64,000 nucleotides of DNA from Glutamicibacter sp. JL.03c (GTDB lineage: Bacteria > Actinomycetota > Actinomycetes > Actinomycetales > Micrococcaceae): NCBI RefSeq assembly GCF_025854375.1, contig NZ_CP107575.1, forward strand, positions 1,798,001 to 1,862,000, given 5' to 3'. The first letter of the stretch is position 1; each line of letters starts with the position of its first letter. Positions 1 through 64,000 of the stretch are shown piece by piece. Position numbers and translations under genes: made by a program. A model generated the notes under the pieces. It worked only from the letters and a program-made list of their open reading frames with translations, was not told the DNA's origin and did not search any database.

Positions 1-1
1 A

Positions 2-1117
2 TATGACGATGCGCTCTCGCAGCTGATGCTGCTCGAGCAGCGTGTCGTGGCCAAGGCTCCGGCTGGCGAACTGGGCAAGGCCGTCCAGGCACTGTCGGCC
101 ACCGTCGCAGAGCGACACATGGTCGGCGACATCCCGGCCCTGGAAACCCGTCTTGAAAATGCCCGCGTTGCCGTCGAGAGCCTGAACGCCGAACAGCGCA
201 AGGCCCACGATGAGGCCCGTGCCGAACAACTGGCCGCTCGCGAATCGATCGTCGAGCAGGCCGAGGCCATGGCGGCCAAGCGCCCCGAGCAGATCCAGTG
301 GAAGACCGCTTCGGCTTCCATGAATGAGCTGTTCGAGCAGTGGAAGGCCTCCCAGCGTTCCTCGGTTCGCCTGCCACGTGCCACCGAAGACGCACTGTGG
401 AAGCGGTTCCGCGCCGCTCGCACCACCTTCGACCGCCATCGCCGCGCCTACTTCTCGCAGCTTGATTCGACCAATGCATCGGCCAAAGCCGTGAAGGAAG
501 AATTGATCGCTCGTGCCGAAGCGCTGCAGAGCTCCACGGACTGGGCCGCTACCGCTGCCGAGTACCGCAAGCTCATGGACGAATGGAAGAAGTCGCGCCG
601 CGCTTCGCGCAAGGATGACGACCAGCTCTGGAGCCGTTTCCGCGCGGCCCAGGATGTCTTCTTCCAGGCACGTGCCGCGGAGAACGCCAAGATCGACGAG
701 GAATACGCGCAGAACCTTGTCGTGAAGGAGGCCTTGCTCGAGGAGGCCCGCGCTCTGCTGCCGATCAAGGATCTTGCCACGGCCAAGGCCAAGCTGGATT
801 CCATCCGCGATCGCTGGGAAGCTGCCGGCAAGGTGCCGCGCAACGACTTGCAGCGCATCGAATCGGCACTGCGCCAGGTCGAAGACGCGGTCAAGGGCGC
901 GGAAGACGAGCAGTGGCGCCGGTCCAACCCGGAGACCAAGGCTCGTTCGAACTCGATGCTCAGCCAGCTGCAGGACACGATCGCAGCGTTGGAAGATGAC
1001 CTTGCAGCAGCCCAGGCCAAGGGCAATGCGAAGCAGATCGCAGCTGCCCAGGAGGCTCTGGATGCACGCCGCATGTGGCTGAACACCCTGGAAAAGTCGG
1101 CAGCCGACTTCCAGTAA
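2..1117 (+). CDS. DUF349 domain protein (5' end outside window)
   Basis: The reading frame is already open at base 2, and in-frame codons precede the first ATG at 26, so this is the C-terminal part (at least 371 residues) of a longer protein. It is almost wholly helical and charged, with repeated blocks of about 70-80 residues carrying W-K and LW-x-RF-x-AA patterns (for example LWKRFRAARTTFDRHR and LWSRFRAAQDVFFQAR). Tandem blocks of this kind are characteristic of DUF349 proteins, which have no established biochemical role. No membrane segment or catalytic motif is visible. DUF349 genes near rel are usual in Arthrobacter relatives. The family assignment is firm; the function is unknown. Confidence 0.85.
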   Translation, partial: YDDALSQLMLLEQRVVAKAPAGELGKAVQALSATVAERHMVGDIPALETRLENARVAVESLNAEQRKAHDEARAEQLAARESIVEQAEAMAAKRPEQIQWKTASASMNELFEQWKASQRSSVRLPRATEDALWKRFRAARTTFDRHRRAYFSQLDSTNASAKAVKEELIARAEALQSSTDWAATAAEYRKLMDEWKKSRRASRKDDDQLWSRFRAAQDVFFQARAAENAKIDEEYAQNLVVKEALLEEARALLPIKDLATAKAKLDSIRDRWEAAGKVPRNDLQRIESALRQVEDAVKGAEDEQWRRSNPETKARSNSMLSQLQDTIAALEDDLAAAQAKGNAKQIAAAQEALDARRMWLNTLEKSAADFQ

Positions 1118-1177
1118 GTAATCCACAGATCGCCAGCACACCGTCAACGCGACGGCGCTTGCTGGTTCAGTAGCCAC

Positions 1178-1801
1178 ATGGAATCGAAAAATTACCAGGC
1201 TACCGGGCCAGGCGCCGTCGCGTTGCGCATTCCTGAGGACCTCTGGATCGCCGGCCAAATGTTCAGCCGCAATGAGTTGCAGGCAATGGTGTCGAATGGA
1301 CTGCTGCGCGAAGTGCTTGGAGATTGCTTTCTCCCCGGCCAGATTCAGATCACCGCGTCGCTGCGCGCGCGAATTGCCGCTTTCGTGTGTGGACGGGAAT
1401 TGAATTCGCGTACCGTTCTAGCGAGGCAAACCGCTGCATGGGTCCATGGGCTATTGCCCGAAGTTTTCACGATCTGCATCTACACCGATGCCTATCATCG
1501 CCCGTTTGAACCGGGCTTCGGCCTTAGGGCTGAATTCATGCAGGCCGTGGTGCCGGAGACGCAGATGGTTTTCCGCAGCCGGGTCAAGGTGACATCAGCG
1601 TTGCGCAGCGTCTGCGACTGCGCCCGCTTCGACCCGCTACCGATAGCAAGCCGCGTCCTGGAAAATGCAATCTCCCTGAACGATCCCTATCTGAATCTCA
1701 TCTCTATCAGGCAGAACCTGAATACCTATGAGAAATCTCCGGAAAGATCCCGTGCCCTGCGCCTCATCGACTCATTCGACGACATGGCGCAGGCCGCATG
1801 A
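1178..1801 (+). CDS. AbiEi-like protein of unknown function
   Basis: A 207-residue soluble protein with no signal peptide or membrane segment. The N-terminal third (FSRNELQAMVSNGLLREV followed by a basic stretch) resembles the winged-helix start of type IV AbiEi antitoxins. The middle holds a patch (LARQTAAWVHGL) like the AbiEi core in which stored alleles of a locus are typically annotated. No AbiEii nucleotidyltransferase toxin gene lies beside it; the next gene is rel on the opposite strand, converging with a 19-bp gap. It could be an orphan antitoxin-like regulator. The family call rests on recalled similarity and is moderate; any role in abortive infection is unproven. Confidence 0.5.
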   Translation: MESKNYQATGPGAVALRIPEDLWIAGQMFSRNELQAMVSNGLLREVLGDCFLPGQIQITASLRARIAAFVCGRELNSRTVLARQTAAWVHGLLPEVFTICIYTDAYHRPFEPGFGLRAEFMQAVVPETQMVFRSRVKVTSALRSVCDCARFDPLPIASRVLENAISLNDPYLNLISIRQNLNTYEKSPERSRALRLIDSFDDMAQAA

Positions 1802-1820
1802 GCTTCCTCAGCAGTTGCTC

Positions 1821-4088
1821 TTAACGGCGTGAACCGGCAGTAGTGCGGTACACGTCGTACACGCCATCGATGCGGCGCACCTGATTGAGCACGTGGCTCA
1901 GGAATTTCGGATCGCCCATTTCGAAGGAGAAGCGCGAGAGCGCCACGCGGTCCTTGCTGGTCTGCACCGTGGCCGAAAGAATATTCAAGTGGCTCTCGGA
2001 CAGGATCCGGGTGACATCGGAAAGCAGCGATTTGCGGTCCAGCGCTTCAACCTGGATCTCCACGAGGAATACGCCATGATGCTTGGCGGCCCAGGTGACA
2101 TTGACCAGGCGGTCAGGCTCATTGGAAAGCTGCGTGAGGTTCAGGCAATCTGAGCGGTGCACCGAGACACCAGCACCTCGAGTGACAAAGCCCTGGATCT
2201 CATCGGGTGGCACCGGGGTGCAACACCGAGCCAGCTTCACCAGGACGTCGCCAACACCTTCGACAATCACACCCGCGTCATTGCCCGTAGTGGGGCTCGG
2301 AGCGTTCGGGCGGACTACGGCTTCCTCATCGACCTGTTCGGCCTCTGGAGGGCCAATGAGGGCCGTCAGGTGCTCGATGACATTCTGCGCGCTGGTATGC
2401 CCGTCGCCAACCGACTGGTACAAGGCGGAGATATCCGTATGATGCAGCTCATTGGCCACGGCAGCGAGCAGGTCGTGGGTCATCAGCTTCTGCAGCGGAA
2501 GGTGATTGCGTCGAAGCTCCTTGGTGAGGAGCTCCTTGCCCTTTTCGATGGCTTCTTCGCGGCGTTCCTTGGAGAAGTAGCCGCGGATCTTTGCTTTGGC
2601 CCTCGGCGACTTGACGAAGTTCTGCCAGTCCTGGGATGGCCCTGCGCCTTCGGCCTTCGAGGTGAACACCTCAACGACATCGCCCTGTTTGAGCTCGGTA
2701 TGCAGTGGCACGAGCTTGCCGTTGACGCGGCTGCCAATAGTGCGGTGGCCAACATCGGTGTGGATCGCGTAGGCAAAATCGACAGGTGTTGCGCCCACCG
2801 GCAGCGACATGATGTCGCCTTTTGGAGTGAAGACATAGACCTCGGCCGAGCTGATCGTATACCGCAGGCCATCGAGGAACTCTTCGGAGTCGGTGGTATC
2901 CGCCTGCCACTCCATCAGTGAACGCAGCCAGTCCATGTTCTGCTCTGGCGAGAGCATGGAGTTGGCGTTTTGGCCGTGCTTGTACTGGAAGTGCGCGGCC
3001 ACACCGTACTCGGCACGAACGTGCATATCATGGGTGCGGATCTGGATTTCTACCGGCTTGCCCTCGGGCCCCATCACCGTGGTGTGCAGGGACTGGTAGA
3101 GGTTGAGCTTCGGGATCGCGATGTAGTCCTTGAAGCGGTTAGGCAGCGGGTTCCATTCAGCGTGGACGACGCCCAGCGCGCCATAACAATCTTTGACTGT
3201 GTCGACCAGGATGCGCACACCCATCAAGTCATGGATGTCGTCGAAGTCTTTGCCTCGAACAATCATCTTCTGATAAATCGAGTAGTAGTGCTTGGGGCGC
3301 CCGGAAACGGTGGCGTGGATATCGACGTTTCCGAGGTCGCCGGACAACGTCTGGCGGATGGACGACAGGTACTTTTCGCGTTCAGGGGTGCGATCCCCCA
3401 CCATGCGGACAATCTCTTGGTAGACCTTTGGGTGCAAGGCTGCGAAGGAAAGATCCTCGAGTTCCCACTTCACGGTATTCATGCCGAGGCGATGAGCCAG
3501 TGGGGCAAAGATTTCGAGCGTCTCTTTGGCCTTGCGCGATGAAGACTCCGCGGAAACGTAGCGCCAGGTGCGGGCGTTGTGGAGGCGGTCAGCAAGCTTG
3601 ATGAGCAGGACTCGAATGTCACGAGACATTGCGACAACCATCTTGCGCACGGTTTCAGCTGGGGCGGCTTCGCCGTAGGTGACTTTGTCGAGCTTGGTCA
3701 CGCCATCAACGAGCATGGCGATTTCTTCCGAGAATTCTTTCTTGACCGATTCAAGCGAGTACTCGGTATCTTCAACCGTGTCGTGCAACAGCGCTGCGGC
3801 GAGAATCGCGCCGGTCATTCCCATCTCTGCCAAAATGGTGGCCACGGCGACGGGGTGCGTGATGTATGGATCACCGCTCTTGCGCTTTTGGCCATCATGG
3901 TACTTTTCAGCCACTTCGTAGGCGTGCACGAGCAAATCCAAATCCGCGCGCGGATGCTTGGACTTGACGGTGCGAAGCAACGGCTCAAGTGTCGGCGAGG
4001 TGCTCGGGGTATTCCCGCGACCAGCAAAACGCACTAAACGGGAAATTGAGCGTCGTTTCGAATTGTTCAGGTTTGGCGTATTGGCCAT
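1821..4088 (-). CDS. relA: Bifunctional (p)ppGpp synthetase/hydrolase Rel
   Basis: A 755-residue Rel enzyme that makes and degrades the stringent-response alarmone (p)ppGpp. Order of domains: HD hydrolase ([16 protein letters not shown] near residue 64, then HDTVEDT), synthetase (HDLMGVRIL and EIQIRT), a TGS domain ([20 protein letters not shown]), the conserved CCTPVP segment and a C-terminal ACT domain. Both active sites look intact, so a bifunctional enzyme is expected. The start at 4088 (MANTPNL) is preferred over the ATG at 4112 because AAGGAG lies six bases before it. The gene follows a terminator after secF and appears to have its own promoter. No apt gene sits between secF and rel, as it does in several other actinobacteria. 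Confidence 0.97.
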
Positions 4089-4270
4089 GCCCCGCTCCTT
4101 CCCCATTGCCACCTAACGTCACTGGCATGTGCGAGCTATCGCGACGTTACCCGGTGGTAGTTTTCAGCCGTGGGTCCATCCACGACCTTGCACCAAAAAA
4201 CACGTTGTTTAGTTCATTCGTTATAGCACGTTCGGCCGGTGACAACTAATTACACCGCTTCACGCTCTTG

Positions 4271-4310
4271 CAAGAAGGCACCTCCAGCAGGTGCTGGAAG
4301 TGCCTTCTTG
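4271..4310 (-). terminator. Hairpin terminator after secF
   Basis: The outer arms CAAGAAGGCAC (4271-4281) and GTGCCTTCTTG (4300-4310) are perfectly complementary, and inner arms TCCAGCA/TGCTGGA extend the stem across one mismatch. It lies 15 bases beyond the secF stop and separates sec from rel. There is no long T run, so strength is uncertain. Confidence 0.7.
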
Positions 4311-4325
4311 CCGGCTAGGTCGTAG

Positions 4326-5294
4326 CTACGCTACTCCCATTTTCTTCGTGTGTTCAACGACGTCCGAATCGTTGCGGCGCAACCATTGGTACATCGGCGC
4401 TTGAACGAACAGGGTGGACAATGCCGAGATGATAATGCCGACGAACAGGGCCAGGGAAAGATCCTTGAGCGTACCGGCACCGAGCATGTAGGAACCGATG
4501 AAGAGAATCGATGCTACCGGCAGCACGGCGACCACTGAGGTGTTGATCGAGCGGACCAGGGTCTGGTTGACCGCGAGGTTCACCAACTGTTCAAAGGTGC
4601 GCTTCGACTGCTTGGTGAAGTCCTTAGTGTTTTCACGAATCTTATCGAAGACCACGACGGTGTCGTAGAGTGAATAACTCAGAATCGTCAGGAAGCCAAT
4701 GATGGCACTTGGAGTGATTTCGAAACCGGTAATCGAGTAGATACCGGCGGTCACGATGATCACGACCAGCAGGCCGACGATGGCAGCCAACGACATCTTC
4801 CAGGTGCGGAAGTAGGCGGCCATCAGCAAACCAACCAGAACGACGAACGCGCACAAGCCCAGCAGCGCCTGGCGGGAAACGTCCTGGCCCCACGTAGGGC
4901 CGATGAAGTTGCTCGTAACTTCGTCGCTCGATACCTGGTATCCATCAGCCAGCGAGGCTGCGATGGCCAGGGTCTCGTCGTCGCTCAAGCGCTCTGTCTG
5001 GACACGCATGGTGTTCGGAGCGATGTTGGTGACGGTTGCCTCGGCGCCCGAAGCCACCGAGGTCACTGCATCTTCACCAATTTTGATGTTGGTGCTCTTG
5101 ACGTCCGAGACGGTGAATTCCGAACCGCCGCGGAAGTCGATGCCCAGGTTGAAGCCGCCCTTGACCACTGGTACGAGGATCGACAGGATCACCAGCACGC
5201 CTGCGATGGCAAACCACAGACGGTGCTTGGAGGTGAACGGGTAGGAACGCTTGCCGGTGTAGAGCTCGTTGCCCCAAGTCACTAGCTTATTCAT
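4326..5294 (-). CDS. secF: Protein translocase subunit SecF
   Basis: A 322-residue membrane protein that works with SecD to use the proton gradient for late steps of Sec export. One N-terminal membrane segment (LWFAIAGVLVILSILVPVV) is followed by the conserved LGIDFRGGSEF motif, a periplasmic-side domain and a C-terminal bundle of five membrane segments ending before RRNDSD. The start at 5294 (MNKLVTWG) is chosen because GGAGGAG lies four bases upstream inside the end of secD; the gene overlaps the secD stop by 8 bp, indicating translational coupling. A longer in-frame reading to 5372 would run deep into secD and lacks support. Confidence 0.96.
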   Translation of the reverse strand: MNKLVTWGNELYTGKRSYPFTSKHRLWFAIAGVLVILSILVPVVKGGFNLGIDFRGGSEFTVSDVKSTNIKIGEDAVTSVASGAEATVTNIAPNTMRVQTERLSDDETLAIAASLADGYQVSSDEVTSNFIGPTWGQDVSRQALLGLCAFVVLVGLLMAAYFRTWKMSLAAIVGLLVVIIVTAGIYSITGFEITPSAIIGFLTILSYSLYDTVVVFDKIRENTKDFTKQSKRTFEQLVNLAVNQTLVRSINTSVVAVLPVASILFIGSYMLGAGTLKDLSLALFVGIIISALSTLFVQAPMYQWLRRNDSDVVEHTKKMGVA

Positions 5295-7020
5295 TGTTCT
5301 CCTCCTGAGCGTTCGTCTCTGCAGCGCCGCGCTGCCTCGACTGAGCTGCCTCTGCGCGGCGACGCTCGGCAATAGTCATGCGCTTGGCTGCCTCGCCTGA
5401 AGCCTTGGCATTCTTCTTGCCTCGATTCGCTTCCACGTTTTCGCCGAAGCGACGGATCTGGCCGGCGCCCTTGTACAGTGGCTCGACGCCCAAAAGCGAT
5501 GGGTCCAAACCGGAGAAGCGGTGTCCGTCGGCAAAGAACTTGGTTCGAGCCAGCAGGACCAGCGTTGGGTGCGTCAGACCGTACACCACGACAAGGTCGA
5601 TGATTGCGGTCAAGCCCAAGGTGAAGGCGAAGCCACGCACGTTACCCACGGCGACGATGTACAGCACCACTGCAGCTAGGACGTTCACGGCCTTTGACGC
5701 CAGGATGGTGCGCTTGGCACGGCCCCAGCCGATGTCGACTGCGCTGGCCAATGGTCGGCCTTCACGCAATTCGTCTCGGACACGTTCGAAGTACACGATG
5801 AACGAGTCGGCAATCAGGCCGATAGCCACAATCAGACCGGCGACACCGGCCAAGGAAAGTCGATAGTTCATGCCCCAACCGAGCAAGACCAACGCAAGGT
5901 AGGTCAAGACACCGGAGACGAGCAGCGAAGCAATGGTCACGATGCCCAGTGCACGGTACTGGAACAGCGAGTACACGAACACCAAGCCCAAGCCGATAAT
6001 GCCGGCAATCAAACCGGCAGTCAGCTGGTCAGCGCCGAGCGTTGCTGAAACCTGGCGCTCAGACTGGATATCGAAGCTGATCGGCAAGGCGCCGTATTTC
6101 AGCTGTTCAGCCAGTGCCTGCGAGGTTTCCTGAGTGAAGCCACCCTGAATTTGCGGGCGGCCGTCAGATACTACAGCATTGGTAGTAGGCGCAGAAATAA
6201 TCTGACCGTCAAGCACAATGGCGAACTGGTTCTGCGCTCCCTGTAGGGCCACAAGGCGCTGGGTGGTGTCAGCAAAGGTTTTGGTGCCCTGCTGGTTGAA
6301 TTCGATGACAACAACCCACTCGCCAGTGACCGAACCGTTAACTCCACGGGCCAGCTGCGCGTAGGCGTCAGAGATCTGGTCGCCCGGAATTTCCTGAGGC
6401 CCAAGGATGTACTTGACGCCCACCTTCGCATCGCAGGAGATCATGGGCTTCGCTGGATCAGCGTCTTCACTGCTCTTCTTGTCTTCGTCATTGGTGCAGT
6501 CGAAGGCTTCGAATTTCTGGTAAAGATCTGCGGTCACCCAATTCGTGTCCGAAGCGTTCTTCGGCTCACCGTTTGGCTTGGGAAGATCAGCCTTGGCAGT
6601 TCGCTGGTCCTTGGGAGTCGCTTCATAAGAACCCGAAACGAGTACCGGACGGAATTCCATGGCAGCTGAGGCCTGGATCAGGTCGCGGGTGGCCTGGTCC
6701 GGAGTACCGGGCATGGAAACAACCACGTTGCGTCCGGACTGCGTTGTGATTTCAGCTTCGGATACGCCGGAGCCATCCACGCGCTGGCGAATGATTTCTA
6801 CCGCCTGGTCCAGTTGTTCCTGGTTAATTTCCTGATCACCCTGGACCCGTGGGGCCAGAATCATCTCGGTGCCGCCTTCAAGGTCGAGGGCCAGCTTTGG
6901 TCCCCACCCGGTTTTACCGGTCGCTGCACCAGCCACCAGCACGCCGGTTGCGATGATGAAGACGATCAGCAACCACAGCAACGCCTTGCGCGCCTGCTTT
7001 ACAGGTCTGATTGATGACAT
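5287..7020 (-). CDS. secD: Protein translocase subunit SecD
   Basis: A 577-residue partner of SecF. It has an N-terminal membrane segment (ALLWLLIVFIIATGVLVAGA), the LDLEGGTEMIL motif, a large extracytoplasmic domain, and a C-terminal set of five membrane helices with the RND-type signature GLIADSFIVYFERVRDELREG. The last ~50 residues are a charged, alanine-rich cytoplasmic tail (KKNAKASGEAAKRM), common in actinobacterial SecD. It sits between yajC and secF in the usual yajC-secD-secF order. All family landmarks are present and the length is normal. Confidence 0.97.
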   Translation of the reverse strand: MSSIRPVKQARKALLWLLIVFIIATGVLVAGAATGKTGWGPKLALDLEGGTEMILAPRVQGDQEINQEQLDQAVEIIRQRVDGSGVSEAEITTQSGRNVVVSMPGTPDQATRDLIQASAAMEFRPVLVSGSYEATPKDQRTAKADLPKPNGEPKNASDTNWVTADLYQKFEAFDCTNDEDKKSSEDADPAKPMISCDAKVGVKYILGPQEIPGDQISDAYAQLARGVNGSVTGEWVVVIEFNQQGTKTFADTTQRLVALQGAQNQFAIVLDGQIISAPTTNAVVSDGRPQIQGGFTQETSQALAEQLKYGALPISFDIQSERQVSATLGADQLTAGLIAGIIGLGLVFVYSLFQYRALGIVTIASLLVSGVLTYLALVLLGWGMNYRLSLAGVAGLIVAIGLIADSFIVYFERVRDELREGRPLASAVDIGWGRAKRTILASKAVNVLAAVVLYIVAVGNVRGFAFTLGLTAIIDLVVVYGLTHPTLVLLARTKFFADGHRFSGLDPSLLGVEPLYKGAGQIRRFGENVEANRGKKNAKASGEAAKRMTIAERRRAEAAQSRQRGAAETNAQEENNE

Positions 7021-7079
7021 CTAATGTGCTTTCTCGTGTTGGTGGCTGTAGTTTCTAACCACCGCCTACTACCCGGAAC

Positions 7080-7490
7080 TTAGGAGTTGCGCTCGTCCTT
7101 GCCCTCGTCGTTGAGGCGACGCAGGGACTCGTCTGGGGTTTCAGCAACATCGCTGGACTCGGCTGGCTGCTGTGCTGCCGCAGCCGCTGGCTGGTCATCC
7201 AGGAACGTGGAAATTGCTTGGCGATGCAGGGTCAGTACAACGCCGTTAGCGACCTCTACCTGTACGCGGTCCTCGGCGTCAACGCCCACCACGGTGCCGA
7301 AGATGCCCGAGTTGGTCATCACCTTGGCGCCTGGCACGGTGTTGTTCTTCAGCTTCTCCTGCTGTGCGGCCTGCTTCTTGCGGCCACGGAACATCATGAA
7401 GATCAGCACTGCGAACAAGGCCACCATCAAGATGAGCGAAGGGTTGAAGCCACCGCCGCCGGCGGCCTGAGCGATTACGAGGGAATTCAC
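7080..7490 (-). CDS. yajC: Preprotein translocase accessory subunit YajC
   Basis: A 136-residue small membrane protein of the Sec holo-complex. It has a short N-terminus, one membrane segment (LILMVALFAVLIFMMF) followed at once by RGRKKQ, then the compact YajC domain (NTVPGAKVMTNSGIFGTVVG and VQVEVANGVVLTLHRQAI). The last 30 residues are a low-complexity tail rich in A, Q, E and D. It starts the sec cluster and is separated from ruvB by about 190 bp that carry a terminator, so yajC-secD-secF is probably its own transcript. Confidence 0.95.
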   Translation of the reverse strand: MNSLVIAQAAGGGGFNPSLILMVALFAVLIFMMFRGRKKQAAQQEKLKNNTVPGAKVMTNSGIFGTVVGVDAEDRVQVEVANGVVLTLHRQAISTFLDDQPAAAAAQQPAESSDVAETPDESLRRLNDEGKDERNS

Positions 7491-7570
7491 GTATTTACCT
7501 GCTAACGAGTTGTCGAGTTTGAATCAAAAGTTCTAGGTTGCCGATGCGCCCACGGATGGGAATTAACAGC

Positions 7571-7617
7571 AAAGACGCCCTCCCAGACCCGTAAACGGGT
7601 AGAGGTCAGGCGTCTTT
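7571..7617. terminator. Terminator hairpin between ruvB and yajC
   Basis: AAAGACGCC (7571-7579) pairs with GGCGTCTTT (7609-7617), with a second inner stem ACCCG/CGGGT between them. The T-rich 3' arm in either direction makes it a likely end for the ruv transcript on the minus strand. Confidence 0.75.
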
Positions 7618-7677
7618 AGTCTAATGGCTTACAGTCAGCCGGCAGACCATTTACGCGGGCAGTGAAGTATTGCTTGC

Positions 7678-8727
7678 CTAATCCTCATCGGATTCATAGC
7701 TTTGCGCGCTGGCGAAAATCGCATCCTTGGGCATTGCCAGGCCTAGATGCTCCCAAGCGCCGGGCATTGCGATACGCCCTCGCGGCGTGCGGCCCATCAA
7801 TCCTTCACGGACCAAATACGGTTCGGCAACGGTTTCAACAGTTTCTGTTTCCTCGCCGACGGCGATGGCCAGGGTGGACAGTCCTACCGGTCCCCCGCCG
7901 AATTTCGTGCACAGGGCTTCCAGGACTCCGCGGTCCAACCGGTCTAGGCCTCGCGCGTCCACTTCATACATATCCAGTGCTGCAGCGGCTGCCTTGTGGT
8001 CGATTTCTTCGAGCTTATGCACCAGCGCCCAGTCGCGCACGCGGCGCAGCAAACGGTTGGCAATACGAGGTGTTCCCCGTGAGCGGCCGGCGATCTCGGT
8101 GAATGCCGCTGAAGTGACGCTGAGATCCAGCATCATCGCTGAGCGGCGCAGCACCAGTTCAAGCTCTTTGACTGCATAGAATTCGAGGTGTCCGGTGAAG
8201 CCGAAACGGTCGCGCAACGGACCGGGCAATAGGCCTGCGCGAGTGGTGGCGCCGACTAGGGTAAAGGGTGGCAGTTCCAGGGGAATCGCTGTCGCACCGG
8301 CGCCCTTGCCGACAACAATATCAACGCGGAAATCTTCCATCGCCATGTACAGCATTTCTTCGGCGGGGCGCGACATTCGATGGATCTCGTCCAAGAAGAG
8401 GACTTCGCCCTCGGTCAATGAGGAAAGAATGGCGGCAAGATCGCCGGCATGCTGAATGGCAGGGCCCGAGGAAATGCGCAATGGCGCGTTCATTTCCGCG
8501 GCGATAATCATCGAAAGCGTGGTTTTGCCGAGGCCCGGAGGCCCCGATAGCAGCACGTGATCTGCGGTGCGTTCACGGATTTTGGCGGCTTCGAGCACTA
8601 GCGAGAGTTGCTGCCTGACGCGCGACTGCCCGACGAAGTCGTCGAGGTTGCGGGGGCGCAAGGCCGCCTCTAGAACCCGCTCCTCAGGTTCGCTGCCGGC
8701 ATTGGTCAGCCCAGTGGAATCATTCAT
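7678..8727 (-). CDS. ruvB: Holliday junction DNA helicase RuvB
   Basis: A 349-residue AAA+ motor that drives branch migration with RuvA. It opens with the typical [11 protein letters not shown] segment, then Walker A ([11 protein letters not shown]), Walker B (LFLDEIHRM), sensor 1 ([11 protein letters not shown]), the arginine-finger region (PLRDRFGF) and the C-terminal winged-helix domain with KFGGGPVGL and GRTPRGR. Length and motifs are normal. It follows ruvA by 24 bp on the same strand and ends the pdxT-yebC-ruvC-ruvA-ruvB series. Confidence 0.97.
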
Positions 8728-8751
8728 CGTAAAGATCCTCTCGAAGTCCGC

Positions 8752-9369
8752 TTAGGCTCGGGTCCCGCTGGACATGCTGCGCAGCGCGGCGCGCAAGATT
8801 TCGGCGACATTGCCCCCGGAAACAATTTCCGGTTCTGCCTTGGAGAGCGACTTGAGCGTGCTGGTTGCGTCCTTTTCGCTCCACCCCAGACCGGTGAGTG
8901 CCTCGATCACCTGCGGCTCCCAGACGCTGGCCGTCTCGGCGCCGGGTACCGGCGTCGCGGCAGCGCCGGTTGGAACGAGTTTTCCGTTCAATTCAAGCAC
9001 GATCCGGCTCGCGCCCTTGGGGCCGATACCCGAAACCTTGGTAAAGGCGGCGGTGTCCTTGGTGTTGGCCGCAATGCGGACTTCTTCCGGGCTGTGAACC
9101 GCCAGGATAGCCAGTCCGGTGCGAGGGCCGATGCCCGAAACGGAGATCAGGACTTCGAAGACATCACGTTCATCAGCGCTGGCGAATCCGAACAGAGTCA
9201 TGGAATCTTCGCGCACCACCATCGAGGTGAATACGGTGGAATCCCGTCCTGCGTGCAAGGTCGAAAGGGTTCCAGGGGTGGCATTAACCAGCATGCCGAA
9301 GCCGTTGACGTCAATAACTGCCGTGTTGAGGGTCACCGCTTGAACGGTGCCGGTCAATGAGCTGATCAT
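8752..9369 (-). CDS. ruvA: Holliday junction DNA helicase subunit RuvA
   Basis: A 205-residue protein that binds the four-way junction and loads RuvB. It has the N-terminal OB-fold (MISSLTGTVQ), two helix-hairpin-helix segments (ISVSGIGPRTGLAIL and FTKVSGIGPKGASRIVLEL) and, after a flexible linker, the small C-terminal domain that contacts RuvB (EALTGLGWSEKDATSTL). AAGGAG four bases before the ATG supports the start. A 12-bp palindrome lies just upstream at 9389-9400. Confidence 0.96.
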   Translation of the reverse strand: MISSLTGTVQAVTLNTAVIDVNGFGMLVNATPGTLSTLHAGRDSTVFTSMVVREDSMTLFGFASADERDVFEVLISVSGIGPRTGLAILAVHSPEEVRIAANTKDTAAFTKVSGIGPKGASRIVLELNGKLVPTGAAATPVPGAETASVWEPQVIEALTGLGWSEKDATSTLKSLSKAEPEIVSGGNVAEILRAALRSMSSGTRA

Positions 9370-9388
9370 GCCACTCCTTGGGATATAT

Positions 9389-9400
9389 GTTCGATCGAAC
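9389..9400. repeat. 12-bp palindrome upstream of ruvA
   Basis: GTTCGATCGAAC is a perfect palindrome 20 bp before the ruvA start. The half-sites are those of an actinobacterial SOS box, but in the reverse order (GTTC..GAAC rather than GAAC..GTTC), so it is recorded only as a palindrome. Confidence 0.4.
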
Positions 9401-9461
9401 CCAGTTTATCGAAGATACCTACGAATCGCGACGTGTGCGCTGCACCGGTGGGTCGTATTGC

Positions 9462-10061
9462 CTACCGGCGAACTGCTCTCCGTTTGGCCGAGGCCTCGGC
9501 CGCGATCCATGCTTGCTGCGCACCGGTGAGCTGGGAGGAGCCAGAGGCACCAGCGGCTGAAGCCGAAGCGTTGGACCCGGAGGCCGCTCCACGCCAACCG
9601 TGCGCGATTGCCAAAGCGACGGCGTCTGCCGCGTCGGCGGGTTTCGGAGGCTCATCGAGCCGGCAGATCTTCGCGACCATTTTTCCAATGGCGGCTTTCG
9701 TGGCCTGGCCGGAGCCGGTCACCGCGGCTTTCACCTCGGTGGGGGTATGCAGTGCCACGGGGATTCCGCGACGGGCCGCTGCGGTGATGACGACACCCGT
9801 GACCTGGGCCGTGCCGATCACTGTCGAAACGTTGGCCGAAGCGAAGACGCGTTCGAGCGCCAGGACATCGGGCTTGTGCTCATCGAGCCATGCGTCGATG
9901 GCATTGGCGATCTTCAGAAGCCGGGCATCCAATGGAGTGCCCGGCGGGGTGCCGGCGACGGTGACGTCGACCAGCGATACTTGCCTGTTTGCAGCGACGT
10001 CGACCACGGCAAGACCACAACGGGTCAGTCCGGGGTCGACGCCGACTACGCGAAGGGACAA
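9462..10061 (-). CDS. ruvC: Crossover junction endodeoxyribonuclease RuvC
   Basis: A 199-residue Holliday-junction resolvase. The RNase H-like fold is marked by [12 protein letters not shown] with the first catalytic aspartate, [16 protein letters not shown] with the glutamate, and the late acidic pair in [15 protein letters not shown]. The start is taken as TTG at 10061 ([11 protein letters not shown]), just after the yebC stop at 10066-10068 with AAAGG nearby. The frame is open further upstream inside yebC, but that stretch has no family similarity. The C-terminus carries an unusual alanine/serine-rich tail of about 40 residues. Confidence 0.95.
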
Positions 10062-10065
10062 GCCT

Positions 10066-10824
10066 TTACTGCTCTTCGTCCAGCGCGGCGCGAACCTCGT
10101 CGGACAGATCGGCGTTGGTGTAGACGTTCTGCACGTCGTCAAGTTCTTCCAGCGCGTCGAAGAGCTTGAGGAACTTGCGGGCGCCATCAACGTCCAGCTC
10201 CACCTTCATCGAAGGCAGGAATTCCATTTCATCGGACTCGTAGGAGATCTCTGCCTCGTCCAGCGCGGCGGCAACTGCGCGCAGGTCAGATGGGTCCGAA
10301 ACGATGGCGAAGCTATCGTCCTCGTCCAGGATCTCGTCGGCGCCGGCATCCAGCACGGTCATCAGCAGATCGTCTTCGGTCAGTTCGCCCTTCGGCAAAC
10401 GGACAACGCCCTGGCGGTTGAACAGGTAGGCCACCGAGCCCGGGTCGGCGACAGTGCCGCCGTTGCGGGTGATGCCCACGCGAACTTCGGAGGCTGCACG
10501 GTTCTTGTTGTCGGTAAGGCATTCAATCAGCAGAGCCGAGCCCTGTGGGCCGCGTGCTTCGTAGATGATTTCGGTGTAGTCAACGACCTCACCGGTCAGG
10601 CCGGCGCCACGCTTGATGGCGCGGTCGATGTTGTTCACCGGCACAGAGTTCTTCTTGGCCTTGCTGACAGCAAGTTCCAGCGCCGGGTTGCCGGACAAGT
10701 CGGCGCCGCCGGCACGTGCTGCAACTTCGATGCCCTTAATGAATTTGGCGAAGGCTTTGGCGCGCTTGGCGTCGATCGCAGCCTTCTTGTGCTTGGTGGT
10801 TGCCCATTTGGAGTGGCCTGACAT
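10066..10824 (-). CDS. YebC/PmpR-family protein
   Basis: A 252-residue member of the YebC family, known either as DNA-binding transcription regulators or, in recent work, as factors helping ribosomes through proline stretches. The hallmark start [20 protein letters not shown] is intact, followed by [11 protein letters not shown] and the acidic region [19 protein letters not shown] lies upstream, overlapping the end of pdxT. Its place between pdxT and ruvC matches other actinobacteria. Confidence 0.95.
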
Positions 10825-10827
10825 GCT

Positions 10828-11439
10828 TTAAGCGTCTCCTCGCGTGAGTTGGATGAAAAATTCGTGGATCGCCGTGCTGCCGGTGACTTCCGGGTGAAAG
10901 CTGGTTGCCAACAAATTTCCCTGACGTACTGCAACAATTCTACCCTGTTCGCCATCGCCTTCGGCTGGAACCGTGCTGATCACTTGGACATCGGGGCCAA
11001 CCTGCACCGCTTCTGGAGCGCGAATGAACACCGCTTCGAGGTTCTTCCCTAGAAAGTCCAACTGGAATTCAAAAGAGTCCACCTGGCGGCCAAACGCATT
11101 GCGTCGAACGGTCATGTCCATGCCGCCAAAGCTCTGCTGGATGGCACCAGTGCTGGAGACCGCGGGGTTTTCAATCCGGTCTGCGAGCATGATCATCCCG
11201 GCGCAGGAACCATAGGCTGGCATGCCATCTGCGATACGCCGCTTGATGGGTTCTGCCAGAGAATAATTCCGGGATAGCCGGTCGATAACCGAGGACTCTC
11301 CCCCGGGGATGACCAGGGCGTCGACTGCTGCGAGGTCTTCTGGTGAACGTACAGCAAGAGTTTCCTGTCCCAGACGTTGCAGGGAAGCAAGATGTTCGCG
11401 GAAATCGCCCTGGAGAGCGAGGACGCCAATTTTCGGCAT
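10828..11439 (-). CDS. pdxT: Pyridoxal 5'-phosphate synthase glutaminase subunit PdxT
   Basis: A 203-residue class I glutaminase that releases ammonia from glutamine for PdxS. Motifs: GVLALQGDFREH, the oxyanion region PGGESS, the nucleophile segment AYGSCAGMIMLA with its cysteine, and the catalytic His-Glu pair in ATSFHPEVTGS. The ATG at 11439 is preferred to 11454 because GAAGG lies eight bases upstream of it. The synthase subunit gene pdxS is not adjacent but 7 kb away on the same strand. Confidence 0.96.
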   Translation of the reverse strand: MPKIGVLALQGDFREHLASLQRLGQETLAVRSPEDLAAVDALVIPGGESSVIDRLSRNYSLAEPIKRRIADGMPAYGSCAGMIMLADRIENPAVSSTGAIQQSFGGMDMTVRRNAFGRQVDSFEFQLDFLGKNLEAVFIRAPEAVQVGPDVQVISTVPAEGDGEQGRIVAVRQGNLLATSFHPEVTGSTAIHEFFIQLTRGDA

Positions 11440-11728
11440 GGGTGTGACCTTCATGGTTCGCGGGGTTCATGGCGCATTGCGCGCCGAATCAACGTTAGTA
11501 CCGAGCGTCGTAGCAGTTGATTTTGTTGCTCGGTGTGTCGTGTTTTCCCTGGTCGCGATTTTCAAGTCACCCCGCCAGCATCAGGCGACATGAGGACTGT
11601 TCCGTGCTGGCTATTGCCACATTGGGCTGCAGAAAAGAACCCTGGGAGCCATCGAGCAGGGAAAAGCGCCGGATCGATTCAATCCGCGGAAGTGACTAAA
11701 CAGGTACTCTGAAAATACGGAAATTCCG

Positions 11729-12379
11729 ATGAGAAAGTTGAGCATGCTTCAGGGGTACCAGCGTCCAAAGATAACCCACAATGCCTACACAGATGACAGT
11801 GGCGCACCTATTGGCTATGGGCAGCGATGGGACGACCAGCCACCAGCGGAAACCTACTCGGTAACAGCGCATCCGCAGCGCTTCTCCCCTGTGCAAGTTG
11901 TGGCTGAGGCGCTCGTGGAATGGATCTGCGAATTCTACAAGGTGCGGTGTTTCGAAGACCCCGGCCTAGCGGCCCAATTGCGGGTACCTAGTGACGAGTT
12001 GGTGCGCTCAGTGAGATTGTTTCCGGAAGATTCGCGTTGTGCACCCATGGGCCTGGTTTTCACCAGGTTTCCCGGGGTGCAGCTTCGATTCGGCGCATTA
12101 TTCCAGGCAGCCATGCCCCACTGCGGTTGCGATGCCTGCGATGAATCTGTCCCGGATCTGCTCGACGAGCTTGAGGCACAAGTGGGAGCGGTCCTCTCCG
12201 GCTCTTTTGTTGAAGTCCTGGATCTGGAGAACGGCCGGATGACCCATCAATTCAACGTGGAGGAGCTAGGTTCCTGTCAACAAGCGACAGGACTCGACGA
12301 AATTTCTCCCGCGCAGCTTGCATGGGCCCGTGCGGTCATTCCCGTGGATGGCGCGTGGGCGCCCTGGCCGGCACGCTAG
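11729..12379 (+). CDS. DUF6226-like protein
   Basis: A 216-residue soluble protein. The opening pattern YGQRWDDQPPAETYSVTAHPQRFSPV followed by a helical region, and a central LRFGALFQAAMPHCGCDACDES with a cysteine cluster, match what I recall of actinobacterial DUF6226 proteins. No enzymatic motif was recognised; the HCGCDAC segment could bind a metal, which is speculation. It is a single gene with no clear operon partner. The start could be ATG 11729 or the ATG at 11744. Confidence 0.55.
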   Translation: MRKLSMLQGYQRPKITHNAYTDDSGAPIGYGQRWDDQPPAETYSVTAHPQRFSPVQVVAEALVEWICEFYKVRCFEDPGLAAQLRVPSDELVRSVRLFPEDSRCAPMGLVFTRFPGVQLRFGALFQAAMPHCGCDACDESVPDLLDELEAQVGAVLSGSFVEVLDLENGRMTHQFNVEELGSCQQATGLDEISPAQLAWARAVIPVDGAWAPWPAR

Positions 12380-12380
12380 C

Positions 12381-13559
12381 TTATTCGATTTTCCAGTCCT
12401 CCAGGCCATCATCGAATGCGCCGTAGGCATTTACGGTGGCCGTCGTCCGAGGTAGTGATGCCTTGGCATCGGCTTCGGGCAAGCAAGCCGATGCTTCGAA
12501 TACCTGGCACCATGCCACCGGTGATTGCGAGAGCATATGCGGCACCCATTGAAGTTGTGAAACTTTCCAGTCACCCGACTTCTCATCGTGGCTGAACGTT
12601 GCCTTGACGCTGATTCCTTCTCGGTTCAAGATGGTTTTTGTCGCATGCTTGGCCACCGAATTTCCCAGCCCGTAGACGATCCAGGTGCCATCGTGTTTTT
12701 CGATTGGCAGCGCCGAATGCGTGTGGTGCATGTAGATGAAGTCGAAGACTCCAGATTCGGCCAGCTCCCGGCCCAGTTTGCGCTGTTGGGCAGTTGGCCT
12801 GTTCGAATATTCAGTGCCATCGTGAATTGCGGCCACCACAACGTCAGCACCATCCTGGCGGGCCGATTTTCCGCGCTGTATCAGCTTTTGCGCGTCGACT
12901 CCGGTATCAACCTGCCAGTCGGCGGCCTCCGGCAGGCCATTGAGCGAGAACGTACTGGCAATCACGCCGAGCTTGATGCCGTCGATCTGCATGATCGGCG
13001 GTTCCTGCGCTTCTTTCTTGCTGCGGTACGACCCGGTGGCAAACAGCTCCTGCTCCTCCAGCGCGTCCAGGGTCCTGTTCACCCCGCTGGTTCCGGCGTC
13101 GACCGTGTGGTTGGTGGCAGTGGTGCAGCCGTCATAGCCGATGGATTTGAGATCGGAGAGAATCTGCGCAGGGACGGTGAACCGGGGATAGCCGGAGTAC
13201 GGTGACGTGCCGATGGGGGTTTCGAGATTGCATAGGGCGGCATCTGCGTCGTTCGCATAGGGTTTCAGGCCCGCAAGCAAAGCAGAAAAATCGTAGTCCT
13301 TCCCGTTGCCGGACTTGGCAGCGCTGCGAGCCTGCTCGAGCAGCGGAGGATGCAACAAGACATCCCCGGTCACCATGAGCGAAAACTCCTTCGGCTCGCT
13401 GGTTGCACTGGACTCGGGAGCAGGGGTGCTTGCCAGCGCGGGCTTGGAAGGGCGGGGTGCTTCGTCCGGCTCGACGCTTGCCGAGCACCCTGCCAGCAGT
13501 GCCGAAAGCAGTACGCCGGCGGTCAAGGAACGGCAGGCCAGAGGCAAACGTGAGTGCAT
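12381..13559 (-). CDS. CapA-family lipoprotein
   Basis: A 392-residue predicted exported lipoprotein. Residues 1-25 form a signal peptide ending in the lipobox LLAGC; a proline/serine-rich linker follows. The catalytic-like CapA domain (metallophosphatase-like fold) carries VTGDVLLHPPL, LCNLETPIG, ATNHTVDAG, AIHDGTEYS and MHHTHSALPIE, which supply the expected Asp, Asn and His metal ligands. CapA proteins act in poly-gamma-glutamate or envelope-polymer handling, but no capB/capC gene is nearby. The stop almost touches the convergent gene ending at 12379. Confidence 0.88.
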   Translation of the reverse strand: MHSRLPLACRSLTAGVLLSALLAGCSASVEPDEAPRPSKPALASTPAPESSATSEPKEFSLMVTGDVLLHPPLLEQARSAAKSGNGKDYDFSALLAGLKPYANDADAALCNLETPIGTSPYSGYPRFTVPAQILSDLKSIGYDGCTTATNHTVDAGTSGVNRTLDALEEQELFATGSYRSKKEAQEPPIMQIDGIKLGVIASTFSLNGLPEAADWQVDTGVDAQKLIQRGKSARQDGADVVVAAIHDGTEYSNRPTAQQRKLGRELAESGVFDFIYMHHTHSALPIEKHDGTWIVYGLGNSVAKHATKTILNREGISVKATFSHDEKSGDWKVSQLQWVPHMLSQSPVAWCQVFEASACLPEADAKASLPRTTATVNAYGAFDDGLEDWKIE

Positions 13560-13629
13560 GCCTAGACCCTATCCCAGCAAGCTCTCAGGGGTGTAAATGC
13601 AAGCTAAATCACGTTGCCTGTGAAAACCT

Positions 13630-15648
13630 ATGCTTATGCAAAATCCGCTCCTGGCGCCCAGCGCCAACCCCTATCAATGGCCGGCATTCGACGAACTCAC
13701 TGCCGAACACTATTTGGAAGCGGCCAAACTCGGCGCCGCACAACAGCGCGCCGAATTGCAGCGCATCATCGAAGAGCAAAGTGCACCCGACTTTGCCAAT
13801 ACCTTCCTGGCGCTAGAAGCCAGCGGGCAGGTGCTGCGCCGTTCGATGATGACCTATTTCAGCGTCCTATCCGCCCACGGAACCGAACCGATCAGGGCCA
13901 TCCAGACAGAGATGTCATCGATCTTCAGCGCACAAGAAGACGAGATCTACCTAAACCAGGCCTTGTATTCGCGTTTACAAGCCGCAGATTGTTCGGGATT
14001 AGCTGGTGAAGACGCGCGCCTGGCCGAGCAAACGCTCAAAGCATTCAGGCTGGCCGGCGCTGATCTGGATGAAGCCCAGAAGCAGCAGCTGAAGCAGCTC
14101 AACGCACAGCTTTCCGAGCTCTCCAGCGAGTTCTCCAATCGCGTACTGGAAAACCAAAACGCCCATGCAGTCCACTTCGACTCGGCTGGCGAGCTGGACG
14201 GCCTGTCACCACAGGCCCTCGAATCCGCAGCGCAGGCGGCAAAGCAGGCCGGCCATGCGGCAGGATACCTTCTGCCATTGGTCTCCCCGACGCAGCAGCC
14301 GGTTCTGGAGTCCTTGACCAGAGGCGAAGCGCGGCGCAAGGTATTTGCCGCATCCATCACACGCGGGATCTCCGAAAACCCCACGCTCCAGCTGGCCGCA
14401 GATATGGCGAAGCTACGTGCCGAACGTGCAGCCCTGCTGGGTTTTGCAAACCACGCTGAAACGGTGCTGGCCCAAGCGACAGCGCCATCGACCGCGGCAG
14501 TTGAACAACGCCTCGCGGAATTGACCAAGGCGGCCACCGCCAACGCTCGCAAGGAAGCTGAGGTGCTGGGCAGCATTGCCGGCCACGAAGTGCAGGCGTG
14601 GGATTGGAAGTACTACTCCAACCAGGTTTTGCGTGAACAGTATGCCGTGGACTCCGAGTCATTGCGCAATTATTTCGAACTGGACCGAGTACTGATCGAT
14701 GGTGTATTTGCCACCGCTACCAAGCTCTACGGGATCACCTTCGTCGAGCGTTTTGACCTGCCCACCTATCACGAGCAAGTTCGGGTCTTTGAAGTCTTTG
14801 ATGCCGACGGCACCCCGCTGGCGCTCTACACCGGCGACTATCTGGCCCGCGAGACGAAGAAGGGTGGCGCCTGGATGACCAGCCTCCGTGATGCCGCTTC
14901 CTATTTCAATGAACGTCCGATTGTCACCAACACCTTGAACATTTCGGCTCCTGCCCCTGGAGACAGGGTTTTGCTCACCCTGGACGAGACCAATACGCTC
15001 TTCCACGAGTTCGGCCACGCCCTGCATGGCATGTTCTCCAACGGGAAGTACGCTTCGCTCTCGGGCACCTCGGTCCCCCGGGATTTTGTCGAGTTCCCCT
15101 CGCAGGTCAACGAGATGTGGGTGCTGGATGAGCAGGTGCTGCCCGGCTATGCCGTGCATCACCAGTCCGGAGAGCAACTCGATGATGAAACCATTGCCAG
15201 GATCCGTGCAGCGGGACTGTGGGGCCAGGGGTTTGCCACGACCGAGTATCTGGCAGCGAGCGTTCTGGACTGGGCTTGGCACACCATCAGCGTGAACACG
15301 GTCATTGATGATCCTGTAGCGTTCGAGCAGCAGGTCCTAGCTGACGCCGGCTTTGATGCCGAGATGATTCCGCCACGCTATCGGACCGGTTATTTCCAGC
15401 ACATTTTCGCCAACGGGTATTCCGCTGGCTACTACTCATACATCTGGAGCGAGGTGCTCGATGCCGACACTGTGCAGTGGTTCGAGGAAAATGGGGGCCT
15501 CATGCGCGAAAATGGTACTCGGTTCCGTGAGGAGCTGCTGTCGCGCGGGAATACGCGCGATCCCCTAGAGTCCTACGAATTATTCCGCGGCCGCACCGCA
15601 CGGGTAGAACCGCTGCTGCGCCGTCGAGGATTGGTGAACGCAGAATAA
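13630..15648 (+). CDS. M3-family zinc oligopeptidase (Dcp-like)
   Basis: A 672-residue cytoplasmic metallopeptidase that degrades short peptides. The zinc site is FHEFGHALHGMF near residue 458, with the third ligand glutamate in the following VEFPSQVNEMW segment. The YRTGYFQHIFANGYSAGYYSY region is typical of peptidyl-dipeptidase Dcp and oligopeptidase A. There is no signal peptide. The start may be ATG 13630 or the ATG at 13636. The stop overlaps the start of the GNAT gene by one base (TAATG), so the two are coupled. Confidence 0.94.
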   Translation: MLMQNPLLAPSANPYQWPAFDELTAEHYLEAAKLGAAQQRAELQRIIEEQSAPDFANTFLALEASGQVLRRSMMTYFSVLSAHGTEPIRAIQTEMSSIFSAQEDEIYLNQALYSRLQAADCSGLAGEDARLAEQTLKAFRLAGADLDEAQKQQLKQLNAQLSELSSEFSNRVLENQNAHAVHFDSAGELDGLSPQALESAAQAAKQAGHAAGYLLPLVSPTQQPVLESLTRGEARRKVFAASITRGISENPTLQLAADMAKLRAERAALLGFANHAETVLAQATAPSTAAVEQRLAELTKAATANARKEAEVLGSIAGHEVQAWDWKYYSNQVLREQYAVDSESLRNYFELDRVLIDGVFATATKLYGITFVERFDLPTYHEQVRVFEVFDADGTPLALYTGDYLARETKKGGAWMTSLRDAASYFNERPIVTNTLNISAPAPGDRVLLTLDETNTLFHEFGHALHGMFSNGKYASLSGTSVPRDFVEFPSQVNEMWVLDEQVLPGYAVHHQSGEQLDDETIARIRAAGLWGQGFATTEYLAASVLDWAWHTISVNTVIDDPVAFEQQVLADAGFDAEMIPPRYRTGYFQHIFANGYSAGYYSYIWSEVLDADTVQWFEENGGLMRENGTRFREELLSRGNTRDPLESYELFRGRTARVEPLLRRRGLVNAE

Positions 15649-16412
15649 TGACGACGATTGCCTCCGCACAGGATGCACTGAGCCACTGGCACCAGGCACT
15701 GGCCGTGGCCACCGGTGGAAAGATTTTTACCACGCATGGATGCTCATGGGCCTGGCAGCCGGTGCGCAAGCGGCTGATCCTGCTGTTCCCCGAGAACGCG
15801 GAACAAGCTGGTCTGCGCCCGGCCTTGGCTGAGGGCCATCGTTTGGGAGCCAGACGCGTTGAAGCATGGGTGAACTCAGGCGCCGACTCGGCAGAGTTGA
15901 AGGCTGCAGGGTTCTCCGACAACGCGCAGGTATCGTGGCACGCTGGCCCGTTGGCGATCCCGGTGGATCGATGGCCCGGAAAAATCCGGTTGGGCAATAA
16001 CGTGCCGGAAGCCACCGGCGCCGATGCCGCCGAACTGAACGTGACCAACCTCTGGCGAGACCTGAGCAGCCAGTTGTCCAGCGGGCATCCAGCCTTGCGT
16101 CGAGTGGAACATGCTCTGGCCCGAACCGACGAAGGAGAAATTGTTGGTCGAGGCTTCGCACAGCAAGGTCTGGGCGGGCAGCTCATGGTTCATTCGCTGG
16201 CTGTCGGCAAGCAGCACCGCCGCCACGGCGTTGGCACCGCATTGCTCCAAGGCCTTTCCCGATCGATGATCAACCCGCTGTCTCCACCAGATGAAGAAGT
16301 GGCCATTGAGCTCTTGGCCGCGGCGACTCCATCCAGTGCCGATTTCTTCACTGCCAATGGGCTGAAGCTGCTTGGTCGAGGACGCCATATGGTTCTTCGC
16401 TCCTGGGCGTAG
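15648..16412 (+). CDS. GNAT-family N-acetyltransferase
   Basis: A 254-residue protein whose C-terminal half carries the acetyl-CoA loop VHSLAVGKQHRRHGVGTALL followed by the FFTANGLKLLGRGRHM segment typical of the final GNAT strands. The N-terminal ~110 residues resemble a degenerate second GNAT copy. The substrate cannot be read from sequence. Its ATG overlaps the stop of the M3 peptidase, suggesting one transcript that ends at the terminator downstream. Confidence 0.83.
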   Translation: MTTIASAQDALSHWHQALAVATGGKIFTTHGCSWAWQPVRKRLILLFPENAEQAGLRPALAEGHRLGARRVEAWVNSGADSAELKAAGFSDNAQVSWHAGPLAIPVDRWPGKIRLGNNVPEATGADAAELNVTNLWRDLSSQLSSGHPALRRVEHALARTDEGEIVGRGFAQQGLGGQLMVHSLAVGKQHRRHGVGTALLQGLSRSMINPLSPPDEEVAIELLAAATPSSADFFTANGLKLLGRGRHMVLRSWA

Positions 16413-16437
16413 TACTCGCCAGCCGTTTCAACGACAC

Positions 16438-16479
16438 GATCGGGCCGCAGGAAATATCCTGTGGCCCGATCCCTTTTTT
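16438..16479 (+). terminator. Rho-independent terminator after the GNAT gene
   Basis: GATCGGGCC (16438-16446) pairs with GGCCCGATC (16463-16471), an inner CAGGA/TCCTG pair extends the stem, and CCTTTTTT follows. This is a textbook terminator for the M3-GNAT transcript. Confidence 0.9.
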
Positions 16480-16485
16480 GCGGTT

Positions 16486-17046
16486 TCATTCATCGCGCTT
16501 GACGCGATATACGAGACGCGCGAATGGCCCGGCTTGCCTTGCCTCCGAGAGTTCCAAACGTTCGCTGCCGATCGTTCGCGGCAAGAGCGATGCCCCGCCA
16601 GATAGTGCCGCCGGAGCAACCGTTAGCGCGAGCGTATCGATTGCGTCGATATCGAAGAATTGTCCAAGCAGTTCGCCACCGCCGAGCACCCAGATGTTCT
16701 TTTCCCCCGCGACATCACGGATTTCGGGGAGGATTTCTTGCACGGATCCGTTGACCAGCCGCACATCAGCTCCGTCAGGAATCGGCAGATTTCGGGTCGT
16801 GAACACGTATGTGGTCACGCCGGGATAGTATTCCTGCCATTTCTGCGGATTTGCGACAAGGTTCTCGTTCTCGACCATCCACATATAGGTGTGAGCGCCT
16901 TCAACGTGGACGCCCACGTTTTGCGGGAGCAGGGCCGGGTCTGGCTCGTGAGCTCCAGGCACGTCGAAAAGCCATTGCAGGCTATGGTTTTCGTCGGCCA
17001 GGAAACCGTTGAGACTGACCGCCGCGTCAAAAATGATCTCGCTCAT
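16486..17046 (-). CDS. RibD C-terminal/dihydrofolate reductase-like protein
   Basis: A 186-residue protein with the DHFR-like fold of the RibD C-terminal family: AAVSLNGFLA at the N-terminus, a central VFTTRNLP and the NADPH-loop IWVLGGGELLGQFF near residue 120, followed by LALTVAPAALSGGASLLP. Such stand-alone reductases are common in actinobacteria and their substrates are mostly unknown. The start is ATG 17046 (MSEIIF); the frame is open further upstream but only as antisense to the neighbouring dioxygenase remnant. Confidence 0.85.
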   Translation of the reverse strand: MSEIIFDAAVSLNGFLADENHSLQWLFDVPGAHEPDPALLPQNVGVHVEGAHTYMWMVENENLVANPQKWQEYYPGVTTYVFTTRNLPIPDGADVRLVNGSVQEILPEIRDVAGEKNIWVLGGGELLGQFFDIDAIDTLALTVAPAALSGGASLLPRTIGSERLELSEARQAGPFARLVYRVKRDE

Positions 17047-17107
17047 GCACCTCAGTTTGCCACACCTCGGCTCGGCGATGGCAGGTGTTGCCCAGGGGCC
17101 GAGGCCA

Positions 17108-18033
17108 CTAGTCCAGTTCGACGATGGGCGAGTATTGCGAGGCATCTCCCAGCACCGAGTAACTGGTTTTGCCATTGACGCTGCGCGGAACATCACCGGC
17201 GACGGTGATGCGCTTGAGCTTCCGCGGAGCGCGGTTGTAGTTGTCCACTGCGTAGTGCTGGGTGATCCGGTTGTCGAACAGTACCAGCTGTCCTGGTTCC
17301 CAGGCGACCCGGAGAACGTGCTCCGGCTTGGTGACGTGGTTTTGCAACAGGCGCAGCAAGTCGGCGGATTCAGACGGGGAAACACCGACGATCTTCACAT
17401 GCCGAGCGAAAGTGCCGATGAAGAGCCCTCTCTGCCCAGTCAGCGGGTGCACACGGACCACCGGATGGATCGTGCGATATTTTTCGGAGACGAAGGCCTC
17501 TTGGTATTCCTTCTCCTTGTCCGTATTAACTGTTCGGGGCCTGACATAGTCCGAGTCATTAAAGTGCTCCGCCCACAACGTCTCTGCCAGCGCTTGAAGC
17601 TCTTTGGGCAGGCTCCGCTAGGCGGCGCCCGCATTGGCGATAAGCGTTTCCCCTCTATAAGGTGGCAGCGTCACCGCGCGGAGGGTGGAAATCTGGGGAG
17701 GTTTAACAATGAAGGTGACGTCCGTGTGCCATTGATTGGCAATGGACTGCTCGCTATCCACAGGCAACACGGTTTTCTTCACTTGCTCTTCGAAGGTCAC
17801 CTTGGGTGAGCTGTAGTCAGCGGACCAAAGTGCGCAGCGAATATTTCTTGCTGTTCCTCGCTGATAATTCCTGACTGGCTGAATACCAATGCCTTGTGTT
17901 CATTCAAGGCTTCGCGAATAGCGCTGACGGTATCCGGACTTAGTGCCCCGGTAAGATCCAGTCCATCAATGCGTGCACCGATGTGCTCGCCCAGCTTAGT
18001 GACATGCAGGCGGGTTGCGGCGGTTGTGCTCAT
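17108..18033 (-). pseudogene. Broken TauD/TfdA-type 2-oxoglutarate dioxygenase
   Basis: Three consecutive segments read as one TauD/TfdA dioxygenase. The first (start ATG 18033, with AGGAGG five bases upstream) encodes the N-terminus TRLHVTKLGEHIGARIDGLD and stops at a TGA at about 17797. Sequence continuity returns after a one-base loss near 17800 with [20 protein letters not shown], which holds the HxD iron ligands. An in-frame TAG at 17618-17620 then replaces a residue (probably Tyr) before RSLPKELQALAETLWAEH. The distal His is present in NRITQHYAVDNYNR. With one frameshift and one nonsense codon the gene is most likely inactive. Such enzymes release sulfite from sulfonates or hydroxylate related acids. 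Confidence 0.88.
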
Positions 18034-18144
18034 GTTGACCTCCTGGCAAGCAACTTTGGCGTTGCTGTTTCCATCTCGACGTTGACACCCCAAAAGTTGG
18101 AACATGCTCAATCATAGATCTGGAAGGTCACTGGTCAACCAAAC

Positions 18145-18160
18145 ATTTCATAGATGAAAT
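18145..18160. promoter_or_regulatory. Palindromic operator upstream of the broken dioxygenase
   Basis: ATTTCATAGATGAAAT is a perfect 7-2-7 palindrome about 110 bp before the dioxygenase start, flanked by an outer CCAAA/TTTGG pair. It looks like a repressor site that has outlived its gene. The regulator is unknown. Confidence 0.5.
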
Positions 18161-18295
18161 ACTTTGGCCTTCTGCGTCGTGCGCCTGAATGAGGTATTGA
18201 GATTGGTTTCGGATTTGAGTCCGCTCGAGTCCTCGCGTGACCAATGTGAACCCAAATGATTCACCATTGAAGCGGGCCATCGCTGGACCTGGACG

Positions 18296-18331
18296 CGCAA
18301 ATGCCCCGTCAGTCCAGACGGGGCATTTGCG
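18296..18331. terminator. Terminator hairpin downstream of pdxS
   Basis: CGCAAATGCCCCGTC (18296-18310) and GACGGGGCATTTGCG (18317-18331) form a perfect 15-bp stem with a 6-base loop, 53 bp after the pdxS stop. It probably ends pdxS transcription, which means pdxT is not on the same message. Confidence 0.85.
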
Positions 18332-18383
18332 TGAGTGCCGCTAGCTACTCAACCCGTGGAGAGCTAGTAGTCCACTTTGATAT

Positions 18384-19283
18384 TTACCAGCCGCGCTCTG
18401 CCAGGCGGTGAGGTACTGGCACGTCGGCGACATTGATACCGACCATGGCTTCGCCCAGGCCGCGGGAGATCTTGGCCAGCTCGTCCGGGTTGTCGAAGAA
18501 GGTGGTGGCCTTCACGATGGCTTCGGCGCGCTGCACCGGGTTGCCGGACTTGAAGATGCCCGAGCCGACGAACACGCCGTCGGCGCCCAGCTGCATCATC
18601 ATCGCAGCATCGGCCGGGGTGGCGATGCCACCCGCGGTGAACAGCACTACTGGCAGCTTGCCGGTGTGCGCGATTTCCTTGACCAACTCGTATGGTGCCT
18701 GCAATTCCTTGGCGGCAACGTACAGCTCGTCTTCTGGAAGGGCAGCGAGCTTGGCGATCTCGGCGCGGATCTTGCGCATGTGCCCGGTGGCGTTCGAGAC
18801 ATCGCCGGTTCCCGCTTCGCCCTTGGAGCGGATCATGGCTGCGCCCTCATTGATGCGGCGCAGGGCTTCGCCCAGGTTGGTGGCGCCGCAGACGAATGGC
18901 ACGGTGAATGGCCACTTGTCGATGTGGTTCTCGTAGTCAGCTGGGGAGAGCACCTCGGACTCGTCGATGTAGTCCACGCCCAGGGACTGCAGGATCTGCG
19001 CCTCGACGAAGTGGCCGATGCGGGCCTTGGCCATGACCGGGATGGAGACCTCGCTAATGATGCCATCGATCATGTCCGGGTCGCTCATGCGCGATACGCC
19101 GCCCTGGGCACGAATATCTGCAGGAACACGCTCCAGAGCCATGACTGCTACGGCACCGGCATCTTCAGCGATGCGGGCCTGCTCGGGAGTGACCACATCC
19201 ATGATGACGCCGCCCTTGAGCATTTCGGCCATGCCGCGCTTGACGCGGTCCGAACCGACGACGGAGTTCTGAGTGTTAGACAT
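18384..19283 (-). CDS. pdxS: Pyridoxal 5'-phosphate synthase lyase subunit PdxS
   Basis: A 299-residue TIM-barrel enzyme that joins ribose 5-phosphate, glyceraldehyde 3-phosphate and ammonia from PdxT to make PLP. The conserved [20 protein letters not shown] start, the catalytic lysine regions [16 protein letters not shown] and [10 protein letters not shown], and [20 protein letters not shown] are all intact. ATG 19283 is chosen; AAAGGA lies 12 bases upstream, and a TTG at 19307 is a weaker alternative. A terminator follows, and 7 kb of unrelated genes separate it from pdxT. Confidence 0.96.
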
Positions 19284-19413
19284 GGGAGAGCTGATTCCTT
19301 TCGGCAAAGCAAAACTGCCGCCAAATTTCCCGGCCTGTGTAGCTACAGAGCCGATCGGCGGCGGAAAGTACTCAATAATCGTAGGATCTGCCCACTTTAT
19401 TACCTCGGGTGTG

Positions 19414-19430
19414 TCGTAATATTATTACGA
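19414..19430. promoter_or_regulatory. 17-bp palindrome upstream of pdxS
   Basis: TCGTAATATTATTACGA is a perfect 8-1-8 palindrome 131 bp before the pdxS start, in an AT-rich island within GC-rich surroundings. It is a candidate operator for pdxS; no regulator gene of the PdxR (MocR) type lies in the window. The rest of the 19284-19628 gap shows no gene. Confidence 0.5.
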
Positions 19431-19628
19431 TAGTAGACTTCTCCACCGGTTACCGATATCAGCGTAACATTCTGAGATTTGCATAGCACCTTATCAGCTC
19501 ACGTTTTTGCAAAATAAGGGTGCGCCGCCCGGTTCCCCTAGCCGAGGGCACAATGCCGGTTCGTGGATTCCCGGCACGCGCCAAGCGCAGCGCTGTTGCG
19601 GTCTTGCTGCGATGCCCACGCTCGGCAG

Positions 19629-21293
19629 CTATGCGCCCAGGACGTCTCTGCGGTTGAACCGGGCCATGCCGGCCGCCGCAAGCGCCAGCGATATCAGCAC
19701 GAGCAGCACGAGCGGGGTCCAGCTCAATTCCTCGGCCGGGACGCGCGCGATGGCGCCGAAGGGGGTCAAGCGAATGGCCTCTTGCGGCAGCGAGAACAGC
19801 CCGCCGAACATGGCCGCCATCGCCGAGAGCCCATAGACGGACCAGGTGATCGCTGTGGTGAGGCGCGGAAGGAAGCCGAAGGCCAGCAGCTGCAGGCCCA
19901 GCATCGACAGCACTGCCGGCCAGAATGCGAGGCAGGCACCGGCTAGCTGCCCTGGATCCCCTGCTCCTTGGGAGGTTGCCCCGGTCAGGGCTCCGGCAAG
20001 CAGCAGCATCAGCCCCGAGCCAAGCACCGCGATCAGCAGGTGGACGCCGAGCCACCAGCCGCGGGACAAGGCCCCGGCAAGCTGCTGCTCGAGCCGGCCG
20101 CTCTCCTCCTCGCTGCGCGCCGCGCCCAGGCACTGGATGGCAAAGGCTGCGGCCAGCAAAGCATTGAACGCCACGAAGATGCCAAGCACCCCGTCGAGCA
20201 TGCTGTGCCCGGAGCCGACAAAATTGCGGGCGAAGGGATTCTCGGGATCCAGCAGTGTGCCCATGGATCGTGCGACAGAGCCGAAGAACAGCCCGGACAC
20301 GGCGGCGCCGATGAACCAGCCGATCAGCGAAGATCGCTGCAGACGCAGCGCCAGTCCCAGCGCCGTCGTGGTGAAGGGGCCGGCAGAGGCTGCTGACCGG
20401 CGTTCGGGCAAAATGCCCGAGCCCAGATCCCGCGAGCTGCCGATGCGCAATGCCACGAGGCACCCGGCAGCGCCCAGGACAGCCAAGGCCAGCAGTGGCC
20501 ACCAGTTGTCCTCGCCGTAGGCGCGCATGTTCTGCGCCCAGCCGATGGGCGAGAACCAGCTCAGCGCGCTGGGGGCGTTGCCCTCGGCCTGCAGATCGGC
20601 TCCCGCTCGGATGAAGTAGAACAGGCCGATCAGCGCCACCGCCAGCGAGTTCGCTCCGCGGCTGGTCGAGGCGAGCTGGCCGCAGATGGCCGCCAATCCG
20701 GTGAAGGCCAGGCCGGCGCCGGCGATCGAGGCACCCATGATCCAGCTGCCGGCCACCGGCAGCGCAACCGCCAGGCACAACAGGCTGATGAGCACCCCGG
20801 TCAGCAGGCTCAGTCCTGCGGAGACCAGATAGTTCGCGCTCGGGTAGGCGTGGCGTCCCAGTGCCGTGGCGCGCAGCAATTCGGTGCGCCCTGCTTCCTC
20901 ATCGGCGCGGCCATTGCGGGTGACCAGGAAGACCACGGCGAAGGCCAATGCCACAGCCAGCGTCATCCAGATCTTGATGACCAGGATGCCTCCCAGCGAT
21001 CCCGCGGCATAGGGCAGGCCGGTCATGGCAGCCACGGCCGGGGTGTTGGCCACCTGGGCGTAGGCATCGCGCGCTTGCTGCGTGGGGAAAGCCTGTTGCT
21101 GGGAGTCGTAGACCATCGGAATCATCGATGCCAGCACCAGTGCCCAGAGGCCCAGGCGCAGCCAGTTGCGTCGAAGGATGAACCTCACTGCTATCCCGAC
21201 GCCGGCCAGCGTGCTGGTGCCGCGGGCCGAGGTGGCCGGTTGCCCCAGGCGTTCTGCCGCTGCATGGCGCCCATGGGCGGTACCCGTAGTCAT
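19629..21293 (-). CDS. ABC transporter permease (ABC-2 exporter type)
   Basis: A 554-residue integral membrane protein with two similar halves of about six hydrophobic segments each (for example AVALAFAVVFLV and LSMLGLQLLAFGFL). It resembles the permeases annotated as antibiotic or polyketide exporters in actinobacteria. Its start overlaps the ATPase gene stop by 4 bp, so the pair forms one exporter. Base composition and alanine/glycine content are clearly higher than in the core genes on either side. The transported compound is unknown. Confidence 0.88.
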   Translation of the reverse strand: MTTGTAHGRHAAAERLGQPATSARGTSTLAGVGIAVRFILRRNWLRLGLWALVLASMIPMVYDSQQQAFPTQQARDAYAQVANTPAVAAMTGLPYAAGSLGGILVIKIWMTLAVALAFAVVFLVTRNGRADEEAGRTELLRATALGRHAYPSANYLVSAGLSLLTGVLISLLCLAVALPVAGSWIMGASIAGAGLAFTGLAAICGQLASTSRGANSLAVALIGLFYFIRAGADLQAEGNAPSALSWFSPIGWAQNMRAYGEDNWWPLLALAVLGAAGCLVALRIGSSRDLGSGILPERRSAASAGPFTTTALGLALRLQRSSLIGWFIGAAVSGLFFGSVARSMGTLLDPENPFARNFVGSGHSMLDGVLGIFVAFNALLAAAFAIQCLGAARSEEESGRLEQQLAGALSRGWWLGVHLLIAVLGSGLMLLLAGALTGATSQGAGDPGQLAGACLAFWPAVLSMLGLQLLAFGFLPRLTTAITWSVYGLSAMAAMFGGLFSLPQEAIRLTPFGAIARVPAEELSWTPLVLLVLISLALAAAGMARFNRRDVLGA

Positions 21294-22222
21294 CGCACCC
21301 CACCTCCCCGGGCACCCGCCGGTGCTGGCACCTGGTCCGAGTAGTGGCGCAGGAACAGGTCCTCCAGCGATGGCGGGGTGCTGACCAGATTGCGCGGCGA
21401 ATACTGCGCCAAGGCCGCAAGGACGCCAGGCAGCTGCTCCGGGCCGACGCTGAAGCTTGCCTTGGAGCCCGAAAGGCTGAAATCCTCGATGCCCTCGACT
21501 GCCGCGAGGCTGGCCGCGGCGCCCGAGACTTCAACGGTGACTTCGGTGCGCTGCAGGTGGCGCATCTCGGAGAGGCGGCCGGCCTCAACGGTCTGCCCGT
21601 CACGGATGATGGTCACGGTATCGCAGAGCTTTTCCACTTCGGCGAAGATGTGGCTGGAGAGCAGCACGCTGCGCCCCTCCGCGGCGGCTTCGCGGATGCA
21701 GGAGGTGAAGACCTGCTCCATCAGCGGGTCCAGCCCCGAGGTCGGCTCATCGAGCAGCAGCAGCTCCGCCCGCGAGGACAGCGCGGCGACCAGGGCGACC
21801 TTCTGGCGGTTGCCCTTGGAATAGCTGCGGGCCTTCTTGGAGGGATCAAGGTCGAAACGTTCCAGCAGCTGGCCGCGGCGTTGTTCATCGACCTGCCCGT
21901 GCAGCTTTGACAGGATACTGATCGCCTGTCCCCCGGTGAGGTTGGGCCAGAGGTTCACCTCGCCCGGGACATAGGCCACGCGGCGATGCAGCGCGACCGC
22001 ATCGGCCCAGGGGTCGGCGCCGAGCATCCGGGCTGTTCCCCCGTCGGCCTTCAGCAATCCCAGCAGGATGCGGATGGTCGTGGATTTTCCCGCGCCGTTG
22101 GGCCCCAGGAATCCGGCAACCTGGCCGGTGTCCACCCGCAGGTCCAATCCTGACAGGGCGGCGGTGCGCCCGAAATTCTTGTGCAGTCCGCTCACTTCAA
22201 TGGCCTGCTTGGTGTTGGCCAT
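21290..22222 (-). CDS. ABC transporter ATP-binding protein
   Basis: A 310-residue ATPase for the downstream permease. Walker A is GPNGAGKST, Walker B LLLLDEPTSGLD, and the signature is degenerate (SYSKGNRQKVAL instead of LSGGQ), as in exporters of the DrrA/antibiotic class. A C-terminal domain after residue 230 (TVEVSGAAASLAAVEG) is typical of this group. The start at 22222 (MANTKQAIEV) is supported by AAGGAG six bases upstream; the frame stays open to 22372 but runs into the TetR gene. Confidence 0.93.
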   Translation of the reverse strand: MANTKQAIEVSGLHKNFGRTAALSGLDLRVDTGQVAGFLGPNGAGKSTTIRILLGLLKADGGTARMLGADPWADAVALHRRVAYVPGEVNLWPNLTGGQAISILSKLHGQVDEQRRGQLLERFDLDPSKKARSYSKGNRQKVALVAALSSRAELLLLDEPTSGLDPLMEQVFTSCIREAAAEGRSVLLSSHIFAEVEKLCDTVTIIRDGQTVEAGRLSEMRHLQRTEVTVEVSGAAASLAAVEGIEDFSLSGSKASFSVGPEQLPGVLAALAQYSPRNLVSTPPSLEDLFLRHYSDQVPAPAGARGGGVR

Positions 22223-22232
22223 GGCGTGCTCC

Positions 22233-22904
22233 TTACCGGGGTTGGGCAGTTCCCGCGGATCCCGCGGGCGGGACGTCGGCTGCACCGGAGGCCAGGTACT
22301 CGTTGAGGTAGGCCGGGTCGGTGAACAGCCCTTCGGAATAGAGTTCCAGTGTTGGCAGGGCGACTTGCGCATAGTATTCCTGCATCACGGTGGCGAAGTC
22401 TTCAGGATCCCGCGGCGGGTTCAGCGCGAAGTGCAATACCAGCGCACCCAGGGATTGCAGGACCAGAAAGCGTGCCCGCGCCGGCTCATTGCGGCTGGGG
22501 ACGATCAGCCCGCGCGAAACGGCCCGATCCAATAAGACGAGCGCCTCTTGGACCAATTGCCCGGTGAACTGCGCCCCCGCCTGCGCTCCCTCGCGCACCG
22601 AGCGCAGAATGTACAGAATCAGCGCCCCGCCCTCTCTGGAGCTGGGCAGGTTGCTGAACACCTGCTGGGGACTGGCCACCAGGGAATCCTCCTTCAGGCG
22701 GCGGTAGCGCTCGAGCACCGTGGCGTCGCATTCTGCCCGCAGCGCCTGCTTGGACCCGAAGTGGTGGCGCACCAGTCCCGCGGTGACCTTGGCACGCGTG
22801 GCGATCACCCGCAGGGATACACCAAATCCCTGCGCGGCGAAGGCCTCGATGGCCGCATCGCGCAGCCTGGCCCGGCCCGTCAGATCCTGCTCAGCTGTAC
22901 TCAC
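22233..22904 (-). CDS. TetR-family regulator of the ABC exporter
   Basis: A 223-residue repressor-type protein. The N-terminal helix-turn-helix is clear (LRDAAIEAFAAQGFG, ITRAKVTAGL-like VIATRAKVTAGLVRHHFGSK); the C-terminal ligand domain is helical with no assigned effector. It lies 10 bp before the ATPase gene on the same strand, so it most likely controls the exporter operon. The GTG at 22904 is the likely start but has no clear ribosome site, so a leaderless message or another start is possible. Confidence 0.87.
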   Translation of the reverse strand: MSTAEQDLTGRARLRDAAIEAFAAQGFGVSLRVIATRAKVTAGLVRHHFGSKQALRAECDATVLERYRRLKEDSLVASPQQVFSNLPSSREGGALILYILRSVREGAQAGAQFTGQLVQEALVLLDRAVSRGLIVPSRNEPARARFLVLQSLGALVLHFALNPPRDPEDFATVMQEYYAQVALPTLELYSEGLFTDPAYLNEYLASGAADVPPAGSAGTAQPR

Positions 22905-22992
22905 GTATAGGAGGCTACGCCTGTGTATAGCGGTTGGCAACGGGTGTTTCCAGGCCAGTTCCACCGGCCCGGATCCGCGTTCGGAGCCCTGT

Positions 22993-23709
22993 TCAGCTTC
23001 CCGCCCCAGCGGTCAGGATCGAAAGCGACAATCCGGCGCTGAGCAGTTGTTCCTTGACATCTCCCGGGAGCCTGAGCTCTGGAATCGCCCCGGCGAAGTG
23101 CCACCGGTGATGCTCTGCTTGCGCCCGGAGGTTCTGCAGATTCCTGCCATGCAGGGCCGTGGGATGATCGGGGAAGCTGCCCAGCAGCAGCGTTCCGTGG
23201 CGAAAGCCCCGATGGACCGCCGCCTCAAGGGTCAGGGCCGTATGGTTCAAGGTTCCCAAATCCGGGCGGGTGACCACCACGAGTCGGGCATCCACCGCGC
23301 TGGCAAGATCAGCGATCGTCGCGCCATCCGGGCTCAGGGTGACCAGCAGTCCCCCGGCGCCCTCAACCAGGACCGTGTCATATTCTGCGGCGAGCCCGAG
23401 AATCCGTTCGCGATGCTCGCCCAGCCCGGGAAGCGCCTGGACCGCGGCCTGGCCTCCGGCCACCAGTGCTGCATCAACCGGGGCCATGGGCTCGCGCAGC
23501 CGCACCCCTTCTGCGGTGCTCAACCGCTCTGGATCATCCAGCCATGCTGCAATGTTCCGCACATCGCCGGGTACGCTGTCCTCCACTCCGGATTGCGTTG
23601 GCTTGTAGATGGCCACGGTGCGTCCTTGGGCCAGCTCCCGGGCCGCCAAGGCCGCTGTTGCAACGGTTTTTCCCACATCGGTGCCGGTCCCTGAAATGGC
23701 ATGGATCAT
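22993..23709 (-). CDS. bioD: ATP-dependent dethiobiotin synthetase BioD
   Basis: A 238-residue enzyme that closes the ureido ring of 7,8-diaminopelargonate to give dethiobiotin. The P-loop GTGTDVGKTVATAAL starts at residue 7; VEGAGGLLVTLSPDG and VTRPDLGTLNHT are the next family blocks. The ATG at 23709 overlaps the stop of the P450 gene (ATGA), making it the last member of the coupled bio operon. The C-terminus is alanine/leucine-rich and of normal length. Confidence 0.94.
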   Translation of the reverse strand: MIHAISGTGTDVGKTVATAALAARELAQGRTVAIYKPTQSGVEDSVPGDVRNIAAWLDDPERLSTAEGVRLREPMAPVDAALVAGGQAAVQALPGLGEHRERILGLAAEYDTVLVEGAGGLLVTLSPDGATIADLASAVDARLVVVTRPDLGTLNHTALTLEAAVHRGFRHGTLLLGSFPDHPTALHGRNLQNLRAQAEHHRWHFAGAIPELRLPGDVKEQLLSAGLSLSILTAGAGS

Positions 23710-24902
23710 GCGCTGGCACTCCCTGTATTCCGGTCGCGGGTAATGGCCGCTTCGGGTGCCTGGAAGGAAACGAGATAGCGCCAGCGGGGGCTCGGATCGC
23801 GCAGCTCGATGCCAGGCAGCGTCGCTGCGGCCTGGTGAACCACCACCCCGGTTTCCATCCGGGCAAGGCCTGCGCCGAGGCAGCGATGCAGCCCCTGCCC
23901 GAAGGCCAGGGAATCGTCGCCCGAGGCGGCCACGTCCCCGCCGGAGAGGCGAAGCAGCAGCTCGTCCCCGGCAGCGAAGCTGTGGCCGGCAAGGGTGATA
24001 TCGCGCAGCGCGATACGGCGCCAGGTGGGCACGGAGGATGCCCGCAGCAGCACCTCGTGCACCACGCGTTCGCTGGCTGATTCCCCGCCGTCCGCCGCGG
24101 CGCAGCCGGACCAGTGCCCGTCGCGCAAGGCGGTGAACAGGGCGCTGTGGATGAGCATCGCGGTGGTCTCCTGGCCGGCGATCCACAGGAAATAGGCCAG
24201 CGAGACGATGCGGTCGCGATCCACCCCGGCGTGGCGCAGGGCTGAATAGAGGTTGCCATCATCGCGGGCCGTGGCCTCATCGACGGAATCGCGAAGCCAC
24301 CCATGGTACGCAACCGCGCTGTGCGCCAGCTCCTGCTGACGCTGGGCCCCGGGCCAGCCCCAGAACAATTCCAGCGAGTCCTTGCTCCAGGCCTTGAGCT
24401 GGTCGAGGGGCGGCAGCGGTGTGCCCGTCATCCGCGCCATCACCTCTGGCGGGATGACGTCGGCGAGTTCGCTGGCGAGGTCCAGTTCTTCACCCCGCTG
24501 ATAGCGGCCGCGCAGGTTCAGGCACAATTCGCGGGTGCGCTGGGCGATGAACTCGCGCTGCGCAGCAACCTTTGCGGGACTGAAGAACCCGGCAACCACC
24601 TTCCTGACGGCACGGTGCCCGGCCCCGGAGGCGCTGGCCAGTACCGGTGGCAGGGCAAAGCGTCCGCGGGCCAGGATGCGCAGGGTGGCAGGTTCCAGGT
24701 CCACCGCCGCCTGCAGGGCGTTGGCGGGAGTGAATTCCTCGGCATGGCGCAGGATCTCGCGGACCAGCTGGGGATCCTCGATGCTGCGATAGCGTTCGCT
24801 GATCCGCGCCGGGAGCACCTTCTCCAGCGGCTGGGCCAGCGGGGCCGTGCTGGTGGCCGAAGGCTCTGGTGCCAGCGGTGTTCGGGCGAAAGGGCAGTTC
24901 AT
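23706..24902 (-). CDS. Cytochrome P450 within the biotin operon (BioI-like role possible)
   Basis: A 398-residue soluble P450. Landmarks are the I-helix AGQETT (residues 242-247), the K-helix EVLLR (283-287) and the heme loop FGQGLHRCLG with the thiolate cysteine at 341. It overlaps bioF upstream and bioD downstream by ATGA junctions, so it is co-translated with biotin enzymes. In Bacillus subtilis the P450 BioI cleaves long acyl-ACP to pimeloyl-ACP, the precursor that BioF uses. No bioC, bioH, bioW or bioZ is seen here, so an equivalent role is a reasonable inference. Ferredoxin and reductase partners are not in the window. Confidence 0.9.
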   Translation of the reverse strand: MNCPFARTPLAPEPSATSTAPLAQPLEKVLPARISERYRSIEDPQLVREILRHAEEFTPANALQAAVDLEPATLRILARGRFALPPVLASASGAGHRAVRKVVAGFFSPAKVAAQREFIAQRTRELCLNLRGRYQRGEELDLASELADVIPPEVMARMTGTPLPPLDQLKAWSKDSLELFWGWPGAQRQQELAHSAVAYHGWLRDSVDEATARDDGNLYSALRHAGVDRDRIVSLAYFLWIAGQETTAMLIHSALFTALRDGHWSGCAAADGGESASERVVHEVLLRASSVPTWRRIALRDITLAGHSFAAGDELLLRLSGGDVAASGDDSLAFGQGLHRCLGAGLARMETGVVVHQAAATLPGIELRDPSPRWRYLVSFQAPEAAITRDRNTGSASA

Positions 24903-26080
24903 GATTCCACGTCGCTAATGGTTCGGGCCACAACCTTCAGGGCTGCGGCAAGCTCGGCTGGGTCTTGCTGTGCATGGGCGGCCAGGCGCAGGCGCGAGAT
25001 TCCATCGGGAACACTTGGCGGCCTGAAACAGGAAACTGCGATGCCGTTCTCGCGCAGCAGCGTTGCAGTCAAGAAGGCCTGTTGCGGGGATTTCATGCGC
25101 ACCGATTGCACCGGGCCGGCGGCCTGCTCAACCCGGCCAGCCAGGTTCTCTTCGGCATTCAGCAGGCGCCGGATTACCTGGGCGTTGGCTGCCAGGCCTG
25201 AGATTCTTTTCCCGGTGGCCAGCTCCAGCGCCGCATGGGCGGCCGCCGCGGCGGCCGGGGCCAGGGCCGTGTCGAAGATGAAGGTGCGGGCGGTATTGAG
25301 CAGGTGCTCGCGCCACAATTCGGCCCGGCTGCCGCCGAAGAGCACTGCTCCGCCCTGGGCCCCGAGCGCCTTGGACAGGGTCGCGGTGACCAACACGTTT
25401 TCCGTCTGGGCCAGCCCGGCAGCGTTCACGGCCGAACCGGTGGGCACGGTGGCCAGCGAGTGCGCCTCGTCAATGAGCAGCAGGGCGTTGTACTGGGCGC
25501 ACAGTTCGGCCAGCTGTTGCAGCGGAGCGGCATCCCCGAGCACCGAATACACCGACTCCACCACCACAACCACCCGCGGCTTCGGGGCGGGCGATTGGGC
25601 ATTGGCCTGCAATTTGGCGCGCACATCATCGAGGTTGTTGTGTTCGAAGCGCGCCGTGCCGGCCCCGGAAAGCCTGGCCCCGTCGATCAGGCTCGCATGG
25701 GCGTGGGCATCGAGCAGCATCAGGCTGCCGGGACCGCCCAAGGCACCCAGCAGGCCCAGGTTCGCGCAATATCCGCTGGAGAATACCAGTGCCTGGCTGC
25801 GGCCAGTGTACCGGCTGAGCTCCGCCTCCAGCTCCCGGTGGATCTGCCAGGTTCCGCTGGCAACGCGGCTGGCCGTGGCGCCGGTTCCGATGGAGTTGAG
25901 CGCGCCGATCGCCGCCTGGCGCACCCGCGGATGCGAACTGAGCCCCAGGTAGTCGTTGGATGCCAGGTCGAACAGTGCGTGGCGCGAGTTGTCGCTGCGC
26001 TGCATGTCCCTGGCGGTGCGCACTGCGGACCGGGTGCGCAGCCAGGCATCCCAGCTCGCGGTGGTGGCAAGGGTTGTCAT
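24899..26080 (-). CDS. bioF: 8-amino-7-oxononanoate synthase BioF
   Basis: A 393-residue PLP enzyme that condenses pimeloyl thioester with alanine. The fold-type I motifs are clear: FDLASNDYLGLSSHPRVRQA, GTGATASRVASGTWQIH, LIDEAHSLATVP and the PLP lysine in TATLSKALGAQGG. The gene lies one base after the bioA stop and its own stop overlaps the P450 start. GGAGG lies seven bases before its ATG. Alternative family members (KBL, serine palmitoyltransferase) are less likely in this context. Confidence 0.94.
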   Translation of the reverse strand: MTTLATTASWDAWLRTRSAVRTARDMQRSDNSRHALFDLASNDYLGLSSHPRVRQAAIGALNSIGTGATASRVASGTWQIHRELEAELSRYTGRSQALVFSSGYCANLGLLGALGGPGSLMLLDAHAHASLIDGARLSGAGTARFEHNNLDDVRAKLQANAQSPAPKPRVVVVVESVYSVLGDAAPLQQLAELCAQYNALLLIDEAHSLATVPTGSAVNAAGLAQTENVLVTATLSKALGAQGGAVLFGGSRAELWREHLLNTARTFIFDTALAPAAAAAAHAALELATGKRISGLAANAQVIRRLLNAEENLAGRVEQAAGPVQSVRMKSPQQAFLTATLLRENGIAVSCFRPPSVPDGISRLRLAAHAQQDPAELAAALKVVARTISDVES

Positions 26081-26081
26081 C

Positions 26082-27461
26082 TCAGCCTCCGTGGACCTGG
26101 TCGATGGCTCCGCACAGCGCGTCGCCCAGTTGCTGCAGCTGGCCGTCGGTGCACATGTAGGGAGGCATGACGTACGCCAGGTCCCTGAAGGGCCGGACCC
26201 AGGCGCCGCGTTCGACCGCGGCGGAGCTCAGCGCTGCGCCCTGGACGGGCTGGTGCAGCTGGATCACCCCGACCCCGCCCAGCACGCGCACCGCTTTGAC
26301 CTGCGGCAGGGTGCGTGCCGGAGCCAGCGAGGCGCGCAGCCCGCGTTCCACCCGCGCCACCTGCGATTGCCAGGGTGCTGGCCGCTCTGGCGCTCCGGGA
26401 CCGAATTCCGTGGCCGGGCCGGCGCCGGTAAGCAGGTCCAGCGAGGCGATGGCGATGGCGCAGGCCAGCGGGTTGCCCATAAACGTCGGGCCGTGCAGCA
26501 ACGCCGACGTACCGGGCGCGGCGTCCAGCGCCTGGGCCACGCGGCCCGAGCAAAGCATGGCGGCCAGCGACAGGTAGCCGCCGGTCAGCGCCTTGCCCAC
26601 GCACATGATGTCCGGCTCCACCTGGGCGTGCTGCACCGCGAACATCCTCCCGGTGCGCCCGAACCCCGTGGCGATCTCGTCGGCGATCAGCAGCAGGCCG
26701 TGTTCGTCGGCAATCTCGCGCAACAGCGCAATGGCCTGCGGAGGGTAGATGAACATGCCGCCGGCGCCCTGCAGGATCGGTTCGACAATGATGCCCGCCA
26801 GTTCATGCGCATGGGCCGCCGCGATGCGACGTGCCCCGCAGGCCCAGGCGTCGAATTCCTCGAGGTCATAGATCCAGTTGCCGTCCGCCGTGTGCTCTGC
26901 GGCAGGCGGGCGTGGCAGGAATAGCTGCTCGCTGCACAGCGGCGCGAAGGCCGAGTGCATGCCGTCGACCGGATCGCAGACGCTCATCGCGGCAAAGGTG
27001 TCCCCGTGGTAGCCTCCGCGCAGCGCCAGGAAGCGCTGGCGCCCACGGGCCCCGCAGGCCTCCTGGTACTGCAAAGCGAGCTTCAGCGCCACCTCGACGC
27101 TGATGGATCCGGAGTCGGCCAGGAACACATGGCGCAAATTCTGCGGGGTCATGGCCACGAGCCGTTCGGCCAGCTCGATCGCCGGTTCGTGGGTCAGGCC
27201 CCCGAACATGACGTGGCTGAATTTCTCGATCTGCGCGTGCGCCGCGGCGTCCAGGACCGGATTGCGGTAGCCGTGCACCATCGACCACCAGGAAGCCATG
27301 CCGTCCACGACCCGGTGCTCGGTGCCGGCGCGATCGTGCAGCAGGAGTTCTGCACCCTGCGCCCCCTTGACCGCGTAGTGCGCTCCTGCGTCCACGGGCT
27401 CATAGGGGTGCCAGAGCAGCCCCGCATCCCTGTCCAGCAGGTTTTCGGCCAGGGTTTTCAC
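26082..27461 (-). CDS. bioA: Adenosylmethionine-8-amino-7-oxononanoate aminotransferase BioA
   Basis: A 459-residue class III aminotransferase that uses S-adenosylmethionine to form 7,8-diaminopelargonate. Motifs: [12 protein letters not shown] at the start, [67 protein letters not shown] and the PLP lysine in [15 protein letters not shown]. The C-terminal third contains an alanine/proline-rich insertion ([12 protein letters not shown]). The start is a GTG that overlaps the bioB stop (GTGA). Confidence 0.95.
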
Positions 27462-28699
27462 GCGTTGGGTCCTTCCATGGTGCCAGCTCCGCGGCGGCGC
27501 AGCACTGGTTCGCGCCCGGCAGCGGCCCCGCAGCCTGCCGCCCCTGATTGAGCCGGTGCGCAGCCGGTTCCGCAGCCGGCGCCGCAGCCGCCGGCGCCTT
27601 CCTCGTCGGCGGGGGCCGGAGGCGCAGCATGAGCGGCGTCCTGCAAGCGGCGGGCCACCTCGGACGGGCTGGAGGATTCTTGCCCCAGGACGACAAAGCC
27701 CGCGTCGGCAATCATCTGCAGGTCCTTGGCCGCGCCCTGGCCTTCGCTGGTGAGATAGTCGCCAAGGAAAATCGAGTTGGCGGCTTCCAATGCGGCGGAC
27801 TGCAATGAGCGCAGGTGCATCTCGCGGCCCCCGGCAATGCGCAGCTCCTTGTCCGGGCAGGCCATGCGCACCAGTGCGAGGATGCGCAGGCAGGCCATCG
27901 GGGTCAGCAGCCAGGTGCCCTGCATCGGGGTGCCGTCGAAAGGCATGAGGAAGTTGACCGGGATGGATTCGGAGCCCAGATCACGCAGCGCGAAGATCGC
28001 TTCCACCAGCTGCTCGGGTGTTTCCCCCAGCCCCACGATGAGCCCGGAACAGGAGGAGAGTCCCGCAGACTGGGCCTGTTCCACCGTCTTGACCCGATCC
28101 TGGTAGCTATGCGAGGTGCAGATCTCGGGGTAGAGGGATTCGGAGGTGTTCAGGTTGTGATTGTAGGCGTCGGCCCCGGCGTCCTTGAGCCTGGCGGCCT
28201 GGCCGTCCTTGAGGATGCCCAGGCAGGCGCAGACCTCGACCTGCGGGTGCTCCTCCTTGAGCTGTTCGACCATCGTGGCCACTCGGTCCACATCGCGGTC
28301 GGTCGGCCCCTTGCCGGAAGCGACCATGCAGACCCGCGAGGCGCCGCCGGCAATGCCGAAGCCGGCCTGGGCCACCGCTTCATCGGGTTTGAGCCAGGTG
28401 TATTTGAGGATCTCGGCGGTGGATCCAAGGCGCTGCGAGCAGTAGGTGCAGTCTTCGGGGCAGAGTCCGGACTTGAGGTTGACCAGGTAGTTGACCTTGA
28501 CGGTGTTCCCGAAGTGCTGGCGGCGCAGGAGTCCGGCAGCGCAGATCAATGGCATCGTGGCGGAATCCGGTGTTGCGAGAATGCCCAGGGCCTCGGATGC
28601 GGTGATGCGGTGTCCGGCGAGGATCTTTTCTGCGAGCTGTCCGGGGTCCAGTCGGCTCTCCTCCGGCGCCGGGGCAGTATTTGCGATGTTCAAGTTCAT
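27458..28699 (-). CDS. bioB: Biotin synthase BioB with a Cys/Gly-rich C-terminal tail
   Basis: A 413-residue radical-SAM enzyme that inserts sulfur into dethiobiotin. The radical cluster cysteines are C80, C84 and C87 in [44 protein letters not shown] and MPFDGTP follow. After the normal barrel the protein ends with about 50 extra residues containing GCGAGCGTGC and a further cysteine, unlike short BioB proteins. The start at 28699 is supported by AAAGG six bases upstream. First gene of the bio operon, behind two BioQ-type operators. Confidence 0.95.
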
Positions 28700-28770
28700 G
28701 GGGTGCCTTTCCAGCCGGTACACCGTTGGCCTGCCTGGGTCTGCAGGTTTTGCCCGGACCCAAACGGCTC

Positions 28771-28785
28771 TTGAACGGTGTTCAA
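28771..28785. promoter_or_regulatory. BioQ-type operator, proximal
   Basis: TTGAACGGTGTTCAA is a perfect 6-3-6 palindrome 72 bp before bioB. It matches the TGAAC-N3-GTT(C/A) type of site reported for the actinobacterial TetR repressor BioQ. The site and its position are seen; the regulator is inferred. Confidence 0.75.
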
Positions 28786-28827
28786 TTTCTATTGAATACA
28801 CACCCTACACCCTGATCAGCATGTTCT

Positions 28828-28840
28828 TGAACACTGTTCA
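28828..28840. promoter_or_regulatory. BioQ-type operator, distal
   Basis: TGAACACTGTTCA is a second perfect TGAAC-N3-GTTCA palindrome, 56 bp centre to centre from the first. Two like sites bracketing an AT-rich stretch suggest that the promoter of the bio operon lies between or over them. Confidence 0.72.
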
Positions 28841-28925
28841 GCAATATGTCGTCGAGTCCTTGCATCGACCGGCGTTCCCAGCACCAGGGCACCACTTGCC
28901 ATCCTCCTGATTCCGGGCAGCAAAA

Positions 28926-28966
28926 AGCGCGTTGCCGGCCAGAATGATTCTGGCCGGCAACGCGCT
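28926..28966 (-). terminator. Terminator after the thrS-HIT transcript
   Basis: A perfect 19-bp stem (arms 28926-28944 and 28948-28966) with loop TGA, followed on the minus strand by a run of five T. It lies about 50 bp past the HIT-protein stop. Confidence 0.92.
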
Positions 28967-29018
28967 CAGTGATCTTTGGGTCCGCCAGATCAGGCGGCTG
29001 GATCAAGGCAGGTTCGCC

Positions 29019-29579
29019 TCATTGGTTCCAGGCTGCGGCAATCGCGTCGCGCACCTCGGACAGCGTTTGGGGAATGGCCTTGGTCTGCGCGATGATCGGG
29101 AAGAAATTCCCGTCCCCGCTCCACCGTGGCACCACATGCTGATGCAGATGGGCAGCGATGCCAGCTCCCCCGGCTTCTCCCTGGTTCATGCCCAGGTTGA
29201 AGCCCGAAGGATTGGACACCTTGCGCAGCACCCGCATGGAATGCTGGGCCAGGGCCGCCATTTCCGCCGTTTCCTCCACCGTGATGTCGGTGTAGTTCGG
29301 CACATGGCGGTACGGGCAGATCAGCAGGTGGCCCGGGTTGTACGGGAAGAGGTTCAGGATCACGAAGCAGGTTTCCCCGCGATGCACGATCAGCGCCTCT
29401 TCATCTGTGCGCTGCGGACCGGCGCAGAACGGGCAGCTGGCCTCGTCCTTGACCTGGTCCTGCCCGCCCTTGATGTAGGCCATGCGATAGGGAGTCCACA
29501 GCCGCTGGAACGAATCCGGCACTCCGGCGAGTTCAAAGTCGTCGGTGACGGACTGGTCTGCTTGCTCCTGCATGCTCAA
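29019..29579 (-). CDS. HIT-family hydrolase/phosphorylase (Ap4A phosphorylase-like)
   Basis: A 186-residue histidine-triad protein. The active-site triad is HLHQHVVPRW, with the upstream CPFCAG zinc-binding-type cysteine pair and ILNLFPYNPGHLLICPYRHV. The gene sits directly downstream of thrS (18 bp), the position held in mycobacteria by a HIT protein with Ap4A phosphorylase activity, so a role in dinucleoside polyphosphate turnover is plausible. In those genomes pgsA and mannoside-synthesis genes follow; here they do not. Confidence 0.92.
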   Translation of the reverse strand: MSMQEQADQSVTDDFELAGVPDSFQRLWTPYRMAYIKGGQDQVKDEASCPFCAGPQRTDEEALIVHRGETCFVILNLFPYNPGHLLICPYRHVPNYTDITVEETAEMAALAQHSMRVLRKVSNPSGFNLGMNQGEAGGAGIAAHLHQHVVPRWSGDGNFFPIIAQTKAIPQTLSEVRDAIAAAWNQ

Positions 29580-29597
29580 TGGACTCCCTATCCCCTG

Positions 29598-31613
29598 CTA
29601 GTTGCTGTTATCGCGGCTCTTGATGGCTTCAACAATGCGGGCCACCGCGTCATCGATCGGCACCTGGTTTTCCTGGCTGCCATCGCGGAAGCGGAAGGAC
29701 ACGGCATTTGCCTCTGCATCTTCGCCACCGGCGATGAGCACAAACGGAATCTTGTCCTTGGACGCGTTGCGGATCTTCTTCGGGAAGCGATCCGAGGAGT
29801 CATCCAGTTCCACGCGGACGCCCTGGGCCTTGAGCTTCGCAACTACCTCGGAAAGGTAGTCGTTGAAGGCCTCGGCCACAGGGATGGCGCGAACCTGCAC
29901 TGGCGAGAGCCAGGCCGGGAAGGCACCAGCGTAGTGCTCGGTGAGCACGCCGAGGAAGCGCTCGATGGATCCGAACTTTGCAGCGTGGATCATCACCGGT
30001 TCCTGGCGGCTCCCATCAGCCGCCTGGTACTCCAGGCCGAAGCGCGCCGGCTGGTTGAAGTCGTACTGCACGGTGCCCATCTGCCAGGTGCGGCCGATGG
30101 CGTCCTTGGCCTGGACCGAGATCTTCGGGCCGTAGAAGGCGGCGCCACCCGGGTCGGCAACCAGCTCGACGCCGGTTTCGGTGGCGACGCGCTCCAGCAC
30201 TGCGGTGGCTTCTTCCCACTGCTCGTCCGAGCCGATGAACTTGTCCGATTCGGGATCGCGGGTGGACAGCTCCAGGTAGAAGTCGTCCATGCCGAAGTCC
30301 TTGAGCAGGGAGAGCATGAAGTTCAGCAGGTGCTCGACTTCGCCAGGCGCCTGCTCCTTGGTGACGTAGGAGTGCGAGTCGTCCTGGGCGAAACCGCGCA
30401 CGCGGGTCAGCCCGTGGACCACGCCGGACTTCTCGTAGCGGTAGACGTGGCCGAACTCGAACAAGCGCAGCGGCAGTTCACGGTAGCTGCGTCCGCGGCC
30501 GCGGAAGATCAGGTTGTGCATCGGGCAGTTCATGGCCTTCAGCCGGTATTCCTGGCCCTGCTTGGTGATGTTGCCATCTTCATCGCGCTCTTCATCGATG
30601 TGCAGCGCCGGGAACATGGTGTCCGCGTAGTACGGCAGGTGGCCCGAAGTGTGGAACAGCCCGTCCTTGGAGATGTGCGGGGTGCCCACGTACTGGAAGC
30701 CTTCTTCCACGTGGCGGTCGCGCACGTAGTCTTCCATCTCGCGCTTGATGATGCCGCCCTTGGGGTGGAACACCGGCAGGCCCGAGCCCAGTTCATCCGG
30801 GAAGGAGAAGAGGTCCAGTTCGGCGCCGAGCTTGCGGTGGTCGCGGCGTTCGGCCTCAGCCAGGCGCTCCTGGTAGGCCTTGAGGTCTTCCTTGGTTGGC
30901 CAGGCGGTGCCGTAGATGCGCTGCAGCTGCTTGTTCTTTTCGCTGCCCAGCCAGTAGGCGGCGGCCGAACGGGTCAGCGCGAATGCGTTCTTGATCAGCT
31001 TGGTGTTCGGCAGGTGCGGGCCGCGGCACAGGTCCTTCCAGACGATGTCGCCGGACTTGCGGTCCACGTTGTCGTAGATCGTGGTTTCGCCGGCGGCCAC
31101 CTCAACGGTGACGCCCTCGCCCGAGGTGTCCGCGGAGTCGGCCTTGGCCAGCAGCTCGCACTTGTAGGGCTCGTTGGCCATTTCGGCCTTGGCTTCTTCC
31201 GGCGATACCTCGCGGCGCGCAAAGAGCTGGTTCTGGTTGACGATCTTGAGCATCATCTTTTCCAGCTGCTTCAGATCTTCCGGGGTGAACGGCTCGGCGA
31301 CGTCGAAGTCGAAGTAGAAACCGTCGGTGATGTACGGGCCGATGCCCAGCTTGGCATCGGGGCGCAGCTGCTGCACGGCTTGGGCCATCACGTGGGCAGT
31401 CGAGTGACGCAGCACCTCCAACCCTTCTGGGTCGGTGATGGTGACACGGGTGACGGTGCTACCGGCTTCCAGTTCGCGGGCCAGGTCGCGCAATACGCCG
31501 TCGACGTGCATGACAACCACGTCTTTCTGATCGGCGTAGAACTGCAGACCGGTTGTTCCCGCGTCCACCTGTACCTGCTCGCCATCGATGGTGAGAGTCA
31601 GCTGCTCGCTCAT
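29598..31613 (-). CDS. thrS: Threonyl-tRNA synthetase
   Basis: A 671-residue class II synthetase charging tRNA-Thr. Domains in order: TGS ([15 protein letters not shown]), the second additional/editing domain ([21 protein letters not shown], with histidines, and the late cysteine-histidine region CRGPHLPNT), the catalytic core ([24 protein letters not shown], then [17 protein letters not shown]) and the anticodon-binding domain ([17 protein letters not shown]). The length is normal. No leader regulatory element was recognised upstream. Confidence 0.97.
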
Positions 31614-31721
31614 GAGATCGGGTTCTACCTTTCAATCTGTGATGGCTTCATAGCTTGTGGCATACCTTGGCCACAGCCAGCCAGATTCCAGTTTAGTTCA
31701 AGACCTCGCCTCAGCGCGCGT

Positions 31722-32369
31722 TCACTTCGGGTTTTGCGATGATTGCTGGCCCGCTTGTGACTCGTTCAACAGTGATTCGGCATTGATCAAGGTCATCACA
31801 TGCCAGATTTCACGGTCCCCGGCCGGCTGGGAGCTATGGACCTTGCCGTCCTGCAGGTCCTTCCGGAACGCCGGGATGACCTTTTCCAGGCGGCGGATCA
31901 GCTCTCGCATTTCATCCATGGTGAGCATCAGGTCGCTGGTCATCATGCGGGCCTTGGCCTCGCCGGTTTCTTCGCCGGAGTAGTGGCGTCCGCCGTGGAC
32001 CATGGCCGCATGCAGGCGCCGCTGCTCGTCATTGATGACCTGCCCGAGATAGGCACCCATGGCCATGCCGGATGGATCGTCTTCCCGCTCCCCCACCTCG
32101 CCGGTGGTGTACGCAACGGCAGCCGACTTCCAGACGCGGTCGCGCTTGTCCCGTGCGAGCTCCGGGACCTCGACAATCATCTCGGCCTTGGCTAATTCGC
32201 GCAGGTGGAAGCTGATCTTGTTCGCCGGCATCTCCAGCACCTGTGCCATGTCCGCCGCGCGGGCCGATCCCATCGCCGATAGCGTATTGAGAATCTGCCG
32301 GCGCAGCGGGTTGGCAATCGCCTTAAGCATCGGCGTAGTGAACGTGACCAGCGACTCGTTATTGCTCAT
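31722..32369 (-). CDS. ArsR-like winged-helix regulator of the divergent MFS gene
   Basis: A 215-residue DNA-binding protein. The N-terminal winged helix is evident (IANPLRRQILNTLSAMGSARAADMAQVLEMPANKISFHLRELAKAE). The long C-terminal part, predicted helical and containing MGAYLGQVINDEQRRLHAAM, probably dimerises or binds a ligand. No metal-binding cysteine motif is present. It is divergent from the MFS exporter, with a near-perfect 17-bp inverted repeat in the shared 80-bp gap, so autoregulation and control of the exporter are likely. Start at ATG 32369 (MSNNESL). Confidence 0.88.
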   Translation of the reverse strand: MSNNESLVTFTTPMLKAIANPLRRQILNTLSAMGSARAADMAQVLEMPANKISFHLRELAKAEMIVEVPELARDKRDRVWKSAAVAYTTGEVGEREDDPSGMAMGAYLGQVINDEQRRLHAAMVHGGRHYSGEETGEAKARMMTSDLMLTMDEMRELIRRLEKVIPAFRKDLQDGKVHSSQPAGDREIWHVMTLINAESLLNESQAGQQSSQNPK

Positions 32370-32390
32370 GTGCACAGCTTAGCAATCCCC

Positions 32391-32430
32391 CAAATAAAGT
32401 TGCGCAAATTCTATTGCGCAATTTTATTTG
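32391..32430. promoter_or_regulatory. Inverted-repeat operator between regulator and MFS gene
   Basis: Arms 32391-32407 and 32414-32430 match at 16 of 17 positions around a 6-bp spacer. Each arm ends in the sub-palindrome TTGCGCAA (32400-32407 and 32414-32421). It fills the intergenic region between the two divergent starts. Confidence 0.8.
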
Positions 32431-32449
32431 CGGACTTACAGTGGATTCC

Positions 32450-33829
32450 ATGACCCCGACCCAGCCCAGCGGCCACCCAGAGACCGCGGCGATTGACCCA
32501 AACCCATTGCCCCCATTGCGTGCGCAGCAAAATTACCGCAGGTGGTTGCTGGCGGACTCCTCGGCACTGCTTTCGGGCGGCATCTATGGCTTCGTCTCCC
32601 CCTTGATCCTGCTGGCCGCCACCGGCGCGCCGGTGCTGGCCGGATCCCTGGCTGCGCTGGGGATGGCAGCCAGGGCCAGCGTCATATTGGCCGGTGGCGC
32701 CATGGCGGACCGCTCCGACAAGGCGCGGATGATCCTGATCGGGAGCTTGTGCGGCGCAGCGGTGACCGCGGCCTTGGCCCTGGGTATCGGAACTAGTTCG
32801 CTGCCGGTTCCCCTGCTATGCCTCGCGCATGTCCTGATGGAATTGCGCGGCGGATACTTTGGCTCAACAACCAATGCCGCCCTCAAGGATCTGGTGCACC
32901 CGAAACAGCTCGGCCGCGCGATGGCTGCCAACCAAGGCCGCGACTCGGTGCTGATGCTCGGCTCCGCTCCCCTTGGCGGTGTCTTGCTCGGATTCGGCGG
33001 CGCCGTTGCCCTGCTTGCCGTCGCTGTCTTGAATTTGATCGCTGCGGCCAGCGGGTTCGCGCTGCGCCGGCCTCTGCGGGCCGCGCAGCAATCCTTCCGG
33101 GAACGAGGCGAGGCCAGCGCTGTCGGCGAAGAGAAAGTTGCCCACGGAATCTTGGCCGGCATGCGCTGGTGTTTTTCCCGCCCGCAACTACGAGCGCTGC
33201 TGATGTTGATTACGGTCGTCAACATCGGCGTCAACGGGCTGATGACCACTCTGATCTATGGGCTGGAGCAGCGTTCGGAAGCTCCGTGGATCATTGGGCT
33301 GGCATCGACGTGCATGGGCGCTGGAATGCTTATCGGCTCGCTGGCGGCGACCTCGCTCATTGAAAAATTCCGCAGCGGGCTTCTGGCTTGCAATTGCCTC
33401 ACTCTTCTTGGCGCCGCCATGCTCCTCATCGGGTTTAACACGAACCTGTTGTGGATGGGCTCCATGCTGCTGCTCAGTCTCCTGAGCGTCCCCGCGCTCA
33501 ACGCCGCAGTCGGCGGATACTTCATGGCATGCGTCCCCCAGGACATGTCCGGGCGAGCGAATTCCTTGATTACCTTCATGGCCCTGGCCGCCTTGCCTTT
33601 GGCACCGCTGGCCACCGGGCTCGGCTTGGAGTGGGTTGGCATGGGCCCGACACTCATCTTTTTCGGAGCATTGGTTTCCTTGGCTGCCATCTTGGCCTGG
33701 CTTTCGCCACAGGTCCGAGGGATCCCTCGCCCCGAGCATTGGGTTGCTGCCGCATCTCCAGCACCGATTGAACGCGCCAGTTCCGATGGCTCCCAGAAGT
33801 CCCCCGCCCCTGCGGCACCCACCGAATAG
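32450..33829 (+). CDS. Major facilitator superfamily transporter
   Basis: A 459-residue integral membrane protein with about 12 hydrophobic segments. The loop 2-3 signature reads GGAMADRSDKARMI and a second copy appears mid-protein near SLIEKFRSG. It most resembles DHA1-type efflux proteins. The start is taken as ATG 32450 (MTPTQPSG) rather than 32414, which lies inside the operator. A divergent ArsR-like regulator and shared operator indicate inducible efflux; the substrate is unknown. A small gene follows 11 bp downstream. Confidence 0.9.
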   Translation: MTPTQPSGHPETAAIDPNPLPPLRAQQNYRRWLLADSSALLSGGIYGFVSPLILLAATGAPVLAGSLAALGMAARASVILAGGAMADRSDKARMILIGSLCGAAVTAALALGIGTSSLPVPLLCLAHVLMELRGGYFGSTTNAALKDLVHPKQLGRAMAANQGRDSVLMLGSAPLGGVLLGFGGAVALLAVAVLNLIAAASGFALRRPLRAAQQSFRERGEASAVGEEKVAHGILAGMRWCFSRPQLRALLMLITVVNIGVNGLMTTLIYGLEQRSEAPWIIGLASTCMGAGMLIGSLAATSLIEKFRSGLLACNCLTLLGAAMLLIGFNTNLLWMGSMLLLSLLSVPALNAAVGGYFMACVPQDMSGRANSLITFMALAALPLAPLATGLGLEWVGMGPTLIFFGALVSLAAILAWLSPQVRGIPRPEHWVAAASPAPIERASSDGSQKSPAPAAPTE

Positions 33830-33840
33830 GAGTACCCGAA

Positions 33841-34017
33841 GTGATTTCCGATCCCACTGCACCCGGTGAATCCCGGCTCAAGCGATCAGCCCTCAAACGC
33901 ATGTTCAGCAGTGAAAAGCGTTACCGCCATGCCTCTGCGTTGGAGCGCCAGAACAGCGAGGCGGCTGCCCGAATGCGGCATCAAGCGCTGCGCAATGAGC
34001 AATGGATCTATTTATAG
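33841..34017 (+). CDS. Small basic protein, 58 residues
   Basis: GTG at 33841, with AGGAG nine bases upstream, opens a 58-codon frame ending with TAG at 34015-34017. The product is hydrophilic and basic: MISDPTAPGESRLKRSALKR, then FSSEKRYRHASALERQNSEA and a helical AAARMRHQALRNEQWIYL end. It follows the MFS gene by 11 bp and probably shares its transcript. No family was recognised. Codon use and ribosome site favour a real gene. Confidence 0.6.
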   Translation: MISDPTAPGESRLKRSALKRMFSSEKRYRHASALERQNSEAAARMRHQALRNEQWIYL

Positions 34018-34088
34018 GGACGCAGGAAAAGTCTTGAAAGATCCTCGATTCCATGGCTTTCATTTTCAACCGCTCCTACCCTAGGAAT

Positions 34089-34529
34089 ATGAACAAGCCG
34101 GCCCCACCCGTCATCAGCGCCATTACCCTCGGCGTGCGCGATGTCGGCGCTTCCACCAAGTTCTACACCGAGGGCCTGGGGTTTGAGCTGGTGCAGCCAG
34201 CCCACCCGGAAATCGCCTTTGTCCGCGCCGGATATGGTTTGATGCTCGCTCTGTGGGACGTGAAACAGATGCCCAGCGAGTACGGCGATGTCGGGCACGG
34301 CCCGTTGGCACCGCCGATCTCGCTTGGGCATAACGTGCACTCGGATGCGGAAGTGGATCACCACTACCGGCGAGCGCTTGAGGCGGGAGCAACGTCGATC
34401 ACCGTGCCCACCGTGCAGCCTTGGGGTGGCAAGAGCGCCTGCGTGGCCGATCCGGATGGCTTCCGCTGGGATTTTGTGCATAATCCGTCGTTTGTCATTG
34501 ATGCCGACGGGCATGTTTCCTCGGTTTGA
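34089..34529 (+). CDS. VOC-superfamily (glyoxalase-like) protein
   Basis: A 146-residue protein with two paired beta-alpha-beta-beta-beta modules: ITLGVRDVGASTKFYTEGLGFEL and VHSDAEVDHHYRRALEAGAT, ending with the ACVADPDGFRWDFVHNP strand typical of bleomycin-resistance/glyoxalase relatives. The metal ligands are only partly identifiable. ATG 34089 has TAGGA close upstream. Substrate unknown; many relatives are annotated only as VOC proteins. Confidence 0.88.
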   Translation: MNKPAPPVISAITLGVRDVGASTKFYTEGLGFELVQPAHPEIAFVRAGYGLMLALWDVKQMPSEYGDVGHGPLAPPISLGHNVHSDAEVDHHYRRALEAGATSITVPTVQPWGGKSACVADPDGFRWDFVHNPSFVIDADGHVSSV

Positions 34530-34535
34530 GAATTA

Positions 34536-35086
34536 TCAGTCGTCAGTTATGTTCGTACTTGGTTTCCTCTCAGGCCAGGGTTCAGCGGTAAGTGACGGCC
34601 ACTGTGATAACCACCGTTTGGTCTTGGCTTCATACACGTTCCGGGGCGCGAGCACTGGATTCGGAATGATCCTCCGGGCGAATAAATTTGCAAATCCATA
34701 TGGCGCATAGGTGCTAATCTGCCCATTCGCATCGCTGGCGACTGGAATAGCTGGAACCCCGAAGTGCCCTTCGTACCAAATGTGGACGCGTGCTTCATTG
34801 CGGACTTCGATTTCTGCGTCGATGTCCTTGAAGAGTTCTTTTGCACGGCGAATGACTGCATCTCCCGCCTTATAGGACGTGTCTTCGTCGAAGTAGAAGA
34901 AGTCGTAGTCGCGAATCCCGTTTTGCGGGTCTTTGCCTTCCAGTACGTTCCATACCGTTTGGAATAGCTCACCTGTAGTCAGCCACCAGTCAGAGAGGCG
35001 GAGCTGCGGGCGAGCTGGAGTATTTGCCGGTTGATCGGGTTGGCTTGGACGCAGGTTAGGAAAAGTTTTTCATCTTGTGTGCTCAC
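34536..35086 (-). pseudogene. Frameshifted nucleotidyltransferase-family protein (DUF925 type)
   Basis: From GTG 35086 the frame reads MSTQDEKLFLTCVQANPINR and on to ILQLA, then meets a TGA at 34979-34981. Shifting one base near 34990-35030 restores a long frame to TGA 34536-34538: LRLSDWWLTTGELFQTVWNV, GIRDYDFFYFDEDTSYKAGD, EIEVRNEARVHIWYEGHFGV and YAPYGFANLFARRIIPNPVL. This is the order of blocks in stand-alone nucleotidyltransferase (DUF925) proteins. The single lesion near the N-terminus makes an inactive gene likely unless it is a sequencing error. Confidence 0.82.
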
Positions 35087-35167
35087 CGGTGGTTGCCCCA
35101 AAAATCAGGTATCTGCCTTATTGGACCAATGTAGCTGCAGGGAAAGCCCTGCCTGCGGGCTAGTTCA

Positions 35168-38100
35168 TCAGGCTCCGCGCTGATCCAGCCCTTCAGCTTC
35201 CATGCGCTTGGCGAGTTCACCAAGGCTTTCGCTCTTGGGTGCCCCCTCGGCGAATTTTGGCCGATAGCTGGGTTGCGGCCGGCTCTGCTCTTCAAGGTAT
35301 CCGGCCGCAGGCAGCGTTTCTGGCTGATGCAGGTCCCAGGCGTTCAGCGCCTGCAAGGAAATGCCGCGTGGCCCGGTACGCCGGGTGACCCCGTGGATGA
35401 GCAGCATGCGGGTGGAGAAAAGCAGCGGCCCGGTGCGTTGCTGCGTGTCATCGAAGAAAGTGGCATCGATGCAGCCGGTGCCGTCATCCACGGAAATGAA
35501 GACCACTCGCTTTCCACCTCTCATGGGAGGAGTCTGTGTGGCCACGCGTACCCCGGCGACCAGCACTTCGGTTCCGTTGCGCAAGTGCAGCAACTCGGCC
35601 GCTTGGGTCATGGGCAGATGCGCCAGGCGTTGCCGGTAGGAGGAGATCAGGTGCTCGCTGGCATCCAAGTGCATCAGGTCCAGTTCGGTACGTACTACTT
35701 CGGCAGGTTCCAGCTCAATCCCCGTGGCTTTGATGTGTTCGATTTTCCCAAGGTCGAGGGCCAGCTGTCCGGGTCCCGGACGGTATTTGGCCGGAAGGGA
35801 GCTATGCGCCATGGATTGGGTATGGGCGATGGTGTCGGCACGTGAGGTTCCTGCAAGCAGGGAATCGAAGACTCCGAGGGCTGCAAGATTCTGGTAGGTA
35901 CGGCGCGAGAGTCCTGCGCGGGCTCGGACATCGGCAAGGTGCTCGTAGGGCTGGCCGGCCACGAGGCGTTGCACTTCGCGTTCGCTCATCTGGTGGATAT
36001 CGCGGAAGGCCAGGCGGATTCCATAGCGTCCGGGACGCAGCGAGCTGGGTGCGCGGGGCACCACTGGGAGCTTCGAAGGAGCAGATTCGAAAACTCGTTC
36101 GACTCGATAGTGCCCCGTGGAGCGATTGATATCCAGTGGGAGGATGGGAACGCCCATGCGGCGGGCTTCGGAGACCAGCAGCCGCTTGGGATACATCCCC
36201 GGGTCGTGTTCCCAGATCCCGGCAAGGAAGGCCTCGGGGTGATGCGCCTTGAGCCAGGCCGAGTGGTAGGTGGGTACGGCAAAGGCAGCCCCGTGGGCTT
36301 TGCAGAATCCGAAGGATCCGAAACCGGCCAGCACCTTCCAGACCTTGTCGATCGTCTCCTGGCTATAACCGCGCTTAGTTGCTTCGATGCGCACATAGCG
36401 TTCCACTGCTGGTTCCTTCTCGGGATTGCCGAGCAGCCGCCGATAGACATCGGCCATCCCCAGAGTGCAGCCGGTCATCACGTGCAGGATGCGCAGGATC
36501 TGCTCGTGGAAGACGGTGACCCCGTGGGTTTCGGCGAGCGCTGGCTTCAGGTCCGGGTGCAGGAACTGCTCGGGGGCGAAGCCGTGGCGGTGTTCCAGGT
36601 AGGGCTTGACCATATTCGATTGCATGGGACCCGGGCGGAACAGGGAGATGTCAATGATCAGGTCGTTGAATTCGCGGGGCGCGAGCTTGCCGACCAGTTC
36701 GCGCTGCCCCGGGGATTCGATCTGGAAGCAGCCCAGCGTATGGGTGGAGCGGATCAATTCGAAGGTGGGTTCGTCATCCAGCGGCACCCTGGCCAGGTCG
36801 ATCACTCCGGTGGCGTCGATGTAGCTGTCGTCGGCATGCCCGCCGGCGCGAGCTGCCTGCTCTTTGCTCGGGTGCAGGCGGGCGATCTCCTCGAGCGTGT
36901 AGGCGATGGCTGATTGCATGCGCACCCCGAGCACGTCGAGCTTAATCAAGCCCATCAGGTCCATGTCGTGCTTGTCGAATTGGCTCATCTGCAGCCCGAT
37001 GCCCGAGGGCTGGACCGGGGTGCGGTCCAGCAGGCTCGCGTCGGAGAGGATCACCCCGCAGGGATGCATGGAAATATGCCGGGGCAGCCGGTCCAGGCGC
37101 TCGGTGGCGTCGATGAGGATATCGAGCTGCGTGTCATCGGTGATGCGCTCGGCCAGGGCGGCCAGTTCGGGTTTCTCGGTGAGCGCTTCGCGGAATGAGG
37201 AGGCGGAGAAGCGCCAGAGCTGCTTGGCGATTTCGTCTACCTGCTCTTGTTCGATGCCAAGGGCGGATCCTGCATCGCGTACTGCGCCGCGGGCCCGGTA
37301 GGCGTTCTGCATGCTCATCAGGCTGACGCGTTCTTCTCCGAAGGTGGAGAAGATCTTGTGATAGATCTCGTGGCGGCGGGCTGATTCCACGTCGATGTCG
37401 ATATCAGGCAAAGTGGTTCGAGTGTCTGACAGGAAGCGTTCGAACACGAGGTCGTGAGCTAGAGGATTCACCTGGCTGATACCCAGCAGGTAGTTCACCA
37501 ACGAGGAGGCACCCGAACCGCGGGCCGCGACGCGTACCCCCATCTCGGTGATGAGGTTGACGGTTTCGGCCACGGTGAGGAAGTAGCCGGCGAAGTCCAG
37601 TCGCTGGATCACGCCCAGCTCGAGGTTCAGCTGTTTTTCAATCAGGCATCGGTCGGTATCAGGCAGCAGGCGCGGGACCGCAGCGTAGACGCGTTCGGTC
37701 AGTTCCTGCATGGCTGGCCGGTAGAGTCCGATGACTTTCGCCTCAGGGATCACCGGCTTCTTCCAGCCGAGGTCTGCGACGGGGTCCATGGCTGCCCATC
37801 GGGCGAGCTGTTCGGTATCGCGCAGCATCTGATGGGCCCAATGCCGCTCGGTGGCATTGCCGATTTCGGTGGCCAACTGGTGCATCTGCTGCGGGGTTTT
37901 GAGCCAGCCCTGGCCATTGGGCTGGCAGGAGTCCAGGTTTTTCAAGCTGTGCAGGGTGCGCGCGGAGTCAAGAATATCCGCGGTGACAGCTCCGTCGGGA
38001 TCTACGTAGCGCACCGCGTTGGTGAGCACGGTTTTGATCTGCCATTCGTGGGCATAGCGCAACATGCGCGCGGCCTCGCCGAGGCTATAGCGCGAACCGT

Positions 38101-38623
38101 GCGACGAGAGGTAGGTGGTGATCTCGACCCGCAGCATCTTCCCCACCCGCTTTTTCCAATCGGCCATGAGGGTACGCGCTTGGGTGTATTTTCCCTTGAG
38201 AATCGCTCTGGCTACGTCGGATTCGCCGCCGAGCAGGATTATCAGATTGCCGCTGCGGCCTAATTGAGCAACCTGCCGGGCGCTCAGTCCGGGGACGCCA
38301 TGCGCCGTGCTGTGCGCGAGGGTAATTGCCCGGCATAAGGCAGCGTAGCCAGCTCCTGCACAGCCTCCGCGAGCCAGCAGGGTGATTCTTCCGAGGGTTT
38401 CTCCGGCAGAGTCGAGCACCGCGAGGTTGACTCCGAGGATCGGTGCCAGCCCTTCAGCCATGCAGGCCGCCACGTGCTTAACCGCGCCATACAGCCCATC
38501 CCGGTCGGTCAGCGCCAGCATCTGTGCGCCGTGCGCTTTGGCTGCTTGCGCCAGGGCGCGCGGGTGCGACACCCCATAGTGGGCGCTATAGGAAGAACTG
38601 ACATTCAAATGGGTGAAGCTCAT
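35168..38623 (-). CDS. dnaE2: Error-prone DNA polymerase DnaE2
   Basis: A 1151-residue C-family polymerase used in SOS mutagenesis. It has the N-terminal PHP domain (THLNVSSSYSAHYGVSHP, MLALTDRDGLYG), the polymerase active site LPDIDIDVESARRHEIY near residue 405, the fingers and tandem helix-hairpin-helix region, and a C-terminal OB domain (EVLVAGVRVATQTPPMRGGK). The length and the divergent PHP residues are typical of DnaE2 rather than DnaE1. It follows a DUF6504-like gene by 36 bp and an SOS box. The usual imuA'-imuB partner genes are not upstream. Confidence 0.95.
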   Translation of the reverse strand: MSFTHLNVSSSYSAHYGVSHPRALAQAAKAHGAQMLALTDRDGLYGAVKHVAACMAEGLAPILGVNLAVLDSAGETLGRITLLARGGCAGAGYAALCRAITLAHSTAHGVPGLSARQVAQLGRSGNLIILLGGESDVARAILKGKYTQARTLMADWKKRVGKMLRVEITTYLSSHGSRYSLGEAARMLRYAHEWQIKTVLTNAVRYVDPDGAVTADILDSARTLHSLKNLDSCQPNGQGWLKTPQQMHQLATEIGNATERHWAHQMLRDTEQLARWAAMDPVADLGWKKPVIPEAKVIGLYRPAMQELTERVYAAVPRLLPDTDRCLIEKQLNLELGVIQRLDFAGYFLTVAETVNLITEMGVRVAARGSGASSLVNYLLGISQVNPLAHDLVFERFLSDTRTTLPDIDIDVESARRHEIYHKIFSTFGEERVSLMSMQNAYRARGAVRDAGSALGIEQEQVDEIAKQLWRFSASSFREALTEKPELAALAERITDDTQLDILIDATERLDRLPRHISMHPCGVILSDASLLDRTPVQPSGIGLQMSQFDKHDMDLMGLIKLDVLGVRMQSAIAYTLEEIARLHPSKEQAARAGGHADDSYIDATGVIDLARVPLDDEPTFELIRSTHTLGCFQIESPGQRELVGKLAPREFNDLIIDISLFRPGPMQSNMVKPYLEHRHGFAPEQFLHPDLKPALAETHGVTVFHEQILRILHVMTGCTLGMADVYRRLLGNPEKEPAVERYVRIEATKRGYSQETIDKVWKVLAGFGSFGFCKAHGAAFAVPTYHSAWLKAHHPEAFLAGIWEHDPGMYPKRLLVSEARRMGVPILPLDINRSTGHYRVERVFESAPSKLPVVPRAPSSLRPGRYGIRLAFRDIHQMSEREVQRLVAGQPYEHLADVRARAGLSRRTYQNLAALGVFDSLLAGTSRADTIAHTQSMAHSSLPAKYRPGPGQLALDLGKIEHIKATGIELEPAEVVRTELDLMHLDASEHLISSYRQRLAHLPMTQAAELLHLRNGTEVLVAGVRVATQTPPMRGGKRVVFISVDDGTGCIDATFFDDTQQRTGPLLFSTRMLLIHGVTRRTGPRGISLQALNAWDLHQPETLPAAGYLEEQSRPQPSYRPKFAEGAPKSESLGELAKRMEAEGLDQRGA

Positions 38624-38659
38624 TGCGGTCCTTCGAAGATATGTTCCCCTGCCGTCAGC

Positions 38660-38974
38660 CTAGGCGCTGCGAGCCAGGGACTCATGCACACGCACCAGTC
38701 GCCAGCGTTCGGTTTGCGCGTCAAAACTGACGTCAACGCTGTGCACCTGCCGGGGGCCGCGCACCGCAACCAGTTGCAGCCGCCACATCTCATAGTCGGC
38801 GATTCCTGCGCCGATTCCACGCGGAATCCGCAGGTTTTCGTCCCACCATTTGCGGCGCTCGAACCAGCGTTGAGGTTCGGCAGCCAGGCGATAGTCCTGC
38901 CCTTGCCACCTCACGCGCAACGGCATTCCGTTCGCCGCACAGGCAACCTCGATTAACTCGGTGAACATCCCCAC
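38660..38974 (-). CDS. DUF6504-like protein
   Basis: A 104-residue small basic protein with tryptophan-rich strands (LRVRWQGQDYRLAAEPQRW, RRKWWDENLRIPRG) and a final WRLVRVHESLARS. It matches what I recall of DUF6504 proteins, which in actinobacteria lie between imuB-type Y-polymerase genes and dnaE2. GTG 38974 is chosen because AAGGAG lies seven bases upstream. It is presumably co-transcribed with dnaE2 from the SOS-controlled promoter. The function is unknown. Confidence 0.68.
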   Translation of the reverse strand: MGMFTELIEVACAANGMPLRVRWQGQDYRLAAEPQRWFERRKWWDENLRIPRGIGAGIADYEMWRLQLVAVRGPRQVHSVDVSFDAQTERWRLVRVHESLARSA

Positions 38975-39007
38975 GTGTGCACTCCTTACCTAATAGAACC
39001 ATTCTAT

Positions 39008-39023
39008 TCGAACACGTATTCGA
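39008..39023. promoter_or_regulatory. LexA (SOS) box upstream of DUF6504-dnaE2
   Basis: TCGAACACGTATTCGA fits the actinobacterial LexA site TCGAAC-N4-GTTCGA with one mismatch, and the palindrome extends outward (ATTCGAAC..ATTCGAAT). It lies 33 bp before the GTG of the DUF6504-like gene. Confidence 0.85.
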
Positions 39024-39029
39024 ATGACA

Positions 39030-39575
39030 GTTACACTAGTCAAACGCACCGACAGTTTGGGTCAGCCGGGTGCATTCAAGGGCAAACCGCAGCCCCTTAC
39101 CCGAAGAGCGGGACATGAGTCCTTGTTGCCCCGCTGCTTCTCGTGCGTTCCAAGGTAGCTCCTAATGGGGACTATCAAATAAAACACTCACACTTGGCTG
39201 ATCTGGTCAGGAGCGAACCCCTGCGTGCGAAGGAATAGTCAAACAGCCATAAAGGGAATCTCGGCCAGTCGCGTCGCGAAGGCCATCGACCAATTTTTGC
39301 TCATGGACCGGTGAAGCAAACCCATGACGCCTTGCCATCCGGGAATGGCGCAGAAAGCAATAATCATTGACGAAGTCCTCGCCCGCAGGGATCGGCTGTG
39401 ACTTTTGATTTCGTTTGGCGGTTAATTGCACCGAGAAATGGCGGATCCAGTTGCGTTTCCCGCGGAGATTAGGAGCGCAGCCCTCTGGGATCAGACCCAT
39501 CGGGTTCTTCTTTTTGCCACTCAGGTGCGCCACGCGTATTCAACGTCCAAGGGCATTGCATCTAGGTGCCGGGCA
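39030..39575. other. Gene-poor gap between dnaE2 region and cmtR
   Basis: No convincing gene was found. A 108-codon minus-strand frame (39207-39533) shows no ribosome site and no recognisable family. Short imperfect hairpins occur near 39100-39145. The gap is where imuA'/imuB genes might have been lost, but no remnant of either was recognised. Confidence 0.5.
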
Positions 39576-39605
39576 TATAGTCATCACCCAGTGTATAGTC
39601 ATTAC
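39576..39605 (+). promoter_or_regulatory. Direct repeats and -10 element before cmtR
   Basis: TATAGTCATCAC (39576-39587) and TATAGTCATTAC (39594-39605) are repeated with an 18-bp period. The second TATAGT is positioned so that transcription would begin at the A of the cmtR ATG (39606), implying a leaderless message. The repeats overlap the promoter and are the best candidates for CmtR binding. Confidence 0.6.
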
Positions 39606-39965
39606 ATGCTGACCATTTCAAATCGCGTGGACGTGATGAACCGCCTAGGGCGGGCACTGGCTGATTCCACTCGTTCCCGCATCCTCCTGTCCTTACTGGA
39701 GAAACCGGGCTATCCTGCCCAGCTAGCCCGCGATCTTGGACTGACACGCACGAATGTTTCGAATCATCTGGCGTGCCTACGCGGGTGCGGAATTGTCGTC
39801 GCTGAAGTCGAGGGACGGCAAACACGTTATGAAATTGCTGATCCTCATTTGGCTGCCGCGTTGATTGCCTTGGTTGACGTGACGCTAGCGATTGACAACA
39901 GCGCGCCGTGCATTGATGTTTCTTGCACTGTTCCAGGTTGCTGCACCCCAAAGGAAAATCCATGA
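39606..39965 (+). CDS. cmtR: CmtR-type Cd(II)/Pb(II)-sensing ArsR/SmtB repressor
   Basis: A 119-residue winged-helix repressor. It aligns without gaps to mycobacterial CmtR over RLGRALADSTRSRILLSLLE and QLARDLGLTRTNVSNHL, and the three metal ligands of that protein fall at the same numbers: C57 and C61 in ACLRGC and C102 in the C-terminal tail. Extra cysteines follow (C107, C112, C113). The stop overlaps the start of a CDF exporter gene (ATGA), so the pair is one metal-induced operon. The ATG at 39606 is used; the upstream open frame is not coding. Confidence 0.93.
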   Translation: MLTISNRVDVMNRLGRALADSTRSRILLSLLEKPGYPAQLARDLGLTRTNVSNHLACLRGCGIVVAEVEGRQTRYEIADPHLAAALIALVDVTLAIDNSAPCIDVSCTVPGCCTPKENP

Positions 39966-40648
39966 ACCTGGCACTTCTGACTCCAGCGCGCCGAAATGTT
40001 CTGCAACGGCGCATTCGCGTGATCGTGGCAATCACTATCACCTGGAACGTTATCGAAGCGGTGGTTGCCCTCATCGCTGGCGGCGTGGCATCATCAGCCG
40101 CGCTAGTCGGCTTTGGACTTGACTCGATTGTTGAAGTGCTCTCAGCTGCCGCCATCGCTTGGCAGTTCGCTGCACCCGATCCCGAGGGGCGAGAAAAAAC
40201 AGCCCTGCGAGTTATCGCTATCTCGTTCTTCGCATTAGCTGCCTATGTTTCTGTTGACGCGGCGCTTTCCCTGACTGGCATCAGGGAACCAGAACACTCC
40301 ATTGCGGGGATCATCCTGGCCGCAGTGAGTTTATCGGTCATGCCTTTTCTGAGCTTGCTTGAACGTCGAACAGGCCGTGAGCTGGGGTCGGCCTCGGCAA
40401 TAGCCGATTCGAAACAAACTCTCATTTGCTCTTACCTGTCGGTGGCTCTGCTGGTCGGTTTGCTACTCAACAGCCTGTTGGGTTGGGCGTGGGCCGATTC
40501 GGTGGCCGCGCTAGCAATTGCATTTGTAGCAGTGCGCGAAGGCATCGAAGCATGGCGCGGGGATACGTGCTGCACTACCCCCGTCGCGGTATTGACGGGG
40601 GAAAATAGCCCTGACAGTTGCAAGGATCCATGTTGCGATTCCAAATAA
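39962..40648 (+). CDS. Cation diffusion facilitator family metal exporter
   Basis: A 228-residue membrane protein of the CDF fold with about six membrane segments. The metal-site aspartate of helix 2 is in ALVGFGLDSIVEVLSAA and that of helix 5 in WADSVAALAIAFVAV; a cysteine occurs in ADSKQTLICSYL. The tail is cysteine-rich (GDTCCTTP, DSCKDPCCDSK), suitable for soft metals. Together with CmtR it suggests Cd/Pb or Zn export. AAAGGA six bases before ATG 39962 supports the start. The length is short because the usual C-terminal ferredoxin-like domain is missing. Confidence 0.88.
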   Translation: MNLALLTPARRNVLQRRIRVIVAITITWNVIEAVVALIAGGVASSAALVGFGLDSIVEVLSAAAIAWQFAAPDPEGREKTALRVIAISFFALAAYVSVDAALSLTGIREPEHSIAGIILAAVSLSVMPFLSLLERRTGRELGSASAIADSKQTLICSYLSVALLVGLLLNSLLGWAWADSVAALAIAFVAVREGIEAWRGDTCCTTPVAVLTGENSPDSCKDPCCDSK

Positions 40649-41339
40649 GACAAGAGAGTTTGCGTTCATGAAGATACTGCTGACCCTCGGTTAACCAGGC
40701 GTTGAATCGGCAATGCCGTCACGATCAAATGACCTGCTGCATTAAAACCCGTGCAAGTGCTGTCACTGCTCTTCTTGGCCATCGCCGGTCAACGGCATCT
40801 GGCTGCATTGAGTGCAGGACTCGAGGGCACGACTAGGCAGTTCCGTCATTTTGCGAGGGATGACAAGACTGCCTGGGGGGGCAATGCCCGCCTCGAAACA
40901 TCCCTGCATTATTCGCCTCCCGGTCGTCTTGAGGCAAGACCTATCCAGTTGCTGCTGCTTGGCAACTTGAAGGACTGCCAGCCAACTGGTTTATGCGCCT
41001 TATGGGGCACACTTGCTGTGCTCCCCACCCACCTCCAGGAACGAGCCACCCCGACATAAGTTCTGGCGGATATCGCCTTCGCTCCCCCGGAGCGCTGCAT
41101 CAATGCGGCGCGTGCACCCTGGCTCGCAATCCAAGCGCCGCTTTCCGTACAAACTCGCGCACAGGATGCAGGAATCTTGCGCACCACGGCAAAAGAAGCG
41201 GATGAGGGCTGAGTAATTGCCCGTTCGCATAGGCTCTGCGCGAAACTTCCGGGTCATGATCGGCCCAATGCTCGATTCGCACCGAACGCACCGATAGCAT
41301 CGAGACAGCAACCATCAAACGTTCCAGGAGTTAAATCCC
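40649..41339. other. 690-bp region without a convincing gene
   Basis: Several short frames occur on both strands but none has a ribosome site plus a recognisable family or plausible codon use. It is bounded by the metal-exporter gene and mscR. The last 25 bp hold the mscR ribosome site (AGGAG). Possibly a remnant of lost genes. Confidence 0.4.
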
Positions 41340-42425
41340 ATGCCTCATAAGGTCAAAGCCGTTATTTCCCGTGTCAAGGACGCACCCGTAGAGGTTGTCG
41401 ACATCATCGTTCCGGACCCAGGTCCCGGAGAAGTAGTCGTCGACGTGCTCACCACCGGCGTCTGCCACACCGACCTGCACTACAAGCTCGGCGGTATCGG
41501 CGACGAGTACCCCTACCTGCTGGGCCACGAGTCCACCGCAGTGGTCAGCCAGATCGGCAAGAACGTCACCAACGTCAAGGTCGGCGACCGCGTCATCCTG
41601 AACTGGCGCGCAGTCTGCGGCCAGTGCCGCGCCTGCGCCAAAGGCCAGCCGAAGTACTGCTTCAACACCTTCAATGCCACCCAGAAGATGACCCTCGAAG
41701 ATGGCACCGAGCTTTCCCCTGCTTTGGGCATTGGCTCCTTCGCCGAGAAGACCCTGGTCCATTCCGGCCAGTGCACCATCGTGGATGAGGACGCCGATCC
41801 AGCCGCCGTGGGTCTGCTCGGCTGTGGTGTCATGGCCGGCATCGGCGCTGCCATCAACACCGGCGAGGTCAGGCGCGGCGAGTCCGTCGCCGTGATCGGC
41901 TGCGGTGGCGTTGGCGCGGCTGCTGTCGCCGGCGCCCAGCTGGCCGGCGCAACCACCATCATCGCGGTGGACGTCAATGTGGACAAGCTGGAGGGCGCCA
42001 AGAAGTTCGGTGCCACCCACACCGTTGATTCTTCCAAGGTCGACGCCGTGGAAGCGATCCAGGAATTGACCGGCGGCTTCGGCGCCGACGTGGTGATCGA
42101 CGCAGTAGGCCGCCCGGAAACCTACAAGCAGGCGTTCTACGCCCGCGACTTGGCTGGCCGCGTGGTGCTCGTGGGCGTGCCTACCCCGGAGATGAAGCTG
42201 GAACTGCCATTGCTCGATGTCTTTGGCCGTGGCGGCTCCCTGAAGAGCTCCTGGTACGGCGACTGCCTGCCAAGCCACGACTTCCCAATGCTGGTGGAGC
42301 AGTACAAGCTCGGCCGACTGGATCTGGATTCCTTCGTGACCGAACGCATCACCATCGACCAGATCGAGGAAGCATTCAGCAAGATGCACGAAGGAACCGT
42401 GTTGCGTTCGGTGGTGGAACTCTAA
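41340..42425 (+). CDS. mscR: S-(hydroxymethyl)mycothiol dehydrogenase
   Basis: A 361-residue zinc-dependent alcohol dehydrogenase that oxidises the formaldehyde-mycothiol adduct and also reduces S-nitrosomycothiol. Catalytic zinc ligands lie in [11 protein letters not shown] and LLGHEST; the structural zinc loop is [15 protein letters not shown]; the NAD-binding Rossmann motif is [10 protein letters not shown]. The overall sequence matches MscR/AdhE2-type enzymes. AGGAG nine bases upstream supports ATG 41340. The stop overlaps the start of the metallo-beta-lactamase-fold gene. Confidence 0.94.
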
Positions 42426-43054
42426 TGTCCGCACGCATCGAAAACGTCATCACTTCCGGAACCTTTTCCCTGGATGGCGGCACCTGGGACGTCGACAACA
42501 ATGTCTGGATCATCGGTGATGATTCAGAGGTCATGGTCATCGACCCAGCTCACGACATCAAAAAGATCCAGGAAGCCGTCGGCGAACGCGAGGTGATGGC
42601 AGTTCTGCTCACGCACGGGCATGATGACCACATCCGCGCAGCTGGCGAATTCTCGGACATTGTCGATGCACCGCTGTTCCTCAACCCGGAGGATCGCATG
42701 CTCTGGGAAGCTGTTTATCCCGAGCGCGACGTGGACGCGGAAATCAGCGATGGGGACACCTTCACCATTGCTGGCACGACGCTCACCGCGATGCACACCC
42801 CTGGGCATTCGCCTGGCTCCACCTGCTTCTACGCAGAAGACCTGGGTGTGTTGTTCAGCGGAGACACGCTGTTTAACGGTGGACCTGGTGCTACCGGCCG
42901 CAGCTACTCGAGCTTCGAAACGATTATCGAATCAATCCGAACCAAGCTACTGGGCCTGCCGGAGCAGACCGTAGTCAACACCGGTCACGGTGATGCCACC
43001 ACCATCGGCGCCGAGGCACCGAACCTGGAGGAATGGATCAAGCGCGGGCACTAA
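42425..43054 (+). CDS. Metallo-beta-lactamase-fold hydrolase linked to mscR
   Basis: A 209-residue hydrolase with the metal motif THGHDDHIRAAG, a further His in HTPGHSPGSTC and the Asp/His pair in FSGDTLFNGGPGATGRS and NTGHGD. This gene is regularly coupled to mscR in actinobacteria, where it is thought to hydrolyse the S-formylmycothiol product to formate and mycothiol, completing formaldehyde detoxification. The one-base overlap with mscR supports joint expression. Confidence 0.9.
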   Translation: MSARIENVITSGTFSLDGGTWDVDNNVWIIGDDSEVMVIDPAHDIKKIQEAVGEREVMAVLLTHGHDDHIRAAGEFSDIVDAPLFLNPEDRMLWEAVYPERDVDAEISDGDTFTIAGTTLTAMHTPGHSPGSTCFYAEDLGVLFSGDTLFNGGPGATGRSYSSFETIIESIRTKLLGLPEQTVVNTGHGDATTIGAEAPNLEEWIKRGH

Positions 43055-43169
43055 CCAGCATGCTGCGGGGCAGGGGCAGTCGGCCATGGCGGTCGGTTGC
43101 CCCTGTGCTTTAATTTCTTTCGCCAGAGAATCAGTACTTCAGCGGTGCTCGCGTGGCAAGATTAATCCC

Positions 43170-43682
43170 ATGCCTGCACTTAAACGTCGCAAACCCGTGT
43201 TTCCATTGCTTATTGCCGCCGCAATGCTCTTAATTGCCGGCATCGCCGTGCTCTGGTGGGATAGCCAGCAAGAAGTCGTTCTCTACATCGGATCCTATGA
43301 ACCGCTGGAAGCTGGCTCTGGGTTCTACATTGGCCCGGGCCCCGCCGAAATCATCGGCTGGGTTCTGGCATTGCTCGGCGTTGGCGCGCTAGGCGTTGCC
43401 GCCGGATCGCTGCTTAGCCAGCTCGCTCCCTTCAAAGCCTGGTTCCTGGTTGCAGGACTGCTGCTGGCGGCAGCAGGCCTGGCAGCGATGATATGGGATT
43501 ACAACCAGGTCCGGACCTTTGGCTGGTTTGCCTATGCGCCGTTGAGCAAATCAGAATTCCATCCGGCCAGCGCAACCCTGATCCTGGGCAAACTGGGGAT
43601 AGCCGCCGGAACTTTCCTGGCCGCCAGCTACATGGGATTGCGGCACAGTTCCGCGCTCACCGGATCAGCTGCCAGCGACTAG
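43170..43682 (+). CDS. Membrane protein of unknown function
   Basis: A 170-residue protein with four predicted membrane segments (for example PLLIAAAMLLIAGIAVLWW and IIGWVLALLGVGALGVAAG), the first followed by an extracytoplasmic loop (SQQEVVLYIGSYEPLEAG). No family was recognised. It overlaps the convergent SRAP gene by 4 bp. The ATG at 43170 is used because the upstream open stretch lies in the non-coding gap after the hydrolase gene. Confidence 0.75.
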   Translation: MPALKRRKPVFPLLIAAAMLLIAGIAVLWWDSQQEVVLYIGSYEPLEAGSGFYIGPGPAEIIGWVLALLGVGALGVAAGSLLSQLAPFKAWFLVAGLLLAAAGLAAMIWDYNQVRTFGWFAYAPLSKSEFHPASATLILGKLGIAAGTFLAASYMGLRHSSALTGSAASD

Positions 43683-44407
43683 AACAGCGAGTTGCTGTGC
43701 TCGTCAATCAGCTGCGGCGAATTATTGCGCACGTTGCCCACAGCGGTATCAACCTCATGCATTGTCCATTCGGAGGCGACGTCAAAAGCCTGGGCACGGA
43801 TCTGCTCAATCAGCCCTTCGCCATCTTCCTCGTCCGGATTCATCCAGCGGCCCATCATCTGAGAATCCAACGGAATTGGCAGGCGATCATGCAGCTCGGC
43901 TAATTCCCCCAGCACCCCGGGCTCCTCCGCCGACGGGGAATCCATGGTCATGATCGAAGTCGAAAGGATCCAGCTGCCGTCTTCGTCCTTCCACCACTCA
44001 TAGAGGCCGGCGAAGAAGATGAGCTTCCCGTCTTCGCGGTGCACGTAGAAGGGCCTTTTCTTGTTTCCTTCCTTCTTCCATTCGTAGTAGCCTTCCACCG
44101 GCACCACCGCGCGGCGCTTTTTCACCGCGGCGCGGAAAGTCGGTTTGCTGCTGGCGGTTTCGCTGCGCGCGTTGAAGGCGCGCACGCCCACGGCGAGTTC
44201 CTTTGCCCACCCGGGCACCAGGCCCCAGCGGGCCACGTGGATCTGGCGGTGCAACTGGCCGTCGATGAGACGCTCGAGCACAATGGGCACGTCGGTGGTC
44301 GGGGCGACGTTCCACGACTGGCGCAGCTCCAAGTTGGCGTCTGCCTCGGCTTCAGCTTCGGCCACCAGGTCGCCGATCGCCTTGGCCATCACATACCGTC
44401 CGCACAT
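43679..44407 (-). CDS. SOS response-associated peptidase (SRAP, YedK/HMCES type)
   Basis: A 242-residue protein that forms a covalent, self-reversing cross-link with abasic sites in single-stranded DNA. The catalytic cysteine is C2 (MCGRYV); SWNVAPTTDVPIV, FNARSE, VPVEGYYEWK and the catalytic histidine in ELHDRLPI are all present. ATG 44407 is chosen so that Cys becomes residue 2 after initiator Met, as required in this family. No SOS box was seen in the gap to the divergent mycoredoxin gene. Confidence 0.94.
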   Translation of the reverse strand: MCGRYVMAKAIGDLVAEAEAEADANLELRQSWNVAPTTDVPIVLERLIDGQLHRQIHVARWGLVPGWAKELAVGVRAFNARSETASSKPTFRAAVKKRRAVVPVEGYYEWKKEGNKKRPFYVHREDGKLIFFAGLYEWWKDEDGSWILSTSIMTMDSPSAEEPGVLGELAELHDRLPIPLDSQMMGRWMNPDEEDGEGLIEQIRAQAFDVASEWTMHEVDTAVGNVRNNSPQLIDEHSNSLF

Positions 44408-44525
44408 CATCTGCTCCTTCGCACCGGAAATCTGCTCCCCAGTCTAGCTATCAACGCGCTGGAAATCAGCGAAGTTTTTCGCGTTATTCGGGAACAAAGC
44501 CAACAACGTCGCCGTTACACCTAGC

Positions 44526-44804
44526 ATGAGCAACGAATTGAACCTTGACCAGTATGTTCCTGCCGCCGGTGGCGTCACCATGTTCACCACCAGCTGGTGC
44601 GGTTACTGCCGAAACCTCAAGCGCCTCATGGACCAGAAGGGCGTGGCCTACAACGAGGTGAATATCGAGGAAGTCGAAGGAACTGCCGAGATCGTGGAGT
44701 CCTTCAACAATGGCAACCAGACGGTTCCAACCTTGATCTTCCCAGATGGCACTGCAGCCACCAATCCCCGGATCGAAGAAGTGGTCGAGCGCGTCGGAGC
44801 CTAG
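44526..44804 (+). CDS. mrx1: Mycoredoxin
   Basis: A 92-residue glutaredoxin-like protein that uses mycothiol to reduce mixed disulfides. The active site is TTSWCGYCRNLKRLM (CGYC), and the thioredoxin-fold cis-proline is in QTVPTLIFPDG. The N-terminus is about ten residues longer than NrdH. The CGYC motif matches Mrx1 rather than NrdH (CVQC/CMQC). It lies divergent from the SRAP gene and ends in a strong bidirectional terminator. Confidence 0.92.
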   Translation: MSNELNLDQYVPAAGGVTMFTTSWCGYCRNLKRLMDQKGVAYNEVNIEEVEGTAEIVESFNNGNQTVPTLIFPDGTAATNPRIEEVVERVGA

Positions 44805-44814
44805 CAGGCAAACT

Positions 44815-44853
44815 AAAAAATCGGTGCCTGAAATTTTCAGGCACCGATTTTTG
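44815..44853. terminator. Bidirectional terminator between mycoredoxin and lipoate-ligase-like gene
   Basis: An A-run and TCGGTGCCTGAAA pair with TTTCAGGCACCGA and a T-run around a tiny loop, so each strand sees a GC stem ending in T. It can end both convergent transcripts. Confidence 0.9.
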
Positions 44854-44865
44854 CTGTCGTCGTTT

Positions 44866-45597
44866 CTAGATCAAACTGAGGTGCTCTCGGTATTCCTCGA
44901 GCAAGGCTGCGATGAAGCCCTCCGTAGTGACCGTGCTGACCAGATCATTGGCGGCCCCGACGGTCGTGGGATCCATCGGGACTTCCATCGCCTGATACAC
45001 CGCATCAAGAACCTGACGCAGCGGCTCGGAATCCTCGACAACAAAAACCGAGGAGAACAGCCACGCTCCCGACACAACGCGCTGTGCGGTGCCTACCAGT
45101 TTCACCGGGTAATTGCGTGGTGATTCCGCGGCGGGCAGCCCATGGACTGAATGGTCGCCCGGGCAGTACTCCCCCGGGATCGGGCCTACCTGGGCATCAA
45201 CGCCTAAGCGCTTAAGCGCATTGGCATAAATATCGGCGAACACCTCAAAACGGCGCCGTTGGCCCATTACGGCTTCCTGTTCAGGCTCAAGGTGATCAAC
45301 AATGAGAGTTCCCCGGTGATAGGCAGCAGCGCGCCCGCCGGCCTTGCGCACCAGCGGTGCGAAACCGCGCTGGGAAGCTTCATCACGGGCCGCTTCATAG
45401 CCAGCCATCCGGACGTCGCGTTGCCCAAAGGCCAACGTCGGGTCCGGGCGATACAGGCGCAAGCTCGGTCCACGCTCCCCTGACTGAATTTCGCGCAACA
45501 GCTGGACACCCCGTTCCAAATCAGCTGCAGGATCACCACTTGGTTCTTCGAATTCCAGTGCTAGCGGTGCCTCCGACTGAGGATTGAACAAACTCAT
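44866..45597 (-). CDS. Lipoate-protein ligase A family protein
   Basis: A 243-residue member of the BPL/LplA/LipB fold. Recognisable blocks: LRLYRPDPTLAFGQRD, the substrate loop LVRKAGGRAAAYHRGTLIVD (in place of RRxGGGxVYHD in LplA), GEYCPGDHSVHG and the lysine segment NYPVKLVGTAQRVV. It may attach or scavenge lipoate or a related acyl group. The altered glycine loop leaves the acyl substrate open. It converges on the mycoredoxin gene. Confidence 0.82.
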   Translation of the reverse strand: MSLFNPQSEAPLALEFEEPSGDPAADLERGVQLLREIQSGERGPSLRLYRPDPTLAFGQRDVRMAGYEAARDEASQRGFAPLVRKAGGRAAAYHRGTLIVDHLEPEQEAVMGQRRRFEVFADIYANALKRLGVDAQVGPIPGEYCPGDHSVHGLPAAESPRNYPVKLVGTAQRVVSGAWLFSSVFVVEDSEPLRQVLDAVYQAMEVPMDPTTVGAANDLVSTVTTEGFIAALLEEYREHLSLI

Positions 45598-45692
45598 AAT
45601 GCCGAGTCTAATTCAGTCTCTGCGCTCCAGTGGAGTTGATGTCACAGCGCTCGAGTGCTGTTCAGGAGAGAATCTGCGCCATAATAATAGGC

Positions 45693-46298
45693 GTGCCAAA
45701 ATCATCTACCCCTGTCATCCTGATCGGCGGACCTTCCGGATCAGGCAAGTCCTATCTAGCTTCCAAGTACGGCAATCCGCACCTGCCGCTGGATGAGTAC
45801 TACCGACAGATCAGTGAAGACGGCAATCCGGTGGCATTCCCGCGCACAGCCTACGGCGAAATTGACTGGGACCATTCAGGGACTTGGAACAAGGAAGCCG
45901 CCCTGCGGGCCATCGACGAGCTGTTGGAACACGGCACCACCATGGTTCCCAACTACTCGATCGCGACCTCCAGCTACAGCGGCCACAGAGAAATTCGCTC
46001 GGAGAACGGGCCTATCGTGGCCGAGGGAATCTTCCTCTACGAGTTGCTTGAGCCGCTACGCGAAAAAGGAATTAACGTCCAGGCGTACTACGTTGACGAA
46101 CCCGCTTTGGTGACCGGTATTCGACGCTTTGTTCGAGACGTGGCACAACGTCGCAAACCGGTCCTTTTCCTTCTCAAGCGCGGCTATGCGCTGTTCCGCG
46201 TTCATGGTGCGGATCGCGAAAAATACCGTGAACGCCTATTCATTTTGAAGTCGAAGCCTGAGCTCAAAAAGCTGCTCGCGCAGCTGGCTTCGTCGTAG
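45693..46298 (+). CDS. Uridine kinase-like P-loop protein
   Basis: A 201-residue P-loop kinase. Walker A is LIGGPSGSGKSYLA, with DHSGTWN and the acidic GPIVAEGIFLYEL corresponding to the nucleoside-binding and Walker B regions of uridine kinase relatives. The C-terminal part (FVRDVAQRRKPVLFLLKRGY) is basic. GTG 45693 is the likely start, after a weak TAGG site. True uridine phosphorylation is not proven; many relatives are annotated only as ATP-binding. Confidence 0.75.
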   Translation: MPKSSTPVILIGGPSGSGKSYLASKYGNPHLPLDEYYRQISEDGNPVAFPRTAYGEIDWDHSGTWNKEAALRAIDELLEHGTTMVPNYSIATSSYSGHREIRSENGPIVAEGIFLYELLEPLREKGINVQAYYVDEPALVTGIRRFVRDVAQRRKPVLFLLKRGYALFRVHGADREKYRERLFILKSKPELKKLLAQLASS

Positions 46299-46305
46299 GC
46301 TCCGC

Positions 46306-47124
46306 CTAGCGGGCACGCACCGTCAGAATCTGTTCGGCACGGCCGAAGGGTCCTGATTGATCGTGTAGCACTGTCGAGGTCAATCCGATTCCATCAACAC
46401 CGAAGCTCTGCTGGACTTCAAGGCCTAGCCAGGCTCCGGCAGGCTGCCGGTACATATGGATCTGCAAGTCGAGATTCGGATAAATCCAGGTGCCCTCGTT
46501 CGGTTCGACGCGCGGCACCACGCCATTTGCCGTGTCGATCATTCCCACCAGCCTCGCCATGTCTGAAGCATCCAACGTATCAACTAGCGCGTAGTCGGTA
46601 TGCAGCCATGCGATCCCCTTGCCAGGGCGCCATTGCTCGTTGGAACGCAGTTCGATGGAACGGATATATCCGCCTGGCCAGCGTTCGCTGATGTTCTGGA
46701 CTTCGCATTCTTCCGGGCCAGGAATCCTGGTGTCTTCGATGCCTGCAACAGCGCTGGAGTCTCCGGTTATCACGCGCCAGGCACGGGCGACGATGCTGGT
46801 TCGTCCCTTGGCGGTCATTTCGGCTTCGATCAGCTCGATGGTCCGGCCGGGTCGTATCAACCGTGTCGTGATTTCGAATTCTCCGGCATGGATCAATCCA
46901 TGAATTTCAAAGCTCAGCCGAGCTATACGCATGTCGTCGCGAGGCTCGAAGTTCTCCAACGCATAAGCCAAGATTCCGGACGCAGGACCCATGTGTTGTT
47001 CATGTTCATTCCAGGCACCTTGTGCATGCCACGATGAGCGGTAGCGACCCTCGCCTAGCGATTCAAAGTAAAAGTCACCTTTAGCGAGAATCTTTTCCAA
47101 TTCCTCAGCGAGCTGGTGCGTCAT
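46306..47124 (-). CDS. Acyl-CoA thioesterase-family protein (double hot dog)
   Basis: A 272-residue protein with two hot-dog modules. The first holds YRSSWHAQGAWNEHEQHMGP and ARLSFEIHGLIHAGEFEITT; the second has WLHTDYALVDTLDASDMARL and the final PAGAWLGLEVQQSFGVDGIG. This arrangement is typical of thioesterase-like (TesB/4HBT_3) proteins. The ATG at 47124 is supported by AGGAGG six bases upstream. The gene faces a uridine-kinase-like gene and follows the XRE regulator; the substrate is unknown. Confidence 0.83.
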   Translation of the reverse strand: MTHQLAEELEKILAKGDFYFESLGEGRYRSSWHAQGAWNEHEQHMGPASGILAYALENFEPRDDMRIARLSFEIHGLIHAGEFEITTRLIRPGRTIELIEAEMTAKGRTSIVARAWRVITGDSSAVAGIEDTRIPGPEECEVQNISERWPGGYIRSIELRSNEQWRPGKGIAWLHTDYALVDTLDASDMARLVGMIDTANGVVPRVEPNEGTWIYPNLDLQIHMYRQPAGAWLGLEVQQSFGVDGIGLTSTVLHDQSGPFGRAEQILTVRAR

Positions 47125-47196
47125 TGATGCCCTCCTGGCCGTACAAAAATTATTGCGCTGCACTCAGGTTATCCAAGAGCAACTGAAATCAATAGA

Positions 47197-47772
47197 TTAC
47201 TGATCTTTATCGTGTTCATGGGCCCTTTGCCCGGCATTGTCCATAATGCCTAGAATTTCGGCAACGCCGTTCTTTGCCCACATCGCGTGTGGCGTCATCG
47301 TATCGAACTGGGCTGACTGGCCGGCTTTCACGTGATAGGTGCGTTCGCCGAGTTGCAATTGGATTTCGCCAAGCAACACCGTAAACCATTCCTTGCCCGG
47401 ATGGATGCGCAATTCGCTTGGCGCTGGTGCTTTAGACGGGTCGATGCGCATTTTTGAGACGTTGACTCCGTTGACCGCGTCGTCGGTGGAGAGCTTCCAC
47501 AGCGTAATCCCGGGCATGCTGATGGGCTCCGGGCGAATGATGATTTCGGCCTCGGACGTGGCCACCAGCTCATCAAGGCTCGTGTCCAATGCCTTCGCCA
47601 GAGGCACCAACTGGTCCAAGGCGATGCGTCGGCTACCGGTCTCGATCCGGCTTAGCGTTGAAACGCTGAGTCGGGCTTTATTAGCCAATGATTCCAACGA
47701 CCAGCCACGGTTCTGCCGCAGCGTGCGAATACGTTGGCGAATGATCTGGTCGACTTCCAATTCTTGCGTCAT
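47197..47772 (-). CDS. XRE-family regulator with cupin sensor domain
   Basis: A 191-residue regulator. Residues 10-65 form a helix-turn-helix (IRQRIRTLRQNRGWSLESLA, SVSTLSRIETGSR). The C-terminal half is a cupin (ELRIHPGKEWFTVLLGEIQL, then TYHVKAGQSAQFDTMTPHAM), which may bind a small effector. It is divergent from the thioredoxin-reductase-like gene with 79 bp between starts, and probably controls it. ATG 47772 is used; the frame is open to 48012 only as antisense to the reductase. Confidence 0.88.
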   Translation of the reverse strand: MTQELEVDQIIRQRIRTLRQNRGWSLESLANKARLSVSTLSRIETGSRRIALDQLVPLAKALDTSLDELVATSEAEIIIRPEPISMPGITLWKLSTDDAVNGVNVSKMRIDPSKAPAPSELRIHPGKEWFTVLLGEIQLQLGERTYHVKAGQSAQFDTMTPHAMWAKNGVAEILGIMDNAGQRAHEHDKDQ

Positions 47773-47851
47773 GCGCAAAAGGCTACACCTTCTCGCGCAA
47801 AACGTCGATACGCTGTGATCATCGGCAAGCAAGAGAACAAGGAGACATGCC

Positions 47852-48772
47852 ATGGAACATTTCGAAGTCATCATCGTCGGTGGAGGAAGCGCCGGACTCG
47901 CAGCTTCGGTCGCACTGGCGCGATCCCGGCGAAACGTGCTGGTGATCGATGAAGGGCGTCCGCGTAACGCGCCAGCACAACACGCACACAACGTACTGGG
48001 ACAAGAAGGCATCAGCCCACTGCAGCTACTGGAACGCGGACGCGCTGAAGCTGAAAATTACGGTGCGAAAATCGTCGCCGGCGCGGTGGACTCGCTAACC
48101 GGTTCTCTCGAACAAGGATTCACGGTCAATGTGGATCAACAGGCATTTACCGCGGAGCGAATCGTCCTTGCCACCGGACTCAAAGATGAGCTTCCGAAGA
48201 TTCCGGGCCTTCAGGAAGCGTGGGGCACTTCAGCGATCCATTGCGCTTACTGCCACGGATGGGAAGTACGTGATCAAGAAATTCTCGTTATCGGCTGCGG
48301 ACCGATGAGCGCGCATCAGGCCATGATGTTCCAGCAGCTGAGCTCAAAGATCACTTTCATTAATCACGACCCGAATGAACTGAGCGAAGAGAGCGCTGCG
48401 TTGCTGAGCCGTCTGGAAATCCCCTTGGTCAACCAATCGGTCGCTGCTCTGGAATTCGATAGCGACGGGCAGCTGGCCGCCGCCAAACTGGACAACAACG
48501 AACGCCTGCGTGCCCAATCAGTTATCGTCGCCAGTCGAATGAACGTTCATGGGGAGCTGTACCAAGCGCTGGGCGGGAAGCTTGAAGAGCACCCGCTGGG
48601 CACTCACATTAAAGTCAACGAGACTGGCGCTACCGAGGTCCCAGGCGTCTATGCCGTAGGCAACGCGAGCAACCTCAGCGCCATGGTCATGGCCGCAGCA
48701 GCTTCTGGCACGCTTGCTGGAGCGGCTATCAACGCTGATCTGCTCAACGCAAAAGTAACCCAATCCGGGTAA
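47852..48772 (+). CDS. Thioredoxin reductase-like FAD-dependent oxidoreductase
   Basis: A 306-residue two-dinucleotide-binding protein. FAD binds at VGGGSAGLAASVAL, NAD(P)H at VIGCGPMSAHQAM, and the redox pair is HCAYCHGWEV, a form of the thioredoxin-reductase CxxC site. The final GVYAVGNASNLSAMVMAAA segment binds FAD. Homologues often pair with XRE-cupin or ArsR regulators and are not the main TrxB. The electron acceptor is unknown. Confidence 0.9.
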   Translation: MEHFEVIIVGGGSAGLAASVALARSRRNVLVIDEGRPRNAPAQHAHNVLGQEGISPLQLLERGRAEAENYGAKIVAGAVDSLTGSLEQGFTVNVDQQAFTAERIVLATGLKDELPKIPGLQEAWGTSAIHCAYCHGWEVRDQEILVIGCGPMSAHQAMMFQQLSSKITFINHDPNELSEESAALLSRLEIPLVNQSVAALEFDSDGQLAAAKLDNNERLRAQSVIVASRMNVHGELYQALGGKLEEHPLGTHIKVNETGATEVPGVYAVGNASNLSAMVMAAAASGTLAGAAINADLLNAKVTQSG

Positions 48773-48792
48773 CCACGCACCCGCCGAAGGAA

Positions 48793-48842
48793 GAACCCCT
48801 CCTTTCACGCCAGCCTCCGCCAGGCATGATGGGAGGGGCTCC
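48793..48842 (+). terminator. Terminator-like hairpin after the reductase gene
   Basis: AACCCCTCC-type and GGAGGGGCT-type arms flank an internal GCCAGCC/GGC stem about 20 bp past the stop. The T tract is weak, so the strength is uncertain. Confidence 0.55.
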
Positions 48843-48943
48843 CGCGTGGTATGAATGGCCGTTCGCTGGCGCAGACTTGCCAGCGTCATGCGCACCACTT
48901 CCCACATCGCAAGGATCAATGGTAGGCTTAAATTGTTACCTCG

Positions 48944-49390
48944 ACGCTTGCAGGTGTGACTCACCCGCCAGCAAGCGTTAGCAGTAGGATTTGTAGCACG
49001 GCCAACAAATCGTCTGTGCAATACAAATTGGTTCACCGATCTTCGGATTGACTGAACTCCTACCGAAACGAATTCTTCATCTTCTCTTCTTCACTGCAGA
49101 AAAAGCATCTCGACGTTTCCCAACGTCGCGCCTCTGTGGATTCCTTGTTCTACTCCGCTAGCGTGGGGTCATTACCCGTTAGCAGCCTGGATTCCGATGA
49201 TGCTTAAGCTAGTGCAGCGACACCCGTTTTGGCCGATACCGGCAAAATCAGTATTCGATAGTCCGTATCGACGGCAGGCGAATAGTTCTCGGCAGCTCTG
49301 CTCGAGGTAACCCCAAAATTTTCCGATTCGGAACTTCGGATCGGCAACCGGGCCACAACGTGGCCAATCAATAAATAAGGAAATAACACT
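48944..49390 (+). promoter_or_regulatory. Long structured leader region upstream of the cold-shock gene
   Basis: About 450 bp without a gene precede csp. It contains a strong hairpin (ACGCTTGC 48944-48951 with GCAAGCGT 48971-48978 and an inner GGTG/CACC), a second stem CGACGTT/AACGTCG (49111-49128), and an imperfect stem at 49323-49344 close to the start. Cold-shock mRNAs are known to use long thermosensitive leaders. No small protein was found here. Confidence 0.5.
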
Positions 49391-49594
49391 ATGGCCACTG
49401 GCACCGTGAAATGGTTCAACGCTGAAAAGGGCTTCGGCTTCATCGCTCCTTCGGATGGATCTGCTGACGTTTTCGCACACTACAGCGCTATCCAGAGCTT
49501 CGGTTTCCGTAGCCTCGAAGAGGGACAGACCGTTGAGTACACCCTGGAAGCTGGTCCAAAGGGCCCACAGGCAACCAACATCCAGGCTCGCTAA
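49391..49594 (+). CDS. Cold-shock protein (CspA family)
   Basis: A 67-residue single-domain RNA chaperone. The nucleic-acid motifs are intact: [15 protein letters not shown] (RNP1) and DVFAHYSAI (RNP2), with the acidic [19 protein letters not shown] and the usual QATNIQ ending. AAGGA upstream supports the ATG. It is transcribed alone and followed by a terminator at 49613-49647. Confidence 0.96.
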
Positions 49595-49607
49595 GAGACT
49601 TTCTTCA

Positions 49608-49649
49608 AAGGTGTAGTTCCCCCGCAAGGGCTGGAACTGCACCTTTGAT
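49608..49649 (+). terminator. Terminator after the cold-shock gene
   Basis: AAAGGTG.AGTTCC and GGAACT.CACCTTT form a 14-bp stem with one mismatch around a CCCGCAAGGG loop, followed by TGATGCTTTT. Confidence 0.85.
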
Positions 49650-49670
49650 GCTTTTAACAGGCAAAATCTT

Positions 49671-50888
49671 CTAGTTCCGACGAGCACGGGCTGGCGGGCG
49701 CTCCCTCAGAACCCCAACGCCCAATAAACGCGCTGGCACCGCGGATAACTTCGTGAAACGTCGAAAAATCATCGCTATCGGATTCGGCAAAATAACTTCG
49801 CCCGTTCCTTTCAATACCTGTTTCAGCCCCCGATGCATTGCTCGTTGTATGCCTTGAACGACTAAAGTCGGCACAGTGCGCCGGAACTGGACTCTGGCAA
49901 GATGCCGCTCGGTCAGCTTAGACTCGCGTAACGGTTCCGCCAGAAGACGCGCCGTGGCGACCGCATCTTGCACTGCCAGATTTACGCCTACTCCGCCCAC
50001 CGGACTCATCGCATGGGCAGAGTCTCCGATGCAAAGCAACCCAGGTTGCCACCACTTCCGTGCGCGGTTCAGTCTAACGTCCAGCAGCTTAGCGTCGTCG
50101 AGTTTTAGGCCGTCGACCGAGCCTGCCAGCTCTGGCGCCGCCGAAACTATCGAATCATGCCAGGCATCCACTCCCATCGCTCGCAGTTCAGCATCCATGC
50201 CTTTCGGCAATATCATCGCAGTTTGCACATACCCGGTCCGAGGGATCAACACGAACATCCTGCCGTTCACGAAGGCCGGCGACAGCGTAAATTCGCGTTT
50301 CAATGCTCCTGGCACCTTGAACCACCAGACGTCAATTGGAACCGAATAATCCTTCATCGCGATCCCTGTTGAATCACGAATGCAAGACCATCTGCCATCA
50401 GCGGCGATGGTGAGATCGGCTCGTACTTCTCGCTCGCCATCGGGCCCCGTGTACTGGACACCGACAACCTTTCCCGAATCTCTGAGCACATCGGTGACTT
50501 CGCAATTCATGTGCAGGGTGAAGTTCTCTTCTGCTTCGCCAGCGCGTGCCAACAGATCCAGAAAATCCCACTGCGGTGCCAAAGCTATGAACGGGTACGG
50601 GTGATGCAACTTCGAAAGGTCCACCACGGTGACAGGTGAGTTGTCCTGCGCTGGAAACTGCGCTTGGGTCACCTTGTTGAATTTGATCTGCTCAAACTGT
50701 TCCATCAACCCAAGCTCGTCGAGCAATTGAAGCGTCGACGGGTGGATGGTATCCCCGCGAAAGTCCCTGAGGAAATCAGAATGCTTTTCGAGCACGGTAA
50801 CGGAAACTCCGCACCGGGCCAGCAATAAGCCAGCGACCATTCCGGCTGGTCCTCCTCCAACGACGATGCAATCAGTGGTGGACTTCAT
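49671..50888 (-). CDS. FAD-dependent monooxygenase (PHBH/UbiH type)
   Basis: A 405-residue flavoprotein hydroxylase. It has the dinucleotide motif VVGGGPAGMVAGLLLARCGV, the DG segment LTIAADGRWSCIRDS, and the second FAD motif LLCIGDSAHAMSPVGGVGVN. The C-terminus is long and basic (RERPPARARRN). ATG 50888 (MKSTTD) is chosen because GGAGGG lies eight bases upstream, ahead of a competing ATG two codons earlier. The aromatic substrate is unknown; a TetR regulator is upstream. Confidence 0.9.
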   Translation of the reverse strand: MKSTTDCIVVGGGPAGMVAGLLLARCGVSVTVLEKHSDFLRDFRGDTIHPSTLQLLDELGLMEQFEQIKFNKVTQAQFPAQDNSPVTVVDLSKLHHPYPFIALAPQWDFLDLLARAGEAEENFTLHMNCEVTDVLRDSGKVVGVQYTGPDGEREVRADLTIAADGRWSCIRDSTGIAMKDYSVPIDVWWFKVPGALKREFTLSPAFVNGRMFVLIPRTGYVQTAMILPKGMDAELRAMGVDAWHDSIVSAAPELAGSVDGLKLDDAKLLDVRLNRARKWWQPGLLCIGDSAHAMSPVGGVGVNLAVQDAVATARLLAEPLRESKLTERHLARVQFRRTVPTLVVQGIQRAMHRGLKQVLKGTGEVILPNPIAMIFRRFTKLSAVPARLLGVGVLRERPPARARRN

Positions 50889-51074
50889 TGGCATATCCCT
50901 CCGGTGACAGCGATGTGACTTCAGCTTGTCACCGTTCCTCGTCATTGGCCAGCGTTGAATCTCGAATCTGGCTCGATAGTTTGCCAAGACGAAATTCCAA
51001 GAGGGCCACTGATATCTTTAGCGCGAATCCGCAGCAGGACTTGCTGGCTCTTAGAGGAATTGCGAGTGGTCCTG

Positions 51075-51701
51075 CTACGAGCCTCGACTGAGATGATCGA
51101 GGTTTCGGGAACGGGCAGTTCCAGATAACACATTGCCAACGAGCGCGTCTATGAAAGACGGAGTCACAGGGAGATCAGGAATGAGCACACGATGATAGAC
51201 AGCGCCCCATAGTTGATCCACCATCGATTCCAAATTCACTTCTTCACGAATCTGGCCATCTTCCTGGGCCTTGGCCAGGCGTTTGACTGCAGCCTGCCGC
51301 CTCACAGAGGAATAGAGACGGCGATATTCCGCAGCAAGTTCAGGATCGGTCTGGGAAGCGCCTATAAGTTCGGTCAGCACTCTTCCGCCGCGGGTTTTCG
51401 TCATCACACGCGTGAAAGCGGTGAGCTGGCTAGTCAGGTCCGCCTTGATATCTCCGGAATCATTAAATGCGAGTTCGTTCTCTACGGCATGGACATAGCA
51501 ATCAAGGATGAGTACCCCGAGTGACGGCCACCAGCGGTAGAGAGTCGTCTTACTGACGCCGGCTTCGCGGGCAACCCGCTCAAAGCTGAGCTGTCCCATG
51601 CCTTCATTGAGCAAAATCGGCCCCACTGCCGAGCACACATCTTGGCGCACTTCAGCTGCCGGACGGCGCCCACGACCTCGCTTGGGTGCGGGTTCTTGCA
51701 T
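51075..51701 (-). CDS. TetR-family regulator
   Basis: A 208-residue repressor. The helix-turn-helix is MGQLSFERVAREAGVSKTTL followed by YRWWPSLGVLI, preceded by a basic N-terminal arm (KRGRGRRP). The C-terminal ligand domain (residues 80-200) matches the TetR_C_11/16 style of actinobacterial proteins. It lies between an FAD monooxygenase and an SDR gene on the same strand; a TetR-type palindrome is found upstream of the SDR gene, making that gene the likely target. Confidence 0.9.
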   Translation of the reverse strand: MQEPAPKRGRGRRPAAEVRQDVCSAVGPILLNEGMGQLSFERVAREAGVSKTTLYRWWPSLGVLILDCYVHAVENELAFNDSGDIKADLTSQLTAFTRVMTKTRGGRVLTELIGASQTDPELAAEYRRLYSSVRRQAAVKRLAKAQEDGQIREEVNLESMVDQLWGAVYHRVLIPDLPVTPSFIDALVGNVLSGTARSRNLDHLSRGS

Positions 51702-51906
51702 GTATCTATCTCCTAGGTCGTGGTCCTGCTTCAGCCTGCGGGACCTACAAGCTCACTTGCGCCTACAGCCTTACAGTATGTTGCTTGCTTCCTCAGTGGC
51801 TGGATCGAACTTCGCCTCAATCAAATATTTCAGCGTCGCGCTATAGCACAGCGACTCCCCCAGTGGAGGATCCAATGATCTAACCAGCCGGCAGGTCGAA
51901 GGAAGA

Positions 51907-52662
51907 TCAGGCGATCGCGCCGTTTGGAAAAACAACCTGTCCGTTGATCCATCGAGCTGTGCCAGCAAGGAAAGCAACGACCTCAGCGATGTCCTCTGGT
52001 GTTCCGAGCCGTTCCAGGGGTGAGAGGGAGGCCAGGCGATCGACTAGTTGCGGCTCTTTCCCGTCAAGGAATAGCTCAGTGGCCGTTGGCCCCGGCGCTA
52101 CTGTATTGACGGTAATATCCCTGCCTCTTAATTCGCGGGCGAGAACCAAAGTCAACGATTCGACGGCGGCCTTGCTTGCTGCATACGCCGCATATGTGGG
52201 GTGCTGCAACCGGGTTTGGCTGGTCGAAAAGTTGATGAGCGCACCACCTTGTGCCACGCGTTGCGCGGCGAGTTGGGAAACCACAAACGTACCTCGCACG
52301 TTGGTCTTCATCATCCGGTCGAAATCGCTGAGATCGAGTTCCTGAACGGTCGACAGAAGCATGATTCCCGCGGTATTCACGACCACGTCAATGTGGCCAA
52401 AGGCTGAGTCCACATCATTGAAGGCCTCAGCCATCGCTGCTTCATCTGAAATATCACCGTGGACTGAGATGGCCCGCCCGCCATTTCCGGTGATTTGTTG
52501 GACGAGGTCTTGGGCACGCTCTTGGTTTCCCGAGTAGTGCACCCCAACGGCGTACCCATCATCGGCAAGACGCCGCACGACAGCCTGGCCGATTCCGCCG
52601 GAACCGCCGGTGACAAGTGCAACACGCTTTTTCGTTCCGTAATTAGTGATGTTCTCAGACAT
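51907..52662 (-). CDS. Short-chain dehydrogenase/reductase
   Basis: A 251-residue classical SDR. Cofactor motif VTGGSGGIGQAVVRRLA, NTAGIMLL (in place of NNAG), catalytic serine in NFSTSQTR and the YAAYAASKAAVE tyrosine-lysine pair are present; PNGAIA ends the protein. ATG 52662 (MSENITN) has GGGAG four bases upstream. A 19-bp palindrome overlaps the upstream region and TetR gene follows downstream. The substrate cannot be assigned. Confidence 0.92.
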   Translation of the reverse strand: MSENITNYGTKKRVALVTGGSGGIGQAVVRRLADDGYAVGVHYSGNQERAQDLVQQITGNGGRAISVHGDISDEAAMAEAFNDVDSAFGHIDVVVNTAGIMLLSTVQELDLSDFDRMMKTNVRGTFVVSQLAAQRVAQGGALINFSTSQTRLQHPTYAAYAASKAAVESLTLVLARELRGRDITVNTVAPGPTATELFLDGKEPQLVDRLASLSPLERLGTPEDIAEVVAFLAGTARWINGQVVFPNGAIA

Positions 52663-52680
52663 TTGGCTCCCCATGCTTTA

Positions 52681-52699
52681 AATGAACGGCACGTTCATT
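52681..52699. promoter_or_regulatory. TetR-type operator upstream of the SDR gene
   Basis: AATGAACGGCACGTTCATT is a perfect 8-3-8 palindrome 18 bp before the SDR start. The size and symmetry suit a TetR dimer; the adjacent TetR gene is the best candidate. Confidence 0.72.
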
Positions 52700-52758
52700 A
52701 AATCACCATATGAACTTTTCGTCCATCACTTTGGTGCAGATTCACAGCGACACCTGCC

Positions 52759-52794
52759 CCGTCCAAACCGTCCACACCGTCCACACCGTCCACG
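52759..52794 (+). repeat. Four-copy 9-bp tandem repeat
   Basis: The unit CCGTCCACA is repeated four times with small changes in the non-coding 52.7-53.0 kb gap, which otherwise shows nothing but the nrdF terminator. Confidence 0.7.
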
Positions 52795-52968
52795 AAATGC
52801 CTATCATTGGTGGCCATTGCAACGCCTTCCTCCCCCGTTCTGATAACTCGCTACGGGGATCCAGGTGGAACCAGGCATCAATCAGAAACGCCAGATCCCG
52901 AATAAGCTCCGACAAGAGACCCCGATACCAGAGATCCAGGTAGCTCGATAACGTTGACTGGAACGCAG

Positions 52969-53014
52969 AAAGCGGCCAGGACTTGCAATATTCTGCAAGT
53001 TCTGGCCGCTTTTT
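52969..53014 (-). terminator. Strong terminator downstream of nrdF
   Basis: AAAGCGGCCAGGACTTGCA and TGCAAGTTCTGGCCGCTTT form a ~19-bp stem with a 6-base loop (one G-T pair), followed by a T-run on the plus strand and preceded by its equivalent on the minus strand. Confidence 0.9.
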
Positions 53015-53042
53015 GGAATTCAGATGCCCTTAGATCTGTGGA

Positions 53043-54023
<981 letters not shown>

Positions 54024-54149
54024 TCATCGAAAAGCTAAATCGTGTAACGAACGTTGCTACCAACTCTACCGGTTTTTAGAACCGTGAGGACGCAGCGAAT
54101 CTCAAAGTTAGTGCCAGAATCTACTGGTTCTGACTTGAGTATTTATACA

Positions 54150-54188
54150 AAGCGGCTGCCGTTAGGTTGGACCAAACGGCAGCCGCTT
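54150..54188 (-). terminator. Terminator between nrdE and nrdF
   Basis: AAGCGGCTGCCGTT (54150-54163) and AACGGCAGCCGCTT (54175-54188) pair perfectly, with an inner GGT/ACC around loop TGG. It ends the nrdHIE message 40 bp after nrdE. Confidence 0.9.
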
Positions 54189-54228
54189 CGTGATATTAAT
54201 GTCCTACTTGGCGGCCACTAATGCGGGT

Positions 54229-56367
54229 TTACAGTGCGCAGGAAACGCAACCCTCAACTTCGGTGCCTTCCAAGGCCATCTGGCGAAGGCGAATGTAGTA
54301 AAGGCTCTTAATGCCCTTGCGCCATGCGTAGATCTGAGCCTTGTTGATGTCGCGAGTAGTTACGGTGTCCTTGAAGAACAGAGTCAGCGACAGGCCCTGG
54401 TCCACGTGCTGGGTAGCAGCGGCATAGGTGTCGATGATCTTCTCGTAGCCGATCTCGTAGGCATCTTCGTAGAAATCGATGTTCTCGTTGTTCATGTAAG
54501 GAGCCGGGTAGTAAACGCGGCCGATCTTACCTTCCTTGCGGATCTCGATCTTCGCTGCGACCGGGTGGATCGAGGAAGTCGAGTTGTTGATGTACGAGAT
54601 CGAACCGGTTGGCGGAACAGCCTGCAGGTTCTGGTTGTAGATACCGTGCTCCATGACCGAAGCCTTCAGCGCATTCCAATCTTCCTGGGTAGGAATGTGA
54701 ATGTCAGCGAAGAGCTCGCGTACGCGCTCGGTCGCTGGTACCCACTGCTGATCGGTGTACTTGTCGAAGAATTCACCCGACGCGTACTTCGAGTTCTCGA
54801 AGTTATCGAAGGTTTCACCGCGTTCGATAGCGATCTTGTTCGACGCAGTCAGGGCGTGGAACAGAATCGTGTAGAAGTAGATATTGGTGAAATCGATGCC
54901 TTCTTCAGAACCGTAGTAGATGTGCTCGCGAGCGAGGAATCCGTGCAGGTTCATCTGGCCCAGGCCGATAGCGTGCGACTTCTTGTTGCCGTCAGCGATC
55001 GAAGGAACCGAGCCGATGTACGACATATCGGACACGGCGCTCAGGGCGCGAATCGCGATTTCAACCGAGCCTGCGAGGTTCTTGCCGTCCATGGCCTTGG
55101 CAATGTTCATCGAGCCCAGGTTGCAGGAAATGTCCTTGCCGACCTTGGAGTAGCTCAAATCGTCGCCGAATTCGGAAGCCGAGGAAACCTGCAGGATCTC
55201 CGAGCAGAGGTTCGACATCGTGATGCGGCCAGCAATTGGGTTGGCCTTGTTCACGGTATCTTCGAACATGATGTACGGGTAACCGGATTCGAACTGGATC
55301 TCAGCTACGGTCTGGAAGAACTCGCGGGCGTTGATCTTGGACTTCTTGATTCGCGAGTCGTCGACCATCTCGTAGTACTTTTCAGTAACCGAGATTTCGC
55401 TGAACGGCACACCGTAAACGCGTTCCACGTCGTACGGGCTGAACAGGTACATGTCTTCGTTCTTGCGAGCTAGCTCGAAAGTAACGTCTGGGATGACAAC
55501 ACCCAGCGACAGGGTCTTGATACGGATCTTCTCGTCAGCGTTTTCACGCTTGGTATCCAAGAAGCGGTAGATATCCGGGTGGTGCGCGTTCAGGTATACC
55601 GCACCGGCACCCTGGCGGGCGCCCAGCTGGTTAGCGTAGGAGAAGGAGTCTTCCAGAAGCTTCATCACCGGGATGACGCCGGAGGACTGGTTCTCGATCT
55701 GCTTGATCGGTGCACCGTGCTCGCGCAGGTTGGTCAGCGACAGGGCAACGCCACCGCCGCGCTTGGACAGTTGCAGCGAGGAGTTGACCGCACGGGCGAT
55801 CGATTCCATGTTGTCTTCAATGCGAAGCAGGAAGCAGGAGACTAGCTCGCCGCGCTGTGCCTTGCCGGCATTGAGGAAGGTCGGGGTCGCAGGCTGGAAG
55901 CGGCCGTCGATGATTTCGTCGACCAGCTGGGTAGCAAGCTTTTCATCGCCTCGCGCAAGGTGCAGGGCCACCATGCATACGCGATCTTCATAACGTTCCA
56001 GGTAACGCTTGCCGTCGAAGGTCTTCAGCGTGTACGAGGTGTAGAACTTGAATGCTCCCAAGAAGGTTTCGAAACGGAACTTCTTGTTGAATGCGTGCTT
56101 GAAGAGATCGCGAATGAAGTTCATCGAGTACTGGTCAAGCGTCTCGCGCTCGTAGTACTCGTGCTTCACGAGGTATTCGAGCTTCTCGTCAAGATCGTGG
56201 AAGAACACGGTGTTGTTGTTCACGTGATCCAGGAAGTACTGGCGGGCTGCATAGCGGTCCACCTCGAACTGGATCTTTCCATCTGGACCGTAAAGGTTCA
56301 GCATGGCATTCAGGTCGTTGTAGCTCAAGCCCTGGAACTGGGCTGGGAGCTCCTTTGAGCTCGTCAT
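54229..56367 (-). CDS. nrdE: Class Ib ribonucleotide reductase alpha subunit NrdE
   Basis: A 712-residue catalytic subunit. It starts [20 protein letters not shown]; the active-site and radical residues are in [14 protein letters not shown], in [10 protein letters not shown] and in the [15 protein letters not shown] segment. The C-terminal EGCVSCAL carries the redox cysteine pair reduced by NrdH. It lacks the ATP-cone, as expected for class Ib. The ATG at 56367 overlaps the nrdI stop (ATGA) and has AGGA upstream; the TTG at 56400 is a weaker alternative. Confidence 0.96.
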
Positions 56368-56849
56368 CGTTCCTGCCAATTCTGCGACGCTGGTGTCCAA
56401 AAGGTTTCAAGCCCTTCTTTGACGTTGAGAACGTCTTCTGAGGTTCCCATGAGTTCGAATGTATAAAGTACGGGTACGTTGCATTTCTGGGCAATACGCT
56501 TAGCCGCAATGCAGTAGTACTCGCCGAAGTTTGTGTTCCCCGCGCCGATTACACCGCGAAGATTTGCCCGGTTTTCGTCATGCCGCAGGAATTTCATGAT
56601 CTGCGGAACAATCGAATGCTTGCCTCGTTCTCCACCGTAGGTGGGGATGAGCAATACGTACGGAGCGGTGGAGATGAGCGGCGGCTCGGTCGCAAAAACC
56701 GGAATCCGAGCCGCGTCCATCTCGAGTTTATCCACGAATCTTTTGGTGTTCTCGGAAACCGATGAGAAGAAAATCAGGTTCGATTTCGTGAACTCTACTG
56801 GTTCGTGGGCCTCAGCGTTTTGCTTGTCAGCAAGAGCTGTAGGTGACAT
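56364..56849 (-). CDS. nrdI: Flavodoxin-like NrdI
   Basis: A 161-residue flavoprotein that supplies oxidant for the manganese cofactor of NrdF. Motifs: [17 protein letters not shown] for [21 protein letters not shown] and [22 protein letters not shown] 56849 is preferred because GGAGG is nine bases before it; the TTG at 56870 would include residues without similarity. It lies between nrdH and nrdE. Confidence 0.95.
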
Positions 56850-56893
56850 CCTCTTTCGCCTCCACTGCAAAGTGAGCGGAATGGGCTCGTGCT

Positions 56894-57124
56894 TTAGTTA
56901 GCTGGAGCCAGCAATTCGATCTTGTCTGGGCGGAAGCCCGACCAGTGATCATCGTCGGTGATGACAACAGGTGCCTGCATGTAGCCCAAGCCACGTACGT
57001 GCTCCAAGGCAGCGGCATCCTGTGAGATGTCGACCTTGTTGTACTCGACACCCTTCTTATCCAACGCGCGGTAAGTAGCGTTGCACTGAACGCAGGAAGG
57101 CTTCGTGTAAACCGTGATGGCCAT
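56894..57124 (-). CDS. nrdH: Glutaredoxin-like NrdH
   Basis: A 76-residue electron donor for class Ib reductase. The active site is YTKPSCVQCNATYRAL (CVQC) and the hallmark WSGFRPDKI is near the C-terminus, which distinguishes it from the mycoredoxin at 44.5 kb. It begins the nrdHIE transcript, with a 5' region of about 130 bp behind a promoter that overlaps an NrdR box. Confidence 0.95.
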   Translation of the reverse strand: MAITVYTKPSCVQCNATYRALDKKGVEYNKVDISQDAAALEHVRGLGYMQAPVVITDDDHWSGFRPDKIELLAPAN

Positions 57125-57259
57125 GTCCCTGATCCCCTTTAGAAATTCTTGATGTTGGCCGGTTTCCCTCTTGTTGAGAGAAAGTCCCAGCTGTCCTTTC
57201 GGATGCCTCAAAAATCAGTTTTCGAGGTGCTACTGGTGCGAGCCGCACCAACGGGTTCA

Positions 57260-57307
57260 ATACTACATGTTGTGTTTAGCCGGTCAAGCGGCCACAACAT
57301 GATGTAT
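57260..57307 (-). promoter_or_regulatory. nrdH promoter with a pair of NrdR boxes
   Basis: On the minus strand TTGACC (57282-57287) and TAGTAT (57260-57265) are separated by 16 bp. One NrdR-type box (57260-57275, core CTACATGTTG) covers the -10 and spacer; a second (57292-57307, core CAACATGATG, one mismatch) lies just upstream of the -35. The box starts are 32 bp apart, the spacing known for NrdR. Confidence 0.82.
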
Positions 57308-57471
57308 TACAAGTATGTCATTCTTCCCCGCCAACGTCCACAGGAACTGTGGATATTCGACCCCGTTTAAACCGCGATTTTTCGGGGTCTGCCCAATGTT
57401 GTCCACAGTCCTGCCAGCGGTGCATGTGGGTTAAAAATTCTTCCTGTGAGATGTTCCTCGGCGTGTTCCGC

Positions 57472-57520
57472 CTCCCATATCTAGTTGTGCCCTCCCAGGG
57501 AGTACCACTACATCTAGTGT
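57472..57520 (-). promoter_or_regulatory. Second, distal pair of NrdR-like boxes
   Basis: CCACTACATCTAGTGT (57505-57520) fits the NrdR consensus almost perfectly, and a weaker copy with core CATATCTAG lies at 57472-57487, 33 bp away. No promoter or divergent gene is evident next to this pair. Confidence 0.65.
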
Positions 57521-57580
57521 GGCCCCGGAGACCGACACTATGAGGAGCCAAAGACCCGCGCTGTGCACAACACAGCACCG

Positions 57581-57613
57581 AGGACGGCCGCTGCTTCCAG
57601 CTGGCCGTCCTCT
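57581..57613. terminator. Hairpin downstream of the YggS-like gene
   Basis: GAGGACGGCC and GGCCGTCCTC pair perfectly around a 12-base loop about 35 bp after the stop. No T tract follows, so it may be a weak or bidirectional terminator. Confidence 0.6.
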
Positions 57614-57648
57614 CTGCTTCAGCTCAGACCCCTGCCACAGCCGGCAGC

Positions 57649-58383
57649 TCAGGCATAATTCCGGGCGCCGAAGATCCCTTGGCCCACACGCACCACAGTC
57701 GCCCCCTCGGAGATGGCAAGCTCGTAGTCGCCGCTCATGCCCATCGACAGTTGCTCGAAGCCCTGCGGAGCGTTCTGCTGCAGCTGCTCCAGCATCCGGC
57801 GCAAGGAAGCGAAATTGCCGCGCACCTGCTGCTGGTCATTCGTGTTGGCTGCCATGGTCATCAGGCCCACCGGGGTGAGCCGATCCAGAGGAGCCAAGGA
57901 GGCCAGCAGGCCGGCGGCCTCGGATGCCAGGATCCCGGACTTGCTTTCCTCCCCGGAGGTATTGACCTGGATGAAGACTTCCAGTGTCCGGTCCTCCAGC
58001 TCCAGCCGGCGCTGCAGCGTCTCTGCCAGCTTCAATGAATCCAAGGCGTGGAACTCATCGGCAAATTGCGCGACGAACTTCGCCTTGTTGGTTTGCAGCG
58101 GGCCGATGATGGCGTAGCGCAGGTGGGGAAAGTCCTCGCGGAAGTGCTCGTACTTGCCTTGGGCCTCCTGCACCTTGTTCTCCCCCAAGGTGTCCACCCC
58201 GGCGGCAATGGCAAGTTCCAGCCGCTCGGTGCCAATGGTCTTGGTCACCGGCAGCAGCCGCACCGAGCCGGCCTCGCGGCCCGCTGCAGTGCACGCGGCG
58301 GCGATGCGCTGATTGACCGCTGCCAGATTGCGAACGAAATCCTCGGTAGTGGCCGCATGGGCGGCAGCAGGTTGCGAAGTCAA
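57649..58383 (-). CDS. YggS/PROSC-type PLP homeostasis protein
   Basis: A 244-residue PLP-binding barrel protein that buffers pyridoxal phosphate. Key blocks: RLLPVTKTIGTERLELAIAA with the PLP lysine, GENKVQEAQGKYEHF, IIGPLQTNKAKFVAQF, IQVNTSGEESKSG and LSMGMSGDYELAISEGATVV with VRVGQGIFGAR. The start is taken as TTG 58383; a TTG at 58425 would lie inside the terminator hairpin of poxB and is unlikely. The N-terminus is uncertain. Confidence 0.9.
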   Translation of the reverse strand: MTSQPAAAHAATTEDFVRNLAAVNQRIAAACTAAGREAGSVRLLPVTKTIGTERLELAIAAGVDTLGENKVQEAQGKYEHFREDFPHLRYAIIGPLQTNKAKFVAQFADEFHALDSLKLAETLQRRLELEDRTLEVFIQVNTSGEESKSGILASEAAGLLASLAPLDRLTPVGLMTMAANTNDQQQVRGNFASLRRMLEQLQQNAPQGFEQLSMGMSGDYELAISEGATVVRVGQGIFGARNYA

Positions 58384-58410
58384 AACGCCAACTTTCTCGA
58401 TCTCCCAAAG

Positions 58411-58440
58411 TGTTGCTGGCGCCAAAAGGCGCCAGCAACA
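58411..58440. terminator. 13-bp perfect hairpin after the pyruvate oxidoreductase gene
   Basis: TGTTGCTGGCGCC (58411-58423) and GGCGCCAGCAACA (58428-58440) enclose loop AAAA, 17 bp after the poxB stop. On the minus strand a short T-rich stretch follows. Confidence 0.82.
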
Positions 58441-58457
58441 AGCATAGGCATAAACGC

Positions 58458-60182
58458 CTAGAACATTTGCCTCCAGTTGGTCTTGGCCAGATCCAGCAGC
58501 TCGTCTCCGCGTCCTGAGAGCACGGTGCGAATGGCGTAGAGCGCAAAGCCCTTGGCCTGTTCCAGCTTGATATTCGGCGGCATCGACATCTCCTGGCGGT
58601 CGGTGACCACATCCAGCACCGCCGGCCCGTCGTGGGCCAGGAACTCCGCGATCGTGGATTCGAGCTGCGCGGAGTCATCCACGCGGTAGCCCTTCAGCCC
58701 GGTGGCCGTGGCCACCGCACCGAAATCCGGGTTCTGCAGATCCGTGGCATAGGTGACAAAGCCGGCGGCCTTCATCTCCAGCTCGACGAAGTTCAGCGAG
58801 GAGTTGTTGAAGACCACGATCTTCACCGGCAGCTTGTTCTGGACCGCGGTCAGCAGTTCGCCGAGCATCATGGACAGGCCGCCGTCTCCGGCAAAGGCGA
58901 TCACCTGCCGCCTGCGGTCGATGGCTTGCGCGCCCAGGGCATGGCACAGGGCGTTGGCCATGGATCCGTGGTTGAAGGAACCGAGCACGCGCCGCTTGCC
59001 GGTCATGGTCAGATAGCGGGCGGCCCAGATGACCGGAGAGCCGACATCGGCAGTGAAGATCGCATCATCGTTGGCGGCCTGGTCGATCAGCCGCGCCAGG
59101 TACTGCGGATGAATAGCAGCTCCCGGCTTTGAGCCGGTGGCCAGTTCATCAAGCTTGGTCCTGGTCTTGCGGTAGTGCTCCAGCGCATTCTCCAGGTGCT
59201 TGCGATGGGTTTGCACCGGCAACAGCGCGTTCAGCGCGGCCGCGGTATCCTTCACGGTGCCCACCAGCGGGACATCCACCCGGGTGCGGCGCCCGATCTG
59301 CTCGCCTCGGAGATCCACCTGGATGATGGTGGCGTGCTGCGGATAGAACTGCTGGTACGGGAAGTCGGTGCCCAGCATGAGCAGCACGTCGCATTCATCG
59401 ATGGCCTTGGCCCCGGAGGCAAAGCCCAAAAGCCCGGTCATCCCCACATCGAAGGGGTTGTCGTACTCGATATGCTCCTTGCCGCGCAGGGCATGGACGA
59501 TCGGGGCGGCCAGCTTGTCAGCGAGCGCGACCACTTCATCGTGGGCGCCGGCCACACCGGCACCAGCAAGGATGGTGACCTTGCGCGAGCCTTCGAGGAT
59601 CTCGGCGGCCTGCTCCAATTCCGCTTCATTGGGCAGCACCCGGGGATTGGTCTTGACGACCTGCTGGGTCGCGGCTCGCTCCATCTCCGACAGGGCGACA
59701 TCTCCGGAGATCACCAGCACCGCCACGCCGCGCTTCTCGATGGCCTCGCGCATCGCGATCCGCAGCATCCGAGGCATCTGCTTGGCATCGGAGACCTGTT
59801 CGGCATACACCGAGCAGCCACGGAAGACCTCAACCGGATTGGTCTCCTGGAAATAATTGGAACCGATTTCCTCGGTGGGGATCTGGGCGGCGATGGCCAG
59901 CACCGGCACCCGGGAACGATTCGCGTCGTACAGGCCGTTGATCAGGTGCAAGTTGCCCGGGCCGCAAGAGCCCACGCACACCGCGATCCCGCCGGTGATT
60001 TCCGCTTCCGCCGCGGCGGCGAAGGCGGCGGCTTCCTCGTGGCGGTGATGCACCCATTGAATGCGGCCGTTCTCCCGCAGGGCATCGGTCAATCCATTCA
60101 AGGAATCGCCCGGGATGCCATAGATTCGGCGCACCCCCTGGGTGTCAAGCTGTTCAATCAGGTGGTCGGCTACGGTAGGCAA
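58458..60182 (-). CDS. poxB: Pyruvate:quinone oxidoreductase (pyruvate oxidase)
   Basis: A 574-residue thiamine-diphosphate flavoenzyme converting pyruvate to acetate and CO2 with electrons to quinone. N-terminal pyrimidine-binding segment (RRIYGIPGDSLNGLTDAL with the catalytic Glu in HHRHEEAAAF), central FAD domain (LLMLGTDFPYQQFYP), and the pyrophosphate motif GDGGLSMMLGELLTAVQNKL ending in VFNN. The C-terminus with AIRTVLSGRGDEL could be the membrane-activation tail. The start is TTG 60182 because AGGAGG lies six bases upstream; the GTG at 60200 would place that site inside the gene. Confidence 0.94.
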   Translation of the reverse strand: MPTVADHLIEQLDTQGVRRIYGIPGDSLNGLTDALRENGRIQWVHHRHEEAAAFAAAAEAEITGGIAVCVGSCGPGNLHLINGLYDANRSRVPVLAIAAQIPTEEIGSNYFQETNPVEVFRGCSVYAEQVSDAKQMPRMLRIAMREAIEKRGVAVLVISGDVALSEMERAATQQVVKTNPRVLPNEAELEQAAEILEGSRKVTILAGAGVAGAHDEVVALADKLAAPIVHALRGKEHIEYDNPFDVGMTGLLGFASGAKAIDECDVLLMLGTDFPYQQFYPQHATIIQVDLRGEQIGRRTRVDVPLVGTVKDTAAALNALLPVQTHRKHLENALEHYRKTRTKLDELATGSKPGAAIHPQYLARLIDQAANDDAIFTADVGSPVIWAARYLTMTGKRRVLGSFNHGSMANALCHALGAQAIDRRRQVIAFAGDGGLSMMLGELLTAVQNKLPVKIVVFNNSSLNFVELEMKAAGFVTYATDLQNPDFGAVATATGLKGYRVDDSAQLESTIAEFLAHDGPAVLDVVTDRQEMSMPPNIKLEQAKGFALYAIRTVLSGRGDELLDLAKTNWRQMF

Positions 60183-60361
60183 AACATTCCTCCTGCACAC
60201 AATGTTCCAGTGGGTCTACTGCTCACCCTACTGTGCAGTTCTTCCTTGTGCCATGGATTTTGCCTCCCGGACCAGGTTCCTCCCAACACACCATGAGGTG
60301 CCGCAGCCCACAAGAGACAGGAACGCTGCGGAACCGGGCGCGGATTGGCTAGGCTGGAGAG

Positions 60362-60724
60362 ATGATGAATGAACCGCAGCGCATGGCCAATACCTCCAAG
60401 CTTCCGGCAGGAGCGAGCAATGGAGCGCTGTGGAAGCTGGAACCGGCAGATCGGGACCTCGACGCCAACGTCATCTCCCTGGCGCCCGGAGAGCAGATCG
60501 GCGAACATCTGGGACCTGCCCTGGATGTGCTGCTGCACATCTTCGCCGGCTCGGGCGTGTTGCACACCGCCGGCGGGCGGATCGAGCTGGAAGTCGGAGA
60601 CATCATCTACCTGCCTGCGCACAGCCAGCGCCGTTTCACCGCCGGGGAGCAAGGCCTGGCATATTTCTCGGTGCATCAGCGCAAGAGCACCACGGGCTTG
60701 ATGCCTGCGCCACGCCGCAGCTAG
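60362..60724 (+). CDS. Cupin-domain protein
   Basis: A 120-residue single-cupin protein. The first motif is LAPGEQIGEHLGPALDVLLH-like and the second LEVGDIIYLPAHSQRRF; some metal ligands are present (His in GEH and HSQRR). The enzymatic or binding role is not clear. It converges on the Cds1-like gene with a 10-bp gap. Confidence 0.82.
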   Translation: MMNEPQRMANTSKLPAGASNGALWKLEPADRDLDANVISLAPGEQIGEHLGPALDVLLHIFAGSGVLHTAGGRIELEVGDIIYLPAHSQRRFTAGEQGLAYFSVHQRKSTTGLMPAPRRS

Positions 60725-60734
60725 CGGGCCAGCT

Positions 60735-61799
60735 CTAGCTGCTCCACACGCCTTCATCGAGGAACCGCTGCATCTGCGCAGCATAGGGCGCCAGATCAAG
60801 GCCCTGCTCATCAAGCCACTGCTGGTTGTAATAGGTATTGGCGTAGCGCTCGCCGGAGTCGCAGATCAACGTCACCACGCTGCCCTGCTCGCCGCGCTCG
60901 AGCATCTGGGCGATGATCCCGAAGGCGGCGTAGAGATTGGTCCCGGTGGAGCCGCCAGCGAAGTAGCGCGTCCTGGAGCGCAGGAAGTGCATGGCCGCCA
61001 AGGAGGCAGCGTCCGGCACCTGCACCATGTGATCGATGACCCCGGGCATGAACGAGGCCTCCACCTTGGGCCTGCCGATGCCTTCGATCCGCGACCCGGT
61101 GCCGGTGGCGTAGTCCAGGTTGCCGCTGCGCCAGCCCTCGTAGAAGGATGAGCCTTCCGGATCGGCGACGCAGAGGCGGGTCTCGTGCTGCTTATAGCGG
61201 GCATAGCGACCAAAGGTGGCGCTGGTTCCGCCGGTGCCGGCCCCCACCACGATCCAGCTGGGGATCGGGTGCGGTTCGGCAGACATCTGTGCATACACCG
61301 ACTCCGCGATATTGTTGTTGCCGCGCCAGTCGGTGGCCCGCTCGGCATAGGTGAACTGGTCAAGATAGTAGCCAGCTGATTCTGCCGCCAGCTCGCGGGC
61401 GGCGGCATCAACCTGACCTGCTCCGTCGACCAGGTGGCATTGGCCGCCATAGAACTCGATGAGCCTGATCTTCTCGGGGCTCGTTGAGGCGGGCACGACC
61501 GCGATGAATTTCAGGCCGAGCATCCGGGCGAAGTAGGCTTCTGAGACGGCGGTGGAGCCGCTGGAGGCTTCCACCAACGTGGTTCCCTCGGTGATGCGCC
61601 CGTTGACCAGTCCATAAAGGATCAGCGAACGGGCAAGACGGTGCTTGAGCGAACCGGTGGGATGCACCGATTCGTCTTTCAGGTACAGCTCGATCCCCCA
61701 TTGCATGGGAAGTTCAAAACGCAGCAGGTGGGTATCCGCGCTGCGGTTCGCGTCGGCATTGAGCTGAGAAATCGCATGTCGCACCCAAAGATCAGTCAT
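60735..61799 (-). CDS. PLP-dependent cysteine desulfhydrase (Cds1-like)
   Basis: A 354-residue fold-type II PLP enzyme of the cysteine synthase group. The PLP lysine is in [14 protein letters not shown], the substrate loop in [20 protein letters not shown], the phosphate loop in [16 protein letters not shown] and the late [12 protein letters not shown]. It resembles mycobacterial Cds1, which releases H2S, pyruvate and ammonia from cysteine, more than CysK, whose ASSGNTG loop differs. Other possibilities in this superfamily cannot be excluded. Confidence 0.85.
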
Positions 61800-61858
61800 T
61801 CTTCTACTCTAGCGGTGGCATCACGCCCAAACACGCCCGTCATGATAAATTCAAAATT

Positions 61859-62638
61859 GTGGAATTAAAGCTGGTTTCTGGTGGCTACGCGGTCCTGATG
61901 CTTCTGGGTTTGAGCTGGGCCGTCTGGGCGGTTTTCGCTGCGCCAGATCTTGGGGATATTGCCGGTGGCTGGCTTGGACAAGACGCCACTGTCTCTTCTG
62001 TCCCGCTCATCGGCCTGCTCCCCTGGTTCGCCCTCATCCCCTGTCTCGCTGCCTACGCCATCTGGCAGGGAGTCTCGCGGTGGCAGGTGCAGGTGCACCG
62101 GCGTATCCGGCCTTGGGTCGTGGCCATGGTGCTGTCCAACGCGGTATGGGTCTTGTGCCTGCAGCGCGGGCTGATCGGCATGAGCCTGCTGGCTGGAGCG
62201 GCGCTGTTGGCTGTACTCATTCGAATTGTCGTGTCCCTTGACCGAAGCGCCCTGGAACACCGCATCGACCGCTGGATTACCAGGGCTTGTTTCGGGCTAT
62301 TTGCTGGTTGGCTATCAGTGATCATCGTTGCCGAGGCCTTGGCCTTTGCCGCGATGCATCACGGAAACCCGCACTCCTTGATGTTCAAAGGATCCAGTGC
62401 GCTGGCGATTATCCTGCTTGCGTTGTTCCTCTGTGCCATCAGCTTCAAGAATCCGATGGGCATCTATTTGAACGCTGGAGCGTTGTGGGTTCTGGCCTGG
62501 ATCATTCTCGACCGGTATTCAGGGCACGCCACCTCTCCGATCTTTGCCACGGTTTGCCTTGTTGCCGCGGTCATGATGCTGATATGCCTGATCAGCGCAT
62601 TGAGTACCCGGATCCGGCGAATTCTCAGTTCGCACTGA
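61859..62638 (+). CDS. Multi-spanning membrane protein of unknown function
   Basis: A 259-residue protein with about seven hydrophobic segments (for example YAVLMLLGLSWAVWAVF and FWIIL-like WVLAWIILDRY), separated by short loops. No family was recognised, though the tryptophan-rich helices recall TspO/MBR-like proteins. GTG 61859 starts it; a TAAATT element seven bases upstream suggests a leaderless message. It is divergent from the Cds1-like gene. Confidence 0.75.
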   Translation: MELKLVSGGYAVLMLLGLSWAVWAVFAAPDLGDIAGGWLGQDATVSSVPLIGLLPWFALIPCLAAYAIWQGVSRWQVQVHRRIRPWVVAMVLSNAVWVLCLQRGLIGMSLLAGAALLAVLIRIVVSLDRSALEHRIDRWITRACFGLFAGWLSVIIVAEALAFAAMHHGNPHSLMFKGSSALAIILLALFLCAISFKNPMGIYLNAGALWVLAWIILDRYSGHATSPIFATVCLVAAVMMLICLISALSTRIRRILSSH

Positions 62639-62720
62639 GCGCAATGCCCGGCACTTGAGAGCCAACCGCTCGCTGGCTAGGGTGGAAGATGAGGCCTAAA
62701 GGTCCATCAGAGAGGAAAAC

Positions 62721-63071
62721 ATGTCGAAGACTGCTAAGAGCTTTAAAGAAGTTGAAAAGTCGTTGGCGAAACTCGCCAAGGCTGCCAAGGAAGAGCTGCC
62801 CAAGGAAATCCGTGGCGGCTGGACCGAGGCTGTTTCCAGTGTCAACGCCGATGCCATCAGCAAGGCTGGTTCCAACCTGATTGAAAATGTCACCGGCAAT
62901 TCCAAGGCCGCACAGCGGGCCCGTGCCTCGGTGCAGAACGCAGTCCAGACTGCGCAGAAGAATCTGGTTCCGAAGGAGAAATCCCACAAGGGCGGCAAGT
63001 TCCTGATTGTTTCGCTTATTGTTGCCGCGGTCGCCGCAGTGGTTCTCTCCCAGGTGCAGAAGAAGAACTAA
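62721..63071 (+). CDS. Small tail-anchored helical protein
   Basis: A 116-residue protein, mainly charged amphipathic helix (KSFKEVEKSLAKLAKAAKEE), with one C-terminal membrane segment (FLIVSLIVAAVAAVVLSQV) and a short QKKN end. GAGGAAAAC before the ATG is a good ribosome site. No family was recognised; many actinobacteria have similar small proteins of unknown role. It is followed by an exceptionally strong terminator. Confidence 0.78.
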   Translation: MSKTAKSFKEVEKSLAKLAKAAKEELPKEIRGGWTEAVSSVNADAISKAGSNLIENVTGNSKAAQRARASVQNAVQTAQKNLVPKEKSHKGGKFLIVSLIVAAVAAVVLSQVQKKN

Positions 63072-63082
63072 TTTTCCTCTAG

Positions 63083-63141
63083 CGTAGAAAAGCCTCAGGG
63101 CGTGGCAGCCATCGGCTGCCACGCCCTGAGGCTTTTCTACG
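63083..63141. terminator. Very long bidirectional terminator
   Basis: Arms of 28 bp (63083-63110 and 63114-63141) are perfectly complementary around loop ATC, each ending in an A/T-rich GAAAAG/CTTTTC part. It separates two convergent genes. Confidence 0.95.
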
Positions 63142-63150
63142 ACTAGTTCC

Positions 63151-64000
63151 TTACTGCTTGGCCCGAGAGCCGCGCGCGGACTTATAGGCCGCGGCAGCTC
63201 CGAGCAGGGCCACCATCAACCCAACGGGAATCAGCCACAGGCTGTTGGCACCGGTCTCCGCCAAATTCCCTTGTCGTCCAGTTTGCACGACCTGCTCTGC
63301 ATCAATTTCCTCGGATTCCGCGGATATCGAATCCTGGTCCTCTGCCTGCGGCTTCTGTTCAGGCCGGGTTTGTTCAGGTGTCTCTGGTTCCTCAGGATCC
63401 GCGGACTCCGGCGATTGGCCGGGTTCCTGTTCGTTCTCCTGCGGGGCCGGCCAGGACGGAGATTCGCTTGGCTGTGTGGTCGGGCTTGGCGAGCTGGAGT
63501 CCAGATCGAAGACATCGGCGGCCTGGCCCAGCGAGGCGAAAACTGTCTCTCCGGTAGCCTCGTCTACGGCGTCGTTATCCGTGACGACGTATACTTCCCC
63601 GCCAGCCACGGCCAGCCCTTCAATTTTTTCTTGCGTCCAGCCGTGGGTAGCCTCCAGCGTCGGCAAGACATCGGCGGCCAGCTTCTTGTTCAGCATGCTG
63701 ACACCAGCATCTTCAGGCCGATCGCCATCTTCAGGCAATTCAATCTGATACACCGCCTTGTGCTTGGCTGCTGGACCAGCTTGATTGTCACGTTCAATGA
63801 CTGCGTACGAGCCATCAGGCAGAGCAGTGATTTCCGACAACCCGTTCCAGGTTCCTTCTGTTGCTTCCTCCAAGTGGTATCCGTACCAGCTGAACTCGCC
63901 GGTTGCCGGCCAGTACTTGCCAAGACGAACAAAATCCTCGCCCGGAACCTCTCGTTGCAGGGTGAAGATCACCTGCTCGCCTTCCCCGCTTCCACGCACA
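63151..64000 (-). CDS. Wall-anchored secreted protein with phytase-like esterase domain (5' end outside window)
   Basis: The frame is open to the end of the window; the 282+ residues seen are the C-terminal part. The first half (VRLGKYWPATGEFSWYGYHL, GLSEITALPDGSYAVIERDN, KIEGLAVAGGEVYVVTDND) matches the beta-propeller-like esterase/phytase domain of secreted proteins. A long proline/glutamate/serine linker follows, then the sorting signal LAETG, a hydrophobic helix (LWLIPVGLMVALLGAAAAY) and a basic tail. LAXTG is the motif of class E sortases in actinobacteria, so covalent wall attachment is expected. Confidence 0.82.
   Translation of the reverse strand, partial: VRGSGEGEQVIFTLQREVPGEDFVRLGKYWPATGEFSWYGYHLEEATEGTWNGLSEITALPDGSYAVIERDNQAGPAAKHKAVYQIELPEDGDRPEDAGVSMLNKKLAADVLPTLEATHGWTQEKIEGLAVAGGEVYVVTDNDAVDEATGETVFASLGQAADVFDLDSSSPSPTTQPSESPSWPAPQENEQEPGQSPESADPEEPETPEQTRPEQKPQAEDQDSISAESEEIDAEQVVQTGRQGNLAETGANSLWLIPVGLMVALLGAAAAYKSARGSRAKQ

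Follow-up and report, generated by a model that had tools for sequence, protein, structure and literature searches.

The biotin operon of Glutamicibacter sp. JL.03c encodes a cytochrome P450 which, in our moderately confident judgement, is dedicated to the biotin pathway and most likely supplies the pimeloyl thioester used by BioF, as a member of a family other than BioI. Strong support for a dedicated biotin role comes from the genome context of the P450, namely co-occurrence with bioA, conserved gene order, a common operator, co-divergence with bioF and purifying selection. The clade of biotin-operon P450s to which it belongs shows a loss of hallmarks that is unusual and well documented: the hallmark motif ExxR has been shed in most close relatives of this P450 and the meander has been shortened likewise.

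Organization of the biotin operon

The window (the whole stretch of 64,000 nucleotides that was analysed) carries the gene order bioB-bioA-bioF-P450-bioD on the minus strand, with Pfam or NCBIfam matches for all five ORFs. Both this order and the ATGA overlaps at either end of the P450 gene (bioF/P450 at 24899-24902 and P450/bioD at 23706-23709) had been proposed in the initial annotation and were borne out.

22993..23709, minus strand: bioD, its ATG overlapping the P450 stop by ATGA (TIGR00347, 106.9 bits)
23706..24902, minus strand: P450 gene, 398 aa, the subject of this study (ORF read)
24899..26080, minus strand: bioF, ATGA overlap with the P450 start (TIGR00858, 325.6 bits, best match, below the cut-off of 426.45)
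26082..27461, minus strand: bioA, GTG start (TIGR00508, 503 bits, above cut-off)
27458..28699, minus strand: bioB, cysteine-rich C-terminal tail (TIGR00433, 378.5 bits; start set by judgement)

The P450 ORF scored 30.7 bits against the Pfam p450 model (cut-off 22.8) and matched solved P450s in a PDB sequence search, down to 1.8e-21, while bioB, bioA, bioF and bioD were the best NCBIfam names for the respective four genes. For bioB the ATG at 28699 is a likelier start than the longest-frame start at 28801, since a frame from 28801 would cover an operator. The C terminus of BioB is a Cys/Gly-rich tail (GGCGAGCGTGC), and bioA overlaps the bioB stop so that there is no room for a small ORF between the two genes. 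At 19629-22964, 28 bases past bioD and on the same strand, lie genes for a TetR regulator, an ABC ATPase and an ABC-2 permease with no evident relation to biotin.

Distribution and gene neighbourhood of the P450 clade

The P450 clade was found in 82 of 295 Micrococcaceae genomes at 43-100 % identity; a second group of P450s, at 27-32 %, stands well apart. Searches with TIGR00508 identified bioA in 94 of the 295 (93 above the cut-off plus G290, where the match is in two pieces), and the P450 was present in 82 of these 94 genomes versus none of the 201 without bioA (Fisher p about 2e-60, relatedness ignored). Apart from the window's own locus we fetched 80 family loci, leaving out G229 where the P450 lies on a 4-kb contig, and bio genes were found beside the P450 in all 80. 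The order bioB-bioA-bioF-P450-bioD is shared by 66 of the resulting 81 loci; seven have bioA-bioF-P450-bioD with no bioB match in the stretch (one is cut by a contig end), six have a second order, bioB-bioA-bioF-bioD-P450, with a different bioB, and two are cut by contig ends. Among the 79 loci where junctions could be judged, an in-frame start codon giving a 4-base overlap was present at 57 of 71 bioF-P450 and 64 of 73 P450-bioD junctions.

Similar neighbourhoods extend beyond the family. Among the best 80 loci of a scan of named genomes, some of them on the same contigs as the fetched family loci, all 39 at ≥ 39 % identity adjoin biotin genes, versus none of the 41 at ≤ 32 % save L201, which has a weak 31 % aminotransferase match. 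Biotin-linked genera among these best 80 include Arthrobacter, Glutamicibacter, Paeniglutamicibacter, Sinomonas, Specibacter and Paenarthrobacter, together with Propioniferax, Microlunatus, Cryobacterium, Kribbella and others. A class-wide search matched 11 of 394 genomes at 1e-30; of nine loci fetched, four adjoin bio genes, L230 and L231 have them 2-7 kb away and L229, L233 and L234 have none within 8 kb. A neighbourhood due to chance or to a single lineage was ruled out by the 80 family loci together with the named loci with bio neighbours. Tight grouping of the P450 with catabolic P450s lacking a biotin link, the outcome that would have counted against a biotin role, was seen neither in the neighbourhoods of the named loci nor in the all-column tree described below.

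The 12 bioA genomes lacking the P450 show that bioB, bioA, bioF and bioD do not depend on its presence in the operon, although a bioF match was not seen in one of their loci (L134). An ORF survey of these 12 loci, in which family models were not applied, yielded no nameable replacement pimelate gene. In one of them (L133 10551-10578, genome G133) bioF and bioD adjoin without a P450, although the gene is retained in four further genomes of that genus. Mobile biotin genes are possibly represented by L032 (607-10611), where a whole bio operon including the P450 lies on an Arthrobacter plasmid typed as conjugative, flanked by two IS110 transposase genes. This operon is of the second type and contains, at 4540-4830 between bioB and bioA, a small Cys-rich ORF (GHCGG...PPRYCAHCRRRMKVQV) that resembles mycobacterial BsaP as judged by cysteine spacing and place. 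A lone close relative of the P450 was found on a Paenarthrobacter plasmid (L033 7983-9125) beside dihydropyrimidinase-type genes, and P450s of gammaproteobacterial MAGs (L173 and L175, 27-30 % identity) have an intact ExxR and an SSVxxWRR-like motif with no nearby bio match.

A palindrome shared with the biotin transporter operon

Two palindromes of the form TTGAACA-N2-GTTCAA, identified by motif search, sit upstream of bioB in the window.

28771..28785, no strand assigned: biotin-regulon palindrome, TTGAACACCGTTCAA as read on the minus strand
28827..28841, no strand assigned: second palindrome, CTGAACAGTGTTCAA as read on the minus strand

The palindrome was picked out from common words in the upstream sequences of these loci and then tested genome-wide. 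Allowing ≤ 1 mismatch in the 3.59-Mb genome it occurs only before bioB and, paired, before bioM-bioN-bioY, while the pattern read backwards gave no match; when two mismatches were allowed within the window alone, as many matches arose in 2 of 100 shuffles. At ≤ 1 mismatch it is present in 71 of the 81 family loci. Its 105 sites there without exception fall at the operon's 5′ end: 103 precede the first bio match and two lie within 92 bases of that match. No such site was found in the six loci with the second gene order, in the cut-off contigs L065 and L083, or in L068 and L070. Among 30 short BioY loci, 10 contain the palindrome at ≤ 2 mismatches. The Corynebacterium-type BioQ box, TGAAC-N3-GTTAC, was found upstream of bioB in none of 73 loci. 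The palindrome is thus a putative operator common to the P450 operon and the biotin transporter operon, and because in this genome it is shared only by the bioB operon and the front of bioM-bioN-bioY it places the P450 within the biotin regulon.

Selection and co-divergence

The P450 gene is under purifying selection, with dN/dS of 0.11-0.36 in six pairs and 0.17-0.41 for neighbouring genes. It co-diverges with bioF: P450 and bioF distances are correlated with a Spearman coefficient of 0.84, as are those of bioF-bioA (0.83) and bioF-bioD (0.84), and the correlation of P450 with bioD distances is looser (0.73).

Loss of the ExxR motif and shortening of the meander

ExxR is nearly universal in the K-helix of P450s, where together with the meander it holds a structural triad (E-R-R). 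The initial annotation described all P450 landmarks as intact. This was confirmed for the heme-thiolate loop FGQGLHRCLG and the I-helix AGQETT, the latter conforming to the (A/G)GxxT pattern of the superfamily, and had to be abandoned for two other landmarks.

23874..23903, minus strand: heme-thiolate loop FGQGLHRCLG, Cys341 (sequence and alignment)
23901..23942, minus strand: remnant of the shortened meander, residues 321-334 (alignments)
24015..24038, minus strand: SSVPTWRR (alignment)
24045..24056, minus strand: degenerate ExxR, residues 283-286 = E-V-L-L, Leu in the Arg column (alignments)
24162..24179, minus strand: I-helix AGQETT (sequence and alignment)

In an ungapped alignment to BioI and CREJ the Arg column of ExxR is occupied by L286, so that the motif reads EVLL; the 'EVLLR' previously taken as ExxR has the wrong spacing. 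The meander, from the K′ region to the Cys loop, shows a 13-residue gap relative to BioI. Motif counts were made on 78 usable loci of the 81, one per genome (L069, L115 and L121 were unusable): E and R are both retained in only five, leaving 73 without ExxR, and the G-to-F spacing across the meander, 25 in BioI, is 8-17 in 74, the other four having longer linkers of dissimilar sequence. Conservation of the K-helix is 0.53 in the clade versus 0.80 in a control group. Other features have been kept. Of 112 usable rows in the core alignment, which are not independent since family and named loci overlap (e.g. L056 and L136), all have WRR and 111 the heme-thiolate cysteine, the remaining row having X at that column.

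The AlphaFold model of the window's P450 retains the P450 fold with high confidence (mean pLDDT 92.2). Its best fold matches in the PDB are CREJ (5gwe, 5xjn) and CYP116B; BioI-ACP complexes follow at ranks 10-12, where many other entries score equally. We infer that the protein tolerates losing the E-R-R triad, other contacts, perhaps W294-R295-R296, holding the fold and the heme. Greater substrate-site conservation in the clade than in the control group receives weak support: windows picked after viewing the alignment gave 0.81 versus 0.69, windows taken from model helices gave a smaller gap (0.85 versus 0.78), and only the F/G ends show a clear gap (0.84 versus 0.59).

Relation to BioI and the probable order of losses

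The P450 had been suggested to be an actinobacterial equivalent of BioI, and part of this stands. Its biotin role is upheld by genome context, and location in a biotin operon is what it shares with BioI (CYP107H1). Orthology was ruled out by sequence identity and trees. The two proteins are 24 % identical over 307 aligned columns, and membership of a CYP family takes > 40 % identity according to the rule given in PMC3599690. A P450 tree including CYP107H1, advised in the initial annotation, was built without the motif columns; it recovers the clade with support of 100/100 and puts BioI outside, near PksS and Streptomyces P450s. A tree from all columns also puts BioI outside. Rejection of a joint clade including BioI is marginal (p-AU 0.042, quick tree). 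The P450 may act as BioI does, but identity and trees place it outside the BioI family.

Eight members outside the core (L170 and L228-L234) keep both ExxR and a full-length meander, as do 43 of 43 outgroup rows. In Kribbella and its neighbours (seven rows) the meander is lost and ExxR kept in two. Parsimony on the tree requires one change for the meander and five for ExxR, while the cysteine and the WRR motif stayed. The branch uniting the rows without a meander has support of 91/52, so a single meander loss is likely although uncertain. We read the order of losses as meander first, with drift of ExxR later.

A proposed source of pimeloyl thioester

Oxidative cleavage of acyl-ACP has precedents in BioI and in the diiron enzyme BioE, and the routes to pimelate listed in PMC12915131 are BioC-BioH, BioI-BioW, BioZ and BioE; the same 2025 paper holds that BioI occurs in B. 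subtilis alone and is redundant in that species. The chemistry proposed here is modelled on BioI and BioE, while the genome context is observed. The P450 would oxidise a long-chain fatty-acyl thioester repeatedly in a BioI-type reaction and then cut a C-C bond, and the resulting pimeloyl thioester would pass to BioF as its substrate. By this analogy the P450 is presumably catalytically active, with acyl-ACP (or acyl-CoA or the free acid) as substrate and a pimeloyl product.

Pimelate could also come from elsewhere. The impression from the window that bioC and bioW are missing held genome-wide for the canonical models: no protein exceeded the TIGR02072 cut-off (best score 72.3 versus 184.95 bits) and BioW (PF03744) gave no match at E ≤ 1. 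Nor did BioC or BioW exceed their cut-offs in any of 80 bioA genomes surveyed out of 94 (68 with the P450, 12 without), a single BioW match falling below cut-off at 16.3 bits. The best BioC score, however, belongs to a Tam-like methyltransferase (L035), which reaches 309.7 bits against PRK14103 (cut-off 320), and the mycobacterial BioC is described as a Tam protein (PMC9302846). Such a non-canonical BioC might make pimelate with a BioH-like esterase while the P450 acts elsewhere, for example in tailoring an intermediate. Tam is indeed present in 219 of the 295 family genomes, including 73 of the 82 P450 genomes and six of the 12 that have bioA but no P450. Yet it also occurs in 140 of 201 genomes lacking bioA and is missed in nine of 82 P450 genomes (E ≤ 1e-40), so it tracks the biotin pathway less closely than the P450 does. 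Its gene lies ~180 kb from the bio operon in the window's genome, and seven P450 genomes (G020, G076, G090, G128, G160, G190 and G293) lack BioC, BioW and Tam by these models. We consider this division of labour unlikely. A BioZ route would use a dedicated KASIII; of three KASIII matches in the window's genome we read two as nearly alike and FabH-like and one as OleA-like, and none is encoded inside the bio operon. The closely similar FabH-like genes L235 and L236 stand at distant places in this genome.

Less likely again is that the P450 makes free pimelate, or uses another fatty substrate, and that an acyl-CoA ligase then activates the product. A candidate is the AMP-binding gene after bioY (L242 7280-8716), downstream of the same type of palindrome, which in Glutamicibacter would be BioW-like and a possible pimelate-activating partner. 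In a survey that obtained loci for 30 of 39 BioY places it was matched in all nine of the window's genus (36-100 % identity), but the other 21 gave only four weak matches (24-28 %), whereas the P450 is widespread. That the P450 is degraded or hitch-hiking, its losses marking a non-catalytic or decaying protein, is very improbable. The absence of ExxR from 73 of 78 usable loci, the poorly conserved K-helix (0.53 versus 0.80) and a stop or split P450 match at a few loci of the 295-genome search would suit a decaying gene; dN/dS of 0.11-0.36, conservation of the cysteine, WRR and I-helix within the clade, the mean pLDDT of 92.2 and retention in 82 genomes all argue against it.

Supply of pimeloyl thioester by the P450 accordingly remains our preferred reading. 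In its widest form, which we put forward tentatively, Micrococcaceae, Kribbella and scattered other Actinomycetota would possess a second P450 route to the biotin precursor, with an evolutionary origin separate from that of BioI, whose enzyme lost the meander first and ExxR repeatedly and works without the E-R-R triad. Within biotin synthesis it is the origin of pimelate that varies, and a P450 other than BioI is present in 82 of the 94 Micrococcaceae genomes that carry bioA. The clade forms a natural series from canonical P450s to ones without ExxR and meander in a mostly constant gene context, which offers a way to ask what purpose the triad serves.

Comparison with known systems

BioI of Bacillus subtilis keeps ExxR and the meander, unlike the window's P450, and lies with PksS on trees outside the clade. 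CREJ, the best PDB match by sequence as well as by fold, shares the WRR after the K-helix with the window's P450 but keeps ExxR in its aligned sequence; we know of no biotin link for either CREJ or CYP116B.

Among enzymes of similar proposed function, the diiron oxygenase BioE of Elizabethkingia and Chryseobacterium is reported to form a pimeloyl thioester by cleaving long-chain acyl groups (PMC12915131) and, unlike the P450, is a non-heme, ferritin-like protein. The literature searched yielded no described actinobacterial biotin P450 like the present one. The nearest is MkpG of Streptomyces lydicus, compared here by its description only, an actinobacterial P450 termed a BioI homologue and proposed to make methyl-pimelate for a KAPA analogue; its gene differs from that of the window's P450 in lying in an antibiotic cluster (PMC13336041). 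For the loss of ExxR we found one precedent, the CYP157 family of Streptomyces, which like the window's P450 has no proper ExxR but, in the account given in PMC3599690, differs from it in a reported conservon linkage and in a motif that ends in Trp (EVLW, EQSLW).
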